A stretch of DNA of 64,000 nt from Halarcobacter sp. (GTDB taxonomy: Bacteria > Campylobacterota > Campylobacteria > Campylobacterales > Arcobacteraceae): the NCBI GenBank assembly GCA_030145305.1, contig JAQYVX010000005.1, positions 62,001 through 126,000 on the forward strand, in the 5' to 3' direction. Shown one piece after another: positions 1 to 64,000 of this stretch. Under the pieces are notes generated by a model. It had not been told where the DNA came from. It did no database searches and saw only the letters and a list, made by a program, of their open reading frames with translations. A program made the position numbers and the translations under genes. The stretch's first letter is position 1. The number at the start of each line of letters is the position of its first letter.

Positions 1-1116
1 ACCTATAAAAATATTTATAACTTGTATATATATTACTGTAAAAACTATTACTCTAATTGTTAAATGTAATTTCGTTTCTCTAAAGATTCTATATGCTAAT
101 AATATAAAAAACATTATTAACAGAGAAAAAAACAAGGTGAATATAATTATACACACAATACAATCATTAAAAAAAGTCAATCCGAGTATTGGCATTTGAT
201 CATTAGGACCAACTCCAGTAACTGGAAGATTTGCTGTACTTAAAATCTCTGCTCCAAGAGGATAATCATAACCTCTAATTCCAACTATACTACTAAAAGG
301 GTGCATTAAATAAGAAATTGGATCATAAAAATCTATTAACTGTGTATAGTCTCCAATTACATATGAAAATAAATAAATATCTCCTGACATCATAATTCTA
401 TCCATAATTATTTCAAAAGCATTACCATACATAATCTGCGTTGGTACTATAAGGAAAAGAGCAACTACTGATATTATCTTTATGATTAATAATGAATTAA
501 CTTTATTACAATGAAAATAAAAAAAAGCAAAAATAAATATACCTACAATCGCCGAGGCACGAGATCCCATTAATGATGCTAATATTATACTAATAATAAA
601 ATAAATAAAATATTTTTTTTGTTTTGTCTTACTAAATACTGCACTTGATGTAGAAATTGCAGATATTGAAGTTAAAATACTTAATAGGGATAAAACTCGA
701 AAGTCTTTATTAAAATATAGTCTATCAGAACCTTCGGAATAAAGACTCCAAAAAAGTAGAACATAAGTAAGTCCAATAATTAAATTAATATAGAAAATAA
801 AATTTATCATTTGAAAATCAAATTTTCTTAAATTCATATAAGAAGATAAATTACTATGATTAGAACTTATAAAATAAGGGGTAATCATTAAAACAAAAAA
901 ATAAATACTAAATTGCATTAATAAAATATAGAAATCTTGACTATTTATGTATCCTTGATTATATAAAAAGATAACCGTGCTAAAACTAATTGTAAAAGTC
1001 AAAATCTGAATTAATAAAGGAGAAATAAAAACTGCTTTATTAATCTTTTTATACTGTAATGCAATTATTATATACATTAATATTGCGAATAACCCATATA
1101 AAGGAGTAGGTGTCAT
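1..1116 (-). CDS. O-antigen polymerase Wzy-like, partial (C-terminus beyond window)
   Basis: This reading frame is open from an ATG at 1116 to the window edge, giving 372 codons with no stop, so its 3' end is missing. The protein is very hydrophobic with many predicted membrane helices, and it has a long polar segment at about residues 240-300 (SGDIYLF ... PNDQMP) that would be a large periplasmic loop. That layout is typical of Wzy polymerases, which join undecaprenyl-linked repeat units in the periplasm. The start overlaps the stop of the upstream glycosyltransferase (TAATG), so the two are translationally coupled. Wzy proteins are poorly conserved, so the call rests on topology and on the neighbouring wzx and glycosyltransferase genes. 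An O-antigen ligase is the main alternative. Confidence 0.72.
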   Translation of the reverse strand, partial: MTPTPLYGLFAILMYIIIALQYKKINKAVFISPLLIQILTFTISFSTVIFLYNQGYINSQDFYILLMQFSIYFFVLMITPYFISSNHSNLSSYMNLRKFDFQMINFIFYINLIIGLTYVLLFWSLYSEGSDRLYFNKDFRVLSLLSILTSISAISTSSAVFSKTKQKKYFIYFIISIILASLMGSRASAIVGIFIFAFFYFHCNKVNSLLIIKIISVVALFLIVPTQIMYGNAFEIIMDRIMMSGDIYLFSYVIGDYTQLIDFYDPISYLMHPFSSIVGIRGYDYPLGAEILSTANLPVTGVGPNDQMPILGLTFFNDCIVCIIIFTLFFSLLIMFFILLAYRIFRETKLHLTIRVIVFTVIYIQVINIFIG

Positions 1117-1994
1117 TAATTAACTACTCTATAATACAAATATTTAAATAAATAATAAGAACAATTTAAATATTTTTTTTCTAAAAAATTAATTTTTGCT
1201 ATAGTCAATGATTCAACAGTTAATATAGATTTATATTTTAGCTTTAAAGAATCAAAATTTTTTATAATTCTTAAAAAACTTTTTAAATTCTCAATTCTTT
1301 TATCATTATTAGTGGTTTTAGATGTATTTGTATCATGTACTCTATAATAACACAATTTATTAGGTATTATTTTTAATGCATTTTGTTCGATTAATTTTAA
1401 GTAAAGATAAAAATCATCAATGGATTCATTTTCTAAGTATTTCATATTTTCGTAAAATTCTTTTTTTATCAAACTAGAGGGTCCAGCAATACACCAATTC
1501 AAAATTAATTCATCATAAGAAATTTTTGTATCAATTAGTTTTTCAATATTACCACCATGATAAGCAATACTACTTTTAAACAATTCCTTTCCATCCTTAT
1601 TAATAATTATTGCATCCCCACATACTGCTAATAAAGTTACATTACTTTGTATTTCATTTAGTAGAATTTCACTACTTCCAGATATTAAGATATCATCAGA
1701 AGCACACAATCTTAAGTAATTAGCGTCTGTACTCTGAATCAATTCATTTAAAGTAATTGTCAAACCTTTATTTTCTCTACTTTTATAATTAATATTTAAA
1801 TTCTTATTATTAATACACCAATTATTAATAACTTCATTACAATTATCAGTTGACCCATCATCTATAATAATTATTTCTTTGGCTATATCAATTGAAATTA
1901 AACTAATATCTTTTTTAATAGAATCTAATAATTCTAAAACATAATTTTCATGATTATAAACAGGAGCTAAATAGGCAATTTTATTTGAAAACAT
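1116..1994 (-). CDS. Family 2 glycosyltransferase (GT-A fold)
   Basis: A 292-residue protein with the GT2 hallmarks: an N-terminal strand with PVYNHE at residues 11-16, the nucleotide-binding DDGSTD at 45-50, and an SDD metal-binding motif at 99-101. It should transfer a sugar from a nucleotide donor to the lipid-linked O-antigen repeat unit on the cytoplasmic side of the inner membrane. The donor and acceptor cannot be read from the sequence. It lies between wzx and wzy, with its stop overlapping the wzy start. It is the only obvious glycosyltransferase in the window, so others and the initiating transferase probably lie beyond the left edge. Confidence 0.88.
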   Translation of the reverse strand: MFSNKIAYLAPVYNHENYVLELLDSIKKDISLISIDIAKEIIIIDDGSTDNCNEVINNWCINNKNLNINYKSRENKGLTITLNELIQSTDANYLRLCASDDILISGSSEILLNEIQSNVTLLAVCGDAIIINKDGKELFKSSIAYHGGNIEKLIDTKISYDELILNWCIAGPSSLIKKEFYENMKYLENESIDDFYLYLKLIEQNALKIIPNKLCYYRVHDTNTSKTTNNDKRIENLKSFLRIIKNFDSLKLKYKSILTVESLTIAKINFLEKKYLNCSYYLFKYLYYRVVN

Positions 1995-3236
1995 TTAAAA
2001 AACTTCCTTTCTTGTAATTAATATCATTGTTATTAAATATAATGAATAATTTATAACGAAAGCATAAGTTATACCAATTAAATTAAAATTATCAATCATT
2101 AATATTGAAAATAGAACAAATGAAATACTAAATATTATTTCTGTTCCTATAAAATATTTAGTCTTTGCTTTTGCTATTAATGTATAACTCAATAGCCAAG
2201 ATGCAATTTTTATTGTATCTCCTACAAGCTGCCATTTAAATAATTCTAACATTGGTAAAAAACTTTTATCAAAAGCTATTAATATTATATACTCTTTTAA
2301 TGTAAAAATTGTGATGGCCATAATAATAACTATAGGTAATATTATTTTGTATCCATTAATAATTTCATTTTTTAATTTATTCTTATCTTGTATCTCAGAA
2401 AGCTTTGGAAGATAGTATACACTTAATGATGTAGTAATAATCATTAAATATATACTAGATATATACCAAACACCTTGCCAATAACCAGCATCATTCCAAC
2501 TGAGATTTTCACCTATATAATTTCTAACCAATAATAAACTAAGAGGTCCCATTATTATTGAAACTATAGTCATCAAAGAAAATCTACTAAGTTTAAAAAA
2601 AGAAACTTTATCTATACCTTGAATAAAATATTCTAATTTAAACCAATTACTTTTCAATAAAAAAATAATTGTTATAAAAAATGTAATTGATTGATTAAGG
2701 ACTAAGGCATAAAGTGCTCCCATAATATTTAATTTAAAAATTAATATAACAGTAATTAAGAGCATAAATATATTATTTGAAATATTTAATAAAACAAATT
2801 TTTTAATTTCTTTTTGTCCATTTAAAATTGACATTAAAACCATATTTAAAGCGAATAAGCTTATAGTAAATCCAAAAACAATAAATACTTTACTATATTT
2901 TATATCATTTAAGATAAGAGTAGATAATTCCTTATTAAATGTTATTAAAAGTATAGAGATAAATATTGAACAGGACAAACTTATTATTATACTAGTACTA
3001 AATATTTTTTGTTTTTGCTCGATTTCCTTATATTCTGCTGTATATTTTACTATACCTTGCGATATTGCCCCATTTGATATATTTGTAAGCATAGTCACAA
3101 AATCTTTAAGTTGTCCTATTAGTGCTAAACCTGATGGTCCACCATAAATAGCTACAACTTTATTTATTATAAATGCAGAAATAACTGTAATTACAGTTGA
3201 AACAGCAGTTAGAATAGATGTTTTAACTAAAGTCAT
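1995..3236 (-). CDS. wzx: O-antigen flippase, WzxE-like (MATE/MOP superfamily)
   Basis: A 413-residue polytopic membrane protein with about twelve hydrophobic segments. The N-terminus ([17 protein letters not shown], then [11 protein letters not shown]) resembles WzxE-type translocases, which flip undecaprenyl-pyrophosphate-linked repeat units from the cytoplasmic to the periplasmic face of the inner membrane. Its length fits the family. The start overlaps the end of the aminotransferase gene by 14 bases and its stop lies one base before the glycosyltransferase start, so it belongs to the same operon. It would act with the Wzy-like polymerase at the window edge. The type of sugar moved is not visible. 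Confidence 0.88.
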
Positions 3237-4323
3237 TAATTAATTTTACAACTTTTCTAGTATCTTCTAAACTTTGAATTCCACTTATTGGTAAACTTAA
3301 TACTTCTTGATGTATCTGTTCACTTACAGGAAAACTTTCAGAACTCCATTCTTTATAAGCTTCCTGTTTATGAGGAGCTAGTGGGTAATGAATAAGTGTT
3401 TGAATATCATTGTCTAATAAATACTTTTCTAATTCATCTCTTTTATTAGTTCGTATTACAAACAAATGCCAAACGCTATCAGTCGTGACACTTGGTAAAA
3501 CTATATTTTCATTTTTTATATTTTCAAGATAATAGTTTGCTATCTCTTTTCTCTTTTTTATTTCATTATCTAAATATCTTAATTTAACTCGCAACATAGC
3601 CGCCTGTATCTCATCTAGTCGACTATTTATACCTTTGTAAATATTTTCATATTTTTTATGACTTCCATAATTTCCTAATGCTCTGATAGTATTTGCTAAT
3701 TCTTCATCATTTGTGGTAACAGCTCCTCCATCACCTAATGCGCCTAAATTTTTACCTGGATAAAAACTAAATCCACTTGCATCTCCGATATTTCCAACTC
3801 TTTTGTTAAGTTGTGTATCATATGAACCATGTGCTTGTGCTGAATCTTCTATTATTTTTAGATTGTATTTTTTACCCAATTCTAAAATTTTTGTCATTTC
3901 TACAGCTTGGCCGTAAAGATGAACTACCATGATAGCTTTTGTTTTAGAAGTAATACTTTGTTCTATTTTATTTACATCAATATTGTATGTATTTATATCA
4001 GGCTCAACCAAAATAGGCACTAGATTATTTTCAGAGATTGCTAATATAGAAGCGATATATGTATTTGATGGAACTATCACTTCATCTCCATCATTTATGA
4101 TTTTTAGCTTTTTATAAGCTCGTAAAATCAAAATAAGTGCATCAAGACCATTTGCAACACCTATTGCATATTTTACACTACAATATTGTGCAAATTCTTT
4201 TTCAAATTCATTACACTCATTACCTTGAATATACCAACCACTATCAATTACTTTTGTACAAGCTTCTATTAGTTCTGTTCGATATTGAGCATTAATTTGT
4301 TTTAAATCTAAAAAAGTAATCAT
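3223..4323 (-). CDS. fdtB: dTDP-3-keto-6-deoxyhexose aminotransferase (FdtB/QdtB-like, DegT/DnrJ/EryC1)
   Basis: A 366-residue PLP-dependent aminotransferase. It begins [10 protein letters not shown], carries the cofactor-binding ED at 159-160, and has the Schiff-base lysine at K191 in [14 protein letters not shown]. Family members FdtB and QdtB convert the 3-keto sugar made by FdtA or QdtA into dTDP-3-amino-3,6-dideoxyhexose, using glutamate as amino donor. The fdtA homologue sits four genes upstream in the same operon, which supports this over the 4-amino transferases such as WecE or PglE. Its ATG overlaps the TGA of the preceding gene (ATGA). Whether the product is the galacto (Fuc3N) or gluco (Qui3N) form depends on the ketoisomerase and cannot be decided here. 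Confidence 0.87.
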
Positions 4324-5258
4324 TTTATCTCCAATTCATAAAAATCTTGAGCAACTGCTCTAGCACCAAATCCCTCTTTTTGAGAAATAAGTCCAGTGTT
4401 TAAATATCTACCTGCATCTTCATTTGAAATACCAAAATCAAAATACTTTTTTTCTTTATATCTCTCTTTAATTAAGTAATCAATTAATAAATCCAAAGCA
4501 CATATCTCTCTACCTGTTTCACTATTTGCAAGGTATTGCGTATGTACAATATTTTTATTTTCATATACCAAAGCTCCAGATATAACTTCATCATCTTTTT
4601 TAGCTAAGAAAAGCTTTATATTTTTAGGAAATATTTCTACAAGTTTTTCCATTTCTTCTAAAGTATGTACTGGTTTTACTTCATGATTTGATTCTAATAC
4701 ACTTGATAAAAGTAGCCAAAATGATTTATAGTCATTTGTTTCTACTATTTCGATGTCTTCTTTTTTAGCTTTATTTACTGTCCATTTTCTACCTTTTGAG
4801 TATCTAACTTGTTCTGTTAAATCTATTGTAGAAGTTACATTTCTTCGTATAAGTTTGGCATCATTTCTAAAAAGTGCATATCTATCTTCTTCAGATGGTT
4901 TAATATGATAAATATATGGTATAACTTTATACACTATTTTAGCTATATTCTCTTCTTTCAAAAAAGCTTTTAATGATTCAAATATCCCTAACATAATTTC
5001 TGTTTTCATTTTATCATCAACTACACATCCACCAAAAGTAAGACCTTGATGTGAGTATAAAATATTTTCATTTATATTTGCAGGTAAAATAGAAATTAAT
5101 TTTTCATTTTCATCAAATATCAACAATGAAAAATCTTCAAATCTATTATTATGGTATTCCATATAATCTCTCTGAAAAAAGAAATGTCCATTTTTAGAAT
5201 TCTTAACAAACTCATTCCAAATATTTTTATATGATAAATTATATTTAATTACTTTCAT
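4320..5258 (-). CDS. FemAB-like GNAT-fold protein of a polysaccharide locus
   Basis: A 312-residue soluble protein with the pattern of the FemAB/GNAT acyltransferase-like family: an aromatic N-terminal segment ([14 protein letters not shown]), a central region near residues 150-180 rich in lysine, and a C-terminal acetyl-CoA-fold-like part ([12 protein letters not shown]). Relatives occur in surface polysaccharide clusters, often beside fdtA/fdtB-type genes, and may add an acyl or aminoacyl group to an amino sugar. That role is inferred from context only. It overlaps fdtB by four bases and follows the beta-propeller gene immediately. The true cell-wall FemAB role is unlikely in a Gram-negative O-antigen operon. 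Confidence 0.6.
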
Positions 5259-6179
5259 TTATTCCTCTATCAATTCAGCATAGCCAAATCCATCTTTTCC
5301 CATATTATTTCCATTATAAAACATATATGTTTTATTTTTAGTAATTACAATAGAAGGATAACTTAAGTGAATAGAATCCCAACCATCTGATGAAAGTTCA
5401 ATACCTAATGCTTTATCATCTCTATTCCAGTTAATTCCATCAATTGAAGTAGCTTGACCAGCAATATATTTTCCATCAGTTGTCCCGTAAGTAAAATTCA
5501 TAATATACAAGTTGTCTTTTTTATAAACTCTGGGTCTTCCTATTCTATACTCTAAATTAGATTTATTATTTTCAATACACTTAATTCCATTTTCTTTAAA
5601 ATGTATACCATCAGTTGATTCAATATAATTTATATCATATTGTGGAAAATCTACTCCATCAATATTTTCCCATCCGTTACCTGTAGCGTACCAAATTTTA
5701 AATTTATTATCTTCATATATTACAGAATGAATAGCTCTTATATATAATCCCTCATCTTCTCTATCTAAAATAGGTGTGTTTTTATATCTTTGAAATGTTT
5801 CTCCGTCGTCACAACTTATAGCCAAGCCACTATAAGCCAAAAATTTAGCTTTCTTAACAAGTTGGAATCCAACATAATACATGTAGATTTTATCCTCAAC
5901 TTTTATGAGATCTCCTAAAATCACACCGTTGTCATCAAACATCCCATCTAAACCAATATCTAAAACTGGATTATCGGATATTTTTAATATTTTTGATGGA
6001 TTATGAGTATCAACATCAACATAACCTATTCTTCCAGTACCATTTGTATCTCTAAAACTAACATAGTTTCTAATGACATTTTTATTTAATAAAAATGCAG
6101 TTGGAGTCAATGCAGAATTGTCTCTCCAACTCTTGTCCTTAGGTGGTGTATATACTAAGCCTTTCTTTTCCCACTTCAT
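5259..6179 (-). CDS. Five-bladed beta-propeller protein, glycosyl hydrolase family 43/130-like
   Basis: The chosen start is the ATG at 6179, which overlaps the TGA of the upstream gene and has an AAGGA six bases ahead. A TTG one codon earlier is too close to that site. The 306-residue protein has repeated propeller-blade motifs such as GDLIKVEDKIYMYYVG, IRAIHSVIYEDNKFKIWYATG and IHLSYPSIVITKNKTYMFYNG, as in the GH43/62/32/68/130 beta-propeller group. There is no signal peptide, so it is cytoplasmic. Such proteins are found beside fdtA/fdtB genes in polysaccharide clusters; their substrate is unknown. Hydrolase, phosphorylase or transferase activity are all possible. Confidence 0.62.
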   Translation of the reverse strand: MKWEKKGLVYTPPKDKSWRDNSALTPTAFLLNKNVIRNYVSFRDTNGTGRIGYVDVDTHNPSKILKISDNPVLDIGLDGMFDDNGVILGDLIKVEDKIYMYYVGFQLVKKAKFLAYSGLAISCDDGETFQRYKNTPILDREDEGLYIRAIHSVIYEDNKFKIWYATGNGWENIDGVDFPQYDINYIESTDGIHFKENGIKCIENNKSNLEYRIGRPRVYKKDNLYIMNFTYGTTDGKYIAGQATSIDGINWNRDDKALGIELSSDGWDSIHLSYPSIVITKNKTYMFYNGNNMGKDGFGYAELIEE

Positions 6180-6859
6180 CAATCTTCCTTAATTTTAAAT
6201 AATCTATGTGTATTTACTTTTGATAATTCTGTCTGTTTTAATTGATAAAAGTCTTTTTCACTTGTATCTTTCTGTATTAAAGCATCTGCTCCTATAAAAT
6301 TATCTTTAGCTATTTTTGTATTATCTTCAATTGTACAATTCACACCTAAAAAGCTATTTTCTCCAACTTCACAAAAGCCTGAGATTACACAGTGAGATGA
6401 TATAAAACAATTGTCTTTAATAATAGAATTGTGTCCTATATGGTTACCACTCCATAAAGTCACATTATCTCCAACTTTAACAAATGGTTGAAGTGTATTA
6501 TTTTCAAAAATAAAGCAATTTTCACCAACTTCTACATTTCTCCATACAAAAGCTTTTGAACTAATATAACTTGCACACTTATATCCCTTTGCCTTTGATT
6601 CTTGATAAACTTTTGTTCTATTTCTATTTAGCTTTCCTGAGCTGATTGCCACATATACATCATACTCCTTTGGTGAGTATTTTTCTTCTAAAGTTTCAAG
6701 GGGAACTACTGGCAAATCACATATAATAGTATCAGTTATATACTGCTTATTAACACTAAAAGCAACCACTTCATAGTCTGAGTCAAATTGAAAATATTCA
6801 TAGGCAATTAAGCCTGTTTCACCAGAACCTACAATAACTAATTTCTTATTTTTTTCCAT
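6179..6859 (-). CDS. PglD/NeuD-family sugar O/N-acyltransferase (left-handed beta-helix)
   Basis: A 226-residue protein with two parts. Residues 1-85 form a Rossmann-like PglD_N domain starting with the glycine-rich KLVIVGSGETGLIAYEYF. Residues 95-215 show hexapeptide repeats of a left-handed beta-helix (VGENCFIFENN, VGDNVTLWSGNHIGHNS, VGENSFLGVNC). This is the fold of PglD and NeuD acyltransferases, and of the 3-N-acyltransferases QdtC and FdtC. Between the ketoisomerase and the aminotransferase genes, the likely job is acetyl-CoA-dependent N-acylation of dTDP-3-amino-3,6-dideoxyhexose. Formyl or other acyl donors are not excluded. It overlaps the next gene by one base. Confidence 0.8.
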   Translation of the reverse strand: MEKNKKLVIVGSGETGLIAYEYFQFDSDYEVVAFSVNKQYITDTIICDLPVVPLETLEEKYSPKEYDVYVAISSGKLNRNRTKVYQESKAKGYKCASYISSKAFVWRNVEVGENCFIFENNTLQPFVKVGDNVTLWSGNHIGHNSIIKDNCFISSHCVISGFCEVGENSFLGVNCTIEDNTKIAKDNFIGADALIQKDTSEKDFYQLKQTELSKVNTHRLFKIKED

Positions 6860-7256
6860 TTTCTACTTCTTTTTTAAATTTTTGATAATCTCTTATATAA
6901 TCACTCTCATCATAATGTTCACTAGCTAAAACTACTAAAACACAATCAGGACTAAATTTTTTCATCTCTCTCCAGATAAGTCCTTCTATAAAAAGTCCTT
7001 GATTTGGATTGTCAAGTGTTATCTCTTCTTTTTTTTTACTATTATCAAGTATAAAGGTACAACTACCTTTTACCGCTATGCACATTTGTTTGAGGTTTAT
7101 ATGGGCATGAAAACCTCTCTCAACACCTTTTTTTGTATCAAAAATATAATAAACTCTCTTTATTGCAAATGGTGTGTTATAACCCTCTTCAATAGCGATA
7201 AGAGAACCTCTATCATCTCCTAAGGTTTTAAAATCTACTAATTTATAACTTGTCAT
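6846..7256 (-). CDS. fdtA: dTDP-4-dehydro-6-deoxyglucose 3,4-ketoisomerase (FdtA/QdtA-type cupin)
   Basis: A 136-residue single-domain cupin that begins MTSYKLVDFKTLGDDRGSL. The start at 7256 is chosen because it overlaps the rfbB stop as ATGA; an upstream in-frame start at 7286 would lie inside rfbB. The FHAHINLKQM segment provides the conserved histidines of the WxcM/FdtA family. The enzyme moves the keto group from C4 to C3 of the RfbB product, preparing it for the aminotransferase. The coding strand has a run of nine A (7029-7037) that encodes lysines. Galacto (FdtA) versus gluco (QdtA) stereochemistry cannot be told from sequence alone. Confidence 0.87.
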   Translation of the reverse strand: MTSYKLVDFKTLGDDRGSLIAIEEGYNTPFAIKRVYYIFDTKKGVERGFHAHINLKQMCIAVKGSCTFILDNSKKKEEITLDNPNQGLFIEGLIWREMKKFSPDCVLVVLASEHYDESDYIRDYQKFKKEVENGKK

Positions 7257-8314
7257 TTGTTTATCCCATATTTCTTCAAATACCACTCAACAGTTTTAAC
7301 AATACCTGTATCAAATGTTTCATCTGCTTTCCAGCCAAGTTCATTTTCTAGTTTTGTTGCGTCTATGGCATAACGTCTGTCGTGACCAGCCCTATCGGCT
7401 ACAAAGGAGATTAACTCCTTGTAGCTCTCCAATCTTGAATTTTGAATGTTGAATGTTGAATTGTTTTTAATTGGATATTTTTCATCAAGAATTTCACATA
7501 TAGTATTTACTATTTGAAGATTTATTCTCTCATTTCTTCCACCTATATTATATACATTAGCTTCTAATCCTGTATGATAAACTAAATCTATACCTTTACA
7601 ATGATCTAGAACATATAACCAATCTCTAATATTCTTTCCATCACCATAAATTGGAATTGCTTCATTATTTAAAGCTTTTCTTATAATTGTAGGAATTAGT
7701 TTTTCATCGTGCTGTTTTGGCCCATAATTATTAGAACAATTAGTTATAACTGTATTTAAACCATATGTTTCTTGGTATGATCGTACAATCATATCACTTG
7801 ATGCTTTAGAAGCTGAATATGGAGAGTTTGGTGCATAAGGAGTTGATTCCGTAAATAAATCAGTTTCATTTAGTGTTCCATATACTTCGTCTGTTGAGAT
7901 ATGGTGAAACCTACAGTTTTTATATTCAGTTTTATATTCAAATGGTTTATTCATCCAATACTTTTGAGATACATCTATTAATGTAAAAGTACCATTTACA
8001 TTTGTTTGTACAAATACTCCTGGATTTTTAATAGAATTATCTACATGTGATTCTGCTGCAAAGTGAATTACACCTCTAATATCATATTCAGAAAATATGA
8101 ATTCTACTAAATCTCTATTACAAATATCACCTTTGATAAATTTATATCTCTTATTTTCTTTACATTCTTTCAAGTTTTCTAAATCACCTGCATAAGTCAG
8201 TAAATCTAAATTTATAATATTATATTCAGAATATCTTTCTAAAAAATATGATACAAAATTACTACCAATAAATCCTGCACCCCCTGTTACTAAAATACTG
8301 TTTTTATTTAACAT
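7253..8314 (-). CDS. rfbB: dTDP-glucose 4,6-dehydratase
   Basis: A 353-residue extended short-chain dehydrogenase. It has the NAD-binding GGAGFIG at 11-17, the catalytic TDEVYG at 141-146 and YSASK at 166-170. It converts dTDP-glucose to dTDP-4-dehydro-6-deoxyglucose, the branch point for both the RfbC route and the FdtA/FdtB route in this operon. Residues 284-294 (NNSTFNIQNSR) are encoded by four tandem 7-base units and look like an insertion in a surface loop before the conserved ADRAGHDRRYAID segment. It overlaps the upstream reductase by 11 bases and fdtA by four. Confidence 0.95.
   Translation of the reverse strand: MLNKNSILVTGGAGFIGSNFVSYFLERYSEYNIINLDLLTYAGDLENLKECKENKRYKFIKGDICNRDLVEFIFSEYDIRGVIHFAAESHVDNSIKNPGVFVQTNVNGTFTLIDVSQKYWMNKPFEYKTEYKNCRFHHISTDEVYGTLNETDLFTESTPYAPNSPYSASKASSDMIVRSYQETYGLNTVITNCSNNYGPKQHDEKLIPTIIRKALNNEAIPIYGDGKNIRDWLYVLDHCKGIDLVYHTGLEANVYNIGGRNERINLQIVNTICEILDEKYPIKNNSTFNIQNSRLESYKELISFVADRAGHDRRYAIDATKLENELGWKADETFDTGIVKTVEWYLKKYGINK
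7435..7462 (-). repeat. Tandem heptamer repeat inside rfbB
   Basis: On the plus strand the bases read as four consecutive copies of TTGAAT followed by T or G, so the coding strand reads ATTCAAN units. They encode part of the NNSTFNIQNSR stretch. A gain or loss of one 7-base unit would shift the rfbB frame. A similar AT-rich, roughly 7-base-periodic sequence lies at 23022-23048. Confidence 0.75.
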
Positions 8315-9059
8315 TTAAACTCCTATTATAATCTGTATATGTATCGAAAAGCTTTTGTTTAAAATCACAATTACTTACAGTGTAGTTTTTATCATTTATA
8401 TTAGATTTAAATTCCAATAATATATCAACTATCTCACCTAGTGTAGTATTATATACTAGTTTTGGTTCATAATATAATTCAGTATTTTCAAAATTATTTT
8501 TTATATCTTTTAGAATATTATTAATAATGTCTTGTACATATATATATGTCATTTGTATATTTCTATCAAATGCCTTAATTTCTAAATTATTTATACTATT
8601 ATATATCCATGTAGTAATAACTGAATTATAATTAGGTTTACAACCTTCGCCAAATACATGAGGAAGTCTGTATACAATTGATTTTATGTCATTTTCTAAG
8701 GCATAATGTTCAATTAATAATTCCGATTCTCTTTTTGTTTTACCATATTCATTTTTTTGTAATTTTGCATGAATTGATGATGATATTATAATTGGAGTCT
8801 TTAAGTTATTCTTCTCTAATAAATTAATGATATTTTTAGTTAAAGAAACATTAGAATCTCTAAATTCATTTGATGAACTGTCAGGTCGTACCTCTCCTGC
8901 AAGATGCACAATAAAATCACTTTCAAGAATATACTCTTCTAGTGTATCTAAAGAATCATATCTATTGAATTCTAGAATATTAAAATAATTTCTATTAACT
9001 TTTTTTAAAAGATTTTTACCTATAAAACCTTTTGAACCAGTCACTAAAATACTATGCAT
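8304..9059 (-). CDS. CapF/WbjC-like NAD(P)-dependent reductase, without the C-terminal cupin domain
   Basis: A 251-residue short-chain dehydrogenase with TGSKGFIGKNL at the N-terminus, HLAGEVRP, ISSSIHA, the catalytic-type YGKTK, and FGEGCKPNYNSVI. These motifs match the N-terminal domain of the capsule enzyme CapF (WbjC/FnlB group), which is normally about 370 residues with a C-terminal cupin. Here the protein stops after the reductase domain. It lies between rfbC and rfbB, where rmlD (dTDP-4-dehydrorhamnose reductase) is usual, and no rmlD is present in the window. It may therefore reduce the C4 keto group of the RfbC product, giving dTDP-L-rhamnose or dTDP-6-deoxy-L-talose. That substrate is an inference. 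Confidence 0.72.
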   Translation of the reverse strand: MHSILVTGSKGFIGKNLLKKVNRNYFNILEFNRYDSLDTLEEYILESDFIVHLAGEVRPDSSSNEFRDSNVSLTKNIINLLEKNNLKTPIIISSSIHAKLQKNEYGKTKRESELLIEHYALENDIKSIVYRLPHVFGEGCKPNYNSVITTWIYNSINNLEIKAFDRNIQMTYIYVQDIINNILKDIKNNFENTELYYEPKLVYNTTLGEIVDILLEFKSNINDKNYTVSNCDFKQKLFDTYTDYNRSLNVK

Positions 9060-9627
9060 AATAATCTACTCCAAATTCAAATAAATCTTTTGTATCTTTT
9101 AAAAGTGGTTGTTTGGTATCTTTTTGGGATAAGTTTAGTTCTTCTTTTTTTAATATCCAATCTATATTTAAATCAGGATCATTAAAGGCTATTCCCCTAT
9201 CACACTCTGGGCTATAGTAAGAATCAACTTTATAAGCAAACACGGTATCATCTTCTAGTACTACAAATGCATGTGCAAAACCTCGTGGGACTAATAATTG
9301 TTTTTTATTTTCAGCTGACAACTCTACACTTACATGTTGTCCAAATGTTGGCGAGTTTTTTCGTATATCTACAGCAACATCTAATACTCTTCCTTGTATG
9401 ACTCTTACAAGTTTTGTTTGAGCTGCAGGGTGAAGTTGATAGTGAACTCCTCTAAGTACACCTTTTGAAGATTTACTCTCATTATCTTGGCAAAAGTTTA
9501 TCTTATAGCCTAAAAACTCTTCTAGTTTATCTGCACGAAAAGTTTCTACAAAATAACCTCTACCATCTCCATGAACTTTAGGTTCACAAATTACTACATC
9601 AAAAATATTTGTTCGTGTAAATTTCAT
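9052..9627 (-). CDS. rfbC: dTDP-4-dehydrorhamnose 3,5-epimerase
   Basis: A 191-residue cupin with family signatures: DGRGYFVETF near the N-terminus, NFCQDNESKSSKGVLRGVHYQ with the catalytic histidine at about residue 62, KLVRVIQGRVLDVAVDIR, and SYYSPECDRGIAFNDPD. It epimerises C3 and C5 of dTDP-4-dehydro-6-deoxyglucose. Length and motifs are normal for RmlC. It lies two bases after rfbA and overlaps the CapF-like gene by eight bases. The usual next enzyme, RmlD, is absent, so the final sugar made from this branch is uncertain. Confidence 0.95.
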   Translation of the reverse strand: MKFTRTNIFDVVICEPKVHGDGRGYFVETFRADKLEEFLGYKINFCQDNESKSSKGVLRGVHYQLHPAAQTKLVRVIQGRVLDVAVDIRKNSPTFGQHVSVELSAENKKQLLVPRGFAHAFVVLEDDTVFAYKVDSYYSPECDRGIAFNDPDLNIDWILKKEELNLSQKDTKQPLLKDTKDLFEFGVDYYA

Positions 9628-9629
9628 AA

Positions 9630-10517
9630 CTAATACACCTTTTTCTGTTTAGCTCTTGAGATTAAATATTGTCCATATTGATTTTTCTTTAAAGGTTCTG
9701 CAAGTTCAAGAAGTTTTTCTTTTGAAATATATCCCATCTCATAAGCTATCTCTTCAAGACAAGCTACTTTTAAAGATTGTCTATTTTCTATAGTTTGGAT
9801 AAATTGAGATGCTTCGAGAAGTGACTCATGAGTACCAGTATCTAGCCAAGCATATCCTCTTCCCATTAGTTCTACTTTTAATCTATTTTCATTTAAATAG
9901 TCTTGATTTAAAGTTGTTATTTCTAATTCACCACGATCAGATGGTTTTACTTCTTTTGCTTTTTTTACTACATCATTCGGATAAAAGTAGAGTCCTATAA
10001 CTGCGTAGTTTGATTTTGGTTCAGATGGTTTCTCTTCTATTGAAGTTACATCACCATTATCATTAAACTCTGCTACACCATATCTTTCGGGATCTTTTAC
10101 ATAGTATCCAAATACTGTAGCTTTATTTTCTTCTTTTGCGTTTATTACACTTTGGGTTAGAAGTTTTGTAAGACCATGACCATGGAAGATATTATCTCCT
10201 AATACTAAACACACATCACTATTTCCTATGAACTCTTCTCCTAAAATAAAAGCTTGCGCTAGACCATCAGGACTTGGTTGAATTACATATTCAAATTTCA
10301 TACCTAAATCAGAACCATCACCTAGAAGTTCTTCAAATCTTGGAAGATCTCTTGGGGTTGAGATAATAAGTATTTCTTTTATTCCTGCAAGCATTAAAAC
10401 TGAAAGAGGGTAATATATCATTGGTTTATCATAGATTGGAACTAGTTGTTTTGATACACCTTTAGTGATTGGATAGAGTCTAGTTCCACTACCTCCTGCT
10501 AGTATTATTCCTTTCAT
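9630..10517 (-). CDS. rfbA: Glucose-1-phosphate thymidylyltransferase
   Basis: A 295-residue nucleotidyltransferase with the signature [18 protein letters not shown] at residues 8-25, [20 protein letters not shown] with the metal-binding aspartate, and [19 protein letters not shown]. It makes dTDP-glucose from dTTP and glucose 1-phosphate, the first step for both dTDP-sugar branches in this operon. The length matches RmlA1 enzymes. The start overlaps the stop of galE by one base (TAATG). Confidence 0.96.
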
Positions 10518-11554
10518 TAACTTCTCTCCTTATTTACATTTAAATTATTTTTTTGCCATTTCCATGAATCTTCACACATTTCATCAATTGTTTTTGTAGC
10601 ACTCCACCCTAATATTTCTTTTGCATATGAAGAATCAGAATAATATTTTGCAATATCCCCTGCTCTTCTTTGTGTTATTTTATATGGTATTTTTTTATTA
10701 CTTGCTTTTTCAAAAGCTTCTATCATTTTTAAAACAGAACTGCCTAAACCTGTACCTATATTTACAATTAATGGTTTATTGTTTATTAGTAGTGAGTCTA
10801 AGTAGTCCATAGCTTTTACATGTGCTTTTGCTAAATCTACCACATGAATATAGTCTCTTACTCCTGTTCCATCTTTTGTATCATAGTCATTTCCAAATAC
10901 ATTTAGAAATTCTTTTTTACCTACTGCTACTTGAGAAATAAAGGGCATAAGATTATTTGGTATTTCATTTGGATCTTCGCCTATTGTTCCACTTTCATGG
11001 GCACCTACAGGATTAAAGTATCTTAAAATTGTTATTTTAAAAGTATTATCACTTTTAAAAAGATCTTTTAAGATTTCTTCTATCATATATTTACTAGTTC
11101 CATAAGGATTTGTTGTTTTCCCTGTTGGACTTGATTCTTTTAATGGAGTAAACTTTTTTGTATCTACTTCATTATATACAGTTGCTGAACTTGAAAATAC
11201 TATTTTTTTACAATTAAATTCTTTCATAACTTCTAATAGTTTTATCGTTCCTACTACATTATTATCATAATATGACAATGGATTTTTTACAGATTCTCCT
11301 ACTGCTTTTAATCCAGCGAAATGAATTACTGAAGCTATATTGTATTTTTTAAATACTTTTTTTAAAGTAATAGAATCTCTTATATCACCTTCTTCAAAAA
11401 GAATATCTTTTTTTATTATTTTAGATACTCTGTTAAGAGATTCTTTTGAAGAGTTAGAAAAATTATCATAAACTATAAAATCATATCCAGCATTATGAAG
11501 CTCTATAATAGTATGAGAACCTATATATCCAGCCCCACCTGTTATTAAAATCAT
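10517..11554 (-). CDS. galE: UDP-glucose 4-epimerase
   Basis: The start at the ATG at 11554 gives 345 residues beginning [15 protein letters not shown]. It lies one base after the galU stop and is preceded by a GGAAAAGAG-type ribosome site; in-frame starts at 11572 and 11620 would lie inside galU. The protein has the NAD-binding GGAGYIG, the SSSATVYN segment and the [10 protein letters not shown] catalytic tyrosine-lysine pair, as usual for GalE. It interconverts UDP-glucose and UDP-galactose (possibly also the GlcNAc/GalNAc pair) and follows galU directly, so the two genes supply UDP-hexoses for surface polysaccharide. Confidence 0.93.
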
Positions 11555-11555
11555 T

Positions 11556-12398
11556 TTATTTCTCTTTTCCATAGAAATAATTAGTAGCTTCAACAAATCC
11601 ATCAATACTACCACAGTCAAATCTTCTTCCTGTAAACTTATAAGCTAAGACTTTACCTTGTTTTGCTAAGGTTAAAAGTGCATCTGTGATTTGTATCTCT
11701 CCACCTTTTCCTGGTTTTGTTTCTTTTATAACATCAAAAATTTCTGGTATTAGAATATATCGTCCTATAATAGCTAGATTTGATAGTGCATCTTTTGGAT
11801 CTGGTTTCTCTACCATATTATTAACTTGATATAGATTATTTTCTATTTCAGAACCTGCTATTACACCATATTTATTTGTATCTTGTTTAGGTACTTCTTC
11901 TATAGCTACAATACACTTATTAGGGTATTTCTCATATAGTTCAATCATTTGAGATAAAACTGATTTATCATTATTATCACACAAATCATCCGCTAGTATT
12001 ACAGCAAAAGGTTCATCTCCTATAAGTGTTTGACCAGTGAGTATTGCATGACCTAGGCCTTTCATTTCTAACTGTCTAGTATAAGAGAATTTACAAGCAT
12101 GAACTATATCTCTTATCTCAGTCATTAAGCTTTCTTTTGCTGTTCCATCTATTTGATGTTCTAATTCATAGGATCTATCAAAATGATCTTCAATTGCTCG
12201 TTTTCCACGACCTGTAACTATTGCCATAGTATCAAGACCTGCTTCAATAGCTTCTTCTACACCATATTGAAGTAATGGTTTAGTTAGAACAGGAAGCATT
12301 TCTTTTGGAATAGCTTTAGTTGCAGGCAAAAATCTTGTACCATATCCAGCAGCAGGAAATAAACATTTTGTAATTTTATTATTAATTTTATTTTTCAT
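11556..12398 (-). CDS. galU: UTP-glucose-1-phosphate uridylyltransferase
   Basis: The protein is 280 residues from the ATG at 12398, which overlaps the upstream regulator by 11 bases and has a GAGAG a few bases ahead. An earlier in-frame ATG at 12428 would lie deeper in the regulator gene. Signatures are FPAAGYGTRFLPATKAIPKEMLP, EDHFDRSYELE, GLGHAILTG, VILADDLCDN and VEKPDP. It makes UDP-glucose from UTP and glucose 1-phosphate. It is cotranscribed with galE and the O-antigen genes and probably also serves other cell-envelope pathways. Confidence 0.95.
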   Translation of the reverse strand: MKNKINNKITKCLFPAAGYGTRFLPATKAIPKEMLPVLTKPLLQYGVEEAIEAGLDTMAIVTGRGKRAIEDHFDRSYELEHQIDGTAKESLMTEIRDIVHACKFSYTRQLEMKGLGHAILTGQTLIGDEPFAVILADDLCDNNDKSVLSQMIELYEKYPNKCIVAIEEVPKQDTNKYGVIAGSEIENNLYQVNNMVEKPDPKDALSNLAIIGRYILIPEIFDVIKETKPGKGGEIQITDALLTLAKQGKVLAYKFTGRRFDCGSIDGFVEATNYFYGKEK

Positions 12399-12690
12399 AA
12401 CTATGTAACTCTCTTTGAAGTTCTTCATACTCTTTTTTCTTTCTAGCTATAAACTTTTTTGTAAGGGTTACTTTCTCTTGCATACCCTCTTCTGTAAGTA
12501 AATATTTGTATTGAAGTTTATTTTTGTTATTGTAAAAATTCTCTATTTTAAGAAGACCTTTATTCCCTAGTGCTTTTAAAACATAGTTTATTTTCCCTAC
12601 ACTATATCCTAGCTCTTTCGCTAGAGTTTTTTGAGTAGTTATTTTATCCATACTTCGTAAAATAGAAAGTTCTAACTCTTCACAAGCCAA
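12388..12690 (-). CDS. EPS-associated MarR-family transcriptional regulator
   Basis: A 100-residue winged-helix protein starting with TTG, preceded by AAGGA at a good spacing. The sequence QKTLAKELGYSVGKINYVLKALGNKGLLKIENF forms the helix-turn-helix and wing, followed by YKYLLTEEGM and a C-terminal charged helix (KKFIARKKKEYEELQRELHSY). This matches the small MarR-like regulators that stand at the head of exopolysaccharide and O-antigen operons. It is the first gene of the polysaccharide operon here and probably controls it. The signal is unknown. Confidence 0.82.
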   Translation of the reverse strand: MACEELELSILRSMDKITTQKTLAKELGYSVGKINYVLKALGNKGLLKIENFYNNKNKLQYKYLLTEEGMQEKVTLTKKFIARKKKEYEELQRELHSYEK

Positions 12691-12900
12691 TAAAGTTCCT
12701 TTTTCTAGTTATTTTTTTAATTAAGATACAAATAATATCTGATTCAAACTTTGAACCCACTTTTAAAAAATCAAAAACTTAAAAATAATAATTAGAAAAC
12801 ATTCCCTTGTATAAGGGTAAATAAAGAAGAAAGGAGAGATGAAATAATAAGATTTAGATTTCTAAGCCCTTAAGTAAGGGCTTAGAATTTTACAATATGC
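12691..12900. promoter_or_regulatory. Intergenic region between glyS and the polysaccharide operon
   Basis: This 210-base AT-rich gap should hold the promoter of the minus-strand polysaccharide operon. A plausible minus-strand -10 region lies near 12725-12735 (GTATCTTAAT on that strand), but no clear -35 is visible. A short CCCTT-GTAT-AAGGG dyad lies near 12805-12818. The glyS terminator hairpin is annotated separately. No gene was found in it. Confidence 0.35.
12862..12885 (-). terminator. Hairpin downstream of glyS
   Basis: A perfect inverted repeat, CTAAGCCCTTA and TAAGGGCTTAG, lies 16 bases after the glyS stop. The stem is strong for this AT-rich DNA. The following minus-strand sequence is AT-rich but has no clean T-run, so termination may be partial. 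Confidence 0.55.
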
Positions 12901-14961
12901 TTATATCGTGATTTCTTTAATATCTGCGATATTTTTAAAGGCTTGATAAACTAATCCGATTAAGTTTTTTCTATTTATCTTAATTTTTTCATCATCATGG
13001 TTTACAAATACATTATCAAAGAAATTATCTAGATTTGGTTTTAACGCAAATAATGCTTCTAATTCTTCATCATATGTAAGATAATTTTCTGCTGTTACTT
13101 TTGCATACCTTTCATATAATTCTTTTTCTTCATCATCTTCAAGTAATGATTTATTTACTTCAAGTTTTGAATCAATATCTAAATCTTTAATAATATTTGC
13201 AACTCTTTTAAAAGTACTTACATATTCTTTGAAATTATCACCTTGAACAATAGGATTTAAAGCACAAAGTTTTTGTGATATTTTATAAATATCAGTTTCA
13301 CCACTTCCTAAAACTGCTTTTAAAACAGATGGATTTACCTCAAAAATTTTAAACAATCTTTCATTAAAGAAATCAAGTAATTGTTTTTTATCTAAACCTT
13401 TATAGTTATCTGCCAAAACATCAATGATTTTATTTAAATCTAAAGATAGTTTGTGTTCCATTGCAATTTTTACAATTCCTGCTGCTGCTCGTCTTAGTCC
13501 AAATGGATCTTTTGACCCACTTGGAATTTTCCCAACTGAAAATAGTCCCATAAGATTATCAAGTTTGTATGAGAGAGCTATTATGCTAGAAAATTTATTT
13601 GATGGTAATTCTGAATCTTCTCCATCTGGTAAATATTGCTCTTTTAGTGCTGTATAAACTAGTTCATCTTCACCTGCAATTTTTGCATAGTAATATCCCA
13701 TAAGTCCTTGAAGCTCTGTAAACTCATAAACCATCTCTGACATTAAGTCAGCTTTTGAAAGCATTACAGCTCTTTGGATTAGTTCTAGGTCTATATAGTC
13801 CTTATTAAAGATAGGATCTAAAGTTACTTCTGAAGTAGAGTTGTTAAAAAGTTTTACTAAATATGAAGCAATCTTTGCTTCTCTTTCACATTTCTCATAC
13901 ATAGAACCTAGACCTTCAACAAATACAAGTTTTTTAAGACCTTCATTTGATAAACCATTATTACTATCATTTTTATAAAAAAACATTCCATCAGCAAGTC
14001 TTGGTCTTAATACTTTTTCATTCCCTGCAATAATATATGAGAAATCTTCTGTTTTAGAGTTTGATACAACAATAAAATTATTTGTCAAATTCCCATCTTT
14101 GTAAACTGCAAAATATCTTTGATGTTCTTTCATAGAAGTTACAATAACCTCTTCAGGAAGTTCTAAAAATTCTTTATCAAATTTTCCAATTAAAGCGGTA
14201 GGATATTCTGTAATTGCTACTAATTCTTCTAATAATTCAGTATCAATATCTATTTTTACAGCATTTTCATTTTCGATTTTTTTCATTTGCTCTAAAATAA
14301 TTTTTCTTCTTTCATCTGGATAGAGAATAACTCCATTTTTATCTAATTTACAAAAATAATCTCCTGCAAAATCAAAAGTAAAAGGCTCATATGAAACCAT
14401 CCTATGTGCAAAAGCATGGTTAGATGATTTTACTCCAAAAAGTTCAGCAGGTACAATTTCTTCACCTAATAAAACAGCTAAAGATCTAATAGGTCTAATA
14501 AAACTATCGCTTCGTGAAGCCCATCTCATAGATTTTCCAAAATTTAATGAGTTGATAAATTCATTTATCATTTCATTTAATAAATCTTTTGAATCAGTTC
14601 CAATAACTTCTTTTTTGAAATATAAAACTTCTCCTCTTCCTTGATCTATTTTATCAAGTTCTTCAACGCTAACACCACATTTTTTTGCAAAACCTAAAGC
14701 AGCGCCAGTAGGATTTCCATCTTTAAAAGCAATCTTAATAGGAGCTCCAAATTGTTCTTGTGTTGAGTCTTCTTGTTTTATTTGGAATTCTCTATGCCAT
14801 AATACTAATCTTCTTGGTGTATAAAAGAAATCAAAATCACATAATAATCTATTCTTCTCTAATATATCACTCCATTTTTTTTCAATATTTTTTAACTCTT
14901 TTAAAAATGGAATTGCGGGTAATTCTTCTACACCAATCTCTATTAATAATGGTTTATTCAT
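12901..14961 (-). CDS. glyS: Glycyl-tRNA synthetase beta subunit
   Basis: A 686-residue protein starting NKPLLIEIGVEELPAIP, the standard N-terminus of bacterial GlyS. Other conserved parts are GFAKKCGV, MRWASRSDSFIRPIRSL, TSMKEHQRYFAVY and GSKDPFGLRRAAAGI. With GlyQ (not in this window) it forms the alpha2-beta2 enzyme that charges tRNA-Gly; the beta subunit carries the tRNA-binding and HD-like domains. The start overlaps the end of a small membrane-protein gene (ATGAATAA), which suggests coupled translation. The gene is followed by a hairpin. Confidence 0.96.
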   Translation of the reverse strand: MNKPLLIEIGVEELPAIPFLKELKNIEKKWSDILEKNRLLCDFDFFYTPRRLVLWHREFQIKQEDSTQEQFGAPIKIAFKDGNPTGAALGFAKKCGVSVEELDKIDQGRGEVLYFKKEVIGTDSKDLLNEMINEFINSLNFGKSMRWASRSDSFIRPIRSLAVLLGEEIVPAELFGVKSSNHAFAHRMVSYEPFTFDFAGDYFCKLDKNGVILYPDERRKIILEQMKKIENENAVKIDIDTELLEELVAITEYPTALIGKFDKEFLELPEEVIVTSMKEHQRYFAVYKDGNLTNNFIVVSNSKTEDFSYIIAGNEKVLRPRLADGMFFYKNDSNNGLSNEGLKKLVFVEGLGSMYEKCEREAKIASYLVKLFNNSTSEVTLDPIFNKDYIDLELIQRAVMLSKADLMSEMVYEFTELQGLMGYYYAKIAGEDELVYTALKEQYLPDGEDSELPSNKFSSIIALSYKLDNLMGLFSVGKIPSGSKDPFGLRRAAAGIVKIAMEHKLSLDLNKIIDVLADNYKGLDKKQLLDFFNERLFKIFEVNPSVLKAVLGSGETDIYKISQKLCALNPIVQGDNFKEYVSTFKRVANIIKDLDIDSKLEVNKSLLEDDEEKELYERYAKVTAENYLTYDEELEALFALKPNLDNFFDNVFVNHDDEKIKINRKNLIGLVYQAFKNIADIKEITI

Positions 14962-15112
14962 TTGCTGTGTCCTTCTTAGAATTCATTCTTTTTTCGTTTT
15001 CTTCAAGTTTTTTTGTATGTTTTGCAATTTGTTGCTTATTAAAACCTTTTAAAAACATAATTAACATAAAGACAAATAATATTACTACAACTACATCTAA
15101 AATATCTTTCAT
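14954..15112 (-). CDS. Small single-pass membrane protein upstream of glyS
   Basis: A 52-residue frame starts at the ATG at 15112 and ends in TAA at 14954, overlapping the glyS start by eight bases. It reads MKDILDVVVVILFVFMLIMF, one hydrophobic helix of about 20 residues, followed by a charged tail (KKLEENEKRMNSKKDTANE) that would face the cytoplasm. The overlap with glyS and the AAGGTAAAG just upstream support real translation. I recognise no family and propose no function. The minus-strand GATAATAT at about 15155 could be the -10 box. Confidence 0.62.
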   Translation of the reverse strand: MKDILDVVVVILFVFMLIMFLKGFNKQQIAKHTKKLEENEKRMNSKKDTANE

Positions 15113-15175
15113 TATCTTTACCTTTTAAATTTTTTTCTAATTTTTTATTTTAATTTTTCGTATATTATCTTAAAG

Positions 15176-15550
15176 TCACTTATTAAGTAATGAAGTATAA
15201 ATTACTCCATCTATCTCACTTAAGGCAACTTTTTCTATCTCTTCATTTGTTTCAATTATTGCTAAAATTTTTGCATCAAACATATAGTTTTCTGCAACTT
15301 TTTGAATAGCTTTCGCTAGTTTTTTATCACAAATTATATATCGTGTATTTAGAGCATTACAATATATTGCTTCAGTTATACTTGTAACAATTACAGCACT
15401 ACATAAAGAATTTTTTCTACAATATAAAAGTAAATTTTCATCATAATTAAAAATTAATGTTGTGTTTGCAACTGTATGTTCTATATCCAAAATGCTATCT
15501 ATAAAAGAAAAGCCTTTGTGTGGAATTAAGTTATCTCCAATTAATATCAT
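15176..15550 (-). CDS. Conserved hypothetical protein (124 residues)
   Basis: A soluble 124-residue protein with alternating beta-strand and helix patterns (SLCSAVIVTSITEAIYCNAL, TRYIICDKKLAKAIQKVAENYMFDAKILAII). It ends LSEIDGVIYTSLLNK. The start at 15550 has AAAGGAAG just upstream. There is no signal peptide or membrane segment. It reads like a small Rossmann-type alpha/beta fold, but I do not recognise the family and no catalytic motif stands out. It has its own intergenic leader on the upstream side and sits between the small zinc-ribbon membrane protein and the glyS unit. Confidence 0.7.
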   Translation of the reverse strand: MILIGDNLIPHKGFSFIDSILDIEHTVANTTLIFNYDENLLLYCRKNSLCSAVIVTSITEAIYCNALNTRYIICDKKLAKAIQKVAENYMFDAKILAIIETNEEIEKVALSEIDGVIYTSLLNK

Positions 15551-15612
15551 AATACTTCCTTTAAATTAGTTCCCAATTTTAAGGGATTCTTTCTATTGTC
15601 TTCATTTTAACT

Positions 15613-15629
15613 ATGGAAAGAAATTCCAT
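15613..15629. repeat. Short inverted repeat after the PP0621-like gene
   Basis: ATGGAA and TTCCAT flank a five-base spacer, about 20 bases beyond the stop of the upstream minus-strand gene. It is too short and lacks a T-run, so it is at best a weak terminator or protein site. Confidence 0.3.
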
Positions 15630-15648
15630 TTAATTAAAAATAAAACCT

Positions 15649-15867
15649 CTACTTATTATATAAACAATCTTTAGAACAATAAAAATGTCCATTACTTAAA
15701 ATTGCTTCTTTTTTTGATACAAAAGTACTACAAGTTGGACATTCAACCATAATATCTTCTATCTTTTCATCTTCTTTTTTACTTATATTCTTTTCTCTGC
15801 CTTTTCTAAAAAGTACCATATATATTAAAAACAGTACAGCAGCTATTGCTAAAATTTTGAATATCAT
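15649..15867 (-). CDS. PP0621-like membrane-anchored zinc-ribbon protein
   Basis: A 72-residue protein with an N-terminal membrane helix (IFKILAIAAVLFLIYMVLF) followed by a positively charged stretch and a C-terminal four-cysteine zinc ribbon: CPTC at about 43-46 and CSKDC near 64-68. This matches the small PP0621-type family. The role is unknown. The ATG overlaps the rsmG stop by four bases, so it is translated with rsmG and ribA. Confidence 0.72.
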   Translation of the reverse strand: MIFKILAIAAVLFLIYMVLFRKGREKNISKKEDEKIEDIMVECPTCSTFVSKKEAILSNGHFYCSKDCLYNK

Positions 15868-16478
15868 TTTTTTCCTTTGAGATAGAGATAGTTTCTATCT
15901 TTTCTATTTACAATTTTACAATTATCCAACTTGGCTTCTTCTATTTCTTCATTTAACTCATCGTTAAGATTACTGCCTTTGTAAAATAAATATGAACTAT
16001 TCTTTTTTGAGATATTTTTTGTAATATCAAATAAAAGCTTGGTATTTGTAACTGCTCTTGAAGTTATTAAATCTACTTCTAAATTTTCAATAGCTTCTAC
16101 TCTACTTCCAATTACTTCAATATTAGCTAAACCCAAAGAATTTTTTACAAAATTCAAAAAAGCAACTCTTTTTACTCTTGGTTCTATTAAGTATGCTTTT
16201 ATATTTGGTTTAGCCATAGCAAGAATAAAACCAGGATAACCAGCACCTGTTCCAATATCAGCGAAACTTTCATAATCATCAAAATTCTCAATAAAATTCA
16301 AAGGGTAAACAGAATCAATAATATTCTCTTCAATATCATCTTTTGTTAATCTTCCACTTAAATTATGAACTTTACCCCATTTTTGCAATAATGAGATAAA
16401 AACCTCACATCTTGTAAAAAATTCTTTTTCAAGATTTAAATCTTTTAAGTTGTTTTCTAAACTATTTTTATATGCCAT
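15864..16478 (-). CDS. rsmG: 16S rRNA (guanine-527-N7)-methyltransferase
   Basis: A 204-residue SAM-dependent methyltransferase of the GidB family. It has the KVHNLSGRLTKDDIEENIIDS segment, the SAM-binding FADIGTGAGYPGFILA at about residues 92-107, and LITSRAVTNTKLL. It methylates G527 of 16S rRNA. The length is normal. It overlaps ribA by one base and the downstream zinc-ribbon gene by four, so all three are probably one transcript. The common mnmG partner is not next to it. Confidence 0.94.
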   Translation of the reverse strand: MAYKNSLENNLKDLNLEKEFFTRCEVFISLLQKWGKVHNLSGRLTKDDIEENIIDSVYPLNFIENFDDYESFADIGTGAGYPGFILAMAKPNIKAYLIEPRVKRVAFLNFVKNSLGLANIEVIGSRVEAIENLEVDLITSRAVTNTKLLFDITKNISKKNSSYLFYKGSNLNDELNEEIEEAKLDNCKIVNRKDRNYLYLKGKK

Positions 16479-17053
16479 TAAAACATATGTCCCATATGCT
16501 CTTTTTTTGTATTTATATAGTGTTCATTATATTTATTTGATTTAGTAATTGCGGGAATTCTTTCTACAATATTAATTCCTATTGACTCAACATAATCTAT
16601 TTTTTTTGGATTATTTGTAATAAATTTTATATCTTTTAGATTTAAATCCTCAAATATCTCTTTTACAATAGAATAGTCTCTGTCATCTGCACCAAAGCCT
16701 AACTCTAAGTTAGCCTCAATCGTATTTCGCCCTTGATCTTGAAGAGCATAAGCATTAACTTTATTAAGTAAACCTATGTTTCTTCCTTCTTGTCTATGAT
16801 ATATTACTAATCCACCGTGTTGTGAAATAAATTTCAAAGCTAAATCTAATTGATTTTGACAATCACACTTTAGACTCCCTAAAGTATCTCCTGTTAAACA
16901 TTCAGAATGAATTCTTACATATGGAATTTCAATTTTTTCAAATTCTTCACTCATGATTGATAAATGTTCTTGATTGCCTTGTTTATATGCTCTTATTTTA
17001 AATTTTCCGTATTTAGTAGGTAAGTTAGCAATATTTGATTTCTCTATATTCAT
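16478..17053 (-). CDS. ribA: GTP cyclohydrolase II
   Basis: A 191-residue stand-alone GTP cyclohydrolase II. The zinc site is visible as SECLTGDTLGSLKCDCQNQLDLAL (C53, C64 and C66 by count), followed by the YHRQEGRNIGLLNK substrate-binding loop. It opens GTP to 2,5-diamino-6-ribosylamino-4(3H)-pyrimidinone 5'-phosphate, the first step of riboflavin synthesis. There is no fused RibB domain. It is the first gene of the minus-strand operon and is divergent from hemB, with a shared 59-base promoter region. Confidence 0.94.
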   Translation of the reverse strand: MNIEKSNIANLPTKYGKFKIRAYKQGNQEHLSIMSEEFEKIEIPYVRIHSECLTGDTLGSLKCDCQNQLDLALKFISQHGGLVIYHRQEGRNIGLLNKVNAYALQDQGRNTIEANLELGFGADDRDYSIVKEIFEDLNLKDIKFITNNPKKIDYVESIGINIVERIPAITKSNKYNEHYINTKKEHMGHMF

Positions 17054-17073
17054 ATCTTTTTAAACCTTAAGTT

Positions 17074-17081
17074 GATAAAAT
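17074..17081 (+). promoter_or_regulatory. Candidate -10 box for hemB
   Basis: GATAAAAT lies 31 bases before the hemB start in the ribA/hemB divergent gap. The same octamer is found at a similar distance upstream of argF, argG and dnaJ in this window. No clear -35 element is seen. Confidence 0.5.
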
Positions 17082-17112
17082 GTCGAGATTATAGCAAACA
17101 AAGGTAAATATT

Positions 17113-18087
17113 ATGTTTAAAAGATTTAGAAAATTAAGAATTAATGAGACTCTAAGAAATTTGGTACAAGAAACTAGATTAAATAAAAATGACTTTATAT
17201 ATCCACTATTTGTAAAAGAAGGTGAAAATTTAAAAAAAGAAGTTGCTTCTATGCCAGGTGTTTTTCAAATGAGTATTGACGAGATTTTAAAAGAGTGTGA
17301 ATATATAAGAAGTATAGGATTAAATTCAATTATTTTATTTGCAGTTCCTGATGTAAAAGATTCAGTTGGAAGTGAATGTTTATGTGATGAGAGTATTATT
17401 GCTAGAACAATCAGAGCTATTAAGCTTAAATTTCCTGATATGTTTATTGTTACTGATTTATGTTTTTGTGAATATACAGACCACGGACATTGTGGAATAT
17501 TAGATCCTGTTACACAAACAGTTGATAATGATAAAACTTTAGAAATCTCAGCTTTACAAGCACTTGTTCATGCTCGTGCAGGTGCGGATATGATAGCCCC
17601 TTCTGGAATGATGGATGGTATTATTGAAACCTTAAGAACTGCATTAGATAATAATGGCTTTGAAAATCTACCTATTATGGCATATTCAACTAAATTTGCA
17701 AGTGCTTATTATGGACCTTTTAGAGATGTTGCTGAATCAACACCCTCTTTTGGAGATAGAAGAACTTATCAAATGAATCCAGCAAATAGACTAGAAGCAC
17801 TTGAAGAATCTTTACAAGATGAAAAAGAAGGCGCTGATATTCTAATGATTAAACCAGCTTTAGCTTTTATGGATGTAATTAGAGATGTTAGAAATAATTC
17901 AAATCTTCCAATTTGTGCATATAATGTAAGTGGAGAATATGCTATGTTAAAACATGCAGGAGCTGCTGGCTTGATTGATTATGAAAGAGTTATGATTGAG
18001 ACATTAACAGGATTTAAACGAGCTGGTGCTGATATAATCATTACTTATCACGCTAAAGAAGCTTGTGAACTTCTAAATAGAGACTAA
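17113..18087 (+). CDS. hemB: Delta-aminolevulinic acid dehydratase (porphobilinogen synthase)
   Basis: A 324-residue enzyme that condenses two 5-aminolevulinate molecules into porphobilinogen for haem synthesis. The active-site lysines are visible at K194 (YSTKFAS) and K247 (MIKPAL). The cysteine-rich metal loop DLCFCEYTDHGHCG spans about residues 115-128, which points to a zinc-type enzyme. Length and start are normal. A PAS histidine kinase follows after 11 bases and may be cotranscribed. hemN is about 6 kb downstream on the same strand. Confidence 0.97.
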   Translation: MFKRFRKLRINETLRNLVQETRLNKNDFIYPLFVKEGENLKKEVASMPGVFQMSIDEILKECEYIRSIGLNSIILFAVPDVKDSVGSECLCDESIIARTIRAIKLKFPDMFIVTDLCFCEYTDHGHCGILDPVTQTVDNDKTLEISALQALVHARAGADMIAPSGMMDGIIETLRTALDNNGFENLPIMAYSTKFASAYYGPFRDVAESTPSFGDRRTYQMNPANRLEALEESLQDEKEGADILMIKPALAFMDVIRDVRNNSNLPICAYNVSGEYAMLKHAGAAGLIDYERVMIETLTGFKRAGADIIITYHAKEACELLNRD

Positions 18088-18098
18088 GTTTAAATATT

Positions 18099-19301
18099 AT
18101 GGGACAAACTTACCAAGAAGCTATTGAAAACTCTAATATTGTTTCTAAAACAGATGAAAAGGGAGTTATCACTTTTGTAAATGACGAGTTTTGTAAGATT
18201 TCTGGATATACAAAAGAAGAACTTCTTGGAAGTAACCATAATATTATTAGACATCCTGATGTTTCTCAAGAAACATTTAAAGTTCTTTGGGAAACTATAC
18301 TTTCTAAAAAACCATATAAAACAACTGCTAGAAATTTATGTAAAAATGGTGATACAGTATATTTAAATACAACAATCACTCCTATTTTAGATGAAAATGA
18401 TGAAATAAAAGAATTTATTGCAATAAGATATGATGTAACAAAAGAAGTAGAATTAAAAAAGGATTTGGAAAAAAAGGATGAAGAGCTTAAAACTCTAAAT
18501 CAAACTTTAGAAGATAGAGTTAAAGATCAAACTAGACAGCTTTTAGAATTAAATCAAACATTAGAATGTAGAGTAAAAGAAGAAATACTAAAGAATAAAG
18601 AAAAACAAAAGATGCTGTTTTGGCAATCTCGAATGGCAAGCTTAGGACAAATGTTAGCAAATATTGCCCATCAGTGGAGACAACCACTAACTGAACTTAG
18701 TATTACTATGTTTAATATCAAAAAAGGCGCGAAAGCGAATGATATAGAGAAAATAGATGAGTATTATAAAGAGTCTTTACAAATTATAGAGAATATGTCT
18801 AGAACTATAGAAGATTTTTCTAACTTTTTTAATCCAAACAAACCAAAAGAGAAATTTTTCTTAGATTTTGCCATTGATGAAGCACTTGTAATCACTAAAA
18901 AACTTATTGAAAAAGATAGTATCTTAGTAAAGACTTCATATGAAAAAGTTGAAGTTTTTGGGGTATTAAATGAACTTTCACAAGTAATTATTAATCTAAT
19001 TCAAAACTCTAAAGAAGCCTTTATTTGTAATAATATTAAAGAAAAGAAGATTAATATTGCTATTATAAAAGAACATAACTTTGCAATTATAAAATATAAA
19101 GATAATGCAAATGGAGCTAGTAGTGAAATTATTGATAAAATGTTTGAACCTTATTTTACAACCAAGCATCAAAGCAATGGTACAGGACTTGGATTATTTA
19201 TGTCAAAAATGATTATTGAAAAAAGTTTAGATGGTACTATTGAAGTAATAAATTATAAAAATGGTCTTCAATTTGATATAAAAATACCTTTAGGAGAATA
19301 G
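18099..19301 (+). CDS. Cytoplasmic PAS sensor histidine kinase
   Basis: A 400-residue soluble kinase. Residues 8-120 are a PAS domain with GVITFVNDEFCKISGYTKEELLG and an RHPD motif at 51-54, as in Aer-like redox or oxygen sensors. A coiled coil follows (about 120-175), then the phosphorylation helix with H191 in NIAHQWRQPLTELS and the ATPase domain with the N-box (LIQNSKEAF), FEPYFTTK and GTGLGLFMSK. There is no membrane segment, so the signal is intracellular. It follows hemB closely and is one base from the downstream regulator, its likely partner. Confidence 0.9.
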   Translation: MGQTYQEAIENSNIVSKTDEKGVITFVNDEFCKISGYTKEELLGSNHNIIRHPDVSQETFKVLWETILSKKPYKTTARNLCKNGDTVYLNTTITPILDENDEIKEFIAIRYDVTKEVELKKDLEKKDEELKTLNQTLEDRVKDQTRQLLELNQTLECRVKEEILKNKEKQKMLFWQSRMASLGQMLANIAHQWRQPLTELSITMFNIKKGAKANDIEKIDEYYKESLQIIENMSRTIEDFSNFFNPNKPKEKFFLDFAIDEALVITKKLIEKDSILVKTSYEKVEVFGVLNELSQVIINLIQNSKEAFICNNIKEKKINIAIIKEHNFAIIKYKDNANGASSEIIDKMFEPYFTTKHQSNGTGLGLFMSKMIIEKSLDGTIEVINYKNGLQFDIKIPLGE

Positions 19302-19982
19302 ATGAATACAGATGAAAATATGCTAAAAGAGCTTAAAATTTTATATGTTGAAGATGAGGTAAATATTTCAAAACTTTTAAAAGACGCTTTATCTGATTAT
19401 TTCTTCTCTTTTACAGTTGCAAATGATGGAACTGAGGGACTTCAAAAATTTGAAAGCGTAAATCCTGATATTGTAATTACTGATATTATGATGCCAAATC
19501 TTGATGGCTTAGAGATGACAAAAGAGATAAAAAAATTAAATGAAGATACTCCAATTATTGTTTTAAGCGCTTTTTCTGATAAAGATAAACTTTTAAAAGC
19601 GATTGATATAGGAATTACGAAATATTTTATAAAGCCTTTTGATCCAGAAGAAGTACTAGAATATTTAATTTTATTAGCAAAAAAATTAAACAAAAATAGA
19701 ATAATATATCTAAATGAAGATTTTTATTTTGATACAAATACAAATAATCTTTTTGAAGAAGAAAAACTTGTGAATATAACAAAAAGAGAAAAGAAATTTA
19801 TTGCATTTTTGATTGAAAATCAAAAAAATGTTACAAGTTCACAAAGTATAAAAGAAAAACTTTGGGCAAATGAAGAAGTTTCAAATGAAAGATTAAGAAC
19901 TTTTATAAAACGGTTAAGAGCTAAAACAGCTAAAGAGCTTATAAAAAATATTGCAGGGCAAGGGTATATTATTAATAGCTAA
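19302..19982 (+). CDS. OmpR-type response regulator
   Basis: A 226-residue regulator. The receiver domain (about 10-125) has the acidic pair in VEDE, the phosphoacceptor D61 in VITDIMMPNLDG, and a KPF motif. The C-terminal winged helix (about 150-226) has LVNITKREKKFIAFLIEN, RLRTFIKRLRAKT and GQGYIINS, typical of OmpR/PhoB DNA binding. It starts immediately after the kinase stop, so the two form a cognate pair. Its end overlaps the convergent nrdG by four bases. Confidence 0.92.
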   Translation: MNTDENMLKELKILYVEDEVNISKLLKDALSDYFFSFTVANDGTEGLQKFESVNPDIVITDIMMPNLDGLEMTKEIKKLNEDTPIIVLSAFSDKDKLLKAIDIGITKYFIKPFDPEEVLEYLILLAKKLNKNRIIYLNEDFYFDTNTNNLFEEEKLVNITKREKKFIAFLIENQKNVTSSQSIKEKLWANEEVSNERLRTFIKRLRAKTAKELIKNIAGQGYIINS

Positions 19983-20650
19983 TTTCGCCAAATAATATTT
20001 AGTTTATTATCTAGTTTTGAAAGATCAAATTTTTGTGTAGATGATTTTAAATCACCAATATTTTCAACTTCTAAAAAGTTTTGAACAAAGTAGTCTTTTT
20101 TATAATTATTTTCTATTAAAATATCTTGCATTTCATTTATATCATGAACATTGAGTAAATCATTATGCAAAGTTGTTCTTACTTCGTACTCTATCCCTGA
20201 TTTTTCAAGAATATTTAATGATTCTATAAAATTATCGTAAAGATTTGATTTTGTAATCTCTTTAAATTTATTTTTTGTTGCTTTAAAATCAATTGCAACA
20301 AAATCGAGAAGTTCTTTTTCTAATAATTCTTTTATTTGTTTTGGATTTGAACCGTTGGTATCTAGTTTTATTTTATAATCTAAGGCTTTAATCTCTTTAC
20401 ATATTTCTATTAAATTATGCATCGTAGCTTCTCCACCACTTAAGACAACAGCTTCTAAAAGCCCTACTCTTTTTTTTAAAAATCCCAATAAATCATCAAT
20501 TGTATATAATCCTGATTTTGAATTAACAATATCAGGATTATAACAATATTCACATCTCATATTGCATGATGTAAACCATACAATACAAGATAAATGATCT
20601 TTATAATCGGTAGTCGTGAACTTTGTTATATTATAAATAATCTTTTTCAA
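19979..20650 (-). CDS. nrdG: Anaerobic ribonucleotide reductase activating protein (radical SAM)
   Basis: A 223-residue radical SAM enzyme with the [4Fe-4S] cluster motif CNMRCEYC (C29, C33, C36) and a GGEATMH substrate segment. It generates the glycyl radical on class III ribonucleotide reductase under anaerobic conditions. The start is a TTG at 20650 that overlaps the small glycyl-radical gene by 20 bases; ribosome-site support is weak. The length fits the longer NrdG subfamily. In this operon its target glycine is on a separate small protein rather than on the large NrdD chain. Confidence 0.9.
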   Translation of the reverse strand: MKKIIYNITKFTTTDYKDHLSCIVWFTSCNMRCEYCYNPDIVNSKSGLYTIDDLLGFLKKRVGLLEAVVLSGGEATMHNLIEICKEIKALDYKIKLDTNGSNPKQIKELLEKELLDFVAIDFKATKNKFKEITKSNLYDNFIESLNILEKSGIEYEVRTTLHNDLLNVHDINEMQDILIENNYKKDYFVQNFLEVENIGDLKSSTQKFDLSKLDNKLNIIWRN

Positions 20651-20789
20651 AAAATTTTACTCTTTGTTTGTGTTCACCTTTTTTACCAATATTAAAACTC
20701 TCAACAGGTCTGTGGTAACCCATTACTCTAGTATAAACTATACATTTTGTTCTTTTGTCTCTTAATTTCTCAGGCTCTATGCTTCTCAT
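20631..20789 (-). CDS. Detached glycyl-radical segment of class III ribonucleotide reductase
   Basis: A 52-residue protein starting at ATG 20789, with the strong site AAAGGAG seven bases upstream inside the 3' end of nrdD. Its core, YTRVMGYHRPVESFNIGKKG, matches the C-terminal glycyl-radical region of NrdD, with G24 as the likely radical residue. The large NrdD frame ends in TGA at 20770 in another frame, before reaching such a motif. The small protein would complement it, much as GrcA (YfiD) replaces the glycyl-radical end of pyruvate formate-lyase. Separate translation is supported by the ribosome site. A disrupted, formerly fused gene is the alternative. Confidence 0.85.
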   Translation of the reverse strand: MRSIEPEKLRDKRTKCIVYTRVMGYHRPVESFNIGKKGEHKQRVKFFEKDYL

Positions 20790-22905
20790 CGTTAATCTCC
20801 TTTGTATTTGATTTATCAAATTCTTCATCTAATATTTCTTGATCACATTTTGGACAATATTCAAATTCTCCACTTAAATATCCATGTTTAGGACAAATTG
20901 AAAAAAGTGGTGTAATTGTAATATATGGCAAAGTATAATTTGAAATTACATTTTTTATAAGTTTTCTACAAGCTTCACTAGAAGAAACTTTCTCTCTCAT
21001 ATATAAATGAAGAACAGTTCCTCCTGTGTATTTCCCTTGTAAATCATCTTGTAAATCCAAGGCCTCAAATACATCATCTGTAAAATCAGCCGGCAATTGA
21101 GAAGAGTTTGTATAATAAATATTTTCACCAAAACCTGCTTGTAAAATATCACTATATCTCTTCTTATCTTCTTTTGCAAATCTATATGTAGTTCCTTCAG
21201 CAGGCGTAGCTTCAAGGTTGTATAGATTTCCACTCTCTTCTTGGTATTCAACCATTTTCTTTCTCATAAAGTCTAAAACTTCATGTGTAAATTTTAAGCC
21301 AACTTCTTTTGAAATATCAAACTCTTTTTCTGTAAAGTTTAAGACCATTTCATTCATTCCATTTACCCCAATTGTCGAGAAATGGTTGTTAAATCCAGGA
21401 AGGTATCTTTGTGTATAAGGGAATAATCCTCTTTCATATAAATCGTTTACAAATACTCTTTTCTTCTCTAACGTTGATTTTGCCAAGTCCATTAGCTCTT
21501 CAAGTCTATTAAATAAAGCTTTTTTATCATTTTTATATAAGTATCCAAGTCTTGCCATGTTTATAGTAACAACGCCAATACTTCCTGTCATCTCTGCACT
21601 TCCAAATAAACCGCCACCTCTTTTTAGAAGTTCTCTTAAATCAAGTTGTAATCTACAACACATTGATCTTACATGTCCTGGTTTATAAGCTTTTTCATTT
21701 GGAATTAATTTTCCGTTTTCATCTTTTATATATTGGCTTCCAATAAAGTTTTGAAAATATGATGAACCAATTTTTGCAGAATTTTCAAAAAGTAAATCTG
21801 TATTTTCTCCATACCAATCAAAATCTTCTGTAAGATTAACAGTAGGAATAGGAAAAGTAAAAGGTTGCCCTGTTTTATCACCCTCTGTCATTACTTCATA
21901 GAAAGCTTTATTTATCATATTCATTTGTTTTTGAAAATCTTTATAAGTTAAATCAATTAATGACTTATGACCTCTTTGTTTCACAAAATCTAATAATTCA
22001 GGATCTTCAATATCTTTAAAAAGATGCACTTTGTTTTTTGTTGGGATTTGATCACTTAAATCTCTTGGAACTGTCCAGTCAATTGTTACATTTGTAAAAG
22101 GACTTTGCCCCCAACGTGCTGGAACATTTAGGTTATAAACAAAACTTCTAATGTTTTTCTTAACCTCAGAAAAAGATAATTTATCCTTAAAAACATAAGG
22201 TGCTAGATAAGTGTCAAATGATGAAAATGCTTGAGCTCCTGCCCACTCACTTTGTAAAATTCCTAAGAAATTTGCCATTTGCCCTAACGCTTCTCTAAAA
22301 TGGTTAGGTGGAGTACTTTCAACTCTTCCTCTAACTCCATTAAATCCTTCATCTAAAAGTACTCTTAAACTCCATCCCGCACAATAACCACTTAAACAAT
22401 CTAAATCATGGATATGATAATCAGCATTTCTGTGAGCTTGCCCTTCTTCTTTTGAATAAACTTTATCAAGCCAATAGTTTGCAATAACTTTTCCTGCACT
22501 ATTATTTATAAGCCCAGCATGAGAATAACCAGTGTTTGAGTTCGCTTTTATTCTCCAATCTGTACCGCTTATATACTCTTCAATAGTCTGTGTTGAGTTA
22601 ATATATGTTGTATCTTCACTTAGTCCTAAAATTTGCTCTCTTTGCATTTTATGCATATGTCTATAAATCATAAATGATTTCATAACTTCGTAATATCTAG
22701 CTTTGTATAATTCAACTTCTATTAAATCTTGAATATCCTCAACAGCTGCAACTCTTTTTTTATTAATTGCTTCAATCACATTTAGATATATAACACTGTC
22801 ATATGTTGTGTGTACACTCTTAAACGCCTTTCTTATTACATCTCTTATTTTGAAATCTTCATATTTTTCGTAAGTTCCGTCTCTTTTTAATATTTGGTCA
22901 ATCAT
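20770..22905 (-). CDS. nrdD: Anaerobic ribonucleoside-triphosphate reductase, large chain lacking the glycyl-radical site
   Basis: A 711-residue class III reductase that reduces ribonucleoside triphosphates to deoxy forms without oxygen. Residues 1-90 are an ATP-cone regulatory domain (KRDGTYEKYEDFKIRDVIRKAF). The catalytic barrel follows, with HNADYHIHDLDCLSGYCAGWSL, PARWGQSPFTNVTIDW and SSEACRKLI. Near the C-terminus is a zinc site, C671-x2-H674 and C684-x2-C687. The chain then ends after about 24 more residues with no R-V-x-G-Y glycyl-radical motif, which is encoded by the next gene. It is the first gene of an operon with the small protein and nrdG. Confidence 0.93.
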   Translation of the reverse strand: MIDQILKRDGTYEKYEDFKIRDVIRKAFKSVHTTYDSVIYLNVIEAINKKRVAAVEDIQDLIEVELYKARYYEVMKSFMIYRHMHKMQREQILGLSEDTTYINSTQTIEEYISGTDWRIKANSNTGYSHAGLINNSAGKVIANYWLDKVYSKEEGQAHRNADYHIHDLDCLSGYCAGWSLRVLLDEGFNGVRGRVESTPPNHFREALGQMANFLGILQSEWAGAQAFSSFDTYLAPYVFKDKLSFSEVKKNIRSFVYNLNVPARWGQSPFTNVTIDWTVPRDLSDQIPTKNKVHLFKDIEDPELLDFVKQRGHKSLIDLTYKDFQKQMNMINKAFYEVMTEGDKTGQPFTFPIPTVNLTEDFDWYGENTDLLFENSAKIGSSYFQNFIGSQYIKDENGKLIPNEKAYKPGHVRSMCCRLQLDLRELLKRGGGLFGSAEMTGSIGVVTINMARLGYLYKNDKKALFNRLEELMDLAKSTLEKKRVFVNDLYERGLFPYTQRYLPGFNNHFSTIGVNGMNEMVLNFTEKEFDISKEVGLKFTHEVLDFMRKKMVEYQEESGNLYNLEATPAEGTTYRFAKEDKKRYSDILQAGFGENIYYTNSSQLPADFTDDVFEALDLQDDLQGKYTGGTVLHLYMREKVSSSEACRKLIKNVISNYTLPYITITPLFSICPKHGYLSGEFEYCPKCDQEILDEEFDKSNTKEINDEKHRA

Positions 22906-23112
22906 ATATTTTCCTTAAAGTAAGACTGCAATAATAGAGGTAAATGTCTTAAAAAATAATAACATGGAAAGTCACTAACATGTCACAAATAGGGCTTTGT
23001 GGAGCTTATCTTGATTTTTATAATTTCAAAATTTACAATTCGTAATTTCTTAAGTGAATAGTAAATCGTTTTTAGATAAAATTTAATCTTTTTAAAATAT
23101 AAAGGTTAAATT
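22906..23112. promoter_or_regulatory. Divergent promoter region between nrdD and argF
   Basis: This 207-base gap holds promoters for both directions. CACAAA at 22984-22989 and TTTGTG at 22996-23001 form a six-base-spaced dyad that could bind a regulator of the anaerobic nrd operon. I could not match it firmly to an NrdR or FNR consensus. The AT-rich stretch 23022-23048 resembles the heptamer repeat in rfbB. No gene was found here. Confidence 0.4.
23075..23082 (+). promoter_or_regulatory. Candidate -10 box for argF
   Basis: GATAAAAT lies 30 bases before the argF start, identical to the octamers ahead of hemB, argG and dnaJ. An ArgR operator was not evident. Confidence 0.5.
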
Positions 23113-24051
23113 ATGAGACACTTTTTGACACTAAAAGATTATACAAAAAATGAAATTTTAGAGATGCTAGAACTAGCCTCAAAAATTAAAATTGAAACTA
23201 AAAATAGAATTTTTAAAGACTATATGCCTAAATGCACCCTTGGTATGATTTTTGAGAAAAGTAGTACAAGAACAAGAGTAAGTTTTGAAACTGGTATTTA
23301 TCAACTTGGTGGTATTGGTTTATTCTTATCATCAAATGATATTCAATTAGGTAGAGGCGAACCAATGAGTGATACATCTAGAGTTATTTCTAGAATGGTT
23401 GATATGGTTATGATTAGAACTTTCGAGCAATCAAAAATAGAAGAGTTTGCAAAACATTCAAAAGTTCCAGTTATAAATGGACTTACAAATGAGTATCATC
23501 CTGTTCAACTTATGGCTGATTATTTGACTATTCAAGAAGCAGGTTTAGATAAAGATTTAGTAGTAGCATATATTGGCGATGGTAATAATTTGGCACATTC
23601 ATGGCTAATGCTAGCTTCAAAACTAGGGTTTGAACTTAGAATTGCAACACCTAAAAACTACGAAGTAAATCAAGATATTTTAGAACAAGCTTTAGAGTTT
23701 GCAAAAGAATCTGGCGCAAAAATTACTATTAGCAATGATCCAAAAGAAGCAGTAAAACAAGCAACGGTTGTTACAACAGATACTTGGGTTTCTATGGGAC
23801 AAGAAGATGAAAAAGAAAAAAGAATAAAAGATTTTGCTGGATACATAGTGGATAATGATATGATGAATATGGCAGCTAATAATGCTATTTTCTTACACTG
23901 TTTACCTGCATATAGAGGTTATGAAGTTAGTGAAGAAGTTATTGAAAGTTCACAAAGCTTAGTCTTTCAAGAGGCTGAGAATAGACTTCATGCACAAAAA
24001 GGTATAATGGTTTGGTTAAATAATCAAGTGAATCAAGAAAAAACAAAATAA
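23113..24051 (+). CDS. argF: Ornithine carbamoyltransferase
   Basis: A 312-residue enzyme that makes citrulline from ornithine and carbamoyl phosphate in arginine synthesis. The carbamoyl-phosphate loop STRTR is at residues 51-55 ([10 protein letters not shown]). HPVQLMAD and the ornithine-binding [11 protein letters not shown] near the C-terminus are also present. Length and motifs fit the anabolic enzyme. It precedes hemN by 20 bases. argG is about 14 kb away on the same strand, so the arginine genes are scattered. Confidence 0.95.
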
Positions 24052-24070
24052 AATATAAAAGAAGATTAAA

Positions 24071-25438
24071 ATGATTGATTTTAAAAAATTTGAAAAATAT
24101 TCAAAGCCAGGACCTAGATATACTTCTTATCCTACAGCACCTGAATTTAGAGATGATTTTTCACAAGAAAATTTAGTAAATTACTATAAAAATCAAGATG
24201 ATAATAGAAATTTATCTTTATACATACATCTTCCTTTTTGTAGAAGTGCATGTTATTTTTGTGGATGTAATGTAATTTTCACCTCTAAAGAAGACAAAAA
24301 AGTAAGATATCTTGAGTATCTAAAAAAAGAACTTGATTTATTAAAAGAGCAATTAAATACCTCAAGAATTGTATCTCAAATGCATTTTGGTGGAGGAACT
24401 CCAACATATTTTAGCCCTGAACAATTAGACGAAGTTATAACTATGCTTAAAACAACTTTTCCTAATTTTGCTAGTGATGCTGAAGTCTCATGTGAAGTTG
24501 ATCCAAGATTTTTCACTAAAGAACATATGGCCGTTCTTAAAAAAGGTGGTTGCAATAGACTAAGCTTTGGAGTTCAAGATTTAGATGAAGAAGTTCAAAA
24601 AACTATTCATAGAATTCAACCTTATGAAACAACTCAAAATGTTATGCAAATAGCTAGAGATGCAGGGATAAATTCAATCAATATTGATTTAATCTATGGA
24701 CTTCCACATCAAAATAGAAAAACATTTCATGAAACTGTAAAACAAATATTGACATTAAATCCAGATAGACTTGCTGTATTTAATTATGCTCATGTTCCAT
24801 GGCTTATGAAAACAATGAGAAAATTTGATGAATCAACTTTTGCTCCACCATCAGAGAAATTAGTAATATTAAAAGATACAATTGATTTCTTTACTAAAAA
24901 TGGTTATAAAATGGTTGGAATGGATCATTTTGCAAAACCCGAAGATGAACTTTTTAAAGCAATAGAAAAAGGGGAACTTCATAGAAATTTCCAAGGATAT
25001 ACTACTAAAGGTGGTGCTGATTTAATAGGTATTGGTGTTACTTCTATTGGAAATGGTGTAGATTATTATGCACAAAATTTTAAAGATTTAAAACAATATG
25101 AAGAAGCTTTAGATAATGGAAATCTACCTGTCTTTAAAGGTTATATGCTAAGTGAAGATGATATTTTAAGACAATTTGTAATTATGGAACTTATGAGTAA
25201 CTTTAGTCTAAATATTCCAAGAGTTGAAGAAAAATTTGGAATTAATTTTTACGAATATTTTAAAGAAGACTTAAGTGCTTTAGATGAATTTATTGAAGCA
25301 GAACTTGTTTCAATAAAAGATGGAAAGATTTTAGTAACACAAACAGGAACAATGTTAATTAGAAATATTTGTATGCCTTTTGATGCTTACTTAAAAAAAG
25401 TTCCTGAAAATAAAAGAAGGTTTAGTAAAACAATATAA
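24071..25438 (+). CDS. hemN: Oxygen-independent coproporphyrinogen III dehydrogenase
   Basis: A 455-residue radical SAM enzyme. The cluster motif is CRSACYFCGC, with C57, C61 and C64 binding the [4Fe-4S] cluster and C66 also conserved in true HemN. The N-terminus PGPRYTSYPTAPEF is the hallmark of authentic HemN, as opposed to the haem-chaperone HemW. It decarboxylates coproporphyrinogen III to protoporphyrinogen IX without oxygen. Its last base is the first base of the next start codon, so the downstream Fe-S protein is translated with it. Confidence 0.95.
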   Translation: MIDFKKFEKYSKPGPRYTSYPTAPEFRDDFSQENLVNYYKNQDDNRNLSLYIHLPFCRSACYFCGCNVIFTSKEDKKVRYLEYLKKELDLLKEQLNTSRIVSQMHFGGGTPTYFSPEQLDEVITMLKTTFPNFASDAEVSCEVDPRFFTKEHMAVLKKGGCNRLSFGVQDLDEEVQKTIHRIQPYETTQNVMQIARDAGINSINIDLIYGLPHQNRKTFHETVKQILTLNPDRLAVFNYAHVPWLMKTMRKFDESTFAPPSEKLVILKDTIDFFTKNGYKMVGMDHFAKPEDELFKAIEKGELHRNFQGYTTKGGADLIGIGVTSIGNGVDYYAQNFKDLKQYEEALDNGNLPVFKGYMLSEDDILRQFVIMELMSNFSLNIPRVEEKFGINFYEYFKEDLSALDEFIEAELVSIKDGKILVTQTGTMLIRNICMPFDAYLKKVPENKRRFSKTI

Positions 25439-26754
25439 TGAATATATTAGATAAATTTGACTATACAGAAATTAGTGATGACTGTATAAAATGCGGAAAA
25501 TGTAAACCTGTTTGTACAATCTTTAATATAAACCAAGATGAAGCTTCTAGTCCTAGAGGTTTTATTGATTTATTAGGTGCATATAAAAGAGATGAATTAG
25601 AACTTGACAAAACAGCAAAAGATATTTTTGAATCATGTTTCTTATGTACAAACTGTGTTGAAGTTTGTCCTAATGATTTACCAACGGATATGATAATTGA
25701 ACAAGTTAGATATGATATTGCCAAAAAATTTGGTATTACTTGGTATAAAAAACTATTCTTTTTCTTATTAAGAAATAGGAAAACTATGGATTTATTATCA
25801 AGTCTTGGTTGGATGTTTCAAACATGTGCTTTAAAAATTGATAAAACAAAACAATCAGCACTTCCAAGATTTTCACTTCCTATTGTAAAAAAAGACAGAG
25901 CCCTACCCTTTGCAGACATGAGAAGTTTTTTAAATAAATATCCTCAAGATATTTTTGCAAAAAATAAAAAAGAGATTACAAAAGAAAATGAAAATAAGAA
26001 AAATAGAATTGCCATTTTTATAGGTTGTATGAGTAATTATACTTATACAAATACTGGTGATTCTCTTGTGAAAATTCTAAAAAAACTTGAACTTGATATT
26101 TTTATTCCAAAAGAACAACTATGTTGTGGAGCACCTGCATATTTTACAGGTGATTTTGATACAGTTGATTATCTAGCTAAAAAAAATATTGCATATTTTG
26201 AAACATGGATAGATGATGTTGATGCAGTAATTATTCCTGAAGCTACCTGTTCAGCTATGATTAATAAAGATTGGGAGCATTACTTCCATAATCAACCTGA
26301 GTGGAAAAAAAGAGCAGAAGTTTTATCTAAAAAGATTTTTCTAGCAACAAAATGGCTAGAAAACAATACTGATTTAAAACAACTCTTGTCAAAATCAGGT
26401 AAAAAAATGAATCAAGTTGTAACATACCATGATCCTTGTCATGCTAAAAAAATGCAAGGCGTTTGGAAAGAACCTAGAGAACTATTAAAACAAAATTATG
26501 TCTTAACAGAAATGAGTGATTCTAATAGATGTTGTGGGTTTGGTGGAATTACAATGCAAACAGAAAAGTATGATTTTGCAAAAGCAGCAGGTGCTCCAAA
26601 AGCTGCAATGATAAAAGAAACAAAAGCAGAAATCGTAAGTGCGGAATGTTCTGCTTGTAGAATGCAAATCACAAATTCCTTGCATTTAGCTGATGTTAAT
26701 GTTCAATTTAAAAATCCAATTGAATTAATAGCAGAAGCTTTAGAACAAGACTAA
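25438..26754 (+). CDS. Ferredoxin-type / CCG-domain Fe-S oxidoreductase subunit
   Basis: A 438-residue cytoplasmic protein. The N-terminus has two [4Fe-4S] ferredoxin motifs: C16-x2-C19-x2-C22-x3-C26 and C66-x2-C69-x2-C72-x3-C76-P. Two cysteine-rich CCG-type domains follow, with LCCGAPAYFTGDF at about residues 222-235 and NRCCGFGGITMQ near 360-372. The layout matches GlcF, LutA and GlpC-type electron-transfer subunits. No flavin subunit is adjacent. Overlap with hemN by one base suggests a link to anaerobic haem synthesis or to another dehydrogenase; the partner is not shown by the sequence. Confidence 0.8.
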   Translation: MNILDKFDYTEISDDCIKCGKCKPVCTIFNINQDEASSPRGFIDLLGAYKRDELELDKTAKDIFESCFLCTNCVEVCPNDLPTDMIIEQVRYDIAKKFGITWYKKLFFFLLRNRKTMDLLSSLGWMFQTCALKIDKTKQSALPRFSLPIVKKDRALPFADMRSFLNKYPQDIFAKNKKEITKENENKKNRIAIFIGCMSNYTYTNTGDSLVKILKKLELDIFIPKEQLCCGAPAYFTGDFDTVDYLAKKNIAYFETWIDDVDAVIIPEATCSAMINKDWEHYFHNQPEWKKRAEVLSKKIFLATKWLENNTDLKQLLSKSGKKMNQVVTYHDPCHAKKMQGVWKEPRELLKQNYVLTEMSDSNRCCGFGGITMQTEKYDFAKAAGAPKAAMIKETKAEIVSAECSACRMQITNSLHLADVNVQFKNPIELIAEALEQD

Positions 26755-26762
26755 ATAAAAAT

Positions 26763-27578
26763 ATGCAATATTGGCAAAATATTTATTCTCAATTTGATCC
26801 TGTGGCTTTTAACATAGGATCAGTTGCTGTTCATTGGTATGGAATAATGTATGCTTTGGCTTTACTTTCTGCCATTGTTGTTGCTAAATGGTTTATCAAG
26901 CATGATAAACTAAAGATCTCTAATGACTTATTTGATTCTTATATCTGGTGGGCTGAAATTGGTGTAATTTTAGGTGCAAGATTAGGTTATATTCTTTTCT
27001 ATGACACTAACACAATGTACTATGTAACTAAACCTTGGCAAATATTCAATCCTTTTTACAACGGAGTTTATGTTGGAATATCAGGAATGAGTTACCATGG
27101 AGCTTTTATAGGGTTTTTAATAGCTTCATTTTTATTTTGTAGAAAAAACAAAATCTCTTTTTGGTTTTTAGCAGATATTGCTGTTTTAGGTATAAGTGCT
27201 GGTTATGTATTTGGAAGATTTGGTAATTTCTTTAATCAGGAGCTAATAGGAAGAGAAACAGATGTTCCTTGGGGGATATTAGTGGAAAATACATTAAGAC
27301 ACCCCTCACAGCTTTATGAAGCTTTTCTAGAGGGTATTTTAATCTTCTTTATTTTATTTATAATTAGAAATAAAAAAAGCTTTGATGGCCAGTTAGCATT
27401 AATTTATGGAATTTTGTATTCAATTATGAGAATAATAGCCGAATTTTTTAGAGAACCAGATATTCAAATAGGTTTTTTATACGGAGATTGGCTTACAATG
27501 GGAATGTTAATATCAGGTATTTTTGCAGTTCTTAGTTTTGCTATTTTGATATTTATGAAAAAAAAGTCAATAAATTAG
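26763..27578 (+). CDS. lgt: Prolipoprotein diacylglyceryl transferase
   Basis: A 271-residue inner-membrane enzyme with about seven membrane helices. Signatures are GSVAVHWYGIMYAL near the N-terminus, GGRLG-like GARLGYILF, the SYHGAFIG segment, the Lgt signature GRFGNFFNQELIGR at about residues 155-170, and HPSQLYEAFLEG. It transfers diacylglycerol from phosphatidylglycerol to the lipobox cysteine of prolipoproteins. It follows the Fe-S gene by eight bases. Its last codons form one arm of a bidirectional terminator. Confidence 0.95.
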   Translation: MQYWQNIYSQFDPVAFNIGSVAVHWYGIMYALALLSAIVVAKWFIKHDKLKISNDLFDSYIWWAEIGVILGARLGYILFYDTNTMYYVTKPWQIFNPFYNGVYVGISGMSYHGAFIGFLIASFLFCRKNKISFWFLADIAVLGISAGYVFGRFGNFFNQELIGRETDVPWGILVENTLRHPSQLYEAFLEGILIFFILFIIRNKKSFDGQLALIYGILYSIMRIIAEFFREPDIQIGFLYGDWLTMGMLISGIFAVLSFAILIFMKKKSIN

Positions 27579-27603
27579 CTTTACACTAATTTATTGACTT
27601 TTT
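27561..27603. terminator. Bidirectional terminator shared by lgt and a response-regulator gene
   Basis: An 18-base perfect stem (27561-27578 with 27586-27603) has a seven-base loop and A/T-runs on both sides. It includes the last codons and stop of lgt on the plus strand and the last codons and stop of the convergent gene on the minus strand. Confidence 0.88.
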
Positions 27604-28886
27604 ATTGAACCAAGAGTTCCATGTTCTTTTTCAAAAGTTGCAATTACATCTTCTAAGTTTTCAATTTTTTTCCTATATTCATCAATATAAGCTTGTAAAG
27701 TAACTATTCCTTCTTGAGATTTCTCAATTTTCTCTGACATAAAAGAATTTTTCTTTTTAAGAGCTTTATATTGTTCTACAGCTACAATAGCAGTTTTATG
27801 AAGCTTTTCTATTCTTTTTTGATATGCTATTTGTAGTTCATCATTTTTATCTAATGACTCTTTTATTTTTCTTTCTAAAAAAAGAACTCTTCCTTTATCA
27901 TCTGAGTTTTTTATTCTTAAAATTTTTATTTGTTCATTTAATTCATGTAAAATACTTGCTACTTGTTGATCTTTTTGCATTTTTGCAAAATGGACTGCTT
28001 CTTCATATTTATCTTGAAGCCCTTTCTCATATTTTACTTGTTCACCCTTTTGTTGCATAATATATTTTTTTAATTTATGTCTTTCAGATTCTTCATCTGT
28101 AATTACAAATCTTGTTGCAACATATTTTTCAGCATTTCCATCACTATCAAATATAGGAAAAATTGTAGCTTTTACAAAATATGCTTCACCATTTTTCTTT
28201 AAATTTTTAAGCTTTCCACTCCAAGAATTTCCAGACTGCAATTGCTCCCACAGTTTTTCATAAATCTTTGGTGAAACATCAGGGTGCCTTACAATATTAT
28301 GAGGCTGTCCTATAAGCTCTTCTTTTGTATAACCAGATACTTCACAAAAAATATCATTTGCATAAGTAATAACACCTTTTAAATCAGTTTCACTAACAAG
28401 ATTTTCAGTATCTAATATTTTTTTATATACTGACAATTCTTTTTGCTGTTTTTTTACTAATTTTTTATTTAGACGATCATTAAAAATTCTTGTAAATATT
28501 TTCAAAGTAGTATTAATTTGCATTGGTTTTATAATATAATCTGCAACTTTATATCTAATTGCTTTGATTATTTGATTTACATCATTAAAAGCCGTGATTA
28601 TTAATATAGGGAGCTCGTTATTTTCTTTTCTAATCTCAGACATAAACTCAATGCCATTCATCTTTGGCATACTAATATCTGTTAATATAATATCAATTTC
28701 ATTTTTATGTAGGTGATATTGTTCTAAACCAAGTTTTCCATCTTCTGCTGAGTATATTTTCTTAAAAAAACTTTCAAAGATAGAGATAGTCTCTTTACGA
28801 ATTATCTCATCATCTTCTAGGTATAAAAGTGTGGAGTCTTTTAGTACACTGAATTCACTAGGATTAAATTGAATCTGCGTAGCCAT
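27591..28886 (-). CDS. Receiver-PAS-coiled-coil signalling protein
   Basis: A 431-residue soluble protein with a receiver domain (about 15-135; phosphoacceptor D70 in IILTDISMPKMNG), a PAS domain (about 145-265) containing an RHPD motif and GYTKEELIG, and a long coiled coil (about 270-420) rich in K, E and Q. There is no kinase, GGDEF, EAL or DNA-binding domain. The PAS is closely similar to that of the kinase at 18099. It may pass a signal by coiled-coil contacts, as an adaptor. It overlaps the upstream zinc-ribbon gene by 23 bases and ends in the bidirectional terminator. Confidence 0.82.
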   Translation of the reverse strand: MATQIQFNPSEFSVLKDSTLLYLEDDEIIRKETISIFESFFKKIYSAEDGKLGLEQYHLHKNEIDIILTDISMPKMNGIEFMSEIRKENNELPILIITAFNDVNQIIKAIRYKVADYIIKPMQINTTLKIFTRIFNDRLNKKLVKKQQKELSVYKKILDTENLVSETDLKGVITYANDIFCEVSGYTKEELIGQPHNIVRHPDVSPKIYEKLWEQLQSGNSWSGKLKNLKKNGEAYFVKATIFPIFDSDGNAEKYVATRFVITDEESERHKLKKYIMQQKGEQVKYEKGLQDKYEEAVHFAKMQKDQQVASILHELNEQIKILRIKNSDDKGRVLFLERKIKESLDKNDELQIAYQKRIEKLHKTAIVAVEQYKALKKKNSFMSEKIEKSQEGIVTLQAYIDEYRKKIENLEDVIATFEKEHGTLGSIKSQ

Positions 28887-29124
28887 ATTCTATCGCTAAC
28901 TCATCAATCTTTTTTTGTAGTAAATCTATTCTCCAACCGTGTCTATTAGCAAAGTTTTCAATCTCTACTTCTCTTTGCTCTGGTGTACAAAATACAAAAA
29001 TCCTTTTTAAAAATGGTTTTGGTACTTGAATTGCAATAAGCTGAAAGTAGTTTTCTTTACAACTTCTCGAACAGAAAGCTTTACTCATGGCAATTTTTTT
29101 ACCGCAATATGGACAATGTGACAT
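28864..29124 (-). CDS. Small zinc-ribbon protein
   Basis: An 86-residue protein beginning MSHCPYCGKKIAMSKAFCSRSC. C4 and C7, with C18 and C22, form a plausible zinc site. A helical part with FVFCTPEQREVEIENFANRHGWRIDLLQKKIDELA follows. The family is not recognised. It lies three bases after the 65-residue gene and overlaps the receiver-PAS gene by 23 bases, so it is translated within the same signalling operon. A role in protein or nucleic-acid contact is possible but unproven. Confidence 0.65.
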   Translation of the reverse strand: MSHCPYCGKKIAMSKAFCSRSCKENYFQLIAIQVPKPFLKRIFVFCTPEQREVEIENFANRHGWRIDLLQKKIDELAIEYGYADSI

Positions 29125-29127
29125 TAT

Positions 29128-29325
29128 TTATTTTCCCTCTTTATAAATTATTTTGTAAAATTTTGAGTTTGTTACATCTTGTAAAAATCTAGGGTCTATT
29201 TCATGAAGTGCAATTATTTCTATTTCTTCATTCCCCATCATCCAACCTTTTCCAGAATCAACTATAACTTCATTATCTAACATTTGAATAAGCTCTTCTT
29301 TGGATAGAATTTTTTCTTTTTCCAT
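29128..29325 (-). CDS. Hypothetical protein (65 residues)
   Basis: A 65-residue acidic protein (KEELIQMLDNEVIVDSGKGWMMGNEEIEIIAL, then DPRFLQDVTNSKFYKIIYKEGK). There is no membrane segment or cysteine motif. It is the second gene of a four-gene minus-strand unit of a response regulator, this gene, a zinc-ribbon protein and a receiver-PAS protein. Tight spacing to its neighbour supports translation. I do not recognise the family. Confidence 0.6.
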   Translation of the reverse strand: MEKEKILSKEELIQMLDNEVIVDSGKGWMMGNEEIEIIALHEIDPRFLQDVTNSKFYKIIYKEGK

Positions 29326-29360
29326 CTACTATTTCCAAATTACATGATGTATTACACTCA

Positions 29361-30062
29361 TTACTTCTGCATGTCATCTATAACATAACCTCGGTTTGAG
29401 TGATTTCTAATAATTTCATAGTAAGTTTTTTGTCTAATTTTATTTACAATATTTCTCATTGTATAAATTGACATATTTTTACCTTTCCAAACAACACTTT
29501 TAATTGTATCATAATCGGTAATTTCACCTTTTCTTGTAATAAGTAGTTTTAAGAAGCCTTTTTCTAATCTAGTAAAGTCTACTAAAATTCCACCTGGCTT
29601 AAAAAATTGATCTCTATATTCATCAAAATAGATTCCATTTTGGAATTCTATTTTATCTCCTCTTTTTGTTTGATTAAGACACATAATAACTGAAAGTTTT
29701 ATATCTTTAGGTCTTAATGGTTTTGTTAAGAATGTATAAGCGCTATTATTTATAGCTGTTACAATATCTTCATTATTATCTTTATTTGAAATAATTATTT
29801 TAGGTAAAGTAGGCGCAGCTTCAGAAACTTGGGCACATATGTTATCAAAATCTTTTGCTTCAACATCTGTATCTATGATAATCATATCATAATTATTCTC
29901 TTTGAGTAATAAAAGAACCTCTGATGCACTTTCTACTAAAGTCAATTCTTTAAAGTATTCATCAAATTCATTTTCTATAGTTTTTTTGACATCTATATCA
30001 TTACTAACAAAAAGTAACTTAGCATTATATAGCTTTCTTATGTTTTTTAATGTTTTTAGCAT
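29361..30062 (-). CDS. Atypical response regulator with a winged-helix output domain
   Basis: The ATG at 30062 (233 residues) is preferred over a TTG six codons earlier because AAAGAG lies at the right distance. The receiver-like domain (about 10-125) has D in MIIIDTD as possible phosphoacceptor, but the usual acidic pair is replaced by FVSNDID. The switch lysine is present in FLTKPL. The C-terminal part (about 150-230) has TRLEKGFLKLLITRKG, TMRNIVNKIRQK and SNRGYVIDD, typical of OmpR-type DNA binding. No kinase is adjacent, so this is an orphan that may work without standard phosphorylation. Confidence 0.8.
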   Translation of the reverse strand: MLKTLKNIRKLYNAKLLFVSNDIDVKKTIENEFDEYFKELTLVESASEVLLLLKENNYDMIIIDTDVEAKDFDNICAQVSEAAPTLPKIIISNKDNNEDIVTAINNSAYTFLTKPLRPKDIKLSVIMCLNQTKRGDKIEFQNGIYFDEYRDQFFKPGGILVDFTRLEKGFLKLLITRKGEITDYDTIKSVVWKGKNMSIYTMRNIVNKIRQKTYYEIIRNHSNRGYVIDDMQK

Positions 30063-30165
30063 ATTTTTCTCTTTAATCAAATATTTCTAGTATTTTATCA
30101 AGTTTTTAGGACTTTGTCAAAATAAAATTATTAAAAAATAAAATTATTTTACATATTTTCAAAAT

Positions 30166-32898
30166 TTATTTCAATTCCTGCCAGCTTAAACCTATACTTT
30201 GTGATACTTTAAGAGGTACTTTTAATTTATATATATTTTCCATAATTTCAACTAGAGTTTTAATTATTTTATCAACTTTTTCTTCTTTTATCTCAAAAAT
30301 TAATTCATCATGAATTTGTAGAAGCATTTTTATCTCATCATTATTTTTATACTCTTTATAGATTTCAATCATAGAAAGTTTTATTAAATCAGCAGCACTT
30401 CCTTGAAATAAAGTATTAACTGATTCCCTTAAATAAGCAGCTCTTATCATAGCATTTGCTGAATCAAAATCGAAAATTCTTCTTCTTTTTAATAATGTTT
30501 CAACAAAAGTATCTTCTAAAGCTTTGTCTTCTATAGATTTTAAATAATCTTTCACTCCATCAAATGCTTCAAAATATGAATCAATATATTTTTTAGCCTC
30601 TTTAGCAGGAATTCCTAAAGTATCTCCTAGCTTTCTGCTTCCCATTCCATATAAAAGCCCAAAGTTAATAGATTTTGCAATATTTCTTTTTGAAGAGGCT
30701 TCCTCTTCTCCAAAAATTTTAACTGCTGTTTGTTGATGAATATCTTTATTTTGATTAAAAGCTTCTACTAAAGCTTTGTCTTCTGAAAAATGTGCTAGCA
30801 ATCGTAACTCAATTTGTGAATAATCAATACCAATTAATTTATACCCTTCTCTTGGTATAAAAGCACTTCTAATTTCAGCTCCAGCAGGTGTTCTTACTGG
30901 AATATTTTGAAGATTTGGATTCTTTGAACTTAATCTTCCTGTTGCTGTTCCTGTTTGTAAAAATGAAGTATATATTCTATTTTCATCATTTTTAAAACCA
31001 AGACTTAATAATGGCTCTATATAAGTTGATTGCAATTTGAAAGCTTCTCTATATTTTAATAATAAAGGTATAATTTCATGTGCATCAAAAAGTTTTTGCA
31101 ATACTACTTCATTTGTACTATAACCACTTTTTGTCTTTTTTGATGGTGGAAGTTTTAAAGTATCAAACAAGATAGTCCCTAATTGCTTAGGAGAATTTAT
31201 ATTAAATTCACTTCCAGCACTTTCGTAGATTTTTGAAGTTAATTCTTGAATATATTTATAATTGCTGTTTTTTAATTCTTCTAGTTTTTTAACATCAACT
31301 CTAATACCATTTTCTTCCATATGAGCAAGAACATATACAAAATCAAATTCAAGTTCATGCGCAATTTCTATTAAATGTTCACACTCTTTTTCTTTAAAAT
31401 CTTTAAGTAATGCATAATATAATTTGTATGTATATAAAGCATCTTCCGCAGCATAATCACAAGCATCATTTATATCTACATTTGAAAAGTTTTCACCTTT
31501 TTTAACTATTTTTTTAAAAGCTATCATTTCGTGGTCAAAATATTTATTGGCTAAAAAATCTAATCCTATTTTAGAACTTGAGTCTAAAAGCCAAGCTAAA
31601 ATCATAGTGTCTGCAAATAATTTTAATTCTATTCCAAGTGATTTTTTTATTATTGAATAATCATATTTAAAATTTTGTAATACAAGTTTTTTCTCATTTA
31701 ATATACTTATTACTTCTTTTGCAATTTCTTTATTAATTTGAGTAGGCGCTCCTAAATAAAAATGATTCATAGGTACATAATAAGCTTTTTCATTTTCAAA
31801 ACTAAAAGAGAATCCAACTAGTTCCGCATTCTTTACATCCAAATCTGTTGTTTCTGTATCAAAAGCAACAATAGTATCAGCAGGAATTGATTTTACTAAT
31901 TCTAAGAGTTTCTTTTCATCGTTTAATAAAATATATTCAAATTTTTCAACTTCTTTCTCTATTGAAACATTATTTGAAAATTCATTTAAATTCTCACTTG
32001 AAGAATAATTCAAAGGTTCTTTAGTTTTATAATTTAAACCTTCTTTATTTACTCTATCAATAATTCTATTTAAATCATATTCAATTAGAGTATCTGAAAT
32101 CTTCAAAATTGGATTTTCGCAAGGTAATGTATAATTTTCTATTTCATCAATACAATGGCAATCCATATCTAATGTTACAAGTTTTTTTGAAATATAAGCT
32201 AATTCTTTACCCTCAGTTAAAAGATTTTTCCATCTAGTTTTTTCTATATTTTCCAAGTTTTTATAAATATTGTCTAAATCTCCAAATTGCTTGATTAAAG
32301 CTTCAGCTGTTTTAGCTCCCACCCCTTTGACTCCTGGAACATTATCTGCACTATCGCCTAATAATGATTGGTAGTCTGTAAATTGACTTGGATATACTCC
32401 ATATTTTTCAAAACATTTAACTTCATTTACAATAGTTTTTTTTATTGGGTCAAAAAGATAGACTCTATCATCATCAATCAATTGATATAAATCTTTATCA
32501 TGGGATACAATTCTTACTTCTAAGTCTTTTTGTTTTGCATCAAAAGCTATTGAAGCAATTACATCATCTGCTTCAAATCCACTTTTAATTGCAGTTTTAA
32601 ATCCCATTTTCTCAATCCATTCAATTGCAATTGGAAGCTGAATTAATAAATCTTGGGGAACATCTGGCCTATGAGATTTATATTCAGTGTAAATCTCATT
32701 TCTAAAAGTTGGACCTTTGGCATCTAAAGCAAACACTAAATAGTCTGTTTGAAAATCTTTTCCAATATTTGAAACAAAATTCATAAAGCCTGTTAATAAT
32801 CCTGTAGGAAAGCCTGTTTTCGATTTTAATGGGGGTAAAGCATAATAACTTCTAAATAAAAAGCCAAAAGTGTCTATAACTGTAATTGTTTTTTTCAT
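30166..32898 (-). CDS. polA: DNA polymerase I
   Basis: A 910-residue enzyme with all three activities. The 5' nuclease domain is at about 1-290 (IDTFGFLFRSYYALPPL, GFEADDVIASIA, GDSADNVPGVKGVGAKTA). A 3'-5' exonuclease domain spans about 325-510 with acidic residues in VAFDTETTDLD and YAAEDALYTY. The polymerase domain has DYSQIELRLLAHFSED, RNIAKSINFGLLYGMGS and the metal-binding QIHDELIFE. It fills gaps and processes Okazaki fragments. Proofreading residues appear intact. It is transcribed alone on the minus strand, divergent from a PAS kinase gene. Confidence 0.97.
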   Translation of the reverse strand: MKKTITVIDTFGFLFRSYYALPPLKSKTGFPTGLLTGFMNFVSNIGKDFQTDYLVFALDAKGPTFRNEIYTEYKSHRPDVPQDLLIQLPIAIEWIEKMGFKTAIKSGFEADDVIASIAFDAKQKDLEVRIVSHDKDLYQLIDDDRVYLFDPIKKTIVNEVKCFEKYGVYPSQFTDYQSLLGDSADNVPGVKGVGAKTAEALIKQFGDLDNIYKNLENIEKTRWKNLLTEGKELAYISKKLVTLDMDCHCIDEIENYTLPCENPILKISDTLIEYDLNRIIDRVNKEGLNYKTKEPLNYSSSENLNEFSNNVSIEKEVEKFEYILLNDEKKLLELVKSIPADTIVAFDTETTDLDVKNAELVGFSFSFENEKAYYVPMNHFYLGAPTQINKEIAKEVISILNEKKLVLQNFKYDYSIIKKSLGIELKLFADTMILAWLLDSSSKIGLDFLANKYFDHEMIAFKKIVKKGENFSNVDINDACDYAAEDALYTYKLYYALLKDFKEKECEHLIEIAHELEFDFVYVLAHMEENGIRVDVKKLEELKNSNYKYIQELTSKIYESAGSEFNINSPKQLGTILFDTLKLPPSKKTKSGYSTNEVVLQKLFDAHEIIPLLLKYREAFKLQSTYIEPLLSLGFKNDENRIYTSFLQTGTATGRLSSKNPNLQNIPVRTPAGAEIRSAFIPREGYKLIGIDYSQIELRLLAHFSEDKALVEAFNQNKDIHQQTAVKIFGEEEASSKRNIAKSINFGLLYGMGSRKLGDTLGIPAKEAKKYIDSYFEAFDGVKDYLKSIEDKALEDTFVETLLKRRRIFDFDSANAMIRAAYLRESVNTLFQGSAADLIKLSMIEIYKEYKNNDEIKMLLQIHDELIFEIKEEKVDKIIKTLVEIMENIYKLKVPLKVSQSIGLSWQELK

Positions 32899-32966
32899 AA
32901 AATACTTCTTTCAAATTTAAAATAAAATAAGATAATTTCTATTAGTTTCGTCTTATTTAAAGATTT

Positions 32967-32972
32967 TATAAT
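32967..32972 (+). promoter_or_regulatory. Candidate -10 box for the PAS kinase gene at 33005
   Basis: A TATAAT hexamer lies about 32 bases before the TTG start in the polA/kinase divergent gap. No convincing -35 box is visible. Confidence 0.4.
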
Positions 32973-33004
32973 ATAATAATAAGACTTAAAAATAAGGTTC
33001 ACTA

Positions 33005-34495
33005 TTGAAAATAGAAGATGTTGAAAAATTAAAAAGAAATAATCAAGAACTACAAGAAATAATAAATAATTCATGGGATGGAATTGCGATTATTGATAAA
33101 TCAACAAAGTTTGTTTATGTAAATAATGCTTTTGTACCTATTCTTGGCTTTTCAAAAGATGAACTTATAAATAATAACTTTACTTCATTAATGGAAAAAA
33201 AGTATGTAAATAACTTTTTATCTTCCTTAGAAATAAAAGATAAAAATAAAAAGCATCAAGCTGAGATTGATATTATTTGTATAAGAAAAGATACAAAAAA
33301 AGTTTATTTGAAAATCACCATATCTTCAATGTTAAAAAAGAATCTTTTCGTAATTAATACAAAAGATATTACAGCTTTAATATCTGATGATGAGATACAT
33401 AATGATTATGTTATCTCTATGTATTTAGATTTACATGGACATATTACCAAAGTCAGTTCTGCTTTTTTGAAACTAACAGGCTTTGAACAAACAGAAATTA
33501 TAGGAAAAGCTTTTTCCTCTTTTGCTCATAAAGATAGTGATGCAATTATTTATAAAAATATAAGTAAATCCTTAGAGAACCAGCAAGAATATAGTGGAAA
33601 ATTAAAAAAAAGAAAAAAAGATGGAACAGCTTTTTGGATTGATATTAAAATAAAACCAATTTATAATAAATATGGAGATGTCACAGGATATACTTCATTA
33701 ATGTTTGATATTACAAATATAATAAATTTAAATGATGAAGCTTCAATGCTTCAAGAACAAGTACAAAGAGCAAAAAATGAAATAATAGAAAAAGACAACT
33801 TGTTAATTCAACAATCAAAACAATCAATTATGACAGAAACTTTACAACGCTTATCACATGAATGGCGTCAACCATTAAATTTAATCTCAATAAAAGCTCA
33901 AAAACTTGAGCTTGATTATCTTATGGAAAATAACCCAACAATTGATTATACTGTTGAAACTTTAGAAAAAATAAAAAGTGAAGCAAACCTCTTATCAAAA
34001 ACTATTGAAAATTTTCAAAAATTTTTAGAACCAAAGTCAAAAAAAGAGATAATCAAACCTTCTAGTATTATAAAAAATGCAATTAATATTTTTGAAGAAA
34101 ATTCAAAAATTGATATTAATATTATAAAAGAAATAAATGATGATATTGAATTTGAATCATATTTTGATGAACTTTCAACTGTCTTATTAAATATTTTGAC
34201 AAATGCAAAAGAAGCAATAGTTGAAAAACATATTAAAAATGCTGTAATAAAAATATCTGAATATATAATAAATGACACTATATATTTTGAAATTACTGAT
34301 AATGCAGGTGGGATAAATAGTGATATAATTCATAAAGTATTTGAACCTTATTTTTCAACAAAAGACGAAAAACATGGCGTAGGATTGGGTTTATACACAA
34401 GTAAAATTATTGTAAACTTACATTTAAATGGAATAATTACTGTAAACAATTATAATACTGGCGCGAATTTTAAAATCTCCTTGCCAATTAAATAA
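33005..34495 (+). CDS. Cytoplasmic double-PAS sensor histidine kinase
   Basis: A 496-residue soluble kinase starting with TTG. There are two PAS domains (about 15-130 and 132-240; the second contains GHITKVSSAFLKLTGFEQTEIIGK and WIDIKIKPIY), a short coiled coil, then the phosphorylation helix with H285 in RLSHEWRQPLNLIS. The ATPase domain has NILTNAKEAI, DNAGGI, FEPYFSTK and GVGLGLYTSK. It has no membrane segment, so it senses an intracellular cue. No regulator gene is adjacent; kdsB follows after 43 bases. It belongs to the same kinase family as the four others in this window. Confidence 0.88.
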   Translation: MKIEDVEKLKRNNQELQEIINNSWDGIAIIDKSTKFVYVNNAFVPILGFSKDELINNNFTSLMEKKYVNNFLSSLEIKDKNKKHQAEIDIICIRKDTKKVYLKITISSMLKKNLFVINTKDITALISDDEIHNDYVISMYLDLHGHITKVSSAFLKLTGFEQTEIIGKAFSSFAHKDSDAIIYKNISKSLENQQEYSGKLKKRKKDGTAFWIDIKIKPIYNKYGDVTGYTSLMFDITNIINLNDEASMLQEQVQRAKNEIIEKDNLLIQQSKQSIMTETLQRLSHEWRQPLNLISIKAQKLELDYLMENNPTIDYTVETLEKIKSEANLLSKTIENFQKFLEPKSKKEIIKPSSIIKNAINIFEENSKIDINIIKEINDDIEFESYFDELSTVLLNILTNAKEAIVEKHIKNAVIKISEYIINDTIYFEITDNAGGINSDIIHKVFEPYFSTKDEKHGVGLGLYTSKIIVNLHLNGIITVNNYNTGANFKISLPIK

Positions 34496-34538
34496 GCAAA
34501 AAGAATTTATTAAATAATAGAAATAAAAAAGGAAAAAA

Positions 34539-35261
34539 ATGATAATTATACCTGCAAGATTAAATTCAAGTAGATTTGAAAATAAAATTTTAGTTGATAT
34601 CTTAGGTTTACCAATGGTTATAAAAACAGCGAAACAAGTTAGTTCTTTAGATAAAGTAGTAATTGCAACTGATTCACAAGAAGTTATAGATTTAGCACAT
34701 AATTATGGCTTTGAAGCTGTTATGACTTCAAGTTCACATCAAAGTGGAACAGATAGAATCAATGAAGCGGTAAATATTCTAGGCTTAGCAGAAGATGAAA
34801 TTATTGTAAATGTTCAAGGTGATGAACCTTTTATTGAACCAAGTGTAATTGAAGCGGTAATAAATAGAGTTAAAAAAGTAAATAAAAACAATGAAGATAT
34901 TATGATAACTTCTTGTTATAAAGAGATTAATTCAAATTTAGCAGATGATCCAAACCATGTTAAAGTAATATTAGATGAAGATTCCAATGCAATCTATTTC
35001 TCAAGAGCAAAAATTCCTTATCATAGAGACCATTATGATTCTTCTAGCTATTATGGACATTTAGGAATCTATGGTTTTACAAAAAAATCATTAAATGAAT
35101 TTTGTAAATTAAAATCTTCAAAATTAGAAAATATTGAGAAACTTGAGCAATTAAGAGCAATAGATAATGGACATAAAATAGCAATGGTAAAAGTTATTTC
35201 CAAATCATTTGGTATTGATACAGAAGATGATTTAAAAAATGCTATTAAAATTTTTGGCTAG
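34539..35261 (+). CDS. kdsB: 3-deoxy-manno-octulosonate cytidylyltransferase
   Basis: A 240-residue enzyme starting MIIIPARLNSSRFENKIL, the signature nucleotide-binding loop of KdsB. Other conserved segments are VNVQGDEPFIEP, IYFSRAKIPYHRD, YYGHLGIYGF and LEQLRAIDNGHKI. It makes CMP-Kdo for lipopolysaccharide inner-core synthesis in the cytoplasm. The length is normal. The LPS-export gene lptB follows on the opposite strand, with an inverted repeat between them. Confidence 0.95.
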   Translation: MIIIPARLNSSRFENKILVDILGLPMVIKTAKQVSSLDKVVIATDSQEVIDLAHNYGFEAVMTSSSHQSGTDRINEAVNILGLAEDEIIVNVQGDEPFIEPSVIEAVINRVKKVNKNNEDIMITSCYKEINSNLADDPNHVKVILDEDSNAIYFSRAKIPYHRDHYDSSSYYGHLGIYGFTKKSLNEFCKLKSSKLENIEKLEQLRAIDNGHKIAMVKVISKSFGIDTEDDLKNAIKIFG

Positions 35262-35291
35262 ATGTCTTTAAATTTTAATTAAAAGTTTTTA

Positions 35292-35333
35292 CTACGTTTG
35301 TCTCAAAGGTTATTATCTTAGAAACAAACGTAG
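35292..35333. terminator. Long imperfect hairpin between convergent kdsB and lptB
   Basis: CTACGTTTGT (35292-35301) pairs with ACAAACGTAG (35324-35333). The inner sequence continues the stem through two mismatches to a four-base loop (TATT at 35311-35314). No clean T-run follows on either strand. It probably ends both transcripts, but a small structured RNA or an element remnant is possible. Confidence 0.5.
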
Positions 35334-35355
35334 CAAATTAATATAATAGAATAGG

Positions 35356-36078
35356 CTAGAAACTAAAGTTCTCTCCTAGATAATGTTCTCTTACGCTTCC
35401 ATCACTTTTTATTTCATCAGCATTTCCAGCAGCTAAAAGACTACCACTTTTCATAACATAAGCTCTATCACAAATTTCAAGTGTTTCTCGTACATTATGA
35501 TCTGTTATTAATACTCCAATGCCGATTTTAGTAAGTTGATTTATAATCTCTTGAATATCTTTAACAGCAATTGGATCCACTCCTGCAAAAGGTTCATCTA
35601 GAAGTAAAAACTTAGGCTTTGATACTAAAGCTCTCGCAATTTCAGTTCTTCTTCTCTCCCCTCCTGATAATGAAACACCTTTTCTTTGACGTATTGGTTC
35701 AATATTAAAGACCTCTAGTAATTCTTCAACTCTTTTATGTTGTTCTTTTTTATTTTTAATTACAATTTGTGCAGCTAACATTAAATTATCTTCAACTGAA
35801 AGATCTTTAAAAATAGATGACTCTTGAGGTAAATACCCTATTCCTTTTAAAGCTCGCTTGTGTAAAGGAAGTTTGGTAATATCTTCATCATCAAAAAAAA
35901 CTTTTCCAGAACTTGGACTCACTAATCCACATACAGTATAAAAGGTAGTTGTTTTTCCAGCACCATTTGGTCCTAATAAACCTACGATTTCTCCAGAATT
36001 AACTTCTAAAGAAATACCGTGTAAGATTTCTGTCTTTTTAATACTTTTTTTAATATCTTCAATTCTTAATTTATTCAT
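35356..36078 (-). CDS. lptB: LPS export ABC transporter ATP-binding protein
   Basis: A 240-residue ATPase with Walker [10 protein letters not shown] at about residues 35-43, a Q-loop, the ABC signature [15 protein letters not shown], Walker [15 protein letters not shown] and an H-loop in [12 protein letters not shown]. The ENYLGENF-like C-terminus REHYLGENF is typical of LptB. It energises extraction of lipopolysaccharide from the inner membrane with LptFG (not in this window). The start overlaps tsaE by eight bases. Confidence 0.95.
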
Positions 36079-36487
36079 TTATAATATATTGCCTTTTATT
36101 GTCACATTTTATTATTTCAAGAAGAATAACATTAAATCCATATGATTTTAATAATTCTTCAAGTTTTTCATTACCCCACTCTACAAAATGAATACCATCT
36201 CTTTCAAACTCTTCTAATAATCCTAAAGAAATAAACTCTTCTAAGCTTTTGTTATAAACATCATAATGAAAAATATTATTTGAATATACTGCCTGCAAAG
36301 AAAAAGTAGGAGAGGTAACTAAATCATCCAAATTTAAAGCTTTTACATATTTTTTAACAAGTGTTGTTTTGCCACTTGCTAAATCACCTCTTAAAATAAC
36401 AATACAGTTATTATCTTTTAATAACTCTATTAAATAAGAAACTAGCTTATCAAGTTTATTTAACTCTAATTTGAAACTTTTTTGCAA
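36071..36487 (-). CDS. tsaE: tRNA threonylcarbamoyladenosine biosynthesis ATPase
   Basis: A 138-residue P-loop protein with [16 protein letters not shown] at about residues 33-48, [11 protein letters not shown] and [21 protein letters not shown], ending near HFVEWGNE. These are the TsaE signatures. It is the ATPase partner of TsaB/TsaD in making the t6A37 modification of ANN-decoding tRNAs. It lies 13 bases after trpD and overlaps lptB by eight bases. Confidence 0.93.
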
Positions 36488-36500
36488 AAAAATCCTTAAT

Positions 36501-37484
36501 TTAACTTAATTTATTAGATACTCTAATAATCTGCTCTAATTTTTCTTTTGCAGCTCCACTTAAAATAGCATTTCTAGCCATTTCAATTCCATCTTTAAAA
36601 TCTCTTGCTTTTTCATCAATTATTAAAGCCGCTGCTGTATTTATTAAAACAATATCAAGTTTAGCTCCATTTATGTTTTTTGATAAAATATCACTTGTAA
36701 TTTTAGCATTAACTTCAGGCCCTCCTCCAACAATCTCATCTTTATGAACCAAAGGAATTCCATAATGCTCAGGATTAATCTCTAAATCTGTAATCTTTCC
36801 ATTTATCAAAAGTGTTGCATGAGTTATATCGGAAACTGAGATTTCATCCATGCCATCATTTGATGATAAAATCATAGCCCTTTTACTGTCAAGCATTTCC
36901 AAAGCTGATGCAATTCTATTTATATACTCTTTATCAAAAACACCAATAACTTGCTTTGAAACTCCTGCTGGATTTGATAAAGGACCTAAGATATTCATTA
37001 TAGTTCTGTGAGGAATTTGTTTTCTTACAGGAGTAATATACCTCATAGCAGGATGATGATTAGCAGCAAACATAAATCCAAAACCTGTTTCTTCAAGCAT
37101 TTTTGCTGTATTTTCTAAACTAAGATTAAGGTTTATTCCTAGAACTTCTAGCATATCAGCACTTCCTGATTTGCTTGTTACACTTCTATTTCCATGTTTT
37201 GCCACATAACAATTACAAGCTGCAAGCAAAATTGATACTGTACTAGAAATATTAAAACTATAACTTTTATCACCACCTGTACCAACAACATCAATTGATT
37301 TTTCTCTTAATTCATCAGTAAGAGGAAGAGGAATCAAATGCTCTCTCATAGCACTAGCAGCACCTGCAAGTTCAGCTGCCACTTCGCCTCTCTCATAAAG
37401 TTCTAGTAAATATTCTTTTATCTCTTTTTGTGATAATTTATTTTCAAATATATCATCAAACTTTAATTTTGTCGTATTAAACAT
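36501..37484 (-). CDS. trpD: Anthranilate phosphoribosyltransferase
   Basis: A 327-residue enzyme with the PRPP-binding GTGGDKSYSFNISS at about residues 67-80, KHGNRSVTSKSGSADMLEVLG, HHPAMRYITPVRKQI and LGPLSNPAG. It joins anthranilate and PRPP in tryptophan synthesis. There is no fused glutamine amidotransferase (TrpG) domain. The rest of the trp pathway is not next to it; trpB is found about 14 kb away. It lies four bases after the S4-domain gene. Confidence 0.95.
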   Translation of the reverse strand: MFNTTKLKFDDIFENKLSQKEIKEYLLELYERGEVAAELAGAASAMREHLIPLPLTDELREKSIDVVGTGGDKSYSFNISSTVSILLAACNCYVAKHGNRSVTSKSGSADMLEVLGINLNLSLENTAKMLEETGFGFMFAANHHPAMRYITPVRKQIPHRTIMNILGPLSNPAGVSKQVIGVFDKEYINRIASALEMLDSKRAMILSSNDGMDEISVSDITHATLLINGKITDLEINPEHYGIPLVHKDEIVGGGPEVNAKITSDILSKNINGAKLDIVLINTAAALIIDEKARDFKDGIEMARNAILSGAAKEKLEQIIRVSNKLS

Positions 37485-37488
37485 TTAC

Positions 37489-37740
37489 TTATCCTTCTAT
37501 TCTTTTAACATATTCTTCCATTTTTGATTTTGGAGTTGATTTTGTAGTTGGTATTTGTAAGATTTCAAATTTATCACTTTTCTCAAGATATTTTATCTCT
37601 ATAATATCTCCAACTTTTACCTCTTTTGCTTTTTTAACTGCTAGATTGTTTATAAAAACAACTTTATGCGCTAACATATCTTCAGCAACTGCTCTTCTTT
37701 TAGTAATATTTACTGCGTTTAAAAATTTATCTATTCTCAT
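37489..37740 (-). CDS. S4-domain RNA-binding protein (HslR-like)
   Basis: An 83-residue protein consisting of an S4 RNA-binding domain: MRIDKFLNAVNITKRRAVAEDML followed by a loop with [19 protein letters not shown]. HslR (Hsp15) and RqcP share this fold, and both act on stalled 50S subunits. HslR is usually about 130 residues; this one is nearer the short RqcP-like forms. Which role applies cannot be told. It heads the trpD-tsaE-lptB operon and is divergent from argG. Confidence 0.78.
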   Translation of the reverse strand: MRIDKFLNAVNITKRRAVAEDMLAHKVVFINNLAVKKAKEVKVGDIIEIKYLEKSDKFEILQIPTTKSTPKSKMEEYVKRIEG

Positions 37741-37763
37741 AATGAAGATTATAACTAATTTTA

Positions 37764-37771
37764 GATAAAAT
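37764..37771 (+). promoter_or_regulatory. Candidate -10 box for argG
   Basis: GATAAAAT lies 38 bases before the argG start, matching the octamers at hemB, argF and dnaJ. No -35 box is clear. Confidence 0.5.
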
Positions 37772-37809
37772 ATTAGCCTTAAAAATAATGATAACAGTAG
37801 GACAAATTT

Positions 37810-39051
37810 ATGAGTAAAAAAGATGTTAAGAAAGTTGTATTAGCTTATAGTGGTGGATTGGATACTTCAGTTATTTTAAAATGGCTTCAAGATGAATATA
37901 ATGCTGAAGTTATTACATTTACAGCTGATTTAGGTCAAGGTGAAGAAGTTGAACCTGCACGTGAAAAAGCACTTGCTATGGGAATTAAACCTGAAAATAT
38001 ATTTGTTTTAGATATAAAAGAAGAGTTTGTAAAAGATTATGTTTTCCCAATGTTTAGAGCAAATGCAATTTATGAAGGTGAATATTTATTAGGAACTTCA
38101 ATTGCACGTCCTTTAATTTCAAAAAAACAAATTGAAATTGCACATAAAATGGGTGCAGATGCTGTATCTCATGGAGCAACTGGAAAAGGGAATGATCAAG
38201 TTAGATTTGAATTAGGTTATTTAGGACTAGATTCAGAAATTACAGTTATTGCTCCTTGGAGAGAATGGGATTTAAACTCAAGAGAAAAATTACTTAATTA
38301 TGCAGCTAAACATGGGATTACAATTGATAAAAAACACTTAGATGAAAATGGTAATCCAGCTGTAAGTCCATATTCAATGGATGCGAACCTTTTACATATT
38401 TCATATGAAGGTTTAAGCTTAGAAGATCCAAATGCAGAACCAGAAGAATCTATGTGGTTATGGTCGGCTTCTCCTGAAAATGCTCCAGATAAAGCTGAAT
38501 ATATAACTATTGGGTATAAGAATGGTGATCCAATTTCAATAAATGGTGAAGAACTTTCGCCTGCAACAATTTTGAAAACATTAAATGAATATGGTAATAA
38601 ACATGGTATTGGTAGAATTGATATTGTTGAAAATAGATATGTAGGAATGAAAGCTAGAGGTTGTTATGAAACTCCAGGTGGAACAATTATGTTAAAAGGC
38701 CACAGAGCCATTGAATCTATTACTTTAGATAGAGAAGCAGCTCATTTAAAAGATGAATTAATGCCTAAATATGCTAAATTAATTTACCAAGGTTACTGGT
38801 TCTCACCTGAAAGAGAAATGCTTCAAGCAGCAATTGATGCAACTCAATCAAATGTAGAAGGGACTGTGAAACTTAAACTTTATAAAGGTAATGTAACAGT
38901 TGTTGGAAGAGAATCAGAAAAATCTTTATTCTCTGAAGCTCACTCAACTTTTGAAGAAGATGAAGTATATAATCAAAAAGATGCAGAAGGTTTTATTAGA
39001 CTTAATGCATTAAGATTTATAATTGCAGGTCAAACTCGAAATAAAAAGTAA
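37810..39051 (+). CDS. argG: Argininosuccinate synthase
   Basis: A 413-residue enzyme with the ATP-binding [16 protein letters not shown] at about residues 11-26, [22 protein letters not shown] and APWREWDL. It joins citrulline and aspartate in arginine synthesis, using ATP. Length and motifs are normal. It has its own promoter and ends in a hairpin, so it is monocistronic. The enzyme feeding it, ArgF, is encoded at 23113. Confidence 0.96.
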
Positions 39052-39061
39052 AAAATAATTC

Positions 39062-39090
39062 AGAAAATGGTTATTTTTTAACCATTTTCT
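39062..39090 (+). terminator. Terminator-like hairpin after argG
   Basis: AGAAAATGGTTA and TAACCATTTTCT form a 12-base perfect stem with a five-T loop, 10 bases after the argG stop. The tail is pyrimidine-rich (CCCTCTTTAATC) rather than a pure T-run. Confidence 0.75.
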
Positions 39091-39157
39091 CCCTCTTTAA
39101 TCCCCCTCTTTTCAATATAATTGTATATTAAAATTATATAATTTAATTACATGCTTT

Positions 39158-39184
39158 TATAATGCTACGAACATCGTATATAAT
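39158..39184 (+). promoter_or_regulatory. Promoter region of the M20/ATP-grasp/M14 operon
   Basis: Two possible -10 boxes are seen: TATAAT at 39158-39163 and again at 39179-39184, the second 32 bases before the first gene. Between them TACGA-ACA-TCGTA (39166-39178) is a 13-base dyad that could be an operator. This region separates the operon from the argG terminator, supporting independent transcription. Confidence 0.45.
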
Positions 39185-39216
39185 TTTGACTTTAAATATT
39201 TCACTATGGGAAAAGT

Positions 39217-40308
39217 ATGAATTATATTAATGACTTAAAAAAAATTATAAATATCAACTCATTTACAAAAAACAAAGAAGGTGTTGATAAGGTTGGTCAA
39301 ATTATGTCTACTTGGCTTAAAGAGATAGGATTTGATGAAACAATATATATAAGAGAAGAGATTGGAAACCACCAATTATTCACCACAAAAAGAAAAGAAA
39401 ATCTAAAAAATATATTATTATTAGGTCATAACGATACCGTATTTCCTCCTAATACCTTTGAAGAATTTACCCAAGATAATAATTGGGTTTATGGTCCTGG
39501 CGTTTGTGATATGAAAGGTGGAAATATTGTCGTAGTAGAATCTTTAAGAAATATTTATAAAGAGAATAAAAATATCTCAAATATTGATTTTTTAATAGTT
39601 TCAGATGAAGAAAGTGGGAGTGATGATTCCAAATTTGTTACTTTAGATATTGCTAAAAACTATGATTATTGTTTTGTATTTGAAGCAGCAGGTAAAGATT
39701 TAGAGATAGTAACAGGAAGAAAAGGTGTTGGAACTTTTACTATAACAATTGAAGGAATAGCCGCTCATGCAGGGACTTCATATATAAAAGGGGTGGATGC
39801 AAACTTAGAAGCTTCATATAAATTACAAAAATTATCCCAATTAACTAATCTTGAACTAGGAACAACAGTAAATGTTGGAAAAATTGAAGGTGGAATTGGA
39901 GCGAATACTATTTCTCCAAAGTGCCAAATGATAGTTGAAATTAGATATACAACAAACTACGAACGAGATAGATTATTAAATTCTTTAAATGAAATTGTTG
40001 AAACTTCTTATATAAAAGGAAGTAAGTCAAAAATTGAAGGCTTAATACAAAGAGATGTTATGGAAGCTAATAAAAATCAAGAAGTCTTAATAAAGAAACT
40101 TGAAGAGATTTCGAATTGTAAAATTCTTACAGAAAAAAGAGGTGGTGTTAGTGATGCAAACCATGTATCTAGTTGTGGGGTTACAACGCTTGATGGCTTT
40201 GGTCCTTATGGGGATGGTGATCATACTAAAAAAGAAAGAGCCTTAAAAAGTTCTTTTGAACGAAGAATTGAAATGATGACAAAAATTTTAAGTTATTATC
40301 AAAAATAA
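39217..40308 (+). CDS. M20-family metallopeptidase (CPG2-like carboxypeptidase)
   Basis: A 363-residue cytoplasmic peptidase with the two-metal site of the M20 family: H71-x-D73 (GHNDTVFPP), bridging D98 (YGPGVCDMKGG), the catalytic pair E131-E132 (SDEESGSDD), E156 (FVFEAAGK) and H336 (GDGDHTKKE). The dimerisation lid domain lies at about 170-285. It resembles carboxypeptidase G2, which removes C-terminal glutamate-type residues; ArgE or DapE functions are less likely. There is no signal peptide. It is the first gene of a four-gene operon with two ATP-grasp ligases and an M14 peptidase, so a processing or recycling role is inferred. Confidence 0.85.
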   Translation: MNYINDLKKIININSFTKNKEGVDKVGQIMSTWLKEIGFDETIYIREEIGNHQLFTTKRKENLKNILLLGHNDTVFPPNTFEEFTQDNNWVYGPGVCDMKGGNIVVVESLRNIYKENKNISNIDFLIVSDEESGSDDSKFVTLDIAKNYDYCFVFEAAGKDLEIVTGRKGVGTFTITIEGIAAHAGTSYIKGVDANLEASYKLQKLSQLTNLELGTTVNVGKIEGGIGANTISPKCQMIVEIRYTTNYERDRLLNSLNEIVETSYIKGSKSKIEGLIQRDVMEANKNQEVLIKKLEEISNCKILTEKRGGVSDANHVSSCGVTTLDGFGPYGDGDHTKKERALKSSFERRIEMMTKILSYYQK

Positions 40309-40336
40309 AAAATAATCAAAATAAGGAGAGGGAAAT

Positions 40337-41278
40337 ATGGGGAAGAAAAAAATTGGTATGTGGCTTTATCAAAATGGTGGAGGAGACATTATACAAGAGA
40401 AATTAATTAAACAATTAAATAATAAAGGAATAGAAGTTATCCCTAATATAAACTTACGTGATGCTACAGCTGAAAATAGTAATATTACATGGAATGACAT
40501 AAAATTAGATAAATTAGATTTATTTTTCTCTTATAACGCTGGAGAACAGACCCAATATCAAATGTATTTATTTAAAGCATTAAGTAACATTCTTCCAACA
40601 ATTAATAATTTTAAGGCCTTCGAATTAACTGAAGATAAATTCCAAACTTCATTATTACTAAGAAAAAATAATGTCAAAACAGCAGATTATAAATTGTGTC
40701 ATAGGGATGATACTTTTCATTTAAATGAAATTATTAAACAATGGGATAAAATGGTATATAAACCAACTGACGGTTGGGGTGGAGTTGGTTTAACAAAAAT
40801 TGAGAATCAAGAGACTTTAGATATGTTATTACCTTTTCTAAATCAAATGGATTTACGATACTTTTATGTAGAAAAATTTATTGATTACGATAATACTGAT
40901 TTTAGAATTGATATTGTTGATGGTATTTTTGTTGGAGGATATGGAAGAAAAGCAGGAGGTAGTGATTGGAGAACCAATATTACTAGTGGAGGAAGTGTAT
41001 TTAAAAGAGACATTCCAAAAGAAGTCATTAAACTTGCAATTAAAGCTGCTAAAATAACTGGCCTTGAAATTGCTGGCGTGGATATTATATATGATAGAAA
41101 AAAAGAAGAATATCTTGTTTTAGAAGTAAATGGAATACCAGCATTTATTACTCCAGAACAAGAAAAAATTGGTATTGACTATAATGATAAAAAAATTGAA
41201 TTAATTGCTAACTTAATTGAAAGAAAAGTAAATAACAAAACTAAGAAAAAAGTAAAAGTAAAAAAAGGAAATAAATAA
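40337..41278 (+). CDS. RimK/LysX-like ATP-grasp ligase
   Basis: A 313-residue protein with an ATP-grasp fold. An N-terminal pre-ATP domain (IGMWLYQNGGGDII) is followed by the ATP-binding part with MVYKPTDGWGGVGLTK at about residues 138-153, FYVEKFIDYDNTDFRIDIVDG and the magnesium-binding GVDIIYDRK and YLVLEVNGIPAF near the C-terminus. The family makes amide or peptide bonds by activating a carboxylate as an acyl-phosphate (RimK, LysX, glutathione synthase, ArgX). The substrates are unknown. GGAGAGGGAA upstream is a good ribosome site. One base separates it from the next ATP-grasp gene. Confidence 0.85.
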   Translation: MGKKKIGMWLYQNGGGDIIQEKLIKQLNNKGIEVIPNINLRDATAENSNITWNDIKLDKLDLFFSYNAGEQTQYQMYLFKALSNILPTINNFKAFELTEDKFQTSLLLRKNNVKTADYKLCHRDDTFHLNEIIKQWDKMVYKPTDGWGGVGLTKIENQETLDMLLPFLNQMDLRYFYVEKFIDYDNTDFRIDIVDGIFVGGYGRKAGGSDWRTNITSGGSVFKRDIPKEVIKLAIKAAKITGLEIAGVDIIYDRKKEEYLVLEVNGIPAFITPEQEKIGIDYNDKKIELIANLIERKVNNKTKKKVKVKKGNK

Positions 41279-42793
41279 ATGAGTAAATTACCAAAATTAG
41301 GATTTTTATATTTAGATTATGTATTAAGATTTTTTGACCATTCAAACTTCAAAGGCTGGCCTAATAAAATTGAAACAGTTACATATCATTGGGGAAATGA
41401 TAAACAAAGATTTATAAATGAAGTAAAAGCCAAAAAAATTGATATTCTAATTGGGAATATTCCAGCAACTGCATATGAAACATTTAGAGAAATAGCAAAA
41501 GTTCTTCCTCATATAAGATTTGTTCCCTCATTAGAAACTCAATTTCCTAATAAATCTAAGGAAAATGTCACATTATTTTGTAAAAAACATGATATTGCAA
41601 TACCAAAAACAAAGATTTTTCATAATAATAAAAAAGATGCTTATGATTATTTAGAAAATAAGGCAAGTTATCCTCAAATTATTAAAAAAAGTTATGGACC
41701 ATCAAATTATGGTGGTTATTATGTTCATAAAGCAAATAATTTTAAAGAAGCTTATGCCTTACTTGAAAAAGAGAAATATGACCCTATATATACTCAAGAT
41801 GGAATTGATTTAAAATATTCTGGAGATTTAAGAGTAATGTTAATAGGCCATAAACCAGTTTGTGCTTTTTGGCGTTTCTCAGGCAAAGGTGAATGGATTA
41901 CAAATACCTCACAAGGAGGAACAATGTCATATGACAAGGTTCCAATGAATGCTCTTGAGTTAGCAGTAAAAGCTAGTAAAGCAGCAAAAGCAGAGTATTG
42001 GGCTTGTGATATTGCTATTGATTCAAAAGATGACAAACCTTATATTTTAGAATGTGCTACCGCTTTTGCAGCATTTCCTTATATTAGAGATTGGATTTGC
42101 CAATACTTAATGTGGGATTTCTCAAATGGTAAATTCCCTATGCCTCATGTACCATTATTTTCATGGGAAGAATTAGGAAAGATAGATTCTTCTTTATTAA
42201 GAACAATGAGACATATTGGATTTAGTAAATATAAACCATCTTGTGATGGTGAATATTTTATAAATGAAAAAGATACTTCTTTTGAAATGGAAAAAACATT
42301 ATTAAATAATCTAAATGATTACCCTGAAGAATATTCTTTTGATAACTTACCTGTACATGTAAAATTAGAAGACTTACAAAATAAAGATGTAAATGCGGAT
42401 GTAAAAATTAATAAAATTAATTTCAATACAGCTACCTTAACTGATTTAATGACTCTTCATGGTATGGAAGAAGACTTAGCAATAGATATTCAAGAATATA
42501 TTGAAGATAATATTGTAACTGATTCAAGTGATTTATTAGAATTAGAATCAATTGATCAACATACATTAGAAACATGGAATGAACACATTGATGATATGAG
42601 AGTTGATATAAATAAAGCAGATGAAACTGTTTTAAAAAGAATCAAAGGTATTGGTGCTAAACTTGCGAAAATCATTTTAGATTTTAAAAATAAAAATGAA
42701 GGCTTTAAAAGTATAGATGAGCTTCAAAAGATTGAAGGTATTGGTAAAAATAAACTAATGCAATTAAAATCTAGATTCAAAATAGGAGAATAG
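41279..42793 (+). CDS. ATP-grasp protein fused to two helix-hairpin-helix domains
   Basis: A 504-residue protein. Residues 1-300 form an ATP-grasp domain: QIIKKSYGPSNYGGYYVHK (lysine and glycine loop), DLRVMLIGHKPVCAFWRFSG, WACDIAIDSKDDKPYILECATAFAAF for metal binding. The C-terminal part has two helix-hairpin-helix units of the ComEA/PolC type: INFNTATLTDLMTLHGMEE at about 380-398 and VDINKADETVLKRIKGIGAKL with KIEGIGKNKLMQLKSRF. Such units usually bind DNA. A ligase joined to this module is unusual. The start is one base after the first ATP-grasp gene's stop. Confidence 0.85.
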   Translation: MSKLPKLGFLYLDYVLRFFDHSNFKGWPNKIETVTYHWGNDKQRFINEVKAKKIDILIGNIPATAYETFREIAKVLPHIRFVPSLETQFPNKSKENVTLFCKKHDIAIPKTKIFHNNKKDAYDYLENKASYPQIIKKSYGPSNYGGYYVHKANNFKEAYALLEKEKYDPIYTQDGIDLKYSGDLRVMLIGHKPVCAFWRFSGKGEWITNTSQGGTMSYDKVPMNALELAVKASKAAKAEYWACDIAIDSKDDKPYILECATAFAAFPYIRDWICQYLMWDFSNGKFPMPHVPLFSWEELGKIDSSLLRTMRHIGFSKYKPSCDGEYFINEKDTSFEMEKTLLNNLNDYPEEYSFDNLPVHVKLEDLQNKDVNADVKINKINFNTATLTDLMTLHGMEEDLAIDIQEYIEDNIVTDSSDLLELESIDQHTLETWNEHIDDMRVDINKADETVLKRIKGIGAKLAKIILDFKNKNEGFKSIDELQKIEGIGKNKLMQLKSRFKIGE

Positions 42794-42796
42794 CCA

Positions 42797-45385
42797 TTGA
42801 AACAACTTTATCGGTCATATGATGAATCGACAAAAATCTTTAAAAAATTTCAAGAAAACTATCCAAATAATTTCAAAATGGAATCTATTGGAAAGACTTG
42901 GGAAAAAAGAGATATTAATTTAATTACCATTTCAAAAGATATCAAAAGTGCAGATTCTAAACCTGCACTTTTTTATACAGGAACAATTCATGCTAGAGAA
43001 TGGGTAGGACATGAACTAGGAATTGAATTTGCAACATATATTTTAGAAAATCTAGAAAATGACCCTACTTTACAAGCATATTTAGAAAAAACAACTATAT
43101 ACATGGTTCCATGTGCAAATCCAGATGGATACGAGTATTCAAAAAATCACTTTTCTTTTTGGAGAAAAAACAGAAGAGTAAATGTAGATGGTTCTTATGG
43201 TGTTGATTTAAATAGAAACTTTCCAATTGGTTATGTAAAATCAACAGCAACTACTTCTAATGTCTATGGAGGACCAGAACCATTTTCAGAACCAGAAACA
43301 AGAGCATTAAGAGATTTTGTTGAGTGCCATGAAAATATTACTATTGCACTTGATTATCACTCACAAGGAAATGTATTTTTCCCAGCACATGATTTTAGAC
43401 ATGAAGATACTATTGATACTACAGATATGAATACTTTATGTGCAAATATGGCAGAAGAAATTAGAAAAATATCAGGTAGAGAATATGGTATTCATCAAGG
43501 GAAACCACCTACAAAATTAATTTCGGGAAGCGGCAGAGAGTTTTATCATTCTCTTGGAATTATCTCTAGTGTTGTTGAAGTAGGTACACGAAATATTTCT
43601 GATTATATGGATGATATGAATGAAAACTTAAGAGAACATATTCCTGCTTTACTAGCTGCTGTTAAAGAAGTTCCAAATTACTCAAAAAATAATTCTGTTT
43701 CAAGAGTTAACTCTTTTGAAATTACAGAGATTGGCTCACACCATGTAAATTTAAAATGGGATTATGAGATAAATAAGGATGTTTTCTTTGAAATATATAG
43801 AAGTAGACAAGATAAAAACTTTTGTAATAATTCAAACTTAATTGTAAGAACAAGTAACTTAGAGTTTAGTGATATTAATCTTACTTCAAATAAAGATTAT
43901 TATTACAATATTAGAGTTGTAAATAAAAAGACTTTTGAGAAATCTCCTTTTTATCCACAAATAAAACTTAGAACTGATTGTGATTATGATGAATTTAGTA
44001 GGACATATTATGCAAATTCCAAAAATACAGGTTATGTAGCAGAAAACTTAAATGACAATAGTAAGCATTTTGGAGTTAATTCACTTTTTGTTGGAATTGA
44101 TGAAAATAAAGGTATTTCATATGCAATCGTAACTGTTGATGTAAAGTCATTAGGAGAAGGTGCTCTTATTAAAGATGCTTCATTTAATCTTTATCCAATA
44201 AATAGAGTTTCTACAACTATTGAAAAATATGGTGAGTGGAATACAGGAATTGTAAATCAAGAAACAATGGGTGATATTACAAATTACGATGATGTAGAGA
44301 ATATGGAAATTTTACAATATGTAGGAAGACCAACCCAATCTCATCAATTAACACAAGGTATTTGGAGAGCTTGGAATTTTTCAGGAATGGAATGTAAAGT
44401 TCTACAAGAAGTAGCTGATAAATATGAAAAAATTGTATTTAGAATAGAAGGGCCTACTGAACTAATTATAGGACGAACTAAGCAAATGATGCAATGGGAT
44501 ATTGGATATGGAAAGTTTGGATATGGACTTACTTATAGACCAAGATTAGAATTAACATATACAATAAAACCTACAATTACGGAACTTTATCCAAAAGCTG
44601 TTTATACAGTTAGTAAAGAAAGTGTTATTTCTGATGAAATAACAGCAGGATATGATGAGCAAGGCAGAAAGATTTATTCTACTTTTGAATTTAATCTCTC
44701 TTCTTTACCTCCATATAATAGTACAATGATTACAAAAGCTTATTTTGAATTAAACTCTACAAAAATCTACATCAAAGATGATATTAGATTCCATTTAGAG
44801 TTTGTAGATGAAAATATTGAACAAAATTATGAAGACATTACAAATAGAGAAATTATTCAAAATGTTGGTTATGATGTTAGTGCAACTGAACTTAAAAATA
44901 ATCAGACTCAACACTTCCCTTTTGATAGTTTTTCAGAGATTACATTAAATGAAAAACTAAAAGCTAAAGCTGATATTTCTTTTGTTCTAAAACCAACTTC
45001 TTCAAAAAAAGCTAATAAAAGTAAAAGTGTATCATGGGAAGTAAAAAATAGATCTTTATCTCCTAAGCTTATTATTGAACATATTCCTAAAAGAAGATTC
45101 CCTTTAGAAAAAGTAAAAAATGTAAAACTTACTCAAGAAAATGGAAAAATAAAAATTAGTTGGGATAATCCAGATGATCCAGATTTTGTAGGGGTAAAAG
45201 TAATTAAAAATGCTTATAGAGAACCTTATTCAACTCATGATGGTCAAAAATTGTATTCAGGAGTAGATGATTACACCTTCGATGATTTTGGAGCAAAAGA
45301 TATAAATAAATATTATGCTGTCTTTGCTTATGACGAAGTACCAAATTATTCAGAACCTGTAATAATTGAATATAAAGGGAAATAG
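42797..45385 (+). CDS. M14 zinc carboxypeptidase with fibronectin and beta-sandwich tail
   Basis: An 862-residue protein starting with TTG, AGGAG eight bases upstream. Residues 1-300 are an M14 peptidase: zinc ligands H65, E68 (HAREW) and H188 (DYHSQGN), substrate arginine R140 (DLNRNFP) and catalytic E261 (VVEVGTRN). A fibronectin type III-like domain follows (about 305-395), then two beta-sandwich repeats (about 400-590 and 595-775) each ending with a RPRLELTYTI or SPKLIIEHIP strand, as in DNRLRE-like modules, and a last fibronectin-like domain. There is no signal peptide or membrane anchor, which is unusual for such tails. It closes the operon and is followed by a strong terminator. Confidence 0.85.
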   Translation: MKQLYRSYDESTKIFKKFQENYPNNFKMESIGKTWEKRDINLITISKDIKSADSKPALFYTGTIHAREWVGHELGIEFATYILENLENDPTLQAYLEKTTIYMVPCANPDGYEYSKNHFSFWRKNRRVNVDGSYGVDLNRNFPIGYVKSTATTSNVYGGPEPFSEPETRALRDFVECHENITIALDYHSQGNVFFPAHDFRHEDTIDTTDMNTLCANMAEEIRKISGREYGIHQGKPPTKLISGSGREFYHSLGIISSVVEVGTRNISDYMDDMNENLREHIPALLAAVKEVPNYSKNNSVSRVNSFEITEIGSHHVNLKWDYEINKDVFFEIYRSRQDKNFCNNSNLIVRTSNLEFSDINLTSNKDYYYNIRVVNKKTFEKSPFYPQIKLRTDCDYDEFSRTYYANSKNTGYVAENLNDNSKHFGVNSLFVGIDENKGISYAIVTVDVKSLGEGALIKDASFNLYPINRVSTTIEKYGEWNTGIVNQETMGDITNYDDVENMEILQYVGRPTQSHQLTQGIWRAWNFSGMECKVLQEVADKYEKIVFRIEGPTELIIGRTKQMMQWDIGYGKFGYGLTYRPRLELTYTIKPTITELYPKAVYTVSKESVISDEITAGYDEQGRKIYSTFEFNLSSLPPYNSTMITKAYFELNSTKIYIKDDIRFHLEFVDENIEQNYEDITNREIIQNVGYDVSATELKNNQTQHFPFDSFSEITLNEKLKAKADISFVLKPTSSKKANKSKSVSWEVKNRSLSPKLIIEHIPKRRFPLEKVKNVKLTQENGKIKISWDNPDDPDFVGVKVIKNAYREPYSTHDGQKLYSGVDDYTFDDFGAKDINKYYAVFAYDEVPNYSEPVIIEYKGK

Positions 45386-45410
45386 AGGCTTTCTCTATTT
45401 CCCTTTTTTT
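45375..45410 (+). terminator. Rho-independent terminator after the M14 gene
   Basis: A 14-base perfect stem (45375-45388 with 45393-45406), a GCTT loop and a run of seven T. The stem starts inside the last codons of the peptidase gene and clearly closes the operon. Confidence 0.93.
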
Positions 45411-45470
45411 GTTATTTTAAAGTTCTAAAAATATAATTAATTAAAGTAAATTTTAATACTAGGAAAAAAA

Positions 45471-45971
45471 ATGATTTTAAAATTTAAAGAGCATTATCCA
45501 AAAATTGATTCAAGTGCTTGGATTGCTCCTAGTGCTGATATTATTGGAAAAGTATCAATAGGTGAGGATTCTTCTGTTTGGTTTCAATGTGTTATAAGAT
45601 CAGATGTAAATGAAGTTATTATTGGAAAGAATTCTAATATTCAAGACTTATCATGTATTCATACAGATGTAGATTCTAAAACGATAATTGGAGACAATGT
45701 TACAATTGGACATAAAGTAATGCTTCATGGTTGTATTATTGAAAATAATTGTTTGATTGGAATGAGTGCAACTATTTTAGATAACGCCGTAATAGGTGAA
45801 GGTTCAATTGTAGGAGCAAATTCTTTAGTAACTTCAGGGAAAAAATTTCCACCAAAATCTCTAATTATGGGAAGTCCTGCAAAAGTTGTAAGAGAATTAA
45901 GTAATGAAGAAGTAGAAGGTTTAATCAAGCATGCTGCTAGTTATGTTGCTTATAAAAATGAATATAGTTAA
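45471..45971 (+). CDS. Gamma-carbonic anhydrase-family protein (left-handed beta-helix)
   Basis: A 166-residue hexapeptide-repeat protein. Repeats run from about 10 to 140 (IIGKVSIGEDSSVWFQCVIRSDVN, IIGDNVTIGHKVMLHGCIIENN). The metal-binding histidines of gamma-carbonic anhydrases are present in LSCIHTD and IGHKVMLHG. Related proteins are YrdA, PaaY and CaiE. Activity as a carbonic anhydrase is not certain for this subgroup. It is monocistronic, with a ribosome site AGGAAAAAA directly before the ATG, and shares a bidirectional terminator with dut. Confidence 0.85.
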   Translation: MILKFKEHYPKIDSSAWIAPSADIIGKVSIGEDSSVWFQCVIRSDVNEVIIGKNSNIQDLSCIHTDVDSKTIIGDNVTIGHKVMLHGCIIENNCLIGMSATILDNAVIGEGSIVGANSLVTSGKKFPPKSLIMGSPAKVVRELSNEEVEGLIKHAASYVAYKNEYS

Positions 45972-45974
45972 GAT

Positions 45975-46002
45975 AAAAGAAGAGTAATTATACTCTTCTT
46001 TT
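45975..46002. terminator. Bidirectional terminator between carbonic-anhydrase-like gene and dut
   Basis: AAAAGAAGAGTA (45975-45986) and TACTCTTCTTTT (45991-46002) form a 12-base stem with an ATTA loop. A-rich and T-rich ends serve both strands. The right arm includes the last base pairs of the dut stop region. Confidence 0.85.
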
Positions 46003-46921
46003 AAGATTTGGGATAAGCTTCTTCAAGTTTTGTGTATAGAAGATTGAAATCAATGCTTTCGTACTCTTCTAATATTGAAACCATAATTACATTATCTTCA
46101 TCACCATTCCATATTTTAATATAAGTACCTTCTTTATATCCATGGTCTTGTCTAAATTTATTTAAACAATTTTTACCAATATAAAGTTTTTGAAGCCAAG
46201 TAAATGATAAACCTGAAATTTTACAACATCTAAAGAACTGATCAATAAATCTTTCAATTCCACTAAATGAAGGCATATTCCCTGTCTCAATTGCTAAAGC
46301 AATATATGATAATTTTTCTGCTTCTTTTACCATAGGTTTAACATCAACATCCTCAATCGCTTCATAAATACAATGAGTATTTACTAAAGATACAGCTCTT
46401 GGAACATTTGTTTCTTGCAAAATATATGACATTAAAAAATGCCAAATATCTACAAGTTCAACATGAATATTATTCATATCTGGTTCAGCATTTATATTTT
46501 TCCAATGTTTCCATGGTGTTGATTCAATTAACTCTGCAACTTCCATATGAATACATCTTAACCAGTTTATATCTTTACCAAATTTATTTTGACCCAATTC
46601 CCAGTTCTTACCATTTGTAGAGTCGTTTAACTCTTTTTGTAATAAAAACATTTCTTCAAGTTTATGTGGAAAAGATGAAGCTTCTTCAAGAAGTTCAGCC
46701 AAAGGAAGACACTCTTCTATTAAGCTATCTAAATTAATATTATTTGGTAAATCTTTATCACCTTTTAATAAATGAATAATTAGTGAAACTGTATAAGGAA
46801 CTTCATCTTTAGCTTCCCATTCTAATATATCTGATGGAGTTACTCCAATATAATGTACAAAATCTTCAACTGTCAAAAAGCCAATTGTTTTTATACTATC
46901 TCTTAAATCTTTATATAACAA
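46001..46921 (-). CDS. dut: Dimeric dUTP diphosphatase with an extra N-terminal domain
   Basis: A 306-residue protein. Residues 85-300 match the all-alpha dimeric dUTPase family, with metal-binding motifs E127-x2-E130 (HMEVAELIES) and E155-x2-D158 (HVELVDIWHF). It hydrolyses dUTP to dUMP, limiting uracil in DNA. The first 80 residues are extra compared with the roughly 230-residue Campylobacter enzyme. They read as a small helical domain (FLTVEDFVHYIGVTPSDILEW, YTVSLIIHLL) resembling a helix-turn-helix. That role is unproven. It is monocistronic and ends in the shared terminator. Confidence 0.87.
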   Translation of the reverse strand: MLYKDLRDSIKTIGFLTVEDFVHYIGVTPSDILEWEAKDEVPYTVSLIIHLLKGDKDLPNNINLDSLIEECLPLAELLEEASSFPHKLEEMFLLQKELNDSTNGKNWELGQNKFGKDINWLRCIHMEVAELIESTPWKHWKNINAEPDMNNIHVELVDIWHFLMSYILQETNVPRAVSLVNTHCIYEAIEDVDVKPMVKEAEKLSYIALAIETGNMPSFSGIERFIDQFFRCCKISGLSFTWLQKLYIGKNCLNKFRQDHGYKEGTYIKIWNGDEDNVIMVSILEEYESIDFNLLYTKLEEAYPKS

Positions 46922-46994
46922 ATTATTACTCCTAAATTAAAAACAAAATAAAGTAGATATTTTACTTAAAAATCACTTTACTTAAGAACAAATA

Positions 46995-48140
46995 CTACGA
47001 CATAGGTAAAGTTATTTTAAATAATGCACCATTTTTTGAGTTTGAAACACTAATTTTGCCATTACAATGTTTTTCAATAATAGTTTTACTCATATATAAT
47101 CCTAATCCTGTACCATTTTTATTTGACTTTGTAGAAAAATAAGGATCAAATACTTTTTCTATAATATTTTGAGAAATTCCTCTGGCATTATCTTCAATTT
47201 CAATAATGGCAAAAGAATTTTCTTTATAATATTTAATATTTATCTCTTTATTACTAATATTACTTTCATGCATTGCATCTTTTGAGTTTTTTAAAATATT
47301 AATTAGAACTTGAATTAGTTCATTTACATAAATAAAAATTTCGAAATCTTCTTTTGCAAGAATGTTAATTTTTATAGAATCATTTTTAATAAATAAAGAG
47401 GTAAATTCAAGAGATTTATCTAAAAGCTTTTTTATTGAAATAAACTCTTTTGATTTATTAGGTAGAAAAAAATCTCTAAAATTATCAATAGTTTTACTCA
47501 TATAAACTAATTGCTTTACAACTTCTTCTACTACTTCGTCTAAAAAATCATCCTCAATTTTACCTTCCATCATTTTTACAATAGGAAGTTTTTGCACTAA
47601 AATTGATACTGATTGTAAAGGTTGTCTCCATTGATGTGCAATTATTGCAATCATTTCTCCCATTGCTGCGGATTTTGATTGCTCAACTAAAACATTTTTA
47701 TGTTGTTCTATCTCTTTTTGTAATACAAATATTGACTTTGAGTATTTTTCTAAAATTCCTATAAAACTCTCTTCAAATAAATAAGTTATTTCTTTTTCTA
47801 TTTCTAAACTAATTATTTCAAAATCATATGAAAATTCAATAAATGAATTTCTTAAACCAGAACAAATTATAAATAACTCAGAACTAGTAACATCTTTACC
47901 TTTTAAATAAATAAGAAGTTCATCAATAAAAGGGCATGAGCCAATTTTTTCCTCTTCTCTTACAACAGCAATAAAATATTCAATAATAGCTATGCCATAA
48001 TTTTTTACAAAAGTTTCAGTTTTTATTTCATGTTTTTTTAAGATATTTAAAATATTTTTATTTTTAATCCAATACTTAATTAGTGCTAAAATATTTTTTG
48101 AATATAAAGGAGTATGCTTCTTTAAAAGACTCTTATTCAT
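46995..48140 (-). CDS. Soluble sensor histidine kinase with an all-helical N-terminal domain
   Basis: A 381-residue kinase without membrane segments. The first 135 residues are helical and lack PAS or GAF motifs; the pattern recalls RsbRD-type or globin-like sensor domains, but I cannot assign it. The phosphorylation helix has H169 in IIAHQWRQPLQSVS. The ATPase domain has NILKNSKDAM, DNARGI, FDPYFSTK and GTGLGLYMSK. No regulator gene is adjacent. It lies three bases after a small cysteine-containing protein gene and downstream of recR in the same direction. Confidence 0.85.
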   Translation of the reverse strand: MNKSLLKKHTPLYSKNILALIKYWIKNKNILNILKKHEIKTETFVKNYGIAIIEYFIAVVREEEKIGSCPFIDELLIYLKGKDVTSSELFIICSGLRNSFIEFSYDFEIISLEIEKEITYLFEESFIGILEKYSKSIFVLQKEIEQHKNVLVEQSKSAAMGEMIAIIAHQWRQPLQSVSILVQKLPIVKMMEGKIEDDFLDEVVEEVVKQLVYMSKTIDNFRDFFLPNKSKEFISIKKLLDKSLEFTSLFIKNDSIKINILAKEDFEIFIYVNELIQVLINILKNSKDAMHESNISNKEINIKYYKENSFAIIEIEDNARGISQNIIEKVFDPYFSTKSNKNGTGLGLYMSKTIIEKHCNGKISVSNSKNGALFKITLPMS

Positions 48141-48143
48141 AAA

Positions 48144-48314
48144 TTAAGTACTCTTAAGTTGATAAAAAGAACAACTAACTCCACTGCTATTTTTTACTAC
48201 CATAGAAGGAATTATTTTTGATTTAAAGCCATAAGCATTACAGCCATGAGGTTTCGCCTGTTCCCAAGTTACAAAATAAAATTTACATTTTTGACATACT
48301 ATTCTTTTTTCCAT
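48144..48314 (-). CDS. Small cysteine-containing protein next to recR
   Basis: A 56-residue protein starting MEKRIVCQKCKFYFVTWEQ, with a CxxC pair, a further PHGCNAYGF and a final SGVSCSFYQ, so four cysteines could bind zinc. The ATG at 48314 is chosen over a TTG five codons upstream; neither has a strong ribosome site. Small proteins of this kind are sometimes labelled as uracil-DNA-glycosylase-related, but no glycosylase fold fits this length. Its position three bases before the kinase and after recR suggests one transcript. Confidence 0.6.
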   Translation of the reverse strand: MEKRIVCQKCKFYFVTWEQAKPHGCNAYGFKSKIIPSMVVKNSSGVSCSFYQLKST

Positions 48315-48332
48315 ACTATTATTTACCAATTT

Positions 48333-48905
48333 TTAAATATTAACTTTACTTTGTATTGCTTTTGCTAAAGATAAAATATCTACATTTTCAAGGCTAACTC
48401 CAGTTGGAACACCTTGTGCAATTTTTGTAAAAGTAAGTTTGAAATCTTTTAATTTATCTTCAATATAAAGTATAAATGCATCATTTGATAAAGAAGGAGT
48501 GATTGCAAATAAAACATCACAAATATCGTTTTGTTTTATAAACTCCATTAATCTATCAATTGCTTCAGGTTCAAGCTCTTCAAGAACAAAATATAAACCG
48601 TCAAATTGTTTTGATTCATCAATAATAAAAATATCTTTCGCACTTTGTACAATACAAACTTTTGTTCTATCTTTGCTTTCATCTAAACATGTTTCACAAA
48701 TTTCATGTTCGCTCATGGAACCACATTTTAGACATTTTTTAATATTTCTTAATGCATTTTCAATACTATGTGCAATTTTTATACCACTATAACTATCATT
48801 CATAACGATATGATAAGCAAGTCTTTGAGCTGACTTTTTACCAATTGTAGGTAAAGACTCAAAGGCATCAACTAAATCATAAAATTTTTCTAAGCCTTTT
48901 TTCAT
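48333..48905 (-). CDS. recR: Recombination protein RecR
   Basis: A 190-residue protein with a helix-hairpin-helix segment ([16 protein letters not shown]), the zinc finger [16 protein letters not shown] at about residues 57-72, and a Toprim domain ([32 protein letters not shown]). With RecO it loads RecA on gaps. The length is near the usual 195-200. It is the first gene of a minus-strand unit and is divergent from dnaJ across a 75-base promoter region. Confidence 0.95.
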
Positions 48906-48938
48906 TCGTGGATTATATCTAATCTTAATAGATATTTA

Positions 48939-48946
48939 GATAAAAT
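48939..48946 (+). promoter_or_regulatory. Candidate -10 box for dnaJ
   Basis: GATAAAAT lies 34 bases before the dnaJ start. It repeats the octamer found at hemB, argF and argG. No HrcA (CIRCE) operator was seen. Confidence 0.5.
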
Positions 48947-48980
48947 CGCGGAAAATTATTATTATTTAGGAGTTAGTGAT

Positions 48981-50108
48981 TTGACTGAAATAGATTATTA
49001 TGAATTATTAGAAGTAACTAGAGATAGTGATAAAGTTACAATTAAAAAAGCTTATAGAAAAATGGCTATGAAATATCATCCAGATAAAAATCCTGGTGAT
49101 AATGAAGCAGAAGAAAAATTCAAAGCGGTAAATGAAGCTTATCAAGTATTAAGTGATGATGAGAAAAGACAATTGTACAATAGATATGGTAAAGCTGGTC
49201 TTGAAGGTCATGGACAAAGAAGTGGTTTCTCAAGTGGTGGATTTGATGATTTAGGTTCGATTTTTGAAGAAATGTTTAGTAGCTCAGGATTTAGTGGATT
49301 TGGTGGAAGCCAAAGAGAAAGAAAAACATATAATTATAATTTGGATGTTGCAATTGAACTTGAAATAGAGTTTAATGAAGCAATTTTTGGATGCCAAAAA
49401 GATGTAAAATATTCTTATAAAGATGCCTGTACTGATTGTAAAGGAACAGGAGCAAAGAATGGAAAACTAAGTTCTTGTTCTGCTTGTGGTGGACAAGGTC
49501 AAGTTCATACAAGACAAGGATTTATGACTTTTGCTCAAACTTGTCCTCATTGTCAAGGCTCAGGACAAGCAGCAACAACTAAATGTAAAACGTGTAATGC
49601 GACAGGATATAAAACAAAAAAAGATAATTTTGATGTAAATATTCCAGAAGGAGTAAGTGACGGTATTAGAATTAGAGTTTCAAACAAAGGAAATATAGCT
49701 CCTGATGGTTCAAGAGGTGACTTATATTTACAAATTAAAGTAAAAGAAGATTCTCATTTTGTAAGACATGATGATGATATTTATATTGAAGTTCCTATTT
49801 TCTTTACACAAGTAGCCCTTGGAGCATCTATTACAATTCCTGGATTAAGAGGAGAATTGGAACTTAAAATTCCTGCAGGAACAAAAGATAAAGAACAATT
49901 TAAATTTCATAATGAAGGTGTTAAATCAGTTCAAGGTTATGGAAAAGGTGATTTAATTGTTCAAATTAAAATAAATTATCCAAAATCTTTAACAAGCGAA
50001 CAAGAAGAACTTTTACAAAAACTTCACGAAAGTTTTGGTTTAGAGAGTAAACCTCATGAATCAAACTTTGAAGGAATGTTTGAAAAAGTTAAAAAGTGGT
50101 TTTCATAA
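48981..50108 (+). CDS. dnaJ: Chaperone protein DnaJ
   Basis: A 375-residue type I J-protein starting with TTG, AGGAG eight bases upstream. The J domain (1-70) has the HPD motif in [10 protein letters not shown] Gly/Phe-rich linker (about 75-115) follows, then four zinc-finger repeats [24 protein letters not shown] and CKTCNATG, and the two substrate-binding beta-domains. It stimulates DnaK ATPase and prevents aggregation. dnaK and grpE are not adjacent. A long inverted repeat separates it from trpB. Confidence 0.97.
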
Positions 50109-50123
50109 AATAAAACTATTTTA

Positions 50124-50195
50124 AAATTCCTAAAGAGATATTTAAAAAAATATAACCTATAATATATTTTCGTAAAATAAAATCTTTAGGAATTT
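50124..50195 (+). promoter_or_regulatory. 13-base inverted repeat spanning the trpB leader and its ribosome site
   Basis: AAATTCCTAAAGA (50124-50136) pairs perfectly with TCTTTAGGAATTT (50183-50195). The right arm contains AGGA, the trpB ribosome site, seven bases before the ATG. A TATAAT box at 50158-50163 lies inside the loop. RNA reading through from dnaJ could therefore hide the trpB ribosome site, whereas RNA from the internal promoter would lack the left arm. Confidence 0.55.
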
Positions 50196-50198
50196 ACA

Positions 50199-51416
50199 AT
50201 GTCTAACTACTTAGAAACAACTCCAGATGATAAAGGCTACTTTGGTAAATTTGGAGGCTCTTTTATTCCCCCTATGCTAGAAAAACCTTTTTCTGATATT
50301 ATAAAAGTATACAATGAATTAAAAAACGATCCAAAATTTTTAGAAGAACTAAAATATGTAAGAAAGAATTATCAAGGAAGACCTACTCCAATTAGTTTTG
50401 CTAAAAATCTTACTGATTTTTGTGGTGGTGCAAAAATTTATTTAAAAAGAGAAGACTTAAATCACACAGGAGCACATAAATTAAATCACTGCATGGCTGA
50501 AGTAATTTTGGCAAAACATATGGGATTCAAAAAAGTAATCGCTGAAACTGGTGCAGGACAACATGGCGTTGCTCTTGCTACTGCTGCTGCTTATTTTGGT
50601 TTAGAGTGTGAAATTCATATGGGTGAAGTTGATATAGTAAAAGAACATCCAAATGTAATTAGAATGAAAATTCTAGGAGCTAAAATTATTCCTGCTACAC
50701 ATGGTTTAAAAACTTTAAAAGAAGCTGTTGATTCTGCATTTGAATCTTATGTAGCCCAATCAGATACTGCAATTTATTGTATTGGTTCAGTCGTAGGTCC
50801 ACATCCTTTTCCTATGATGGTTAGAGATTTTCAAAGTGTTGTTGGTCTTGAAGTAAAAGAACAGTTTGAAGAACATGAAAATGGGAAAATGCCTGATAAT
50901 ATTGTAGCTTGTATTGGAGGCGGTTCAAATGCAATGGGAATTTTTTCTGCTTTTATAGATGAAAAAGATGTAAATCTATATGGAGTAGAACCAATGGGTA
51001 GAGGAGAAAAATTAGGAGAACATGCTGCTAGTTTGACATATGGAGAAGAAGGTATTATGCATGGCTTTAATTCAATTATGTTAAAAGATGAAAAAGGTGA
51101 GCCAGCTCCTGTCTACTCAATTGGTTCTGGTATTGATTATCCTTCAGTTGGCCCTGAACATGCTCATTTAAAAGATATAGGTAGAACAAATGTTGGCTTA
51201 TGTAATGATGAAGAAGCGGTAGATGCTTTTTATAAGTTATCTCAATTAGAAGGTATAATTCCAGCACTTGAATCAGCTCATGCTGTGGCATTTGCTATGA
51301 AACTAGCCTCAAAATTACCAAAAGACAAAACTGTTCTTGTAAACTTAAGTGGAAGGGGAGATAAAGATATCGATTTTGTTATTGAAAACTACCCTATTCC
51401 CAATTCTAAGTTTTAG
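50199..51416 (+). CDS. trpB: Tryptophan synthase beta chain
   Basis: A 405-residue PLP enzyme of the TrpB1 type. It has [12 protein letters not shown] at the N-terminus, the cofactor lysine in HTGAHKLNH at about residue 90, [25 protein letters not shown] and the LSGRGDKD C-terminus. It condenses indole with serine. No trpA is adjacent, although TrpB normally needs TrpA; trpD is far away at 36501, so the trp genes are dispersed. It ends in a bidirectional terminator. Confidence 0.95.
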
Positions 51417-51421
51417 TTTTA

Positions 51422-51452
51422 AAATAAGATAGAAATATTTTCTATCTTATTT
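51422..51452. terminator. Bidirectional terminator between trpB and the DUF455 gene
   Basis: A 14-base perfect stem (51422-51435 with 51439-51452) with a three-base loop, six bases after the trpB stop and about 20 before the convergent gene's end. Its A/T-rich ends suit both strands. Confidence 0.85.
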
Positions 51453-51473
51453 ATATTTTATTTATTTAACTTT

Positions 51474-52292
51474 TTAATTACAATCATCTCTTTTAGACAA
51501 ATACTTCAACTCATCACATGAAAATCCAGCTTTCTTTCTAGCTTCCATATTTAATGATTGTTTTCTTTTTGTAGAACCAGGATATATTCTTTCCAAAATC
51601 TCTATATATGTTTGTTCAGGTTTTAAATTTAATCGTGTACATTCATACTTAAACCATCTATCCCCTTTTGTGACATGGTCGACTTCTTCTTTTAAAATAA
51701 TACCTAAAGCATTCAAAATCTTTTTATTAAAAAAATCAGAATTTGAATTTAATTTCTCCATAATTTTTGGATTTTGATCTAAGCCATTTGCTTCCAAATA
51801 TCGTGGAATTACAGCCATTCTTGAAAGTAAATCAGGAGTCTTTTTCATTGCTTCAAATAAATTTGTATGAACTTGTAACTCCCCATAATAAGAACCAAGT
51901 TCTTCTAAAAGTTTTTCGAGCATTAAAAAATGTCTAACTTCATCATTCGCAACTTCAAGCCAATCTTCATAAAAATTTTTAGGCATATTTTTATATCTTA
52001 AAGAAGCATCTAAAGCTATGTCTATTGCACTATATTCAATATGTGCAATTGTATGCAATAGATTTATTTTACCCTCTTTTGTATTTACATATTTTATATG
52101 TTTTACATCTTTTGGTAAGACAATTTTTAAGATATTTTCATATGAAGGTTCTTGCATTTCATATGCAAGATAATCTTCTTCAAAAGTTAATTTATTTTCT
52201 AAAAAAAACTTATAAAATTCTTTAAATTTTTCTATTTTAATTTTAGGATTGGATTCTAATATTATCTTTTCCAAAGTAGAATAATATTTCAT
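51474..52292 (-). CDS. DUF455-family ferritin-like protein
   Basis: A 272-residue helical protein. Ferritin-like metal motifs are visible: HIEYSAIDIALD (about 87-98), EVRHFLMLEKLLEELG (about 118-134) and EEVDHVTKGDRWFKY (about 218-232). The segment RYLEANGLDQNP is characteristic of the DUF455 family (PF04305). It probably holds a di-iron centre. The substrate is unknown. It is a single-gene unit divergent from the MBL-fold gene, with a 68-base gap holding both promoters. Confidence 0.82.
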   Translation of the reverse strand: MKYYSTLEKIILESNPKIKIEKFKEFYKFFLENKLTFEEDYLAYEMQEPSYENILKIVLPKDVKHIKYVNTKEGKINLLHTIAHIEYSAIDIALDASLRYKNMPKNFYEDWLEVANDEVRHFLMLEKLLEELGSYYGELQVHTNLFEAMKKTPDLLSRMAVIPRYLEANGLDQNPKIMEKLNSNSDFFNKKILNALGIILKEEVDHVTKGDRWFKYECTRLNLKPEQTYIEILERIYPGSTKRKQSLNMEARKKAGFSCDELKYLSKRDDCN

Positions 52293-52360
52293 AAACTTCC
52301 TTACAGCTCTAATTATATATACTATTATATATGATTCTATCTAAGTAAGGATTAAAAATA

Positions 52361-52954
52361 ATGGAAATAAAAATTCAACCAATGGGTGAATATCAAACTA
52401 ATTGTTACATTATCACAGTAGATAACAAAGATTTTATAATAGACCCTGGTGTTGGAGCTACAAAATGGATAAAACAACATGTTAAAAATCCTATTGCTAT
52501 TTTAAATACTCACGGGCATTTTGACCATGTTTGGTCAAATAAAGAAGTTAGTGATTTATTTGGTTTAAAAATCTATACACCTGAAGAGGACAACTTTATG
52601 CTTCAAAAAGATCCGTATAATTTTGGGATGATTCCTTCTTGTGCAGATGTTTTGGTTAAACCAGATGAAGAGTTTGATTTTGAGGGAGTAAAAGTAAAAT
52701 TCCATTTTTTTCCAGGACATACTCCTGGCTGTTCAGCAATTGAAATAGAGAATACTCTATTTTCAGGAGATTTTATTTTTAATGGCTCAATTGGTAGAAC
52801 TGATTTTGAATTTTCAAATCCACAAAGTATGATTGAAAGTATTGACAAAATTTTAGCTTGGGATAAAAATATAAGAATATACCCAGGACATGGATTATCA
52901 ACTACTTTACAAGCAGAAAGAAGCTCCTTAATTAATTGGAAGCGTTACTTATAG
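52361..52954 (+). CDS. Metallo-beta-lactamase-fold hydrolase (GloB-like)
   Basis: A 197-residue cytoplasmic hydrolase. It has the metal motif THGHFDHVW at about residues 50-58, FPGHTPGCSAIEI, FSGDFIFNGSIGRTDF and YPGHG near the C-terminus. These match short glyoxalase-II-like enzymes, but the C-terminal substrate domain of true GloB is missing. The substrate is uncertain; hydroxyacylglutathione-type thioesters and persulfides are possibilities. The GGDEF gene begins nine bases after its stop and is probably cotranscribed. Confidence 0.85.
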   Translation: MEIKIQPMGEYQTNCYIITVDNKDFIIDPGVGATKWIKQHVKNPIAILNTHGHFDHVWSNKEVSDLFGLKIYTPEEDNFMLQKDPYNFGMIPSCADVLVKPDEEFDFEGVKVKFHFFPGHTPGCSAIEIENTLFSGDFIFNGSIGRTDFEFSNPQSMIESIDKILAWDKNIRIYPGHGLSTTLQAERSSLINWKRYL

Positions 52955-52962
52955 GATTAAGC

Positions 52963-53871
52963 GTGCAAAATATTAATAATATGAATACATACAATTACAA
53001 AAGTGTTATTGCTTTAAACGATCATTTAATTGGGTTAAAAAAACTTGATGATATTTTTGAATATCTATCATCATATTTAGAGAAAGATTTAGCTATTAAT
53101 AATTTTGCTGTAGAAATAAATAATACACAGATTTTTTTAAATTCTAAAGACGAAAAGAATGATAGAAAAAAAGAAATTTTAATAAAACTTAATAGAAAGG
53201 ATCAGCTAAAAATTTTAATTTTATATAAAGTGAGGGAAGAGGATAATATTTCGGCAGTTTTATCTTTGTTAGAAATGACTTTTCATATTATATCTCAAAC
53301 AATTTATAACAAATACTTGGAATATAAAATAGTTGAGATGACTTTGAAAGACTCATTAACTGGACTTTATAATAGACAATATATTGATGAATACTTAAAA
53401 AGTGTTTTGCCTTTATCAAAAAGAGAAGATAAAAAGATTGCCTTTTTGAAAGTTGGCATTGACCACTTTAAAGCTATAATTGATGAATTCGATTATAATA
53501 TAGGAGACAAAGTTTTAAAAAAACTTGCAAAAAGTTTAGAAGAAACGATCAGAGAATCAGATATTGTTGCAAGAATTGAATCAGATGAATTTTTAATTAT
53601 ATTGCATAATATAAGTAATGAAAATAATGCTATAATGATTGCAGATAAAATAATAAATAACTTTAAAAATGCTAAAGTTATTGTGAACGAAAATACAAAT
53701 CAAATCTTAAGGAAAACTATATGTACTGGGATTTCAATTTATCCTGATGATGCACAAGTGATAGATGATATATTTAGATCATCAGATATTGCTTTATATG
53801 AAGCACGAAACAAGGGAAGAAGTCAGTACTTTAAATTTCAAAAAGAGGCAGATAATATTGAATTATTTTAA
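52963..53871 (+). CDS. GGDEF-like protein with an altered active-site motif (first of a tandem pair)
   Basis: The start is the GTG at 52963 with AGGA six bases upstream, giving 302 residues; an ATG at 52981 is also possible. The N-terminal part (about 1-125) is an uncharacterised sensor-like region. The C-terminal GGDEF domain (about 130-295) has LKDSLTGLYNRQYIDEYL, KVGIDHFKAIIDEFDYNIGDKVL and ALYEARNKGRSQYF. The signature is ESDEF in place of GGDEF, so the substrate-binding glycines are lost. It may have lost diguanylate cyclase activity. It shares 3' features with the next gene. Confidence 0.82.
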   Translation: MQNINNMNTYNYKSVIALNDHLIGLKKLDDIFEYLSSYLEKDLAINNFAVEINNTQIFLNSKDEKNDRKKEILIKLNRKDQLKILILYKVREEDNISAVLSLLEMTFHIISQTIYNKYLEYKIVEMTLKDSLTGLYNRQYIDEYLKSVLPLSKREDKKIAFLKVGIDHFKAIIDEFDYNIGDKVLKKLAKSLEETIRESDIVARIESDEFLIILHNISNENNAIMIADKIINNFKNAKVIVNENTNQILRKTICTGISIYPDDAQVIDDIFRSSDIALYEARNKGRSQYFKFQKEADNIELF

Positions 53872-53879
53872 GGATAATA

Positions 53880-54854
53880 ATGAAAAATAATATATTAGAA
53901 TTGATAAAATCATCTGCAAATAACGAAGATTCGTATTTTGCACTAGAAAAAATTTATAAGTTATATGATCAATTACAATATTCATCAAATATTAAACAAA
54001 TGGCAGAAGATATATATCTTTGGTTAAATGAAAACTTTGATGTTGATAATGTAACTGTTTCATTATTTGATATTGAAAGAAATAATAGAGAAAATATATT
54101 TATTGAAGGTGATGAATTTTATTTAGATGACTCCCTATCTTTTTTCTTTATAATTAATACACATACAAATTTAAATGCCATAATCTCTTTTTCTGCTACA
54201 TCAAAAGTTCATTATGAAATGATGTCGAAACAATATAATGTAATAGAATCAGCATTTTTCCAAATTTCACCAATTATCCAAAATGGAATTATAAAGAAAA
54301 ACTTTATTGAATCTCTATCTTTAGATTCTGTAACAAAGGTATATAATAGACATTATTTAATTGAAAACCTAAATAAACAAATCGCTTTATCAAGAAAAGA
54401 GTACAAAAATATTTATTTTATCATGATAGGTGTTGATCATTATAAAGCAATTGTTGATGAATTTGACCATGATATTGCAGATCAAGTTTTAGTTGAACTT
54501 GCAAAAGTTATTCATACAAATATTTCAGAATTTGATATGGTTGCAAGATTGACAGGAGATGAGTTTCTAGTTTCTATGTTAAGTTCAAATAATTATAATG
54601 AAATAGTTAAAATTTCTGAAAATATAATTAATGACTTTAGCAAAATTAAAATCTCTGTTAATGAAAATGGAGATACCTTACAAAAAACTATTTGTATAGG
54701 AATTGATGTTTATGAAACATATGACAAAAATGATTCAATTGATAAAACAATAAAAAATGCTGATATAGCTTTATATGAAGCAAAAAATAAAGGCAGAAGT
54801 CAATTATTCAAATTTAGTGATTTATCAGAAGAAGATACAATAGAATTATTTTAA
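53880..54854 (+). CDS. GGDEF-like protein (second of a tandem pair)
   Basis: A 324-residue soluble protein nine bases after its paralogue. Residues 1-145 form an N-terminal region with weak GAF-like character. The GGDEF domain (about 150-310) has LDSVTKVYNRHYLIENL, MIGVDHYKAIVDEFDHDIADQVL and ALYEAKNKGRSQLFKF, with TGDEF as the signature motif. One glycine is retained, so activity is more plausible than in the first copy. Both end in a similar IELF tail, which suggests gene duplication. Its last codons lie in a terminator shared with cmoB. Confidence 0.83.
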   Translation: MKNNILELIKSSANNEDSYFALEKIYKLYDQLQYSSNIKQMAEDIYLWLNENFDVDNVTVSLFDIERNNRENIFIEGDEFYLDDSLSFFFIINTHTNLNAIISFSATSKVHYEMMSKQYNVIESAFFQISPIIQNGIIKKNFIESLSLDSVTKVYNRHYLIENLNKQIALSRKEYKNIYFIMIGVDHYKAIVDEFDHDIADQVLVELAKVIHTNISEFDMVARLTGDEFLVSMLSSNNYNEIVKISENIINDFSKIKISVNENGDTLQKTICIGIDVYETYDKNDSIDKTIKNADIALYEAKNKGRSQLFKFSDLSEEDTIELF

Positions 54855-54866
54855 AATCTATTGTAT
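54835..54866. terminator. Terminator embedded in the 3' ends of the GGDEF gene and cmoB
   Basis: ATACAATAGA (54835-54844) and TCTATTGTAT (54857-54866) form a 10-base stem with a 12-base loop, followed by TTTTTC on the plus strand. The two arms lie in the last codons of the two convergent genes, which are only three bases apart. Confidence 0.7.
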
Positions 54867-55772
54867 TTTTCTAGCTTTCATATAAACTCTCTTAGGAGCA
54901 GGATAACCTTCAACAGTTTTACTTGAATCATCTTTATCTAAAAAATCTTCTAAGCTTTGATCAAAAGACCAAGATGTTTTTCTTTGTTCATCACTAGTAG
55001 TCGTTGTAATTGCTATTACCTCTATATTTTCAAATCCTGCCCTACTTAGCCAATTTTTTAAAGCTGAAATTGTAGGAATAAAATATATATTTGGTATTTT
55101 TGAATATCTCTTATTTGGAGTTAAACATAATTCTTCTTCTCCATCTATCATAAAAGTATCAATTAAAATCTCACCTTTAGAATTTAAGCCACGAGCTAGA
55201 GATTTAAGAGTTCCTACTGGATCTGGTCTATGATATAAAACACCTAACATAAAAATAAAATCAAATTTATGATTATAGTATTCAAGATGTTCAACACCAA
55301 GCATTTCATAAATAATATCTGATTTTAAAAAATGATTTATAAATTCAAACTGATGCAAAGTTAAAGCAGAAGGATCAAAACCAACAAGTTTTTTTGGCTT
55401 ATCTTCAAGCATTCTAAACATATAATAACCATTATTACAGCCAATATCAGCAACTACTTTATCTTTTAAATTAAAATGGGGTCTTATTAAATTATATTTA
55501 ATATTACTTTGCCACTCACTATCGATTTCAAGTCCAAATATATTAAAAGGACCCTTTCTCCAAGGTATTAATTTTTTTGCTGTCTCTACTATTAAGTCAA
55601 ACTCTTGAGGGCTAAGATTTTCTTTTTTTCCAATAGAAAACCAATCACCATAATCAATTTTTAAATTATCCTTTTTTAATTCAAAAACTTTTAATAACTG
55701 GTCATACCAAGGTTGAACATTTTTCCAAGATCTGCAATCTTCTTTTTTCTTTTTTAATTCTTCTAAATCCAT
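54858..55772 (-). CDS. cmoB: tRNA U34 carboxymethyltransferase
   Basis: The ATG at 55772 gives 304 residues starting MDLEELKKKKEDCRSW; an upstream in-frame start would add 15 hydrophobic residues that are not typical. The core has WRKGPFNIFGLEIDSEW, the SAM-binding VADIGCNNGYYMFRML at about 115-130, GVLYHRPDPVGTL and LIDTFMI. CmoB transfers a carboxymethyl group from carboxy-SAM to hydroxyuridine 34 of tRNAs. cmoA is not adjacent. It is divergent from ccsBA. Confidence 0.92.
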   Translation of the reverse strand: MDLEELKKKKEDCRSWKNVQPWYDQLLKVFELKKDNLKIDYGDWFSIGKKENLSPQEFDLIVETAKKLIPWRKGPFNIFGLEIDSEWQSNIKYNLIRPHFNLKDKVVADIGCNNGYYMFRMLEDKPKKLVGFDPSALTLHQFEFINHFLKSDIIYEMLGVEHLEYYNHKFDFIFMLGVLYHRPDPVGTLKSLARGLNSKGEILIDTFMIDGEEELCLTPNKRYSKIPNIYFIPTISALKNWLSRAGFENIEVIAITTTTSDEQRKTSWSFDQSLEDFLDKDDSSKTVEGYPAPKRVYMKARKIQ

Positions 55773-55871
55773 AATGCAATTATAATGATAATTTATTAAA
55801 TAGATGATTATAATCAATAAAATAAAGAGATTTTTACTTTATAATTACAGTAATTTATGAATTTTTGACTC

Positions 55872-55916
55872 TGTGTAGAAAACTACACAAAAAGTTCATA
55901 CCTCAATTAGTATAAT
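55872..55916 (+). promoter_or_regulatory. Inverted repeat and promoter upstream of ccsBA
   Basis: TGTGTAG-AAAA-CTACACA (55872-55889) is an 18-base perfect dyad. A TATAAT box lies at 55911-55916, so the dyad sits just upstream of the -35 position, where an activator would bind. The ccsBA start is 30 bases past the box. Confidence 0.55.
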
Positions 55917-55945
55917 AGATAAATTTTCTAAAAAAAGGATATTAC

Positions 55946-58759
55946 GTGAAAAAACTCACAGATGTTTTGTTTTCCTTTAAAACAACACTTATTTTATTAG
56001 CCACCTTAGGTTTAGGTGCTGCTATTGCAACATTCATTGAGAATGATTATGGTACTTCCACAGCTAGGGTATTAGTTTACAACAATATTTGGTATGAAGC
56101 GGTATTAATTTTTACAACAATTAATATGGCAGCTATTATTTACAAATATAAAATGTGGAGAAGTCCAGCAAGATTTATCTTTCACACATCTTTTGTTGTA
56201 ATTTTAATTGGAGCAGGAGTAACTAGATACATTGGTTATGAAGGAATTATACATATTAGAGAAGGTGCAACTGAAAATAGAATGATTTCATTAGAACCTT
56301 ATTTACAAGTAAAAATAAAACAAGAAAATGGAAGTTTTTATAAAGAATATCCTTTAGAATTTGCAGCTTCAACCTTAAGAAAAGGTATGGAAGCTAGTGA
56401 TGGAAAGATGAGTATAGTTGAAGCTATTTCACAAAAATTAAATAGTTTTAATTATGATGTTAAATTTAATGATAAAAGTTTAAATATAAAATATCTTGAT
56501 TACATAGTTAGTAAACAAGGTGGCTCAGAAATGGGTATTTTGACTATTGACTTAACATTAAATGGTGAAACAAAAACTGTTAGATTACCAGGGAAAAGAG
56601 GTCAAAAAGGTATTTCAAAAATTGAAGACTTTGGAGATACTGTTGTAAGTTTAGAATATGGTTCAAAAGTCTTAGAACTTCCATTTTCAATAAAACTTAA
56701 AGACTTCCAACTAGATAGATACCCAGGAAGTATGGCTCCTTCATCATATGCTTCTGAGGTTACAGTTATCAACGAAGATAAAGAAAGCTTCGATTATAGG
56801 ATATTTATGAATAGAACACTTCATCAAGGAAACTTCTTATTTTTCCAAAGTTCATACGATCAAGATGAAAAAGGAACAATTCTTTCTGTTAACAATGACC
56901 CAGGGAAATGGCCTACTTATTTAGGATATTTTCTATTAACTCTAGGATTAATCTGGAATCTTTTTGATAAAAAATCTAGATTTTGGAAATTAACTAAATA
57001 TGTAAGTAAAATAAATGCTGCTGCCTTTGTTGCGGCTTTATTAATTGGTTTTTCTAGTACTTCTTTACAAGCTGCTGATGAAAATCGTGGACTTGAATTT
57101 AAGACTACACAAAATGATATGCAAGTTTATTTAGATAATTTTAAAGAAAAAACAAAAGTAACAGCTGAAAAATTCTCTAAAATAGTTGTACAAAGTACTG
57201 GTGGAAGAATGAAACCATTAAATACTCTAAACTATGAAATTTTAAGCAAATTATCTGGAAAAACTTCAATGTTCGGTATGAATGCCGATCAAATAATTTT
57301 AGGAATGCTTTCACGACCTGAAGTTTGGCGAAATGTAAGAATGATTAAAATAAAAACTCCTAGACTTAAAAAACTTTTAGGTGTTGAAAAAACAAGAAAA
57401 CTTATTGCATTTTCAGAAGTTTTTAAAGATGGAAAATACTTACTTCAAAAAGAAGCACAAGCTGCATCTATAACTAAACCAATTGAAAGAGGAACTTTTG
57501 AAAAAGATATTATAAAACTTGATGAAAAACTTAATATTTCATATATGGTTTTTAATGGTAACTTATTTAGAATGTTCCCTCAACAAGGAATAAATGACAA
57601 TAATAGATGGTATGCACCTTTAGATGCTATTAAGACTTTTCAAGGGGCTAATCAAAAAGCAATCGAGTCTTTAATTAGAGGATTTATAAATTCTGTTGCA
57701 AATGAAGATTGGGATTTATCAAATAGATTTATTGATATGATTGTAAAATATCAATCAACTGTTGGTGCTGATATTATGCCTTCACAAACACAATTAAATA
57801 ATGAGATTATGTTTAATAAAATAAATATTTTTCCAAAAATCACATTAGCTTATGTAATTTTAGGTTTTATTATGTTGATTGTTGCCTTTATAGTTGTATT
57901 TAATCCTAATATTAAACCTAGAAAAACTACTTTTGTATTCTTTATATTATTAGCTGCTTTATTTTCAGCACATACTTTTGGTATGGGATTTAGATGGTTA
58001 ATTTCAGGACATGCTCCTTGGTCAAATACGTATGAATCCTTGTTATATATTTCATGGTCAGCAGTATTTGCAGGAGTTATTTTCTTTAGAAAATCACTTT
58101 TAGCTTTAAGTGCGGCTGTTATAGTTGCTGGAATATTTATGTTTACAGCACATTTAACTACAATCGATCCACAAATTACAAATTTAGTTCCTGTACTTAA
58201 ATCGTACTGGTTAACAATTCATGTATCTATATTAACAGCTTCTTATGGTTTCTTTGGACTTGGAGCTATTTTAGGATTTATGTCATTGATTATGTTTATT
58301 TTTAGAAAAAATAGACCTCATTTAGATGAAACGATTAAACATATTACTTCAATTAATGAAATTGCATTAATTATAGGTTTAACAGCTATTACAATAGGAA
58401 ACTTCTTAGGTGGAGTTTGGGCTAATGAATCTTGGGGTAGATACTGGGGGTGGGATCCAAAAGAGACTTGGGCTTATGTAGCAATTGTATTTTATATTTT
58501 AGTTTTACATTTAAGATTTGTAAAAGCTTTAAATACTCCATTTGTATTCTCTGTAGCTTCATTATTGACGTTCTCTACAATTTTGATGACATACTTTGGA
58601 GTAAACTTCTATCTATCTGGAATGCATTCATATGCAACAGGAGACCCTGTTCCTATTCCTATGTGGGTTTATTACATTACAGCTGGTGTTTTCGTCACAA
58701 TTGCATTAGCTTACAAAAATAGAGATTTAAAAGACGCAATTCAACAAAACAAAAAATAA
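55946..58759 (+). CDS. ccsBA: Cytochrome c biogenesis protein CcsBA (ResB-ResC fusion)
   Basis: A 937-residue inner-membrane protein starting with GTG after AAGGA. The N-terminal ResB/CcsB part has several helices (TTLILLATLGLGAAIATF, with TRYIGYEGIIHIREG) and a large periplasmic loop (about 380-610). The C-terminal CcsA part has the haem-handling WWD domain WGRYWGWDPKETWAY, with histidines in SGHAPWSNTYESL, FTAHL, YWLTIHVSI and GMHSYA. It exports haem and attaches it to apocytochromes c (System II). Fusion of the two subunits is usual in Campylobacterota. It is probably monocistronic. Confidence 0.95.
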   Translation: MKKLTDVLFSFKTTLILLATLGLGAAIATFIENDYGTSTARVLVYNNIWYEAVLIFTTINMAAIIYKYKMWRSPARFIFHTSFVVILIGAGVTRYIGYEGIIHIREGATENRMISLEPYLQVKIKQENGSFYKEYPLEFAASTLRKGMEASDGKMSIVEAISQKLNSFNYDVKFNDKSLNIKYLDYIVSKQGGSEMGILTIDLTLNGETKTVRLPGKRGQKGISKIEDFGDTVVSLEYGSKVLELPFSIKLKDFQLDRYPGSMAPSSYASEVTVINEDKESFDYRIFMNRTLHQGNFLFFQSSYDQDEKGTILSVNNDPGKWPTYLGYFLLTLGLIWNLFDKKSRFWKLTKYVSKINAAAFVAALLIGFSSTSLQAADENRGLEFKTTQNDMQVYLDNFKEKTKVTAEKFSKIVVQSTGGRMKPLNTLNYEILSKLSGKTSMFGMNADQIILGMLSRPEVWRNVRMIKIKTPRLKKLLGVEKTRKLIAFSEVFKDGKYLLQKEAQAASITKPIERGTFEKDIIKLDEKLNISYMVFNGNLFRMFPQQGINDNNRWYAPLDAIKTFQGANQKAIESLIRGFINSVANEDWDLSNRFIDMIVKYQSTVGADIMPSQTQLNNEIMFNKINIFPKITLAYVILGFIMLIVAFIVVFNPNIKPRKTTFVFFILLAALFSAHTFGMGFRWLISGHAPWSNTYESLLYISWSAVFAGVIFFRKSLLALSAAVIVAGIFMFTAHLTTIDPQITNLVPVLKSYWLTIHVSILTASYGFFGLGAILGFMSLIMFIFRKNRPHLDETIKHITSINEIALIIGLTAITIGNFLGGVWANESWGRYWGWDPKETWAYVAIVFYILVLHLRFVKALNTPFVFSVASLLTFSTILMTYFGVNFYLSGMHSYATGDPVPIPMWVYYITAGVFVTIALAYKNRDLKDAIQQNKK

Positions 58760-58768
58760 AACCTTATT

Positions 58769-58800
58769 AATAACTAAACCATCATTTTGGTTTAGTTATT
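58769..58800 (+). terminator. Hairpin after ccsBA
   Basis: AATAACTAAACC (58769-58780) and GGTTTAGTTATT (58789-58800) form a 12-base stem with an eight-base loop, 10 bases after the ccsBA stop. No long T-run follows. Confidence 0.75.
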
Positions 58801-58913
58801 ATCTGCTACTTACTTAAGAAAAAATATAACTTTAAAAGTAACTTCTCATATATTTATCTATTTAAAATAAGTATTATTATATAATAATATTATTAAAGAA
58901 GGTGATGTTTATT

Positions 58914-59651
58914 ATGAATCAAGATAAATTACGTAAAATAATATCCACAACTAAAAACTTAAGTGTTCTGTATATAGAAGACAATATCGATGTTAGAAAT
59001 CAAACTATAAAAATGTTAAAGATTTTTTTTAATGATATAGAAATAGCTAATAATGGAGAAGATGGCCTTAAATTATTTAAATTAAATAATAAATATGAGT
59101 CTACATCTTTTGATTTAATAATAACAGATATTGAGATGCCAGTACTTGATGGTATTTCCATGATTATGGAAATACGTAAATTTAATAAAGATATTCCAGT
59201 TTTGATATTCTCAGCACATAGTAATACTGATTATTTTCTAAAAACAATTAATGCAGGTGTTGATGGTTATATTTTAAAACCTTATAATATAGAACAAATT
59301 TCTAATTCATTAATGATTATTATTGAAAAAAACAGATTAACAGGTTCTAGTGAGCATATTGTTCACTTAGATAATGATTTTGTTTGGAATGTAAAAGAGT
59401 CTTTGTTAACTAAAGATGAAAAAGAGATAAAACTTACAAAAAATGAAATAAAACTTTTTACTCTATTTATTAATTCTAAAGGTGCTTTAAAAACATATAA
59501 TGAAATTGAAACATATATTTTTCTTGATTTTAGTGCAAATAATAGAAGAGTACGAAATCTAGTTTCACGATTGAAAAGCAAACTTGATTATGAACTTTTT
59601 GAATCAATTTATTCCCATGGATATAAATTAAAATATAAAACTTTTTTATAA
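58914..59651 (+). CDS. OmpR-type response regulator upstream of a hybrid-domain kinase
   Basis: The start is taken as the ATG at 58914, since AAGGTGAT directly before it matches the extended ribosome site; earlier GTG and ATG codons lie within that site. The 245-residue protein has a receiver (about 15-135; IEDN acidic pair, D72 in IITDIEMPVLDG, ILKPY) and a winged-helix DNA-binding domain (about 160-245; IKLTKNEIKLFTLFINSKG, RRVRNLVSRLKSK, HGYKLKYK). It is 20 bases ahead of the kinase gene and so is a likely partner of it. Confidence 0.88.
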   Translation: MNQDKLRKIISTTKNLSVLYIEDNIDVRNQTIKMLKIFFNDIEIANNGEDGLKLFKLNNKYESTSFDLIITDIEMPVLDGISMIMEIRKFNKDIPVLIFSAHSNTDYFLKTINAGVDGYILKPYNIEQISNSLMIIIEKNRLTGSSEHIVHLDNDFVWNVKESLLTKDEKEIKLTKNEIKLFTLFINSKGALKTYNEIETYIFLDFSANNRRVRNLVSRLKSKLDYELFESIYSHGYKLKYKTFL

Positions 59652-59671
59652 AGAAATAAGATTAATAGAAA

Positions 59672-62530
59672 ATGAAAAATACAATAATTTATAGTTTACT
59701 GATTTTCTTCCTTTTTTCTCTAAATGCATTTGCTTATGAAGATATTAATTTAACACAAGAAGAGAAAAACTTCTTAGAAAAGAATACTCCTCTAAGGCTA
59801 CATAATGAAACAAATTGGCCTCCTTACAATTATAATGAAAACAACCAAGCAAAAGGTTTTTCTATTGATTATATGAATCTTCTTGCTAAGAAGCTTAATA
59901 TAGAAGTCAAATATATTTCTGGTTATTCTTGGGATGAGTTTTTGATTATGTTACAAAATGATAAATTAGATGCCATGATTAATATATCAAAAAATGAACA
60001 AAGAGCAAAAGATATTGCCTTTACTTCTATTTTCCATACCGCAGCAAATGCTATTTATGTAAAAAAAGGAGAAGAATATATTGATTCTCTTGAGAAACTT
60101 AGTGGTAAAACTATAGTTATGCCAAAAGGTTTTTTTGCACAAAATGCTATTACTAAATACTATCCTAAAATCAAACAAATATTAGTTACTGATTCCTTGG
60201 AAGCTCTTAAACAACTCTCTTTAGGAAAAGCTGATGCAACAATTGGTAAAAAAAATGTCTTAGATTATGTTATTGCTGTAAATAACATTTCAGGTGTAAC
60301 TCCAACTAGTTATGTTGATGATAACCGTATGGTTAGTCTTATTCGTATTGGAACTTCAAAGAAAAAACTGATATTAAGGGATATTTTAGAAAAAGCACAA
60401 AGAAATGTCCGTGATGAAGAGCTTTTAAAACTAAAAAGAAAATGGTTTGGTGTAAATGATATAAAAAAGATTGAAAAGAATTTCTTAAATAAATTTGAAA
60501 AAGATTATATATTAAATGGCAAAAAAATCAGAATGTGTCATTCAAGTGATATAAAACCTATTGAATTTTATGAAAATGGTGAACTACAAGGTATTTCTAT
60601 AGATATAGTAAAAAAAATTGAAAAACTATTAGATACAAAATTTGAATTTGTAAAAACAAACTCATGGGAACAAGCAAAAACTTTTTTAAAAAAAGATCTT
60701 TGTGATTTTATACCTAGTGTTACAAATGGCTCAGAGTTAATAGGCCAAGCAAATTTTACAAAAACTTATTTAAGTTATAAACAAGCAATCATAACACAAA
60801 AGGATAAACCTGTTGTTTCAGGTATTGAAGATATCTTAGATAAAACACTGTCAATTAAATATAATTCAAATTTAATTGAACTACTAAACTCAATAAATCC
60901 TGATTTAGAAGTTCATATTACAGCAAATCATAGAGATACACTAGAAGCAGTTAGTAGAGGCAAAGCATACTTTACAATTCAACCTTTACCTATTGCTTCA
61001 TATTATATGTCTAAATACGCTCTTAAAAACCTATATATATCAAGATATACAAATATGACATATAACATAAATATGGCTGTTAATATAAAAAATGAACTCC
61101 TATTAAATATTTTAAATAAATCGCTAAATCAAATATCACAAGAAGAGTATAAAAAAATCAATGACAATTGGATAACAATGTCATTTCAAACTATCTATGA
61201 TTATAAATATTTTTGGCAAATTCTTTTTTTAATCTTATTATTAATAGTTGTACTATTTTATAGACATTATGTTCTTGATAAACATAATAAAAGATTAAAA
61301 CATGCAAATGATGAAATTGAGGAAAAAAACAATCAAATAAAAAAGCAAAAAGAACTTTTTGAAAACTTATATAATAAATCATCTGATGGTGTAATAATCA
61401 TGAGGAAGAGTCATTTTTCAGATGTTAATGAATCAATTTTAAAGATATTAAAATACAAAGAGAGTGAACTTATAAATAAACAAATTTATGAAATATCACC
61501 ATTTAAACAGCCAAATAAAGAGTTATCTAAAACACTCTCAAATAAAATGATTAAAAAAGCTCTAGTTGAAGGAGTTAATAGTTTTGAATGGATTTTTATT
61601 GATGCTCATAATCATCATATTTGGGTTGAAATAGTATTAAGTTCAATTGAAATTGAAAATAGTAATGTAATTCATATGGTAATTAGAGATATAAGTAATA
61701 GAAAAACATTAGAGCAAAAGCTAGAAGATTTAAATGTAAATTTAGAAGAAAAAATTAGAAAAGAAATAAAGAAAAATGAAATCAATACTCAACAATTAAT
61801 TCAACAAAGCAGACACGCTCAAATGGGAGAAATGATATCAATGATTGCTCATCAATGGAGACAACCTCTTGCTGCAATTTCTGCTACAACTAATAACTTA
61901 TTAATTAAAATGTTTGTAAGTAAAACAATTGATAAAGAGGTCTTTGAAAATGAGTTAAAATTAATTACTGATTACTCACAATATCTCTCTTCTACAATAG
62001 ATGATTTTAGAAACTTTTTTATGCTAAATAAGAAAAAAGATAAATTTGATTTAGAATCAAATATTCTTAAATCTTTGAACATTATAAAAACTTCATTGGA
62101 AGCAAATAATATTAAACTAACAATAAATTTTAATGAAAAAATTTCTTTATATACATATTCAAATGAATTACAACAAGTAGTATTAAATATTCTTAAAAAC
62201 TCTGAAGATATTTTATTAGAGAAAAATCAAGAAAATAAAATTATATCACTTACAACTTATACAGAAGGAAAAGATACTGCTATAATTAAAATTCACGATA
62301 ATGGTGGAGGAATAAAAGAAACAATACTGGAGAAAATATTTGATCCATATTTCTCTACAAAAAATAAAAAAAATGGAACTGGACTTGGACTTTATATGAG
62401 TAAAATTATTATAAATGACCATTGTGATGGGAATTTAAGAGTTATAAATGAAGACCAAGGTGTTAGTTTCTTAATTGAATTACCTATGATTAATAAAAAT
62501 AAGGAAGAAGAAAATGGAAGAAAAGTTTAA
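59672..62530 (+). CDS. Membrane sensor histidine kinase with two periplasmic solute-binding domains (BvgS/EvgS-like)
   Basis: A 952-residue kinase. It has a signal peptide (IIYSLLIFFLFSLNAFAY), two tandem family-3 solute-binding (Venus flytrap) domains at about 35-265 and 280-505 (PPYNYNENNQAKGFSIDYMNLLAKKL; IRMCHSSDIKPIEFYENGELQGISID), one membrane helix at about 512-532, a PAS domain (about 565-685), a coiled coil and the kinase core with H727 in MIAHQWRQPLAAIS, NILKNSEDIL, FDPYFSTK and GTGLGLYMSK. It should sense a small periplasmic ligand. Regulators flank it on both sides, and it overlaps the downstream one by 17 bases. Confidence 0.9.
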   Translation: MKNTIIYSLLIFFLFSLNAFAYEDINLTQEEKNFLEKNTPLRLHNETNWPPYNYNENNQAKGFSIDYMNLLAKKLNIEVKYISGYSWDEFLIMLQNDKLDAMINISKNEQRAKDIAFTSIFHTAANAIYVKKGEEYIDSLEKLSGKTIVMPKGFFAQNAITKYYPKIKQILVTDSLEALKQLSLGKADATIGKKNVLDYVIAVNNISGVTPTSYVDDNRMVSLIRIGTSKKKLILRDILEKAQRNVRDEELLKLKRKWFGVNDIKKIEKNFLNKFEKDYILNGKKIRMCHSSDIKPIEFYENGELQGISIDIVKKIEKLLDTKFEFVKTNSWEQAKTFLKKDLCDFIPSVTNGSELIGQANFTKTYLSYKQAIITQKDKPVVSGIEDILDKTLSIKYNSNLIELLNSINPDLEVHITANHRDTLEAVSRGKAYFTIQPLPIASYYMSKYALKNLYISRYTNMTYNINMAVNIKNELLLNILNKSLNQISQEEYKKINDNWITMSFQTIYDYKYFWQILFLILLLIVVLFYRHYVLDKHNKRLKHANDEIEEKNNQIKKQKELFENLYNKSSDGVIIMRKSHFSDVNESILKILKYKESELINKQIYEISPFKQPNKELSKTLSNKMIKKALVEGVNSFEWIFIDAHNHHIWVEIVLSSIEIENSNVIHMVIRDISNRKTLEQKLEDLNVNLEEKIRKEIKKNEINTQQLIQQSRHAQMGEMISMIAHQWRQPLAAISATTNNLLIKMFVSKTIDKEVFENELKLITDYSQYLSSTIDDFRNFFMLNKKKDKFDLESNILKSLNIIKTSLEANNIKLTINFNEKISLYTYSNELQQVVLNILKNSEDILLEKNQENKIISLTTYTEGKDTAIIKIHDNGGGIKETILEKIFDPYFSTKNKKNGTGLGLYMSKIIINDHCDGNLRVINEDQGVSFLIELPMINKNKEEENGRKV

Positions 62531-62942
62531 AGAATTAATAAAATATACTAGTACTTTAAAAGTTCTTTTCGTAGAAGATAATGAAGAAGTTAGAATTCAA
62601 CTTTTAAAATTACTTGAAAATTTTTTCACAGATATACAAATTGAAAAGGATGGAATTACAGCATATGAAAATTACATCAAAAACCCAAATAATTACGATT
62701 TAGTTATTACTGATTTAAGTATGCCAAAACTAGATGGTATTGAATTATCAAAAAGAATAATGGAATTAAATTCAAAACAAATAATTATTATAATTTCCGC
62801 TCATACTGAATCAGAAAAGTTATTAAAACTTATAGACATTGGGGTGTATAAATTTTTGACAAAACCAGTTGACTATAAAAATTTACTTGAAACTTTTTTT
62901 TCTGTTGTTGAAAAAATTAAAAAGAAAGAGAGAGTATCTTAA
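62514..62942 (+). CDS. Single-domain response regulator
   Basis: A 142-residue stand-alone receiver (about 15-135): VEDN acidic pair, phosphoacceptor D67 in VITDLSMPKLDG, and FLTKPVDYKNLLE. There is no output domain. Its start overlaps the kinase gene by 17 bases, so the two are translated together. It may be a phosphate relay, a sink, or a diffusible regulator. The preceding DNA-binding regulator at 58914 is a second possible target of the same kinase. Confidence 0.88.
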   Translation: MEEKFKELIKYTSTLKVLFVEDNEEVRIQLLKLLENFFTDIQIEKDGITAYENYIKNPNNYDLVITDLSMPKLDGIELSKRIMELNSKQIIIIISAHTESEKLLKLIDIGVYKFLTKPVDYKNLLETFFSVVEKIKKKERVS

Positions 62943-62952
62943 AAAATATTCT

Positions 62953-64000
62953 TTATGTAGATTCTAAATATATAGTAAAAACAGCACCATTATCTTTGTT
63001 CTCTACACTCAATTTACCTTTCATTTTATCTTCAATTATTGCTTTAGATAAATAAAGCCCTATTCCTGTTCCTTTTGAGTCTTTTGTTGTAAAATATGGA
63101 TCAAAAATATTTAATATTATGTTTTTTTCAATTCCACCTGCATTATCAATTATCTCAATTTTAATTCTTTTTTCTATTTTTTGTATATTTATTTCTATTT
63201 TTGGGGAAGCAATATTTTTATCTTCAAAAGCATCTTTTGCGTTTACAATTAAATTCATAAGAACTTGTGAGAACTCATTTTTATTACCAAATATAGATAA
63301 ATTATTTTCATCTGTAATTATAATTTCTATATTATTATGTTCCAAAGTAGGCCCAATAATTTTTAATATTGATTCAATTGCTTCAATAATAAGAAAATCT
63401 TTTTTATTGGTATCTTTTTTATAAAAATCTTTAAAATTATCAATAGTATTTGACATAAATTCAATTTGATGTAAAGAGTTATCCAAAGACTCATTTAATA
63501 ACTTATCTCCTAGTTTTCCTTTAGCTTGAAAGGCTTTTAAGTTCTGTAAGGTTAAAGATAGTCTTGTTAATGGATGTCTCCATTGATGAGCTATATTTCC
63601 TATCATATCTCCAAGCTCTGCTAATTTACTTTGATTTTGTAAAAGTCTATCTTTTTTTGCATTTTTTAATGTTTCTATTCTTACTTTTTTATCCAAATTT
63701 ATAGCTAAATCATGGAGTTTCTCTGCTTGTGAAACAACAATTGCATACATACGTTTTAAAGGATTTGAGAAAATTATACTAAAAATAATTGCCATGAAAA
63801 ATGAGAAAATCAAAATGGCTATAATCATTTTATTATTATTATCAGCAATCTCTTTTATGGACTTATCTGTTTCAACTAAAATCATATTAAATCTTTGATT
63901 TTCTAAACTTAAAGGCTGTACAAAAATATTATTTGTTAGTACCCTAGCATTTAAATTATCTTTTTGTATTTCATATACAATTTCATCCTCAAAATCGTGA
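62953..64000 (-). CDS. Sensor histidine kinase, partial (N-terminus beyond window)
   Basis: The frame is open to the right edge, so an apparent ATG at 63885 is internal. The visible part starts in what looks like a periplasmic sensor region, followed by a membrane helix (MIIAILIFSFFMAIIFSIIF) with an adjoining coiled segment. The kinase core has the phosphorylation box NIAHQWRHPLTRLS, NLIVNAKDAF, DNAGGI, FDPYFTTK and GTGIGLYLSK. Its QWRHPL box differs slightly from the QWRQPL of the others. It is convergent with the stand-alone receiver gene, with a 10-base gap. The sensor type cannot be stated because most of it is missing. Confidence 0.88.
   Translation of the reverse strand, partial: HDFEDEIVYEIQKDNLNARVLTNNIFVQPLSLENQRFNMILVETDKSIKEIADNNNKMIIAILIFSFFMAIIFSIIFSNPLKRMYAIVVSQAEKLHDLAINLDKKVRIETLKNAKKDRLLQNQSKLAELGDMIGNIAHQWRHPLTRLSLTLQNLKAFQAKGKLGDKLLNESLDNSLHQIEFMSNTIDNFKDFYKKDTNKKDFLIIEAIESILKIIGPTLEHNNIEIIITDENNLSIFGNKNEFSQVLMNLIVNAKDAFEDKNIASPKIEINIQKIEKRIKIEIIDNAGGIEKNIILNIFDPYFTTKDSKGTGIGLYLSKAIIEDKMKGKLSVENKDNGAVFTIYLEST

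Follow-up and report, generated by a model that had tools for sequence, protein, structure and literature searches.

The four genes that lie side by side on the plus strand at 39217-45385 of the window (the whole stretch of 64,000 nucleotides from Halarcobacter sp. that was analysed) form a conserved system and go together as a unit. According to the list of open reading frames and to Pfam, they encode, in this order, an M20 peptidase, two ATP-grasp proteins (AG1 and AG2) and an M14 zinc carboxypeptidase (Table 1). In the reading that we prefer, to which we give a probability of about 0.42, their products would work together in the cytosol, attaching acidic residues (L-glutamate being the likeliest) to an acceptor carboxylate and then removing them. 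Its observed base is the co-occurrence of the genes as a unit, the intact catalytic residues, an arginine in the S1' pocket of the M14 enzyme and the fact that the M14 protein of the window has no space for a signal peptide; from there we infer glutamate as the donor, the reversibility and the role of AG2.

Table 1. Features of the four-gene set, in coordinates of the window
Feature	Position	Strand	Basis
Promoter-like site TTTATA-17-TATAAT, 5' of the M20 gene	39156..39184	+	Consensus scan, 10/12
M20 peptidase, CPG2-like, 363 aa	39217..40308	+	Pfam Peptidase_M20 4.9e-18 and M20_dimer
AG1, RimK/MptN-like ATP-grasp ligase, 313 aa	40337..41278	+	Pfam RimK 1.1e-22
AG1 E263-V264-N265, canonical ATP-grasp metal motif	41123..41131	+	E and N invariant in 53 members
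AG2, divergent ATP-grasp with C-terminal helix-hairpin-helix (HhH) tail, 504 aa	41279..42793	+	Pfam RimK 2.5e-15, HHH_3 8.6e-26
AG2 E258-C-A-T-A-F263, in place of E-x-N	42050..42067	+	Invariant in 61 aligned members
AG2 HHH_3 repeat, ComEA-like, residues 441-500	42599..42778	+	Pfam
M14 zinc carboxypeptidase, 862 aa, TTG start; beta-sandwich tail (DNRLRE, Fn3-like)	42797..45385	+	Pfam Peptidase_M14 2.4e-59
M14 Arg247, position of CPA residue 255 (S1' specificity)	43535..43537	+	Gapless alignment SGSGREF/SGSSIDW with CPA4
M14 DNRLRE domain, residues 594-760	44576..45076	+	NCBIfam NF033679 34.2 bits, cut-off 34
Intrinsic terminator-like hairpin closing the operon	45374..45406	+	15-bp stem followed by a T run

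The four families are those that a previous sequence-only reading of this DNA had called, and each was recovered with Pfam. The same reading gave a start-stop spacing of 1 to 28 bases; the intergenic gaps are 28, 0 and 3 bases. The hairpin at the end of the operon does look like the terminator that had been proposed, and seven terminator-like sites were found in the region on both strands against 1.5 expected. On the other hand, the claim that the operon has its own promoter did not hold: a site matching 10 of 12 consensus positions exists, yet such sites were rarer in the real sequence (34) than in shuffled sequence (42.9), so that this promoter is not supported beyond chance. As for the possibility that some member is an enzyme of a standard pathway, only the DNRLRE domain reaches an NCBIfam curated cut-off (for M20, among the best 25 of 53 matches).

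Among 298 Campylobacterota genomes, all four families were detected in 30, one or two in 4, and none in 264, using a cut of 500 bits for AG2 (single-protein query) and E 1e-60 for the other three (profiles); G037, which carries a 166-bit AG2 fragment with stops, was scored as AG2-negative. Fisher tests of co-occurrence gave p values from 1.7e-36 to 2.6e-41, which ignore the kinship between genomes and are not taken as proof, since counts from related genomes are not independent. Co-occurrence elsewhere had been set beforehand as the point on which the grouping could fail, and these counts did not refute it; in addition, one genome (L126) has an in-frame M14-M20 fusion of 1243 aa. All four genes are together at 58 of 80 loci (the best 80 of 147), and the set is also present in records of Photobacterium, Thiomicrorhabdus, Cycloclasticus and Desulfuromusa, amounting by record title to at least three phyla. 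One member is located at a distant site in three genomes (AG2 in G009 and G129, M14 in G249), with unrelated flanks, and has nevertheless been retained. The flanks of the set vary by lineage, with argG and carbonic anhydrase in the Arcobacter type and trmD/rplS in the Sulfurimonas type; no gene family other than the four is general to the 80 loci among genes of at least 60 aa in the flanks examined. Genes kept together so faithfully are almost certainly one working unit.

The relationships among the sets were approached with trees built by a quick method from 57 rows holding all four genes. In all four trees, the rows closest to that of Thiomicrorhabdus are sets named as Helicobacteraceae, Sulfurimonadaceae or Campylobacterales, or the MAG L059, named as Desulfuromonadales; the tree distances of AG1 show a poorer agreement with those of the remaining genes (r about 0.5). 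Searches of phages and viral contigs gave no match, a search of plasmids returned one Photobacterium replicon of 2.1 Mb, and the PADLOC defence models gave 0 matches to the four proteins at E 0.1.

The M14 enzyme shows the signature of a zinc carboxypeptidase, that is, the HxxE...H ligands, the substrate-binding Arg and the catalytic Glu. Residues H65, E68, H188 and R140 are kept in 59 of 60 rows (with one gap each) and E261 in all 60, and the catalytic residues are invariant in an alignment of 46 rows; the same is true of M20 in 52 rows, and thus the earlier statement that both peptidases are intact was correct. A search with residues 180-290 as the sole query returned chance matches only, and the assignment of Arg247 to CPA position 255 rests on the alignment with CPA4. 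This position is occupied by R in 59 of the 60 rows and by K in the remaining one, and among 11 further copies aligned pairwise R occurs ten times and K once. A basic residue here is also found in acid-specific (CPO-like) M14 enzymes, and Arg247 points to acidic C-terminal residues as the predicted substrate. Arg255 has been reported to confer acidic specificity, and FA-Glu-Glu was the only substrate cleaved by a Xenopus paralogue that has Arg (PMC9925722; papers are cited here by PMC number). However, the bacterial M14D enzyme BcCCP has a Lys at that pocket position and showed only low cleavage of a glutamate test substrate (PMC3940198), so judging from this analogue a basic pocket residue is not proof of deglutamylation.

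In a structure model (mean pLDDT 86.3), residues 1-297 of the M14 protein match CPA4, CPB and CPO with Z scores of about 32. The likeness to carboxypeptidase O (M14A) includes the fold (Z 31.6) and the basic residue at position 255, and CPO has acidic C-terminal specificity (PMC9925722). In contrast with CPO, which is an enzyme of the animal secretory pathway (PMC6214572), the M14 protein of the window has no signal peptide and carries a conserved tail some 560 residues long. Its open frame of 863 aa exceeds the listed ORF by one codon, which leaves no room for a signal peptide. Another system with a comparable composition is that of tubulin, in which TTLL ligases, themselves ATP-grasp enzymes, act as writers and the CCPs (M14D) as cytosolic acid-specific M14 erasers. 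Nevertheless, CCPs carry a specific N-terminal domain (PMC3940198), and this beta-sandwich is absent here: the Pfam M14 stretch covers residues 14-263, the structural match starts at residue 1-4, and the window protein begins at the catalytic domain. It resembles CPA, CPB, CPO and CPT.

The M20 peptidase has carboxypeptidase G2 as its closest solved structure by sequence (1cg2, E 1.1e-29) and shows a CPG2-like signature. Residues H71, D98, E131, E132, E156, H336 and R279, placed through the CPG2 alignment, are invariant in the 52 aligned members, and we take them to be the dinuclear metal ligands, the catalytic Glu and the carboxylate-binding Arg. Because CPG2-type M20 enzymes act on small substrates, a small peptide-like metabolite is favoured over a protein as the acceptor.

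Regarding the first ligase, RimK-like enzymes are known to ligate other amino acids as well as glutamate. The best NCBIfam match of AG1 is MptN (142 bits, below the cut-off of 350), and with the curated RimK model PRK10446 it scored 57.2 bits and did not pass the cut-off of 331. Comparison with the RimK structures 5zct and 7qyr revealed that R190 and N265 of AG1, both invariant, are the equivalents of the catalytic Arg189 and Asn262 of RimK, which touch the fifth and last resolved glutamate of the bound chain (PMC10092738). The residues R64 and S68, with which RimK contacts its polyglutamate acceptor, align instead with Y66 and E70 of AG1, and for this reason a polyglutamate tail of the RimK type is an improbable acceptor. 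A division of AG1 into two subtypes was considered from a split at 60% identity, but it was discarded given that no column separates the groups at 90%.

The claim that both ATP-grasp proteins keep their binding motifs is correct for AG1 but not for AG2, where E-x-N has become E-C-A in all 61 aligned members. All 10 additional AG2 copies that were read have the ECATAF motif too, and in a profile alignment A260 pairs with N265 of AG1; lacking the asparagine of the metal motif, AG2 is, as far as its motif tells, not a plain ligase. In a model with mean pLDDT 77 and pTM 0.53, its fold is closest to LysX/ArgX (5k2m, with LysW-gamma-AAA) and to RimK. The fusion to HhH domains that had been described is confirmed for the AG2 of the window, but the tail is not constant: no HhH match was obtained for the AG2 proteins of L122-L126, and at E 0.01 HHH_3 was recognised in 29, HHH_5 in 33 and DUF1643 in 1 of 61 members, over a constant core. 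AG2 was also observed directly after efp in six loci (L102, L103, L108, L111, L127 and L129). EF-P was considered as a substrate and not adopted, given that six EF-P tails end in KVK and that the lone AG2 genes of L100, L101 and L109 neighbour other genes; it remains a lead.

In the mechanism that we propose, AG1 would convert the carboxylate of the acceptor into an activated acyl phosphate, to which it would couple the amino acid. AG2, which is short of one metal ligand, would be a non-canonical partner of AG1, serving as a second, chemically altered ligase or as a regulatory subunit, and could bear a targeting tail. M14 would strip the C-terminal acidic residues one at a time, and M20 would take off the last or N-acyl-linked residue. 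The case for glutamate comes chiefly from Arg247 of M14 and from the resemblance to known families, and the two peptidases could act on unrelated residues. The earlier suggestion that the set could build and trim a peptide tag or a non-ribosomal peptide is partly supported: it is compatible with this anatomy, with acidic residues as the likely object of the trimming, but by its motif AG2 is not an ordinary ligase, and the HhH tail is not a constant component.

A protein acceptor is the branch of the preferred reading in which acidic chains would be written on and erased from specific proteins, as a bacterial counterpart of tubulin and S6 polyglutamylation, with the AG2 tails (HhH, DUF1643) and the beta-sandwich tails of M14 providing the targeting. 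We consider this branch unlikely; the variation of the AG2 tails over a constant core is in agreement with it, but in some genomes AG2 has no tail, or none that was recognised, and no gene family beyond the four is general to the loci. Apart from the CCPs, its precedent is the bacterial glutamate ligase RimK with the eraser RimB, of which a RimB-RimK hybrid exists (PMC11957791). RimK/RimB (RimABK) resembles the present set in pairing a RimK-fold ligase with a glutamate-removing protease; however, that eraser is a retropepsin-like aspartic protease, whereas the candidates here are M14 and M20. S6 itself is not an obvious target. In the genome of the window S6 ends in SDEAAKKAK and not in Glu, and it ends in SDEAAKKAN or similar in the five set-bearing genomes of the Arcobacter family, as it does in relatives without the set. 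S6 was sought in 30 genomes, of which 14 have the set, 14 lack it and 2 are partial; G145 and G287 were left out. Among the 12 set-bearing genomes that could be read, S6 ends in Glu in 2 (G010 and G074), against 1 of 14 without the set (G015). S6 as the substrate is thus not supported, there being no Glu end in the lineage of the window, although G010 and G074 preclude a clean rejection.

Another explanation dispenses with reversible glutamylation: the ligases would make a short non-ribosomal peptide, such as an osmolyte, a metal ligand or a cofactor tail, and the peptidases would only mature it or recycle failed products. Several of the named hosts belong to lineages of marine or saline habitats, and MptN is the best NCBIfam match of AG1. 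A similar cooperation of two ATP-grasp enzymes on a glutamate chain is that of MyfA and MyfB, which extend the polyglutamate chain of methylofuran (PMC8141765). Even so, we find this explanation improbable, given that the loci do not generally share a transporter, a carrier or any further biosynthetic family (genes of at least 60 aa, flanks examined) and that the near-invariant pocket residue of M14 favours a defined trimming step. Two further readings are disfavoured. An amino-group carrier pathway such as LysW/LysX/LysK likewise combines a LysX-fold ATP-grasp enzyme, which protects an amino acid on the carrier, with an M20 hydrolase that releases the product, and it is to LysX/ArgX with LysW-gamma-AAA that AG2 is structurally closest; that pathway is not known to have an M14 counterpart, and a carrier gene does not fit into the gaps of the window operon. 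LysW (TIGR01206) was found in 0 of 20 set-bearing genomes by a search that in the control recovered 4 of 14 known genomes, 3 of them over the cut-off, and we hold the carrier reading highly improbable. Maturation of a graspetide-type RiPP, in which ATP-grasp enzymes would cross-link a ribosomal precursor and peptidases would trim it, is scarcely to be expected: some graspetide loci do contain both ATP-grasp ligases and peptidases (PMC8939145), but the genes of the window are separated by gaps of 0-28 bases, too short for a precursor ORF, no further family of at least 60 aa is general to the 80 loci, and the terms M14, M20 and carboxypeptidase are absent from the main text of that survey.

To our knowledge, systems that combine a ligase and an eraser for amino acid chains are few (tubulin, S6 and cofactors). 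What appears to be new here, from the residues, is the S1' Arg of M14, an AG1 with the catalytic residues of RimK but without its polyglutamate-acceptor contacts, and the ECATAF motif of AG2. The boldest extension of the preferred reading, and a very unlikely one, would be an acidic-chain code in which AG1 and AG2 are a writer pair and M14 followed by M20 the eraser, tagging and untagging proteins linked to nucleic acids, with exchangeable tails that steer the writers; it would be independent of TTLL/CCP and RimK/RimB and would have spread between phyla as a unit. The set combines known enzyme families, and no published description of it was found in the literature searched. The preferred reading makes clear predictions, namely that M14 would be acid-specific, that the metal site of AG2 would be altered, and that loss of the peptidases alone would lead to a build-up of the product.

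The four genes code for a CPG2-like M20 peptidase (363 aa), a RimK/MptN-like ATP-grasp protein (AG1, 313 aa), a divergent ATP-grasp protein with a helix-hairpin-helix (HhH) tail (AG2, 504 aa) and an M14 zinc carboxypeptidase with a beta-sandwich tail (862 aa). The sequence-only reading had given spacings of 1 to 28 bases; the tight packing and the upper value stand, but the actual gaps between successive frames are 28, 0 and 3 bases. It had also described a strong terminator, which fits the terminator-like hairpin found 3' of M14, and a promoter of its own, which is not supported since the promoter-like site 5' of M20 does not rise above chance level. Named relatives point to Campylobacterota and an Arcobacter-like affiliation for the 3.03-Mb genome that contains the window. 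The operon is flanked on one side by a gene that we take from its sequence to be argG, and on the other by a gene resembling gamma carbonic anhydrases, which scores 207 bits versus a cut-off of 250. At 46001-46921 of the window there is a dUTPase whose dUTPase domain is preceded by an N-terminal extension of approx. 86 residues, also present in locus L033.

Features of the four-gene operon in the window
Feature	Position	Strand	Remark
M20 peptidase	39217-40308	+	ORF
AG1, ATP-grasp	40337-41278	+	ORF
AG2, ATP-grasp with helix-hairpin-helix tail	41279-42793	+	ORF
M14 carboxypeptidase	42797-45385	+	ORF
Terminator-like hairpin, 15-bp stem	45374-45406		3' of M14

The four genes are one system. A search for genomes holding all four families had been proposed, and these do occur jointly elsewhere: among 298 Campylobacterota genomes, which are mutually related so that the numbers are not independent, the set was complete in 30, partial in 4 and absent from 264 at the thresholds used (AG2 in 31, M14 in 32, AG1 in 31 and M20 in 32). 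The partial genomes carry AG2 and M14 (G218), M14 (G256), M20 (G061), or AG1 and M20 at a contig end (G105). Match coordinates place all four genes inside approx. 6.5 kb in 27 of the 30 complete genomes; of all 30, 16 have M20 collinear with AG1 and 14 have the two genes divergent. The three complete genomes outside these 27 keep one member at a separate site, i.e., AG2 between genes presumed from their sequence to be efp and dnaE (G009 and G129), or M14 on another contig, beside other genes (G249); therefore, the members are retained jointly even when they are not adjacent. The argG-carbonic anhydrase site of G256 (locus L131) holds M14 only, with M20, AG1 and AG2 absent there, and this lone M14 has Lys, not Arg, at residue 247.

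A genome_contigs scan gave 147 relatives, and in the best 80 of these 147 loci all four genes were present in 58, with 50 plainly ordered M20-AG1-AG2-M14; besides the four, no family of genes of at least 60 aa was general to these 80 loci. Arcobacter-type loci are flanked by argG and carbonic anhydrase, and Sulfurimonas-type loci by trmD and rplS. Six loci of Sulfurimonas-type genomes (L102, L103, L108, L111, L127 and L129) have a lone AG2 directly 3' of efp (elongation factor P), followed by dnaE in L108, L127 and L129; this proximity is a possible hint of a link to translation, or may be no more than a matter of position. A second AG1-AG2 pair lies 3' of M14 in L040, and AG1 occurs twice in each of L050 and L074. 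Beyond Campylobacterota the set is rare, since the AG2 profile (E 1e-30) matched 5 of 398 genomes in the Thiomicrorhabdus phylum, counting the search centre, and 1 of 247 in the Desulfuromusa phylum, namely the search centre itself. Complete sets in three arrangements are found in L122 (Photobacterium) and L123-L126 (Thiomicrorhabdus phylum). In L126, M14 and M20 share a single 1243-residue frame (M14 1-865, M20 872-1232); although it is a single case, this fusion gives direct evidence of a connection between the two unrelated peptidases. Each of the four quick trees places the Thiomicrorhabdus set closest to rows from records bearing names of Campylobacterota groups, or to L059, an indication that the four genes may have been transferred together. 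Tree distances agree between M20 and M14 (r 0.87), M20 and AG2 (0.74) and AG2 and M14 (0.74), and those of AG1 agree less with the other three (r 0.50-0.52).

Both ligases had been said to keep their binding motifs, which holds for AG1 but only in part for AG2. D249, E263, N265 and R190 of AG1 are invariant in 53 rows, so this protein is an intact ATP-grasp. Its R190 and N265 correspond in the alignment to R189 and N262 of RimK, which touch the last resolved glutamate of a bound chain (PMC10092738). RimK R64 and S68, which hold other chain residues, are replaced by Y66 and E70, and for this reason the acceptor of AG1 probably differs from that of RimK. AG2 has the fold of LysX/ArgX and RimK and retains D244 and E258; however, Ala replaces the Asn of the E-x-N motif within ECATAF, invariant in 61/61 rows and 10/10 further copies, which makes AG2 likely to be a specialised partner rather than simply a second ligase. 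AG2 proteins often carry an HhH-type tail, of which there are several types (HHH_3 in 29/61 and HHH_5 in 33/61); no HhH match was found in AG2 of L122-L126, and in L106 (Cycloclasticus, 7986-9635) a C-terminal DUF1643 takes the place of the repeats.

The predicted model of the M14 catalytic domain (1-297) matches CPA4, CPB and CPO with Z ~32, and the zinc ligands, the substrate-binding Arg and the catalytic Glu are conserved in practically every row. The open frame of the window M14 is one codon longer than the ORF. Frames of the 32 genomic copies span 855-884 residues versus a model of 861 positions, which leaves most copies without space for a Sec signal peptide; a short one might fit in the longest copy (884). 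The tail includes a DNRLRE domain (window 44576-45076), which is unusual in a protein without such space, given that DNRLRE domains are otherwise a feature of secreted proteins. In a gapless alignment (SGSGREF versus SGSSIDW), Arg247 corresponds to the Ile of CPA4 at position 255 (CPA numbering); residue 247 is Arg in 59/60 rows and 10/11 further copies, and Lys in 1/60 and 1/11. As described in PMC9925722, position 255 sets specificity in the M14A family, CPO with Arg255 cleaves acidic C-termini, and a Xenopus paralogue with Arg cleaved FA-Glu-Glu and neither FA-Phe-Ala nor FA-Phe-Phe. Nevertheless, Arg247 should not be over-read, because BcCCP, whose pocket contains Lys, gave only low levels of cleavage of a glutamate test substrate (PMC3940198).

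The nearest working likenesses to the set are RimK/RimB (S6 polyglutamylation), TTLL/CCP (tubulin) and MyfA/MyfB, two ATP-grasp enzymes of methylofuran polyglutamate; the set fails defining tests of RimK and CCP. No description of the four-gene set was found in the mostly open-access literature that was searched. Ribosomal S6 as the substrate was not supported, an exclusion that applies to the window's lineage only since S6 ends in Glu in 2 of the 12 readable genomes with the set; a LysW carrier was tested and not supported either. The four genes form a unit, and we infer that an acidic residue is what is coupled: AG1, with the aid of AG2, would couple an acidic amino acid to the carboxylate of an acceptor, M14 would take off C-terminal acidic residues, and M20, which is closest to the glutamate-releasing carboxypeptidase G2, would take off the last or N-acyl-linked residue.
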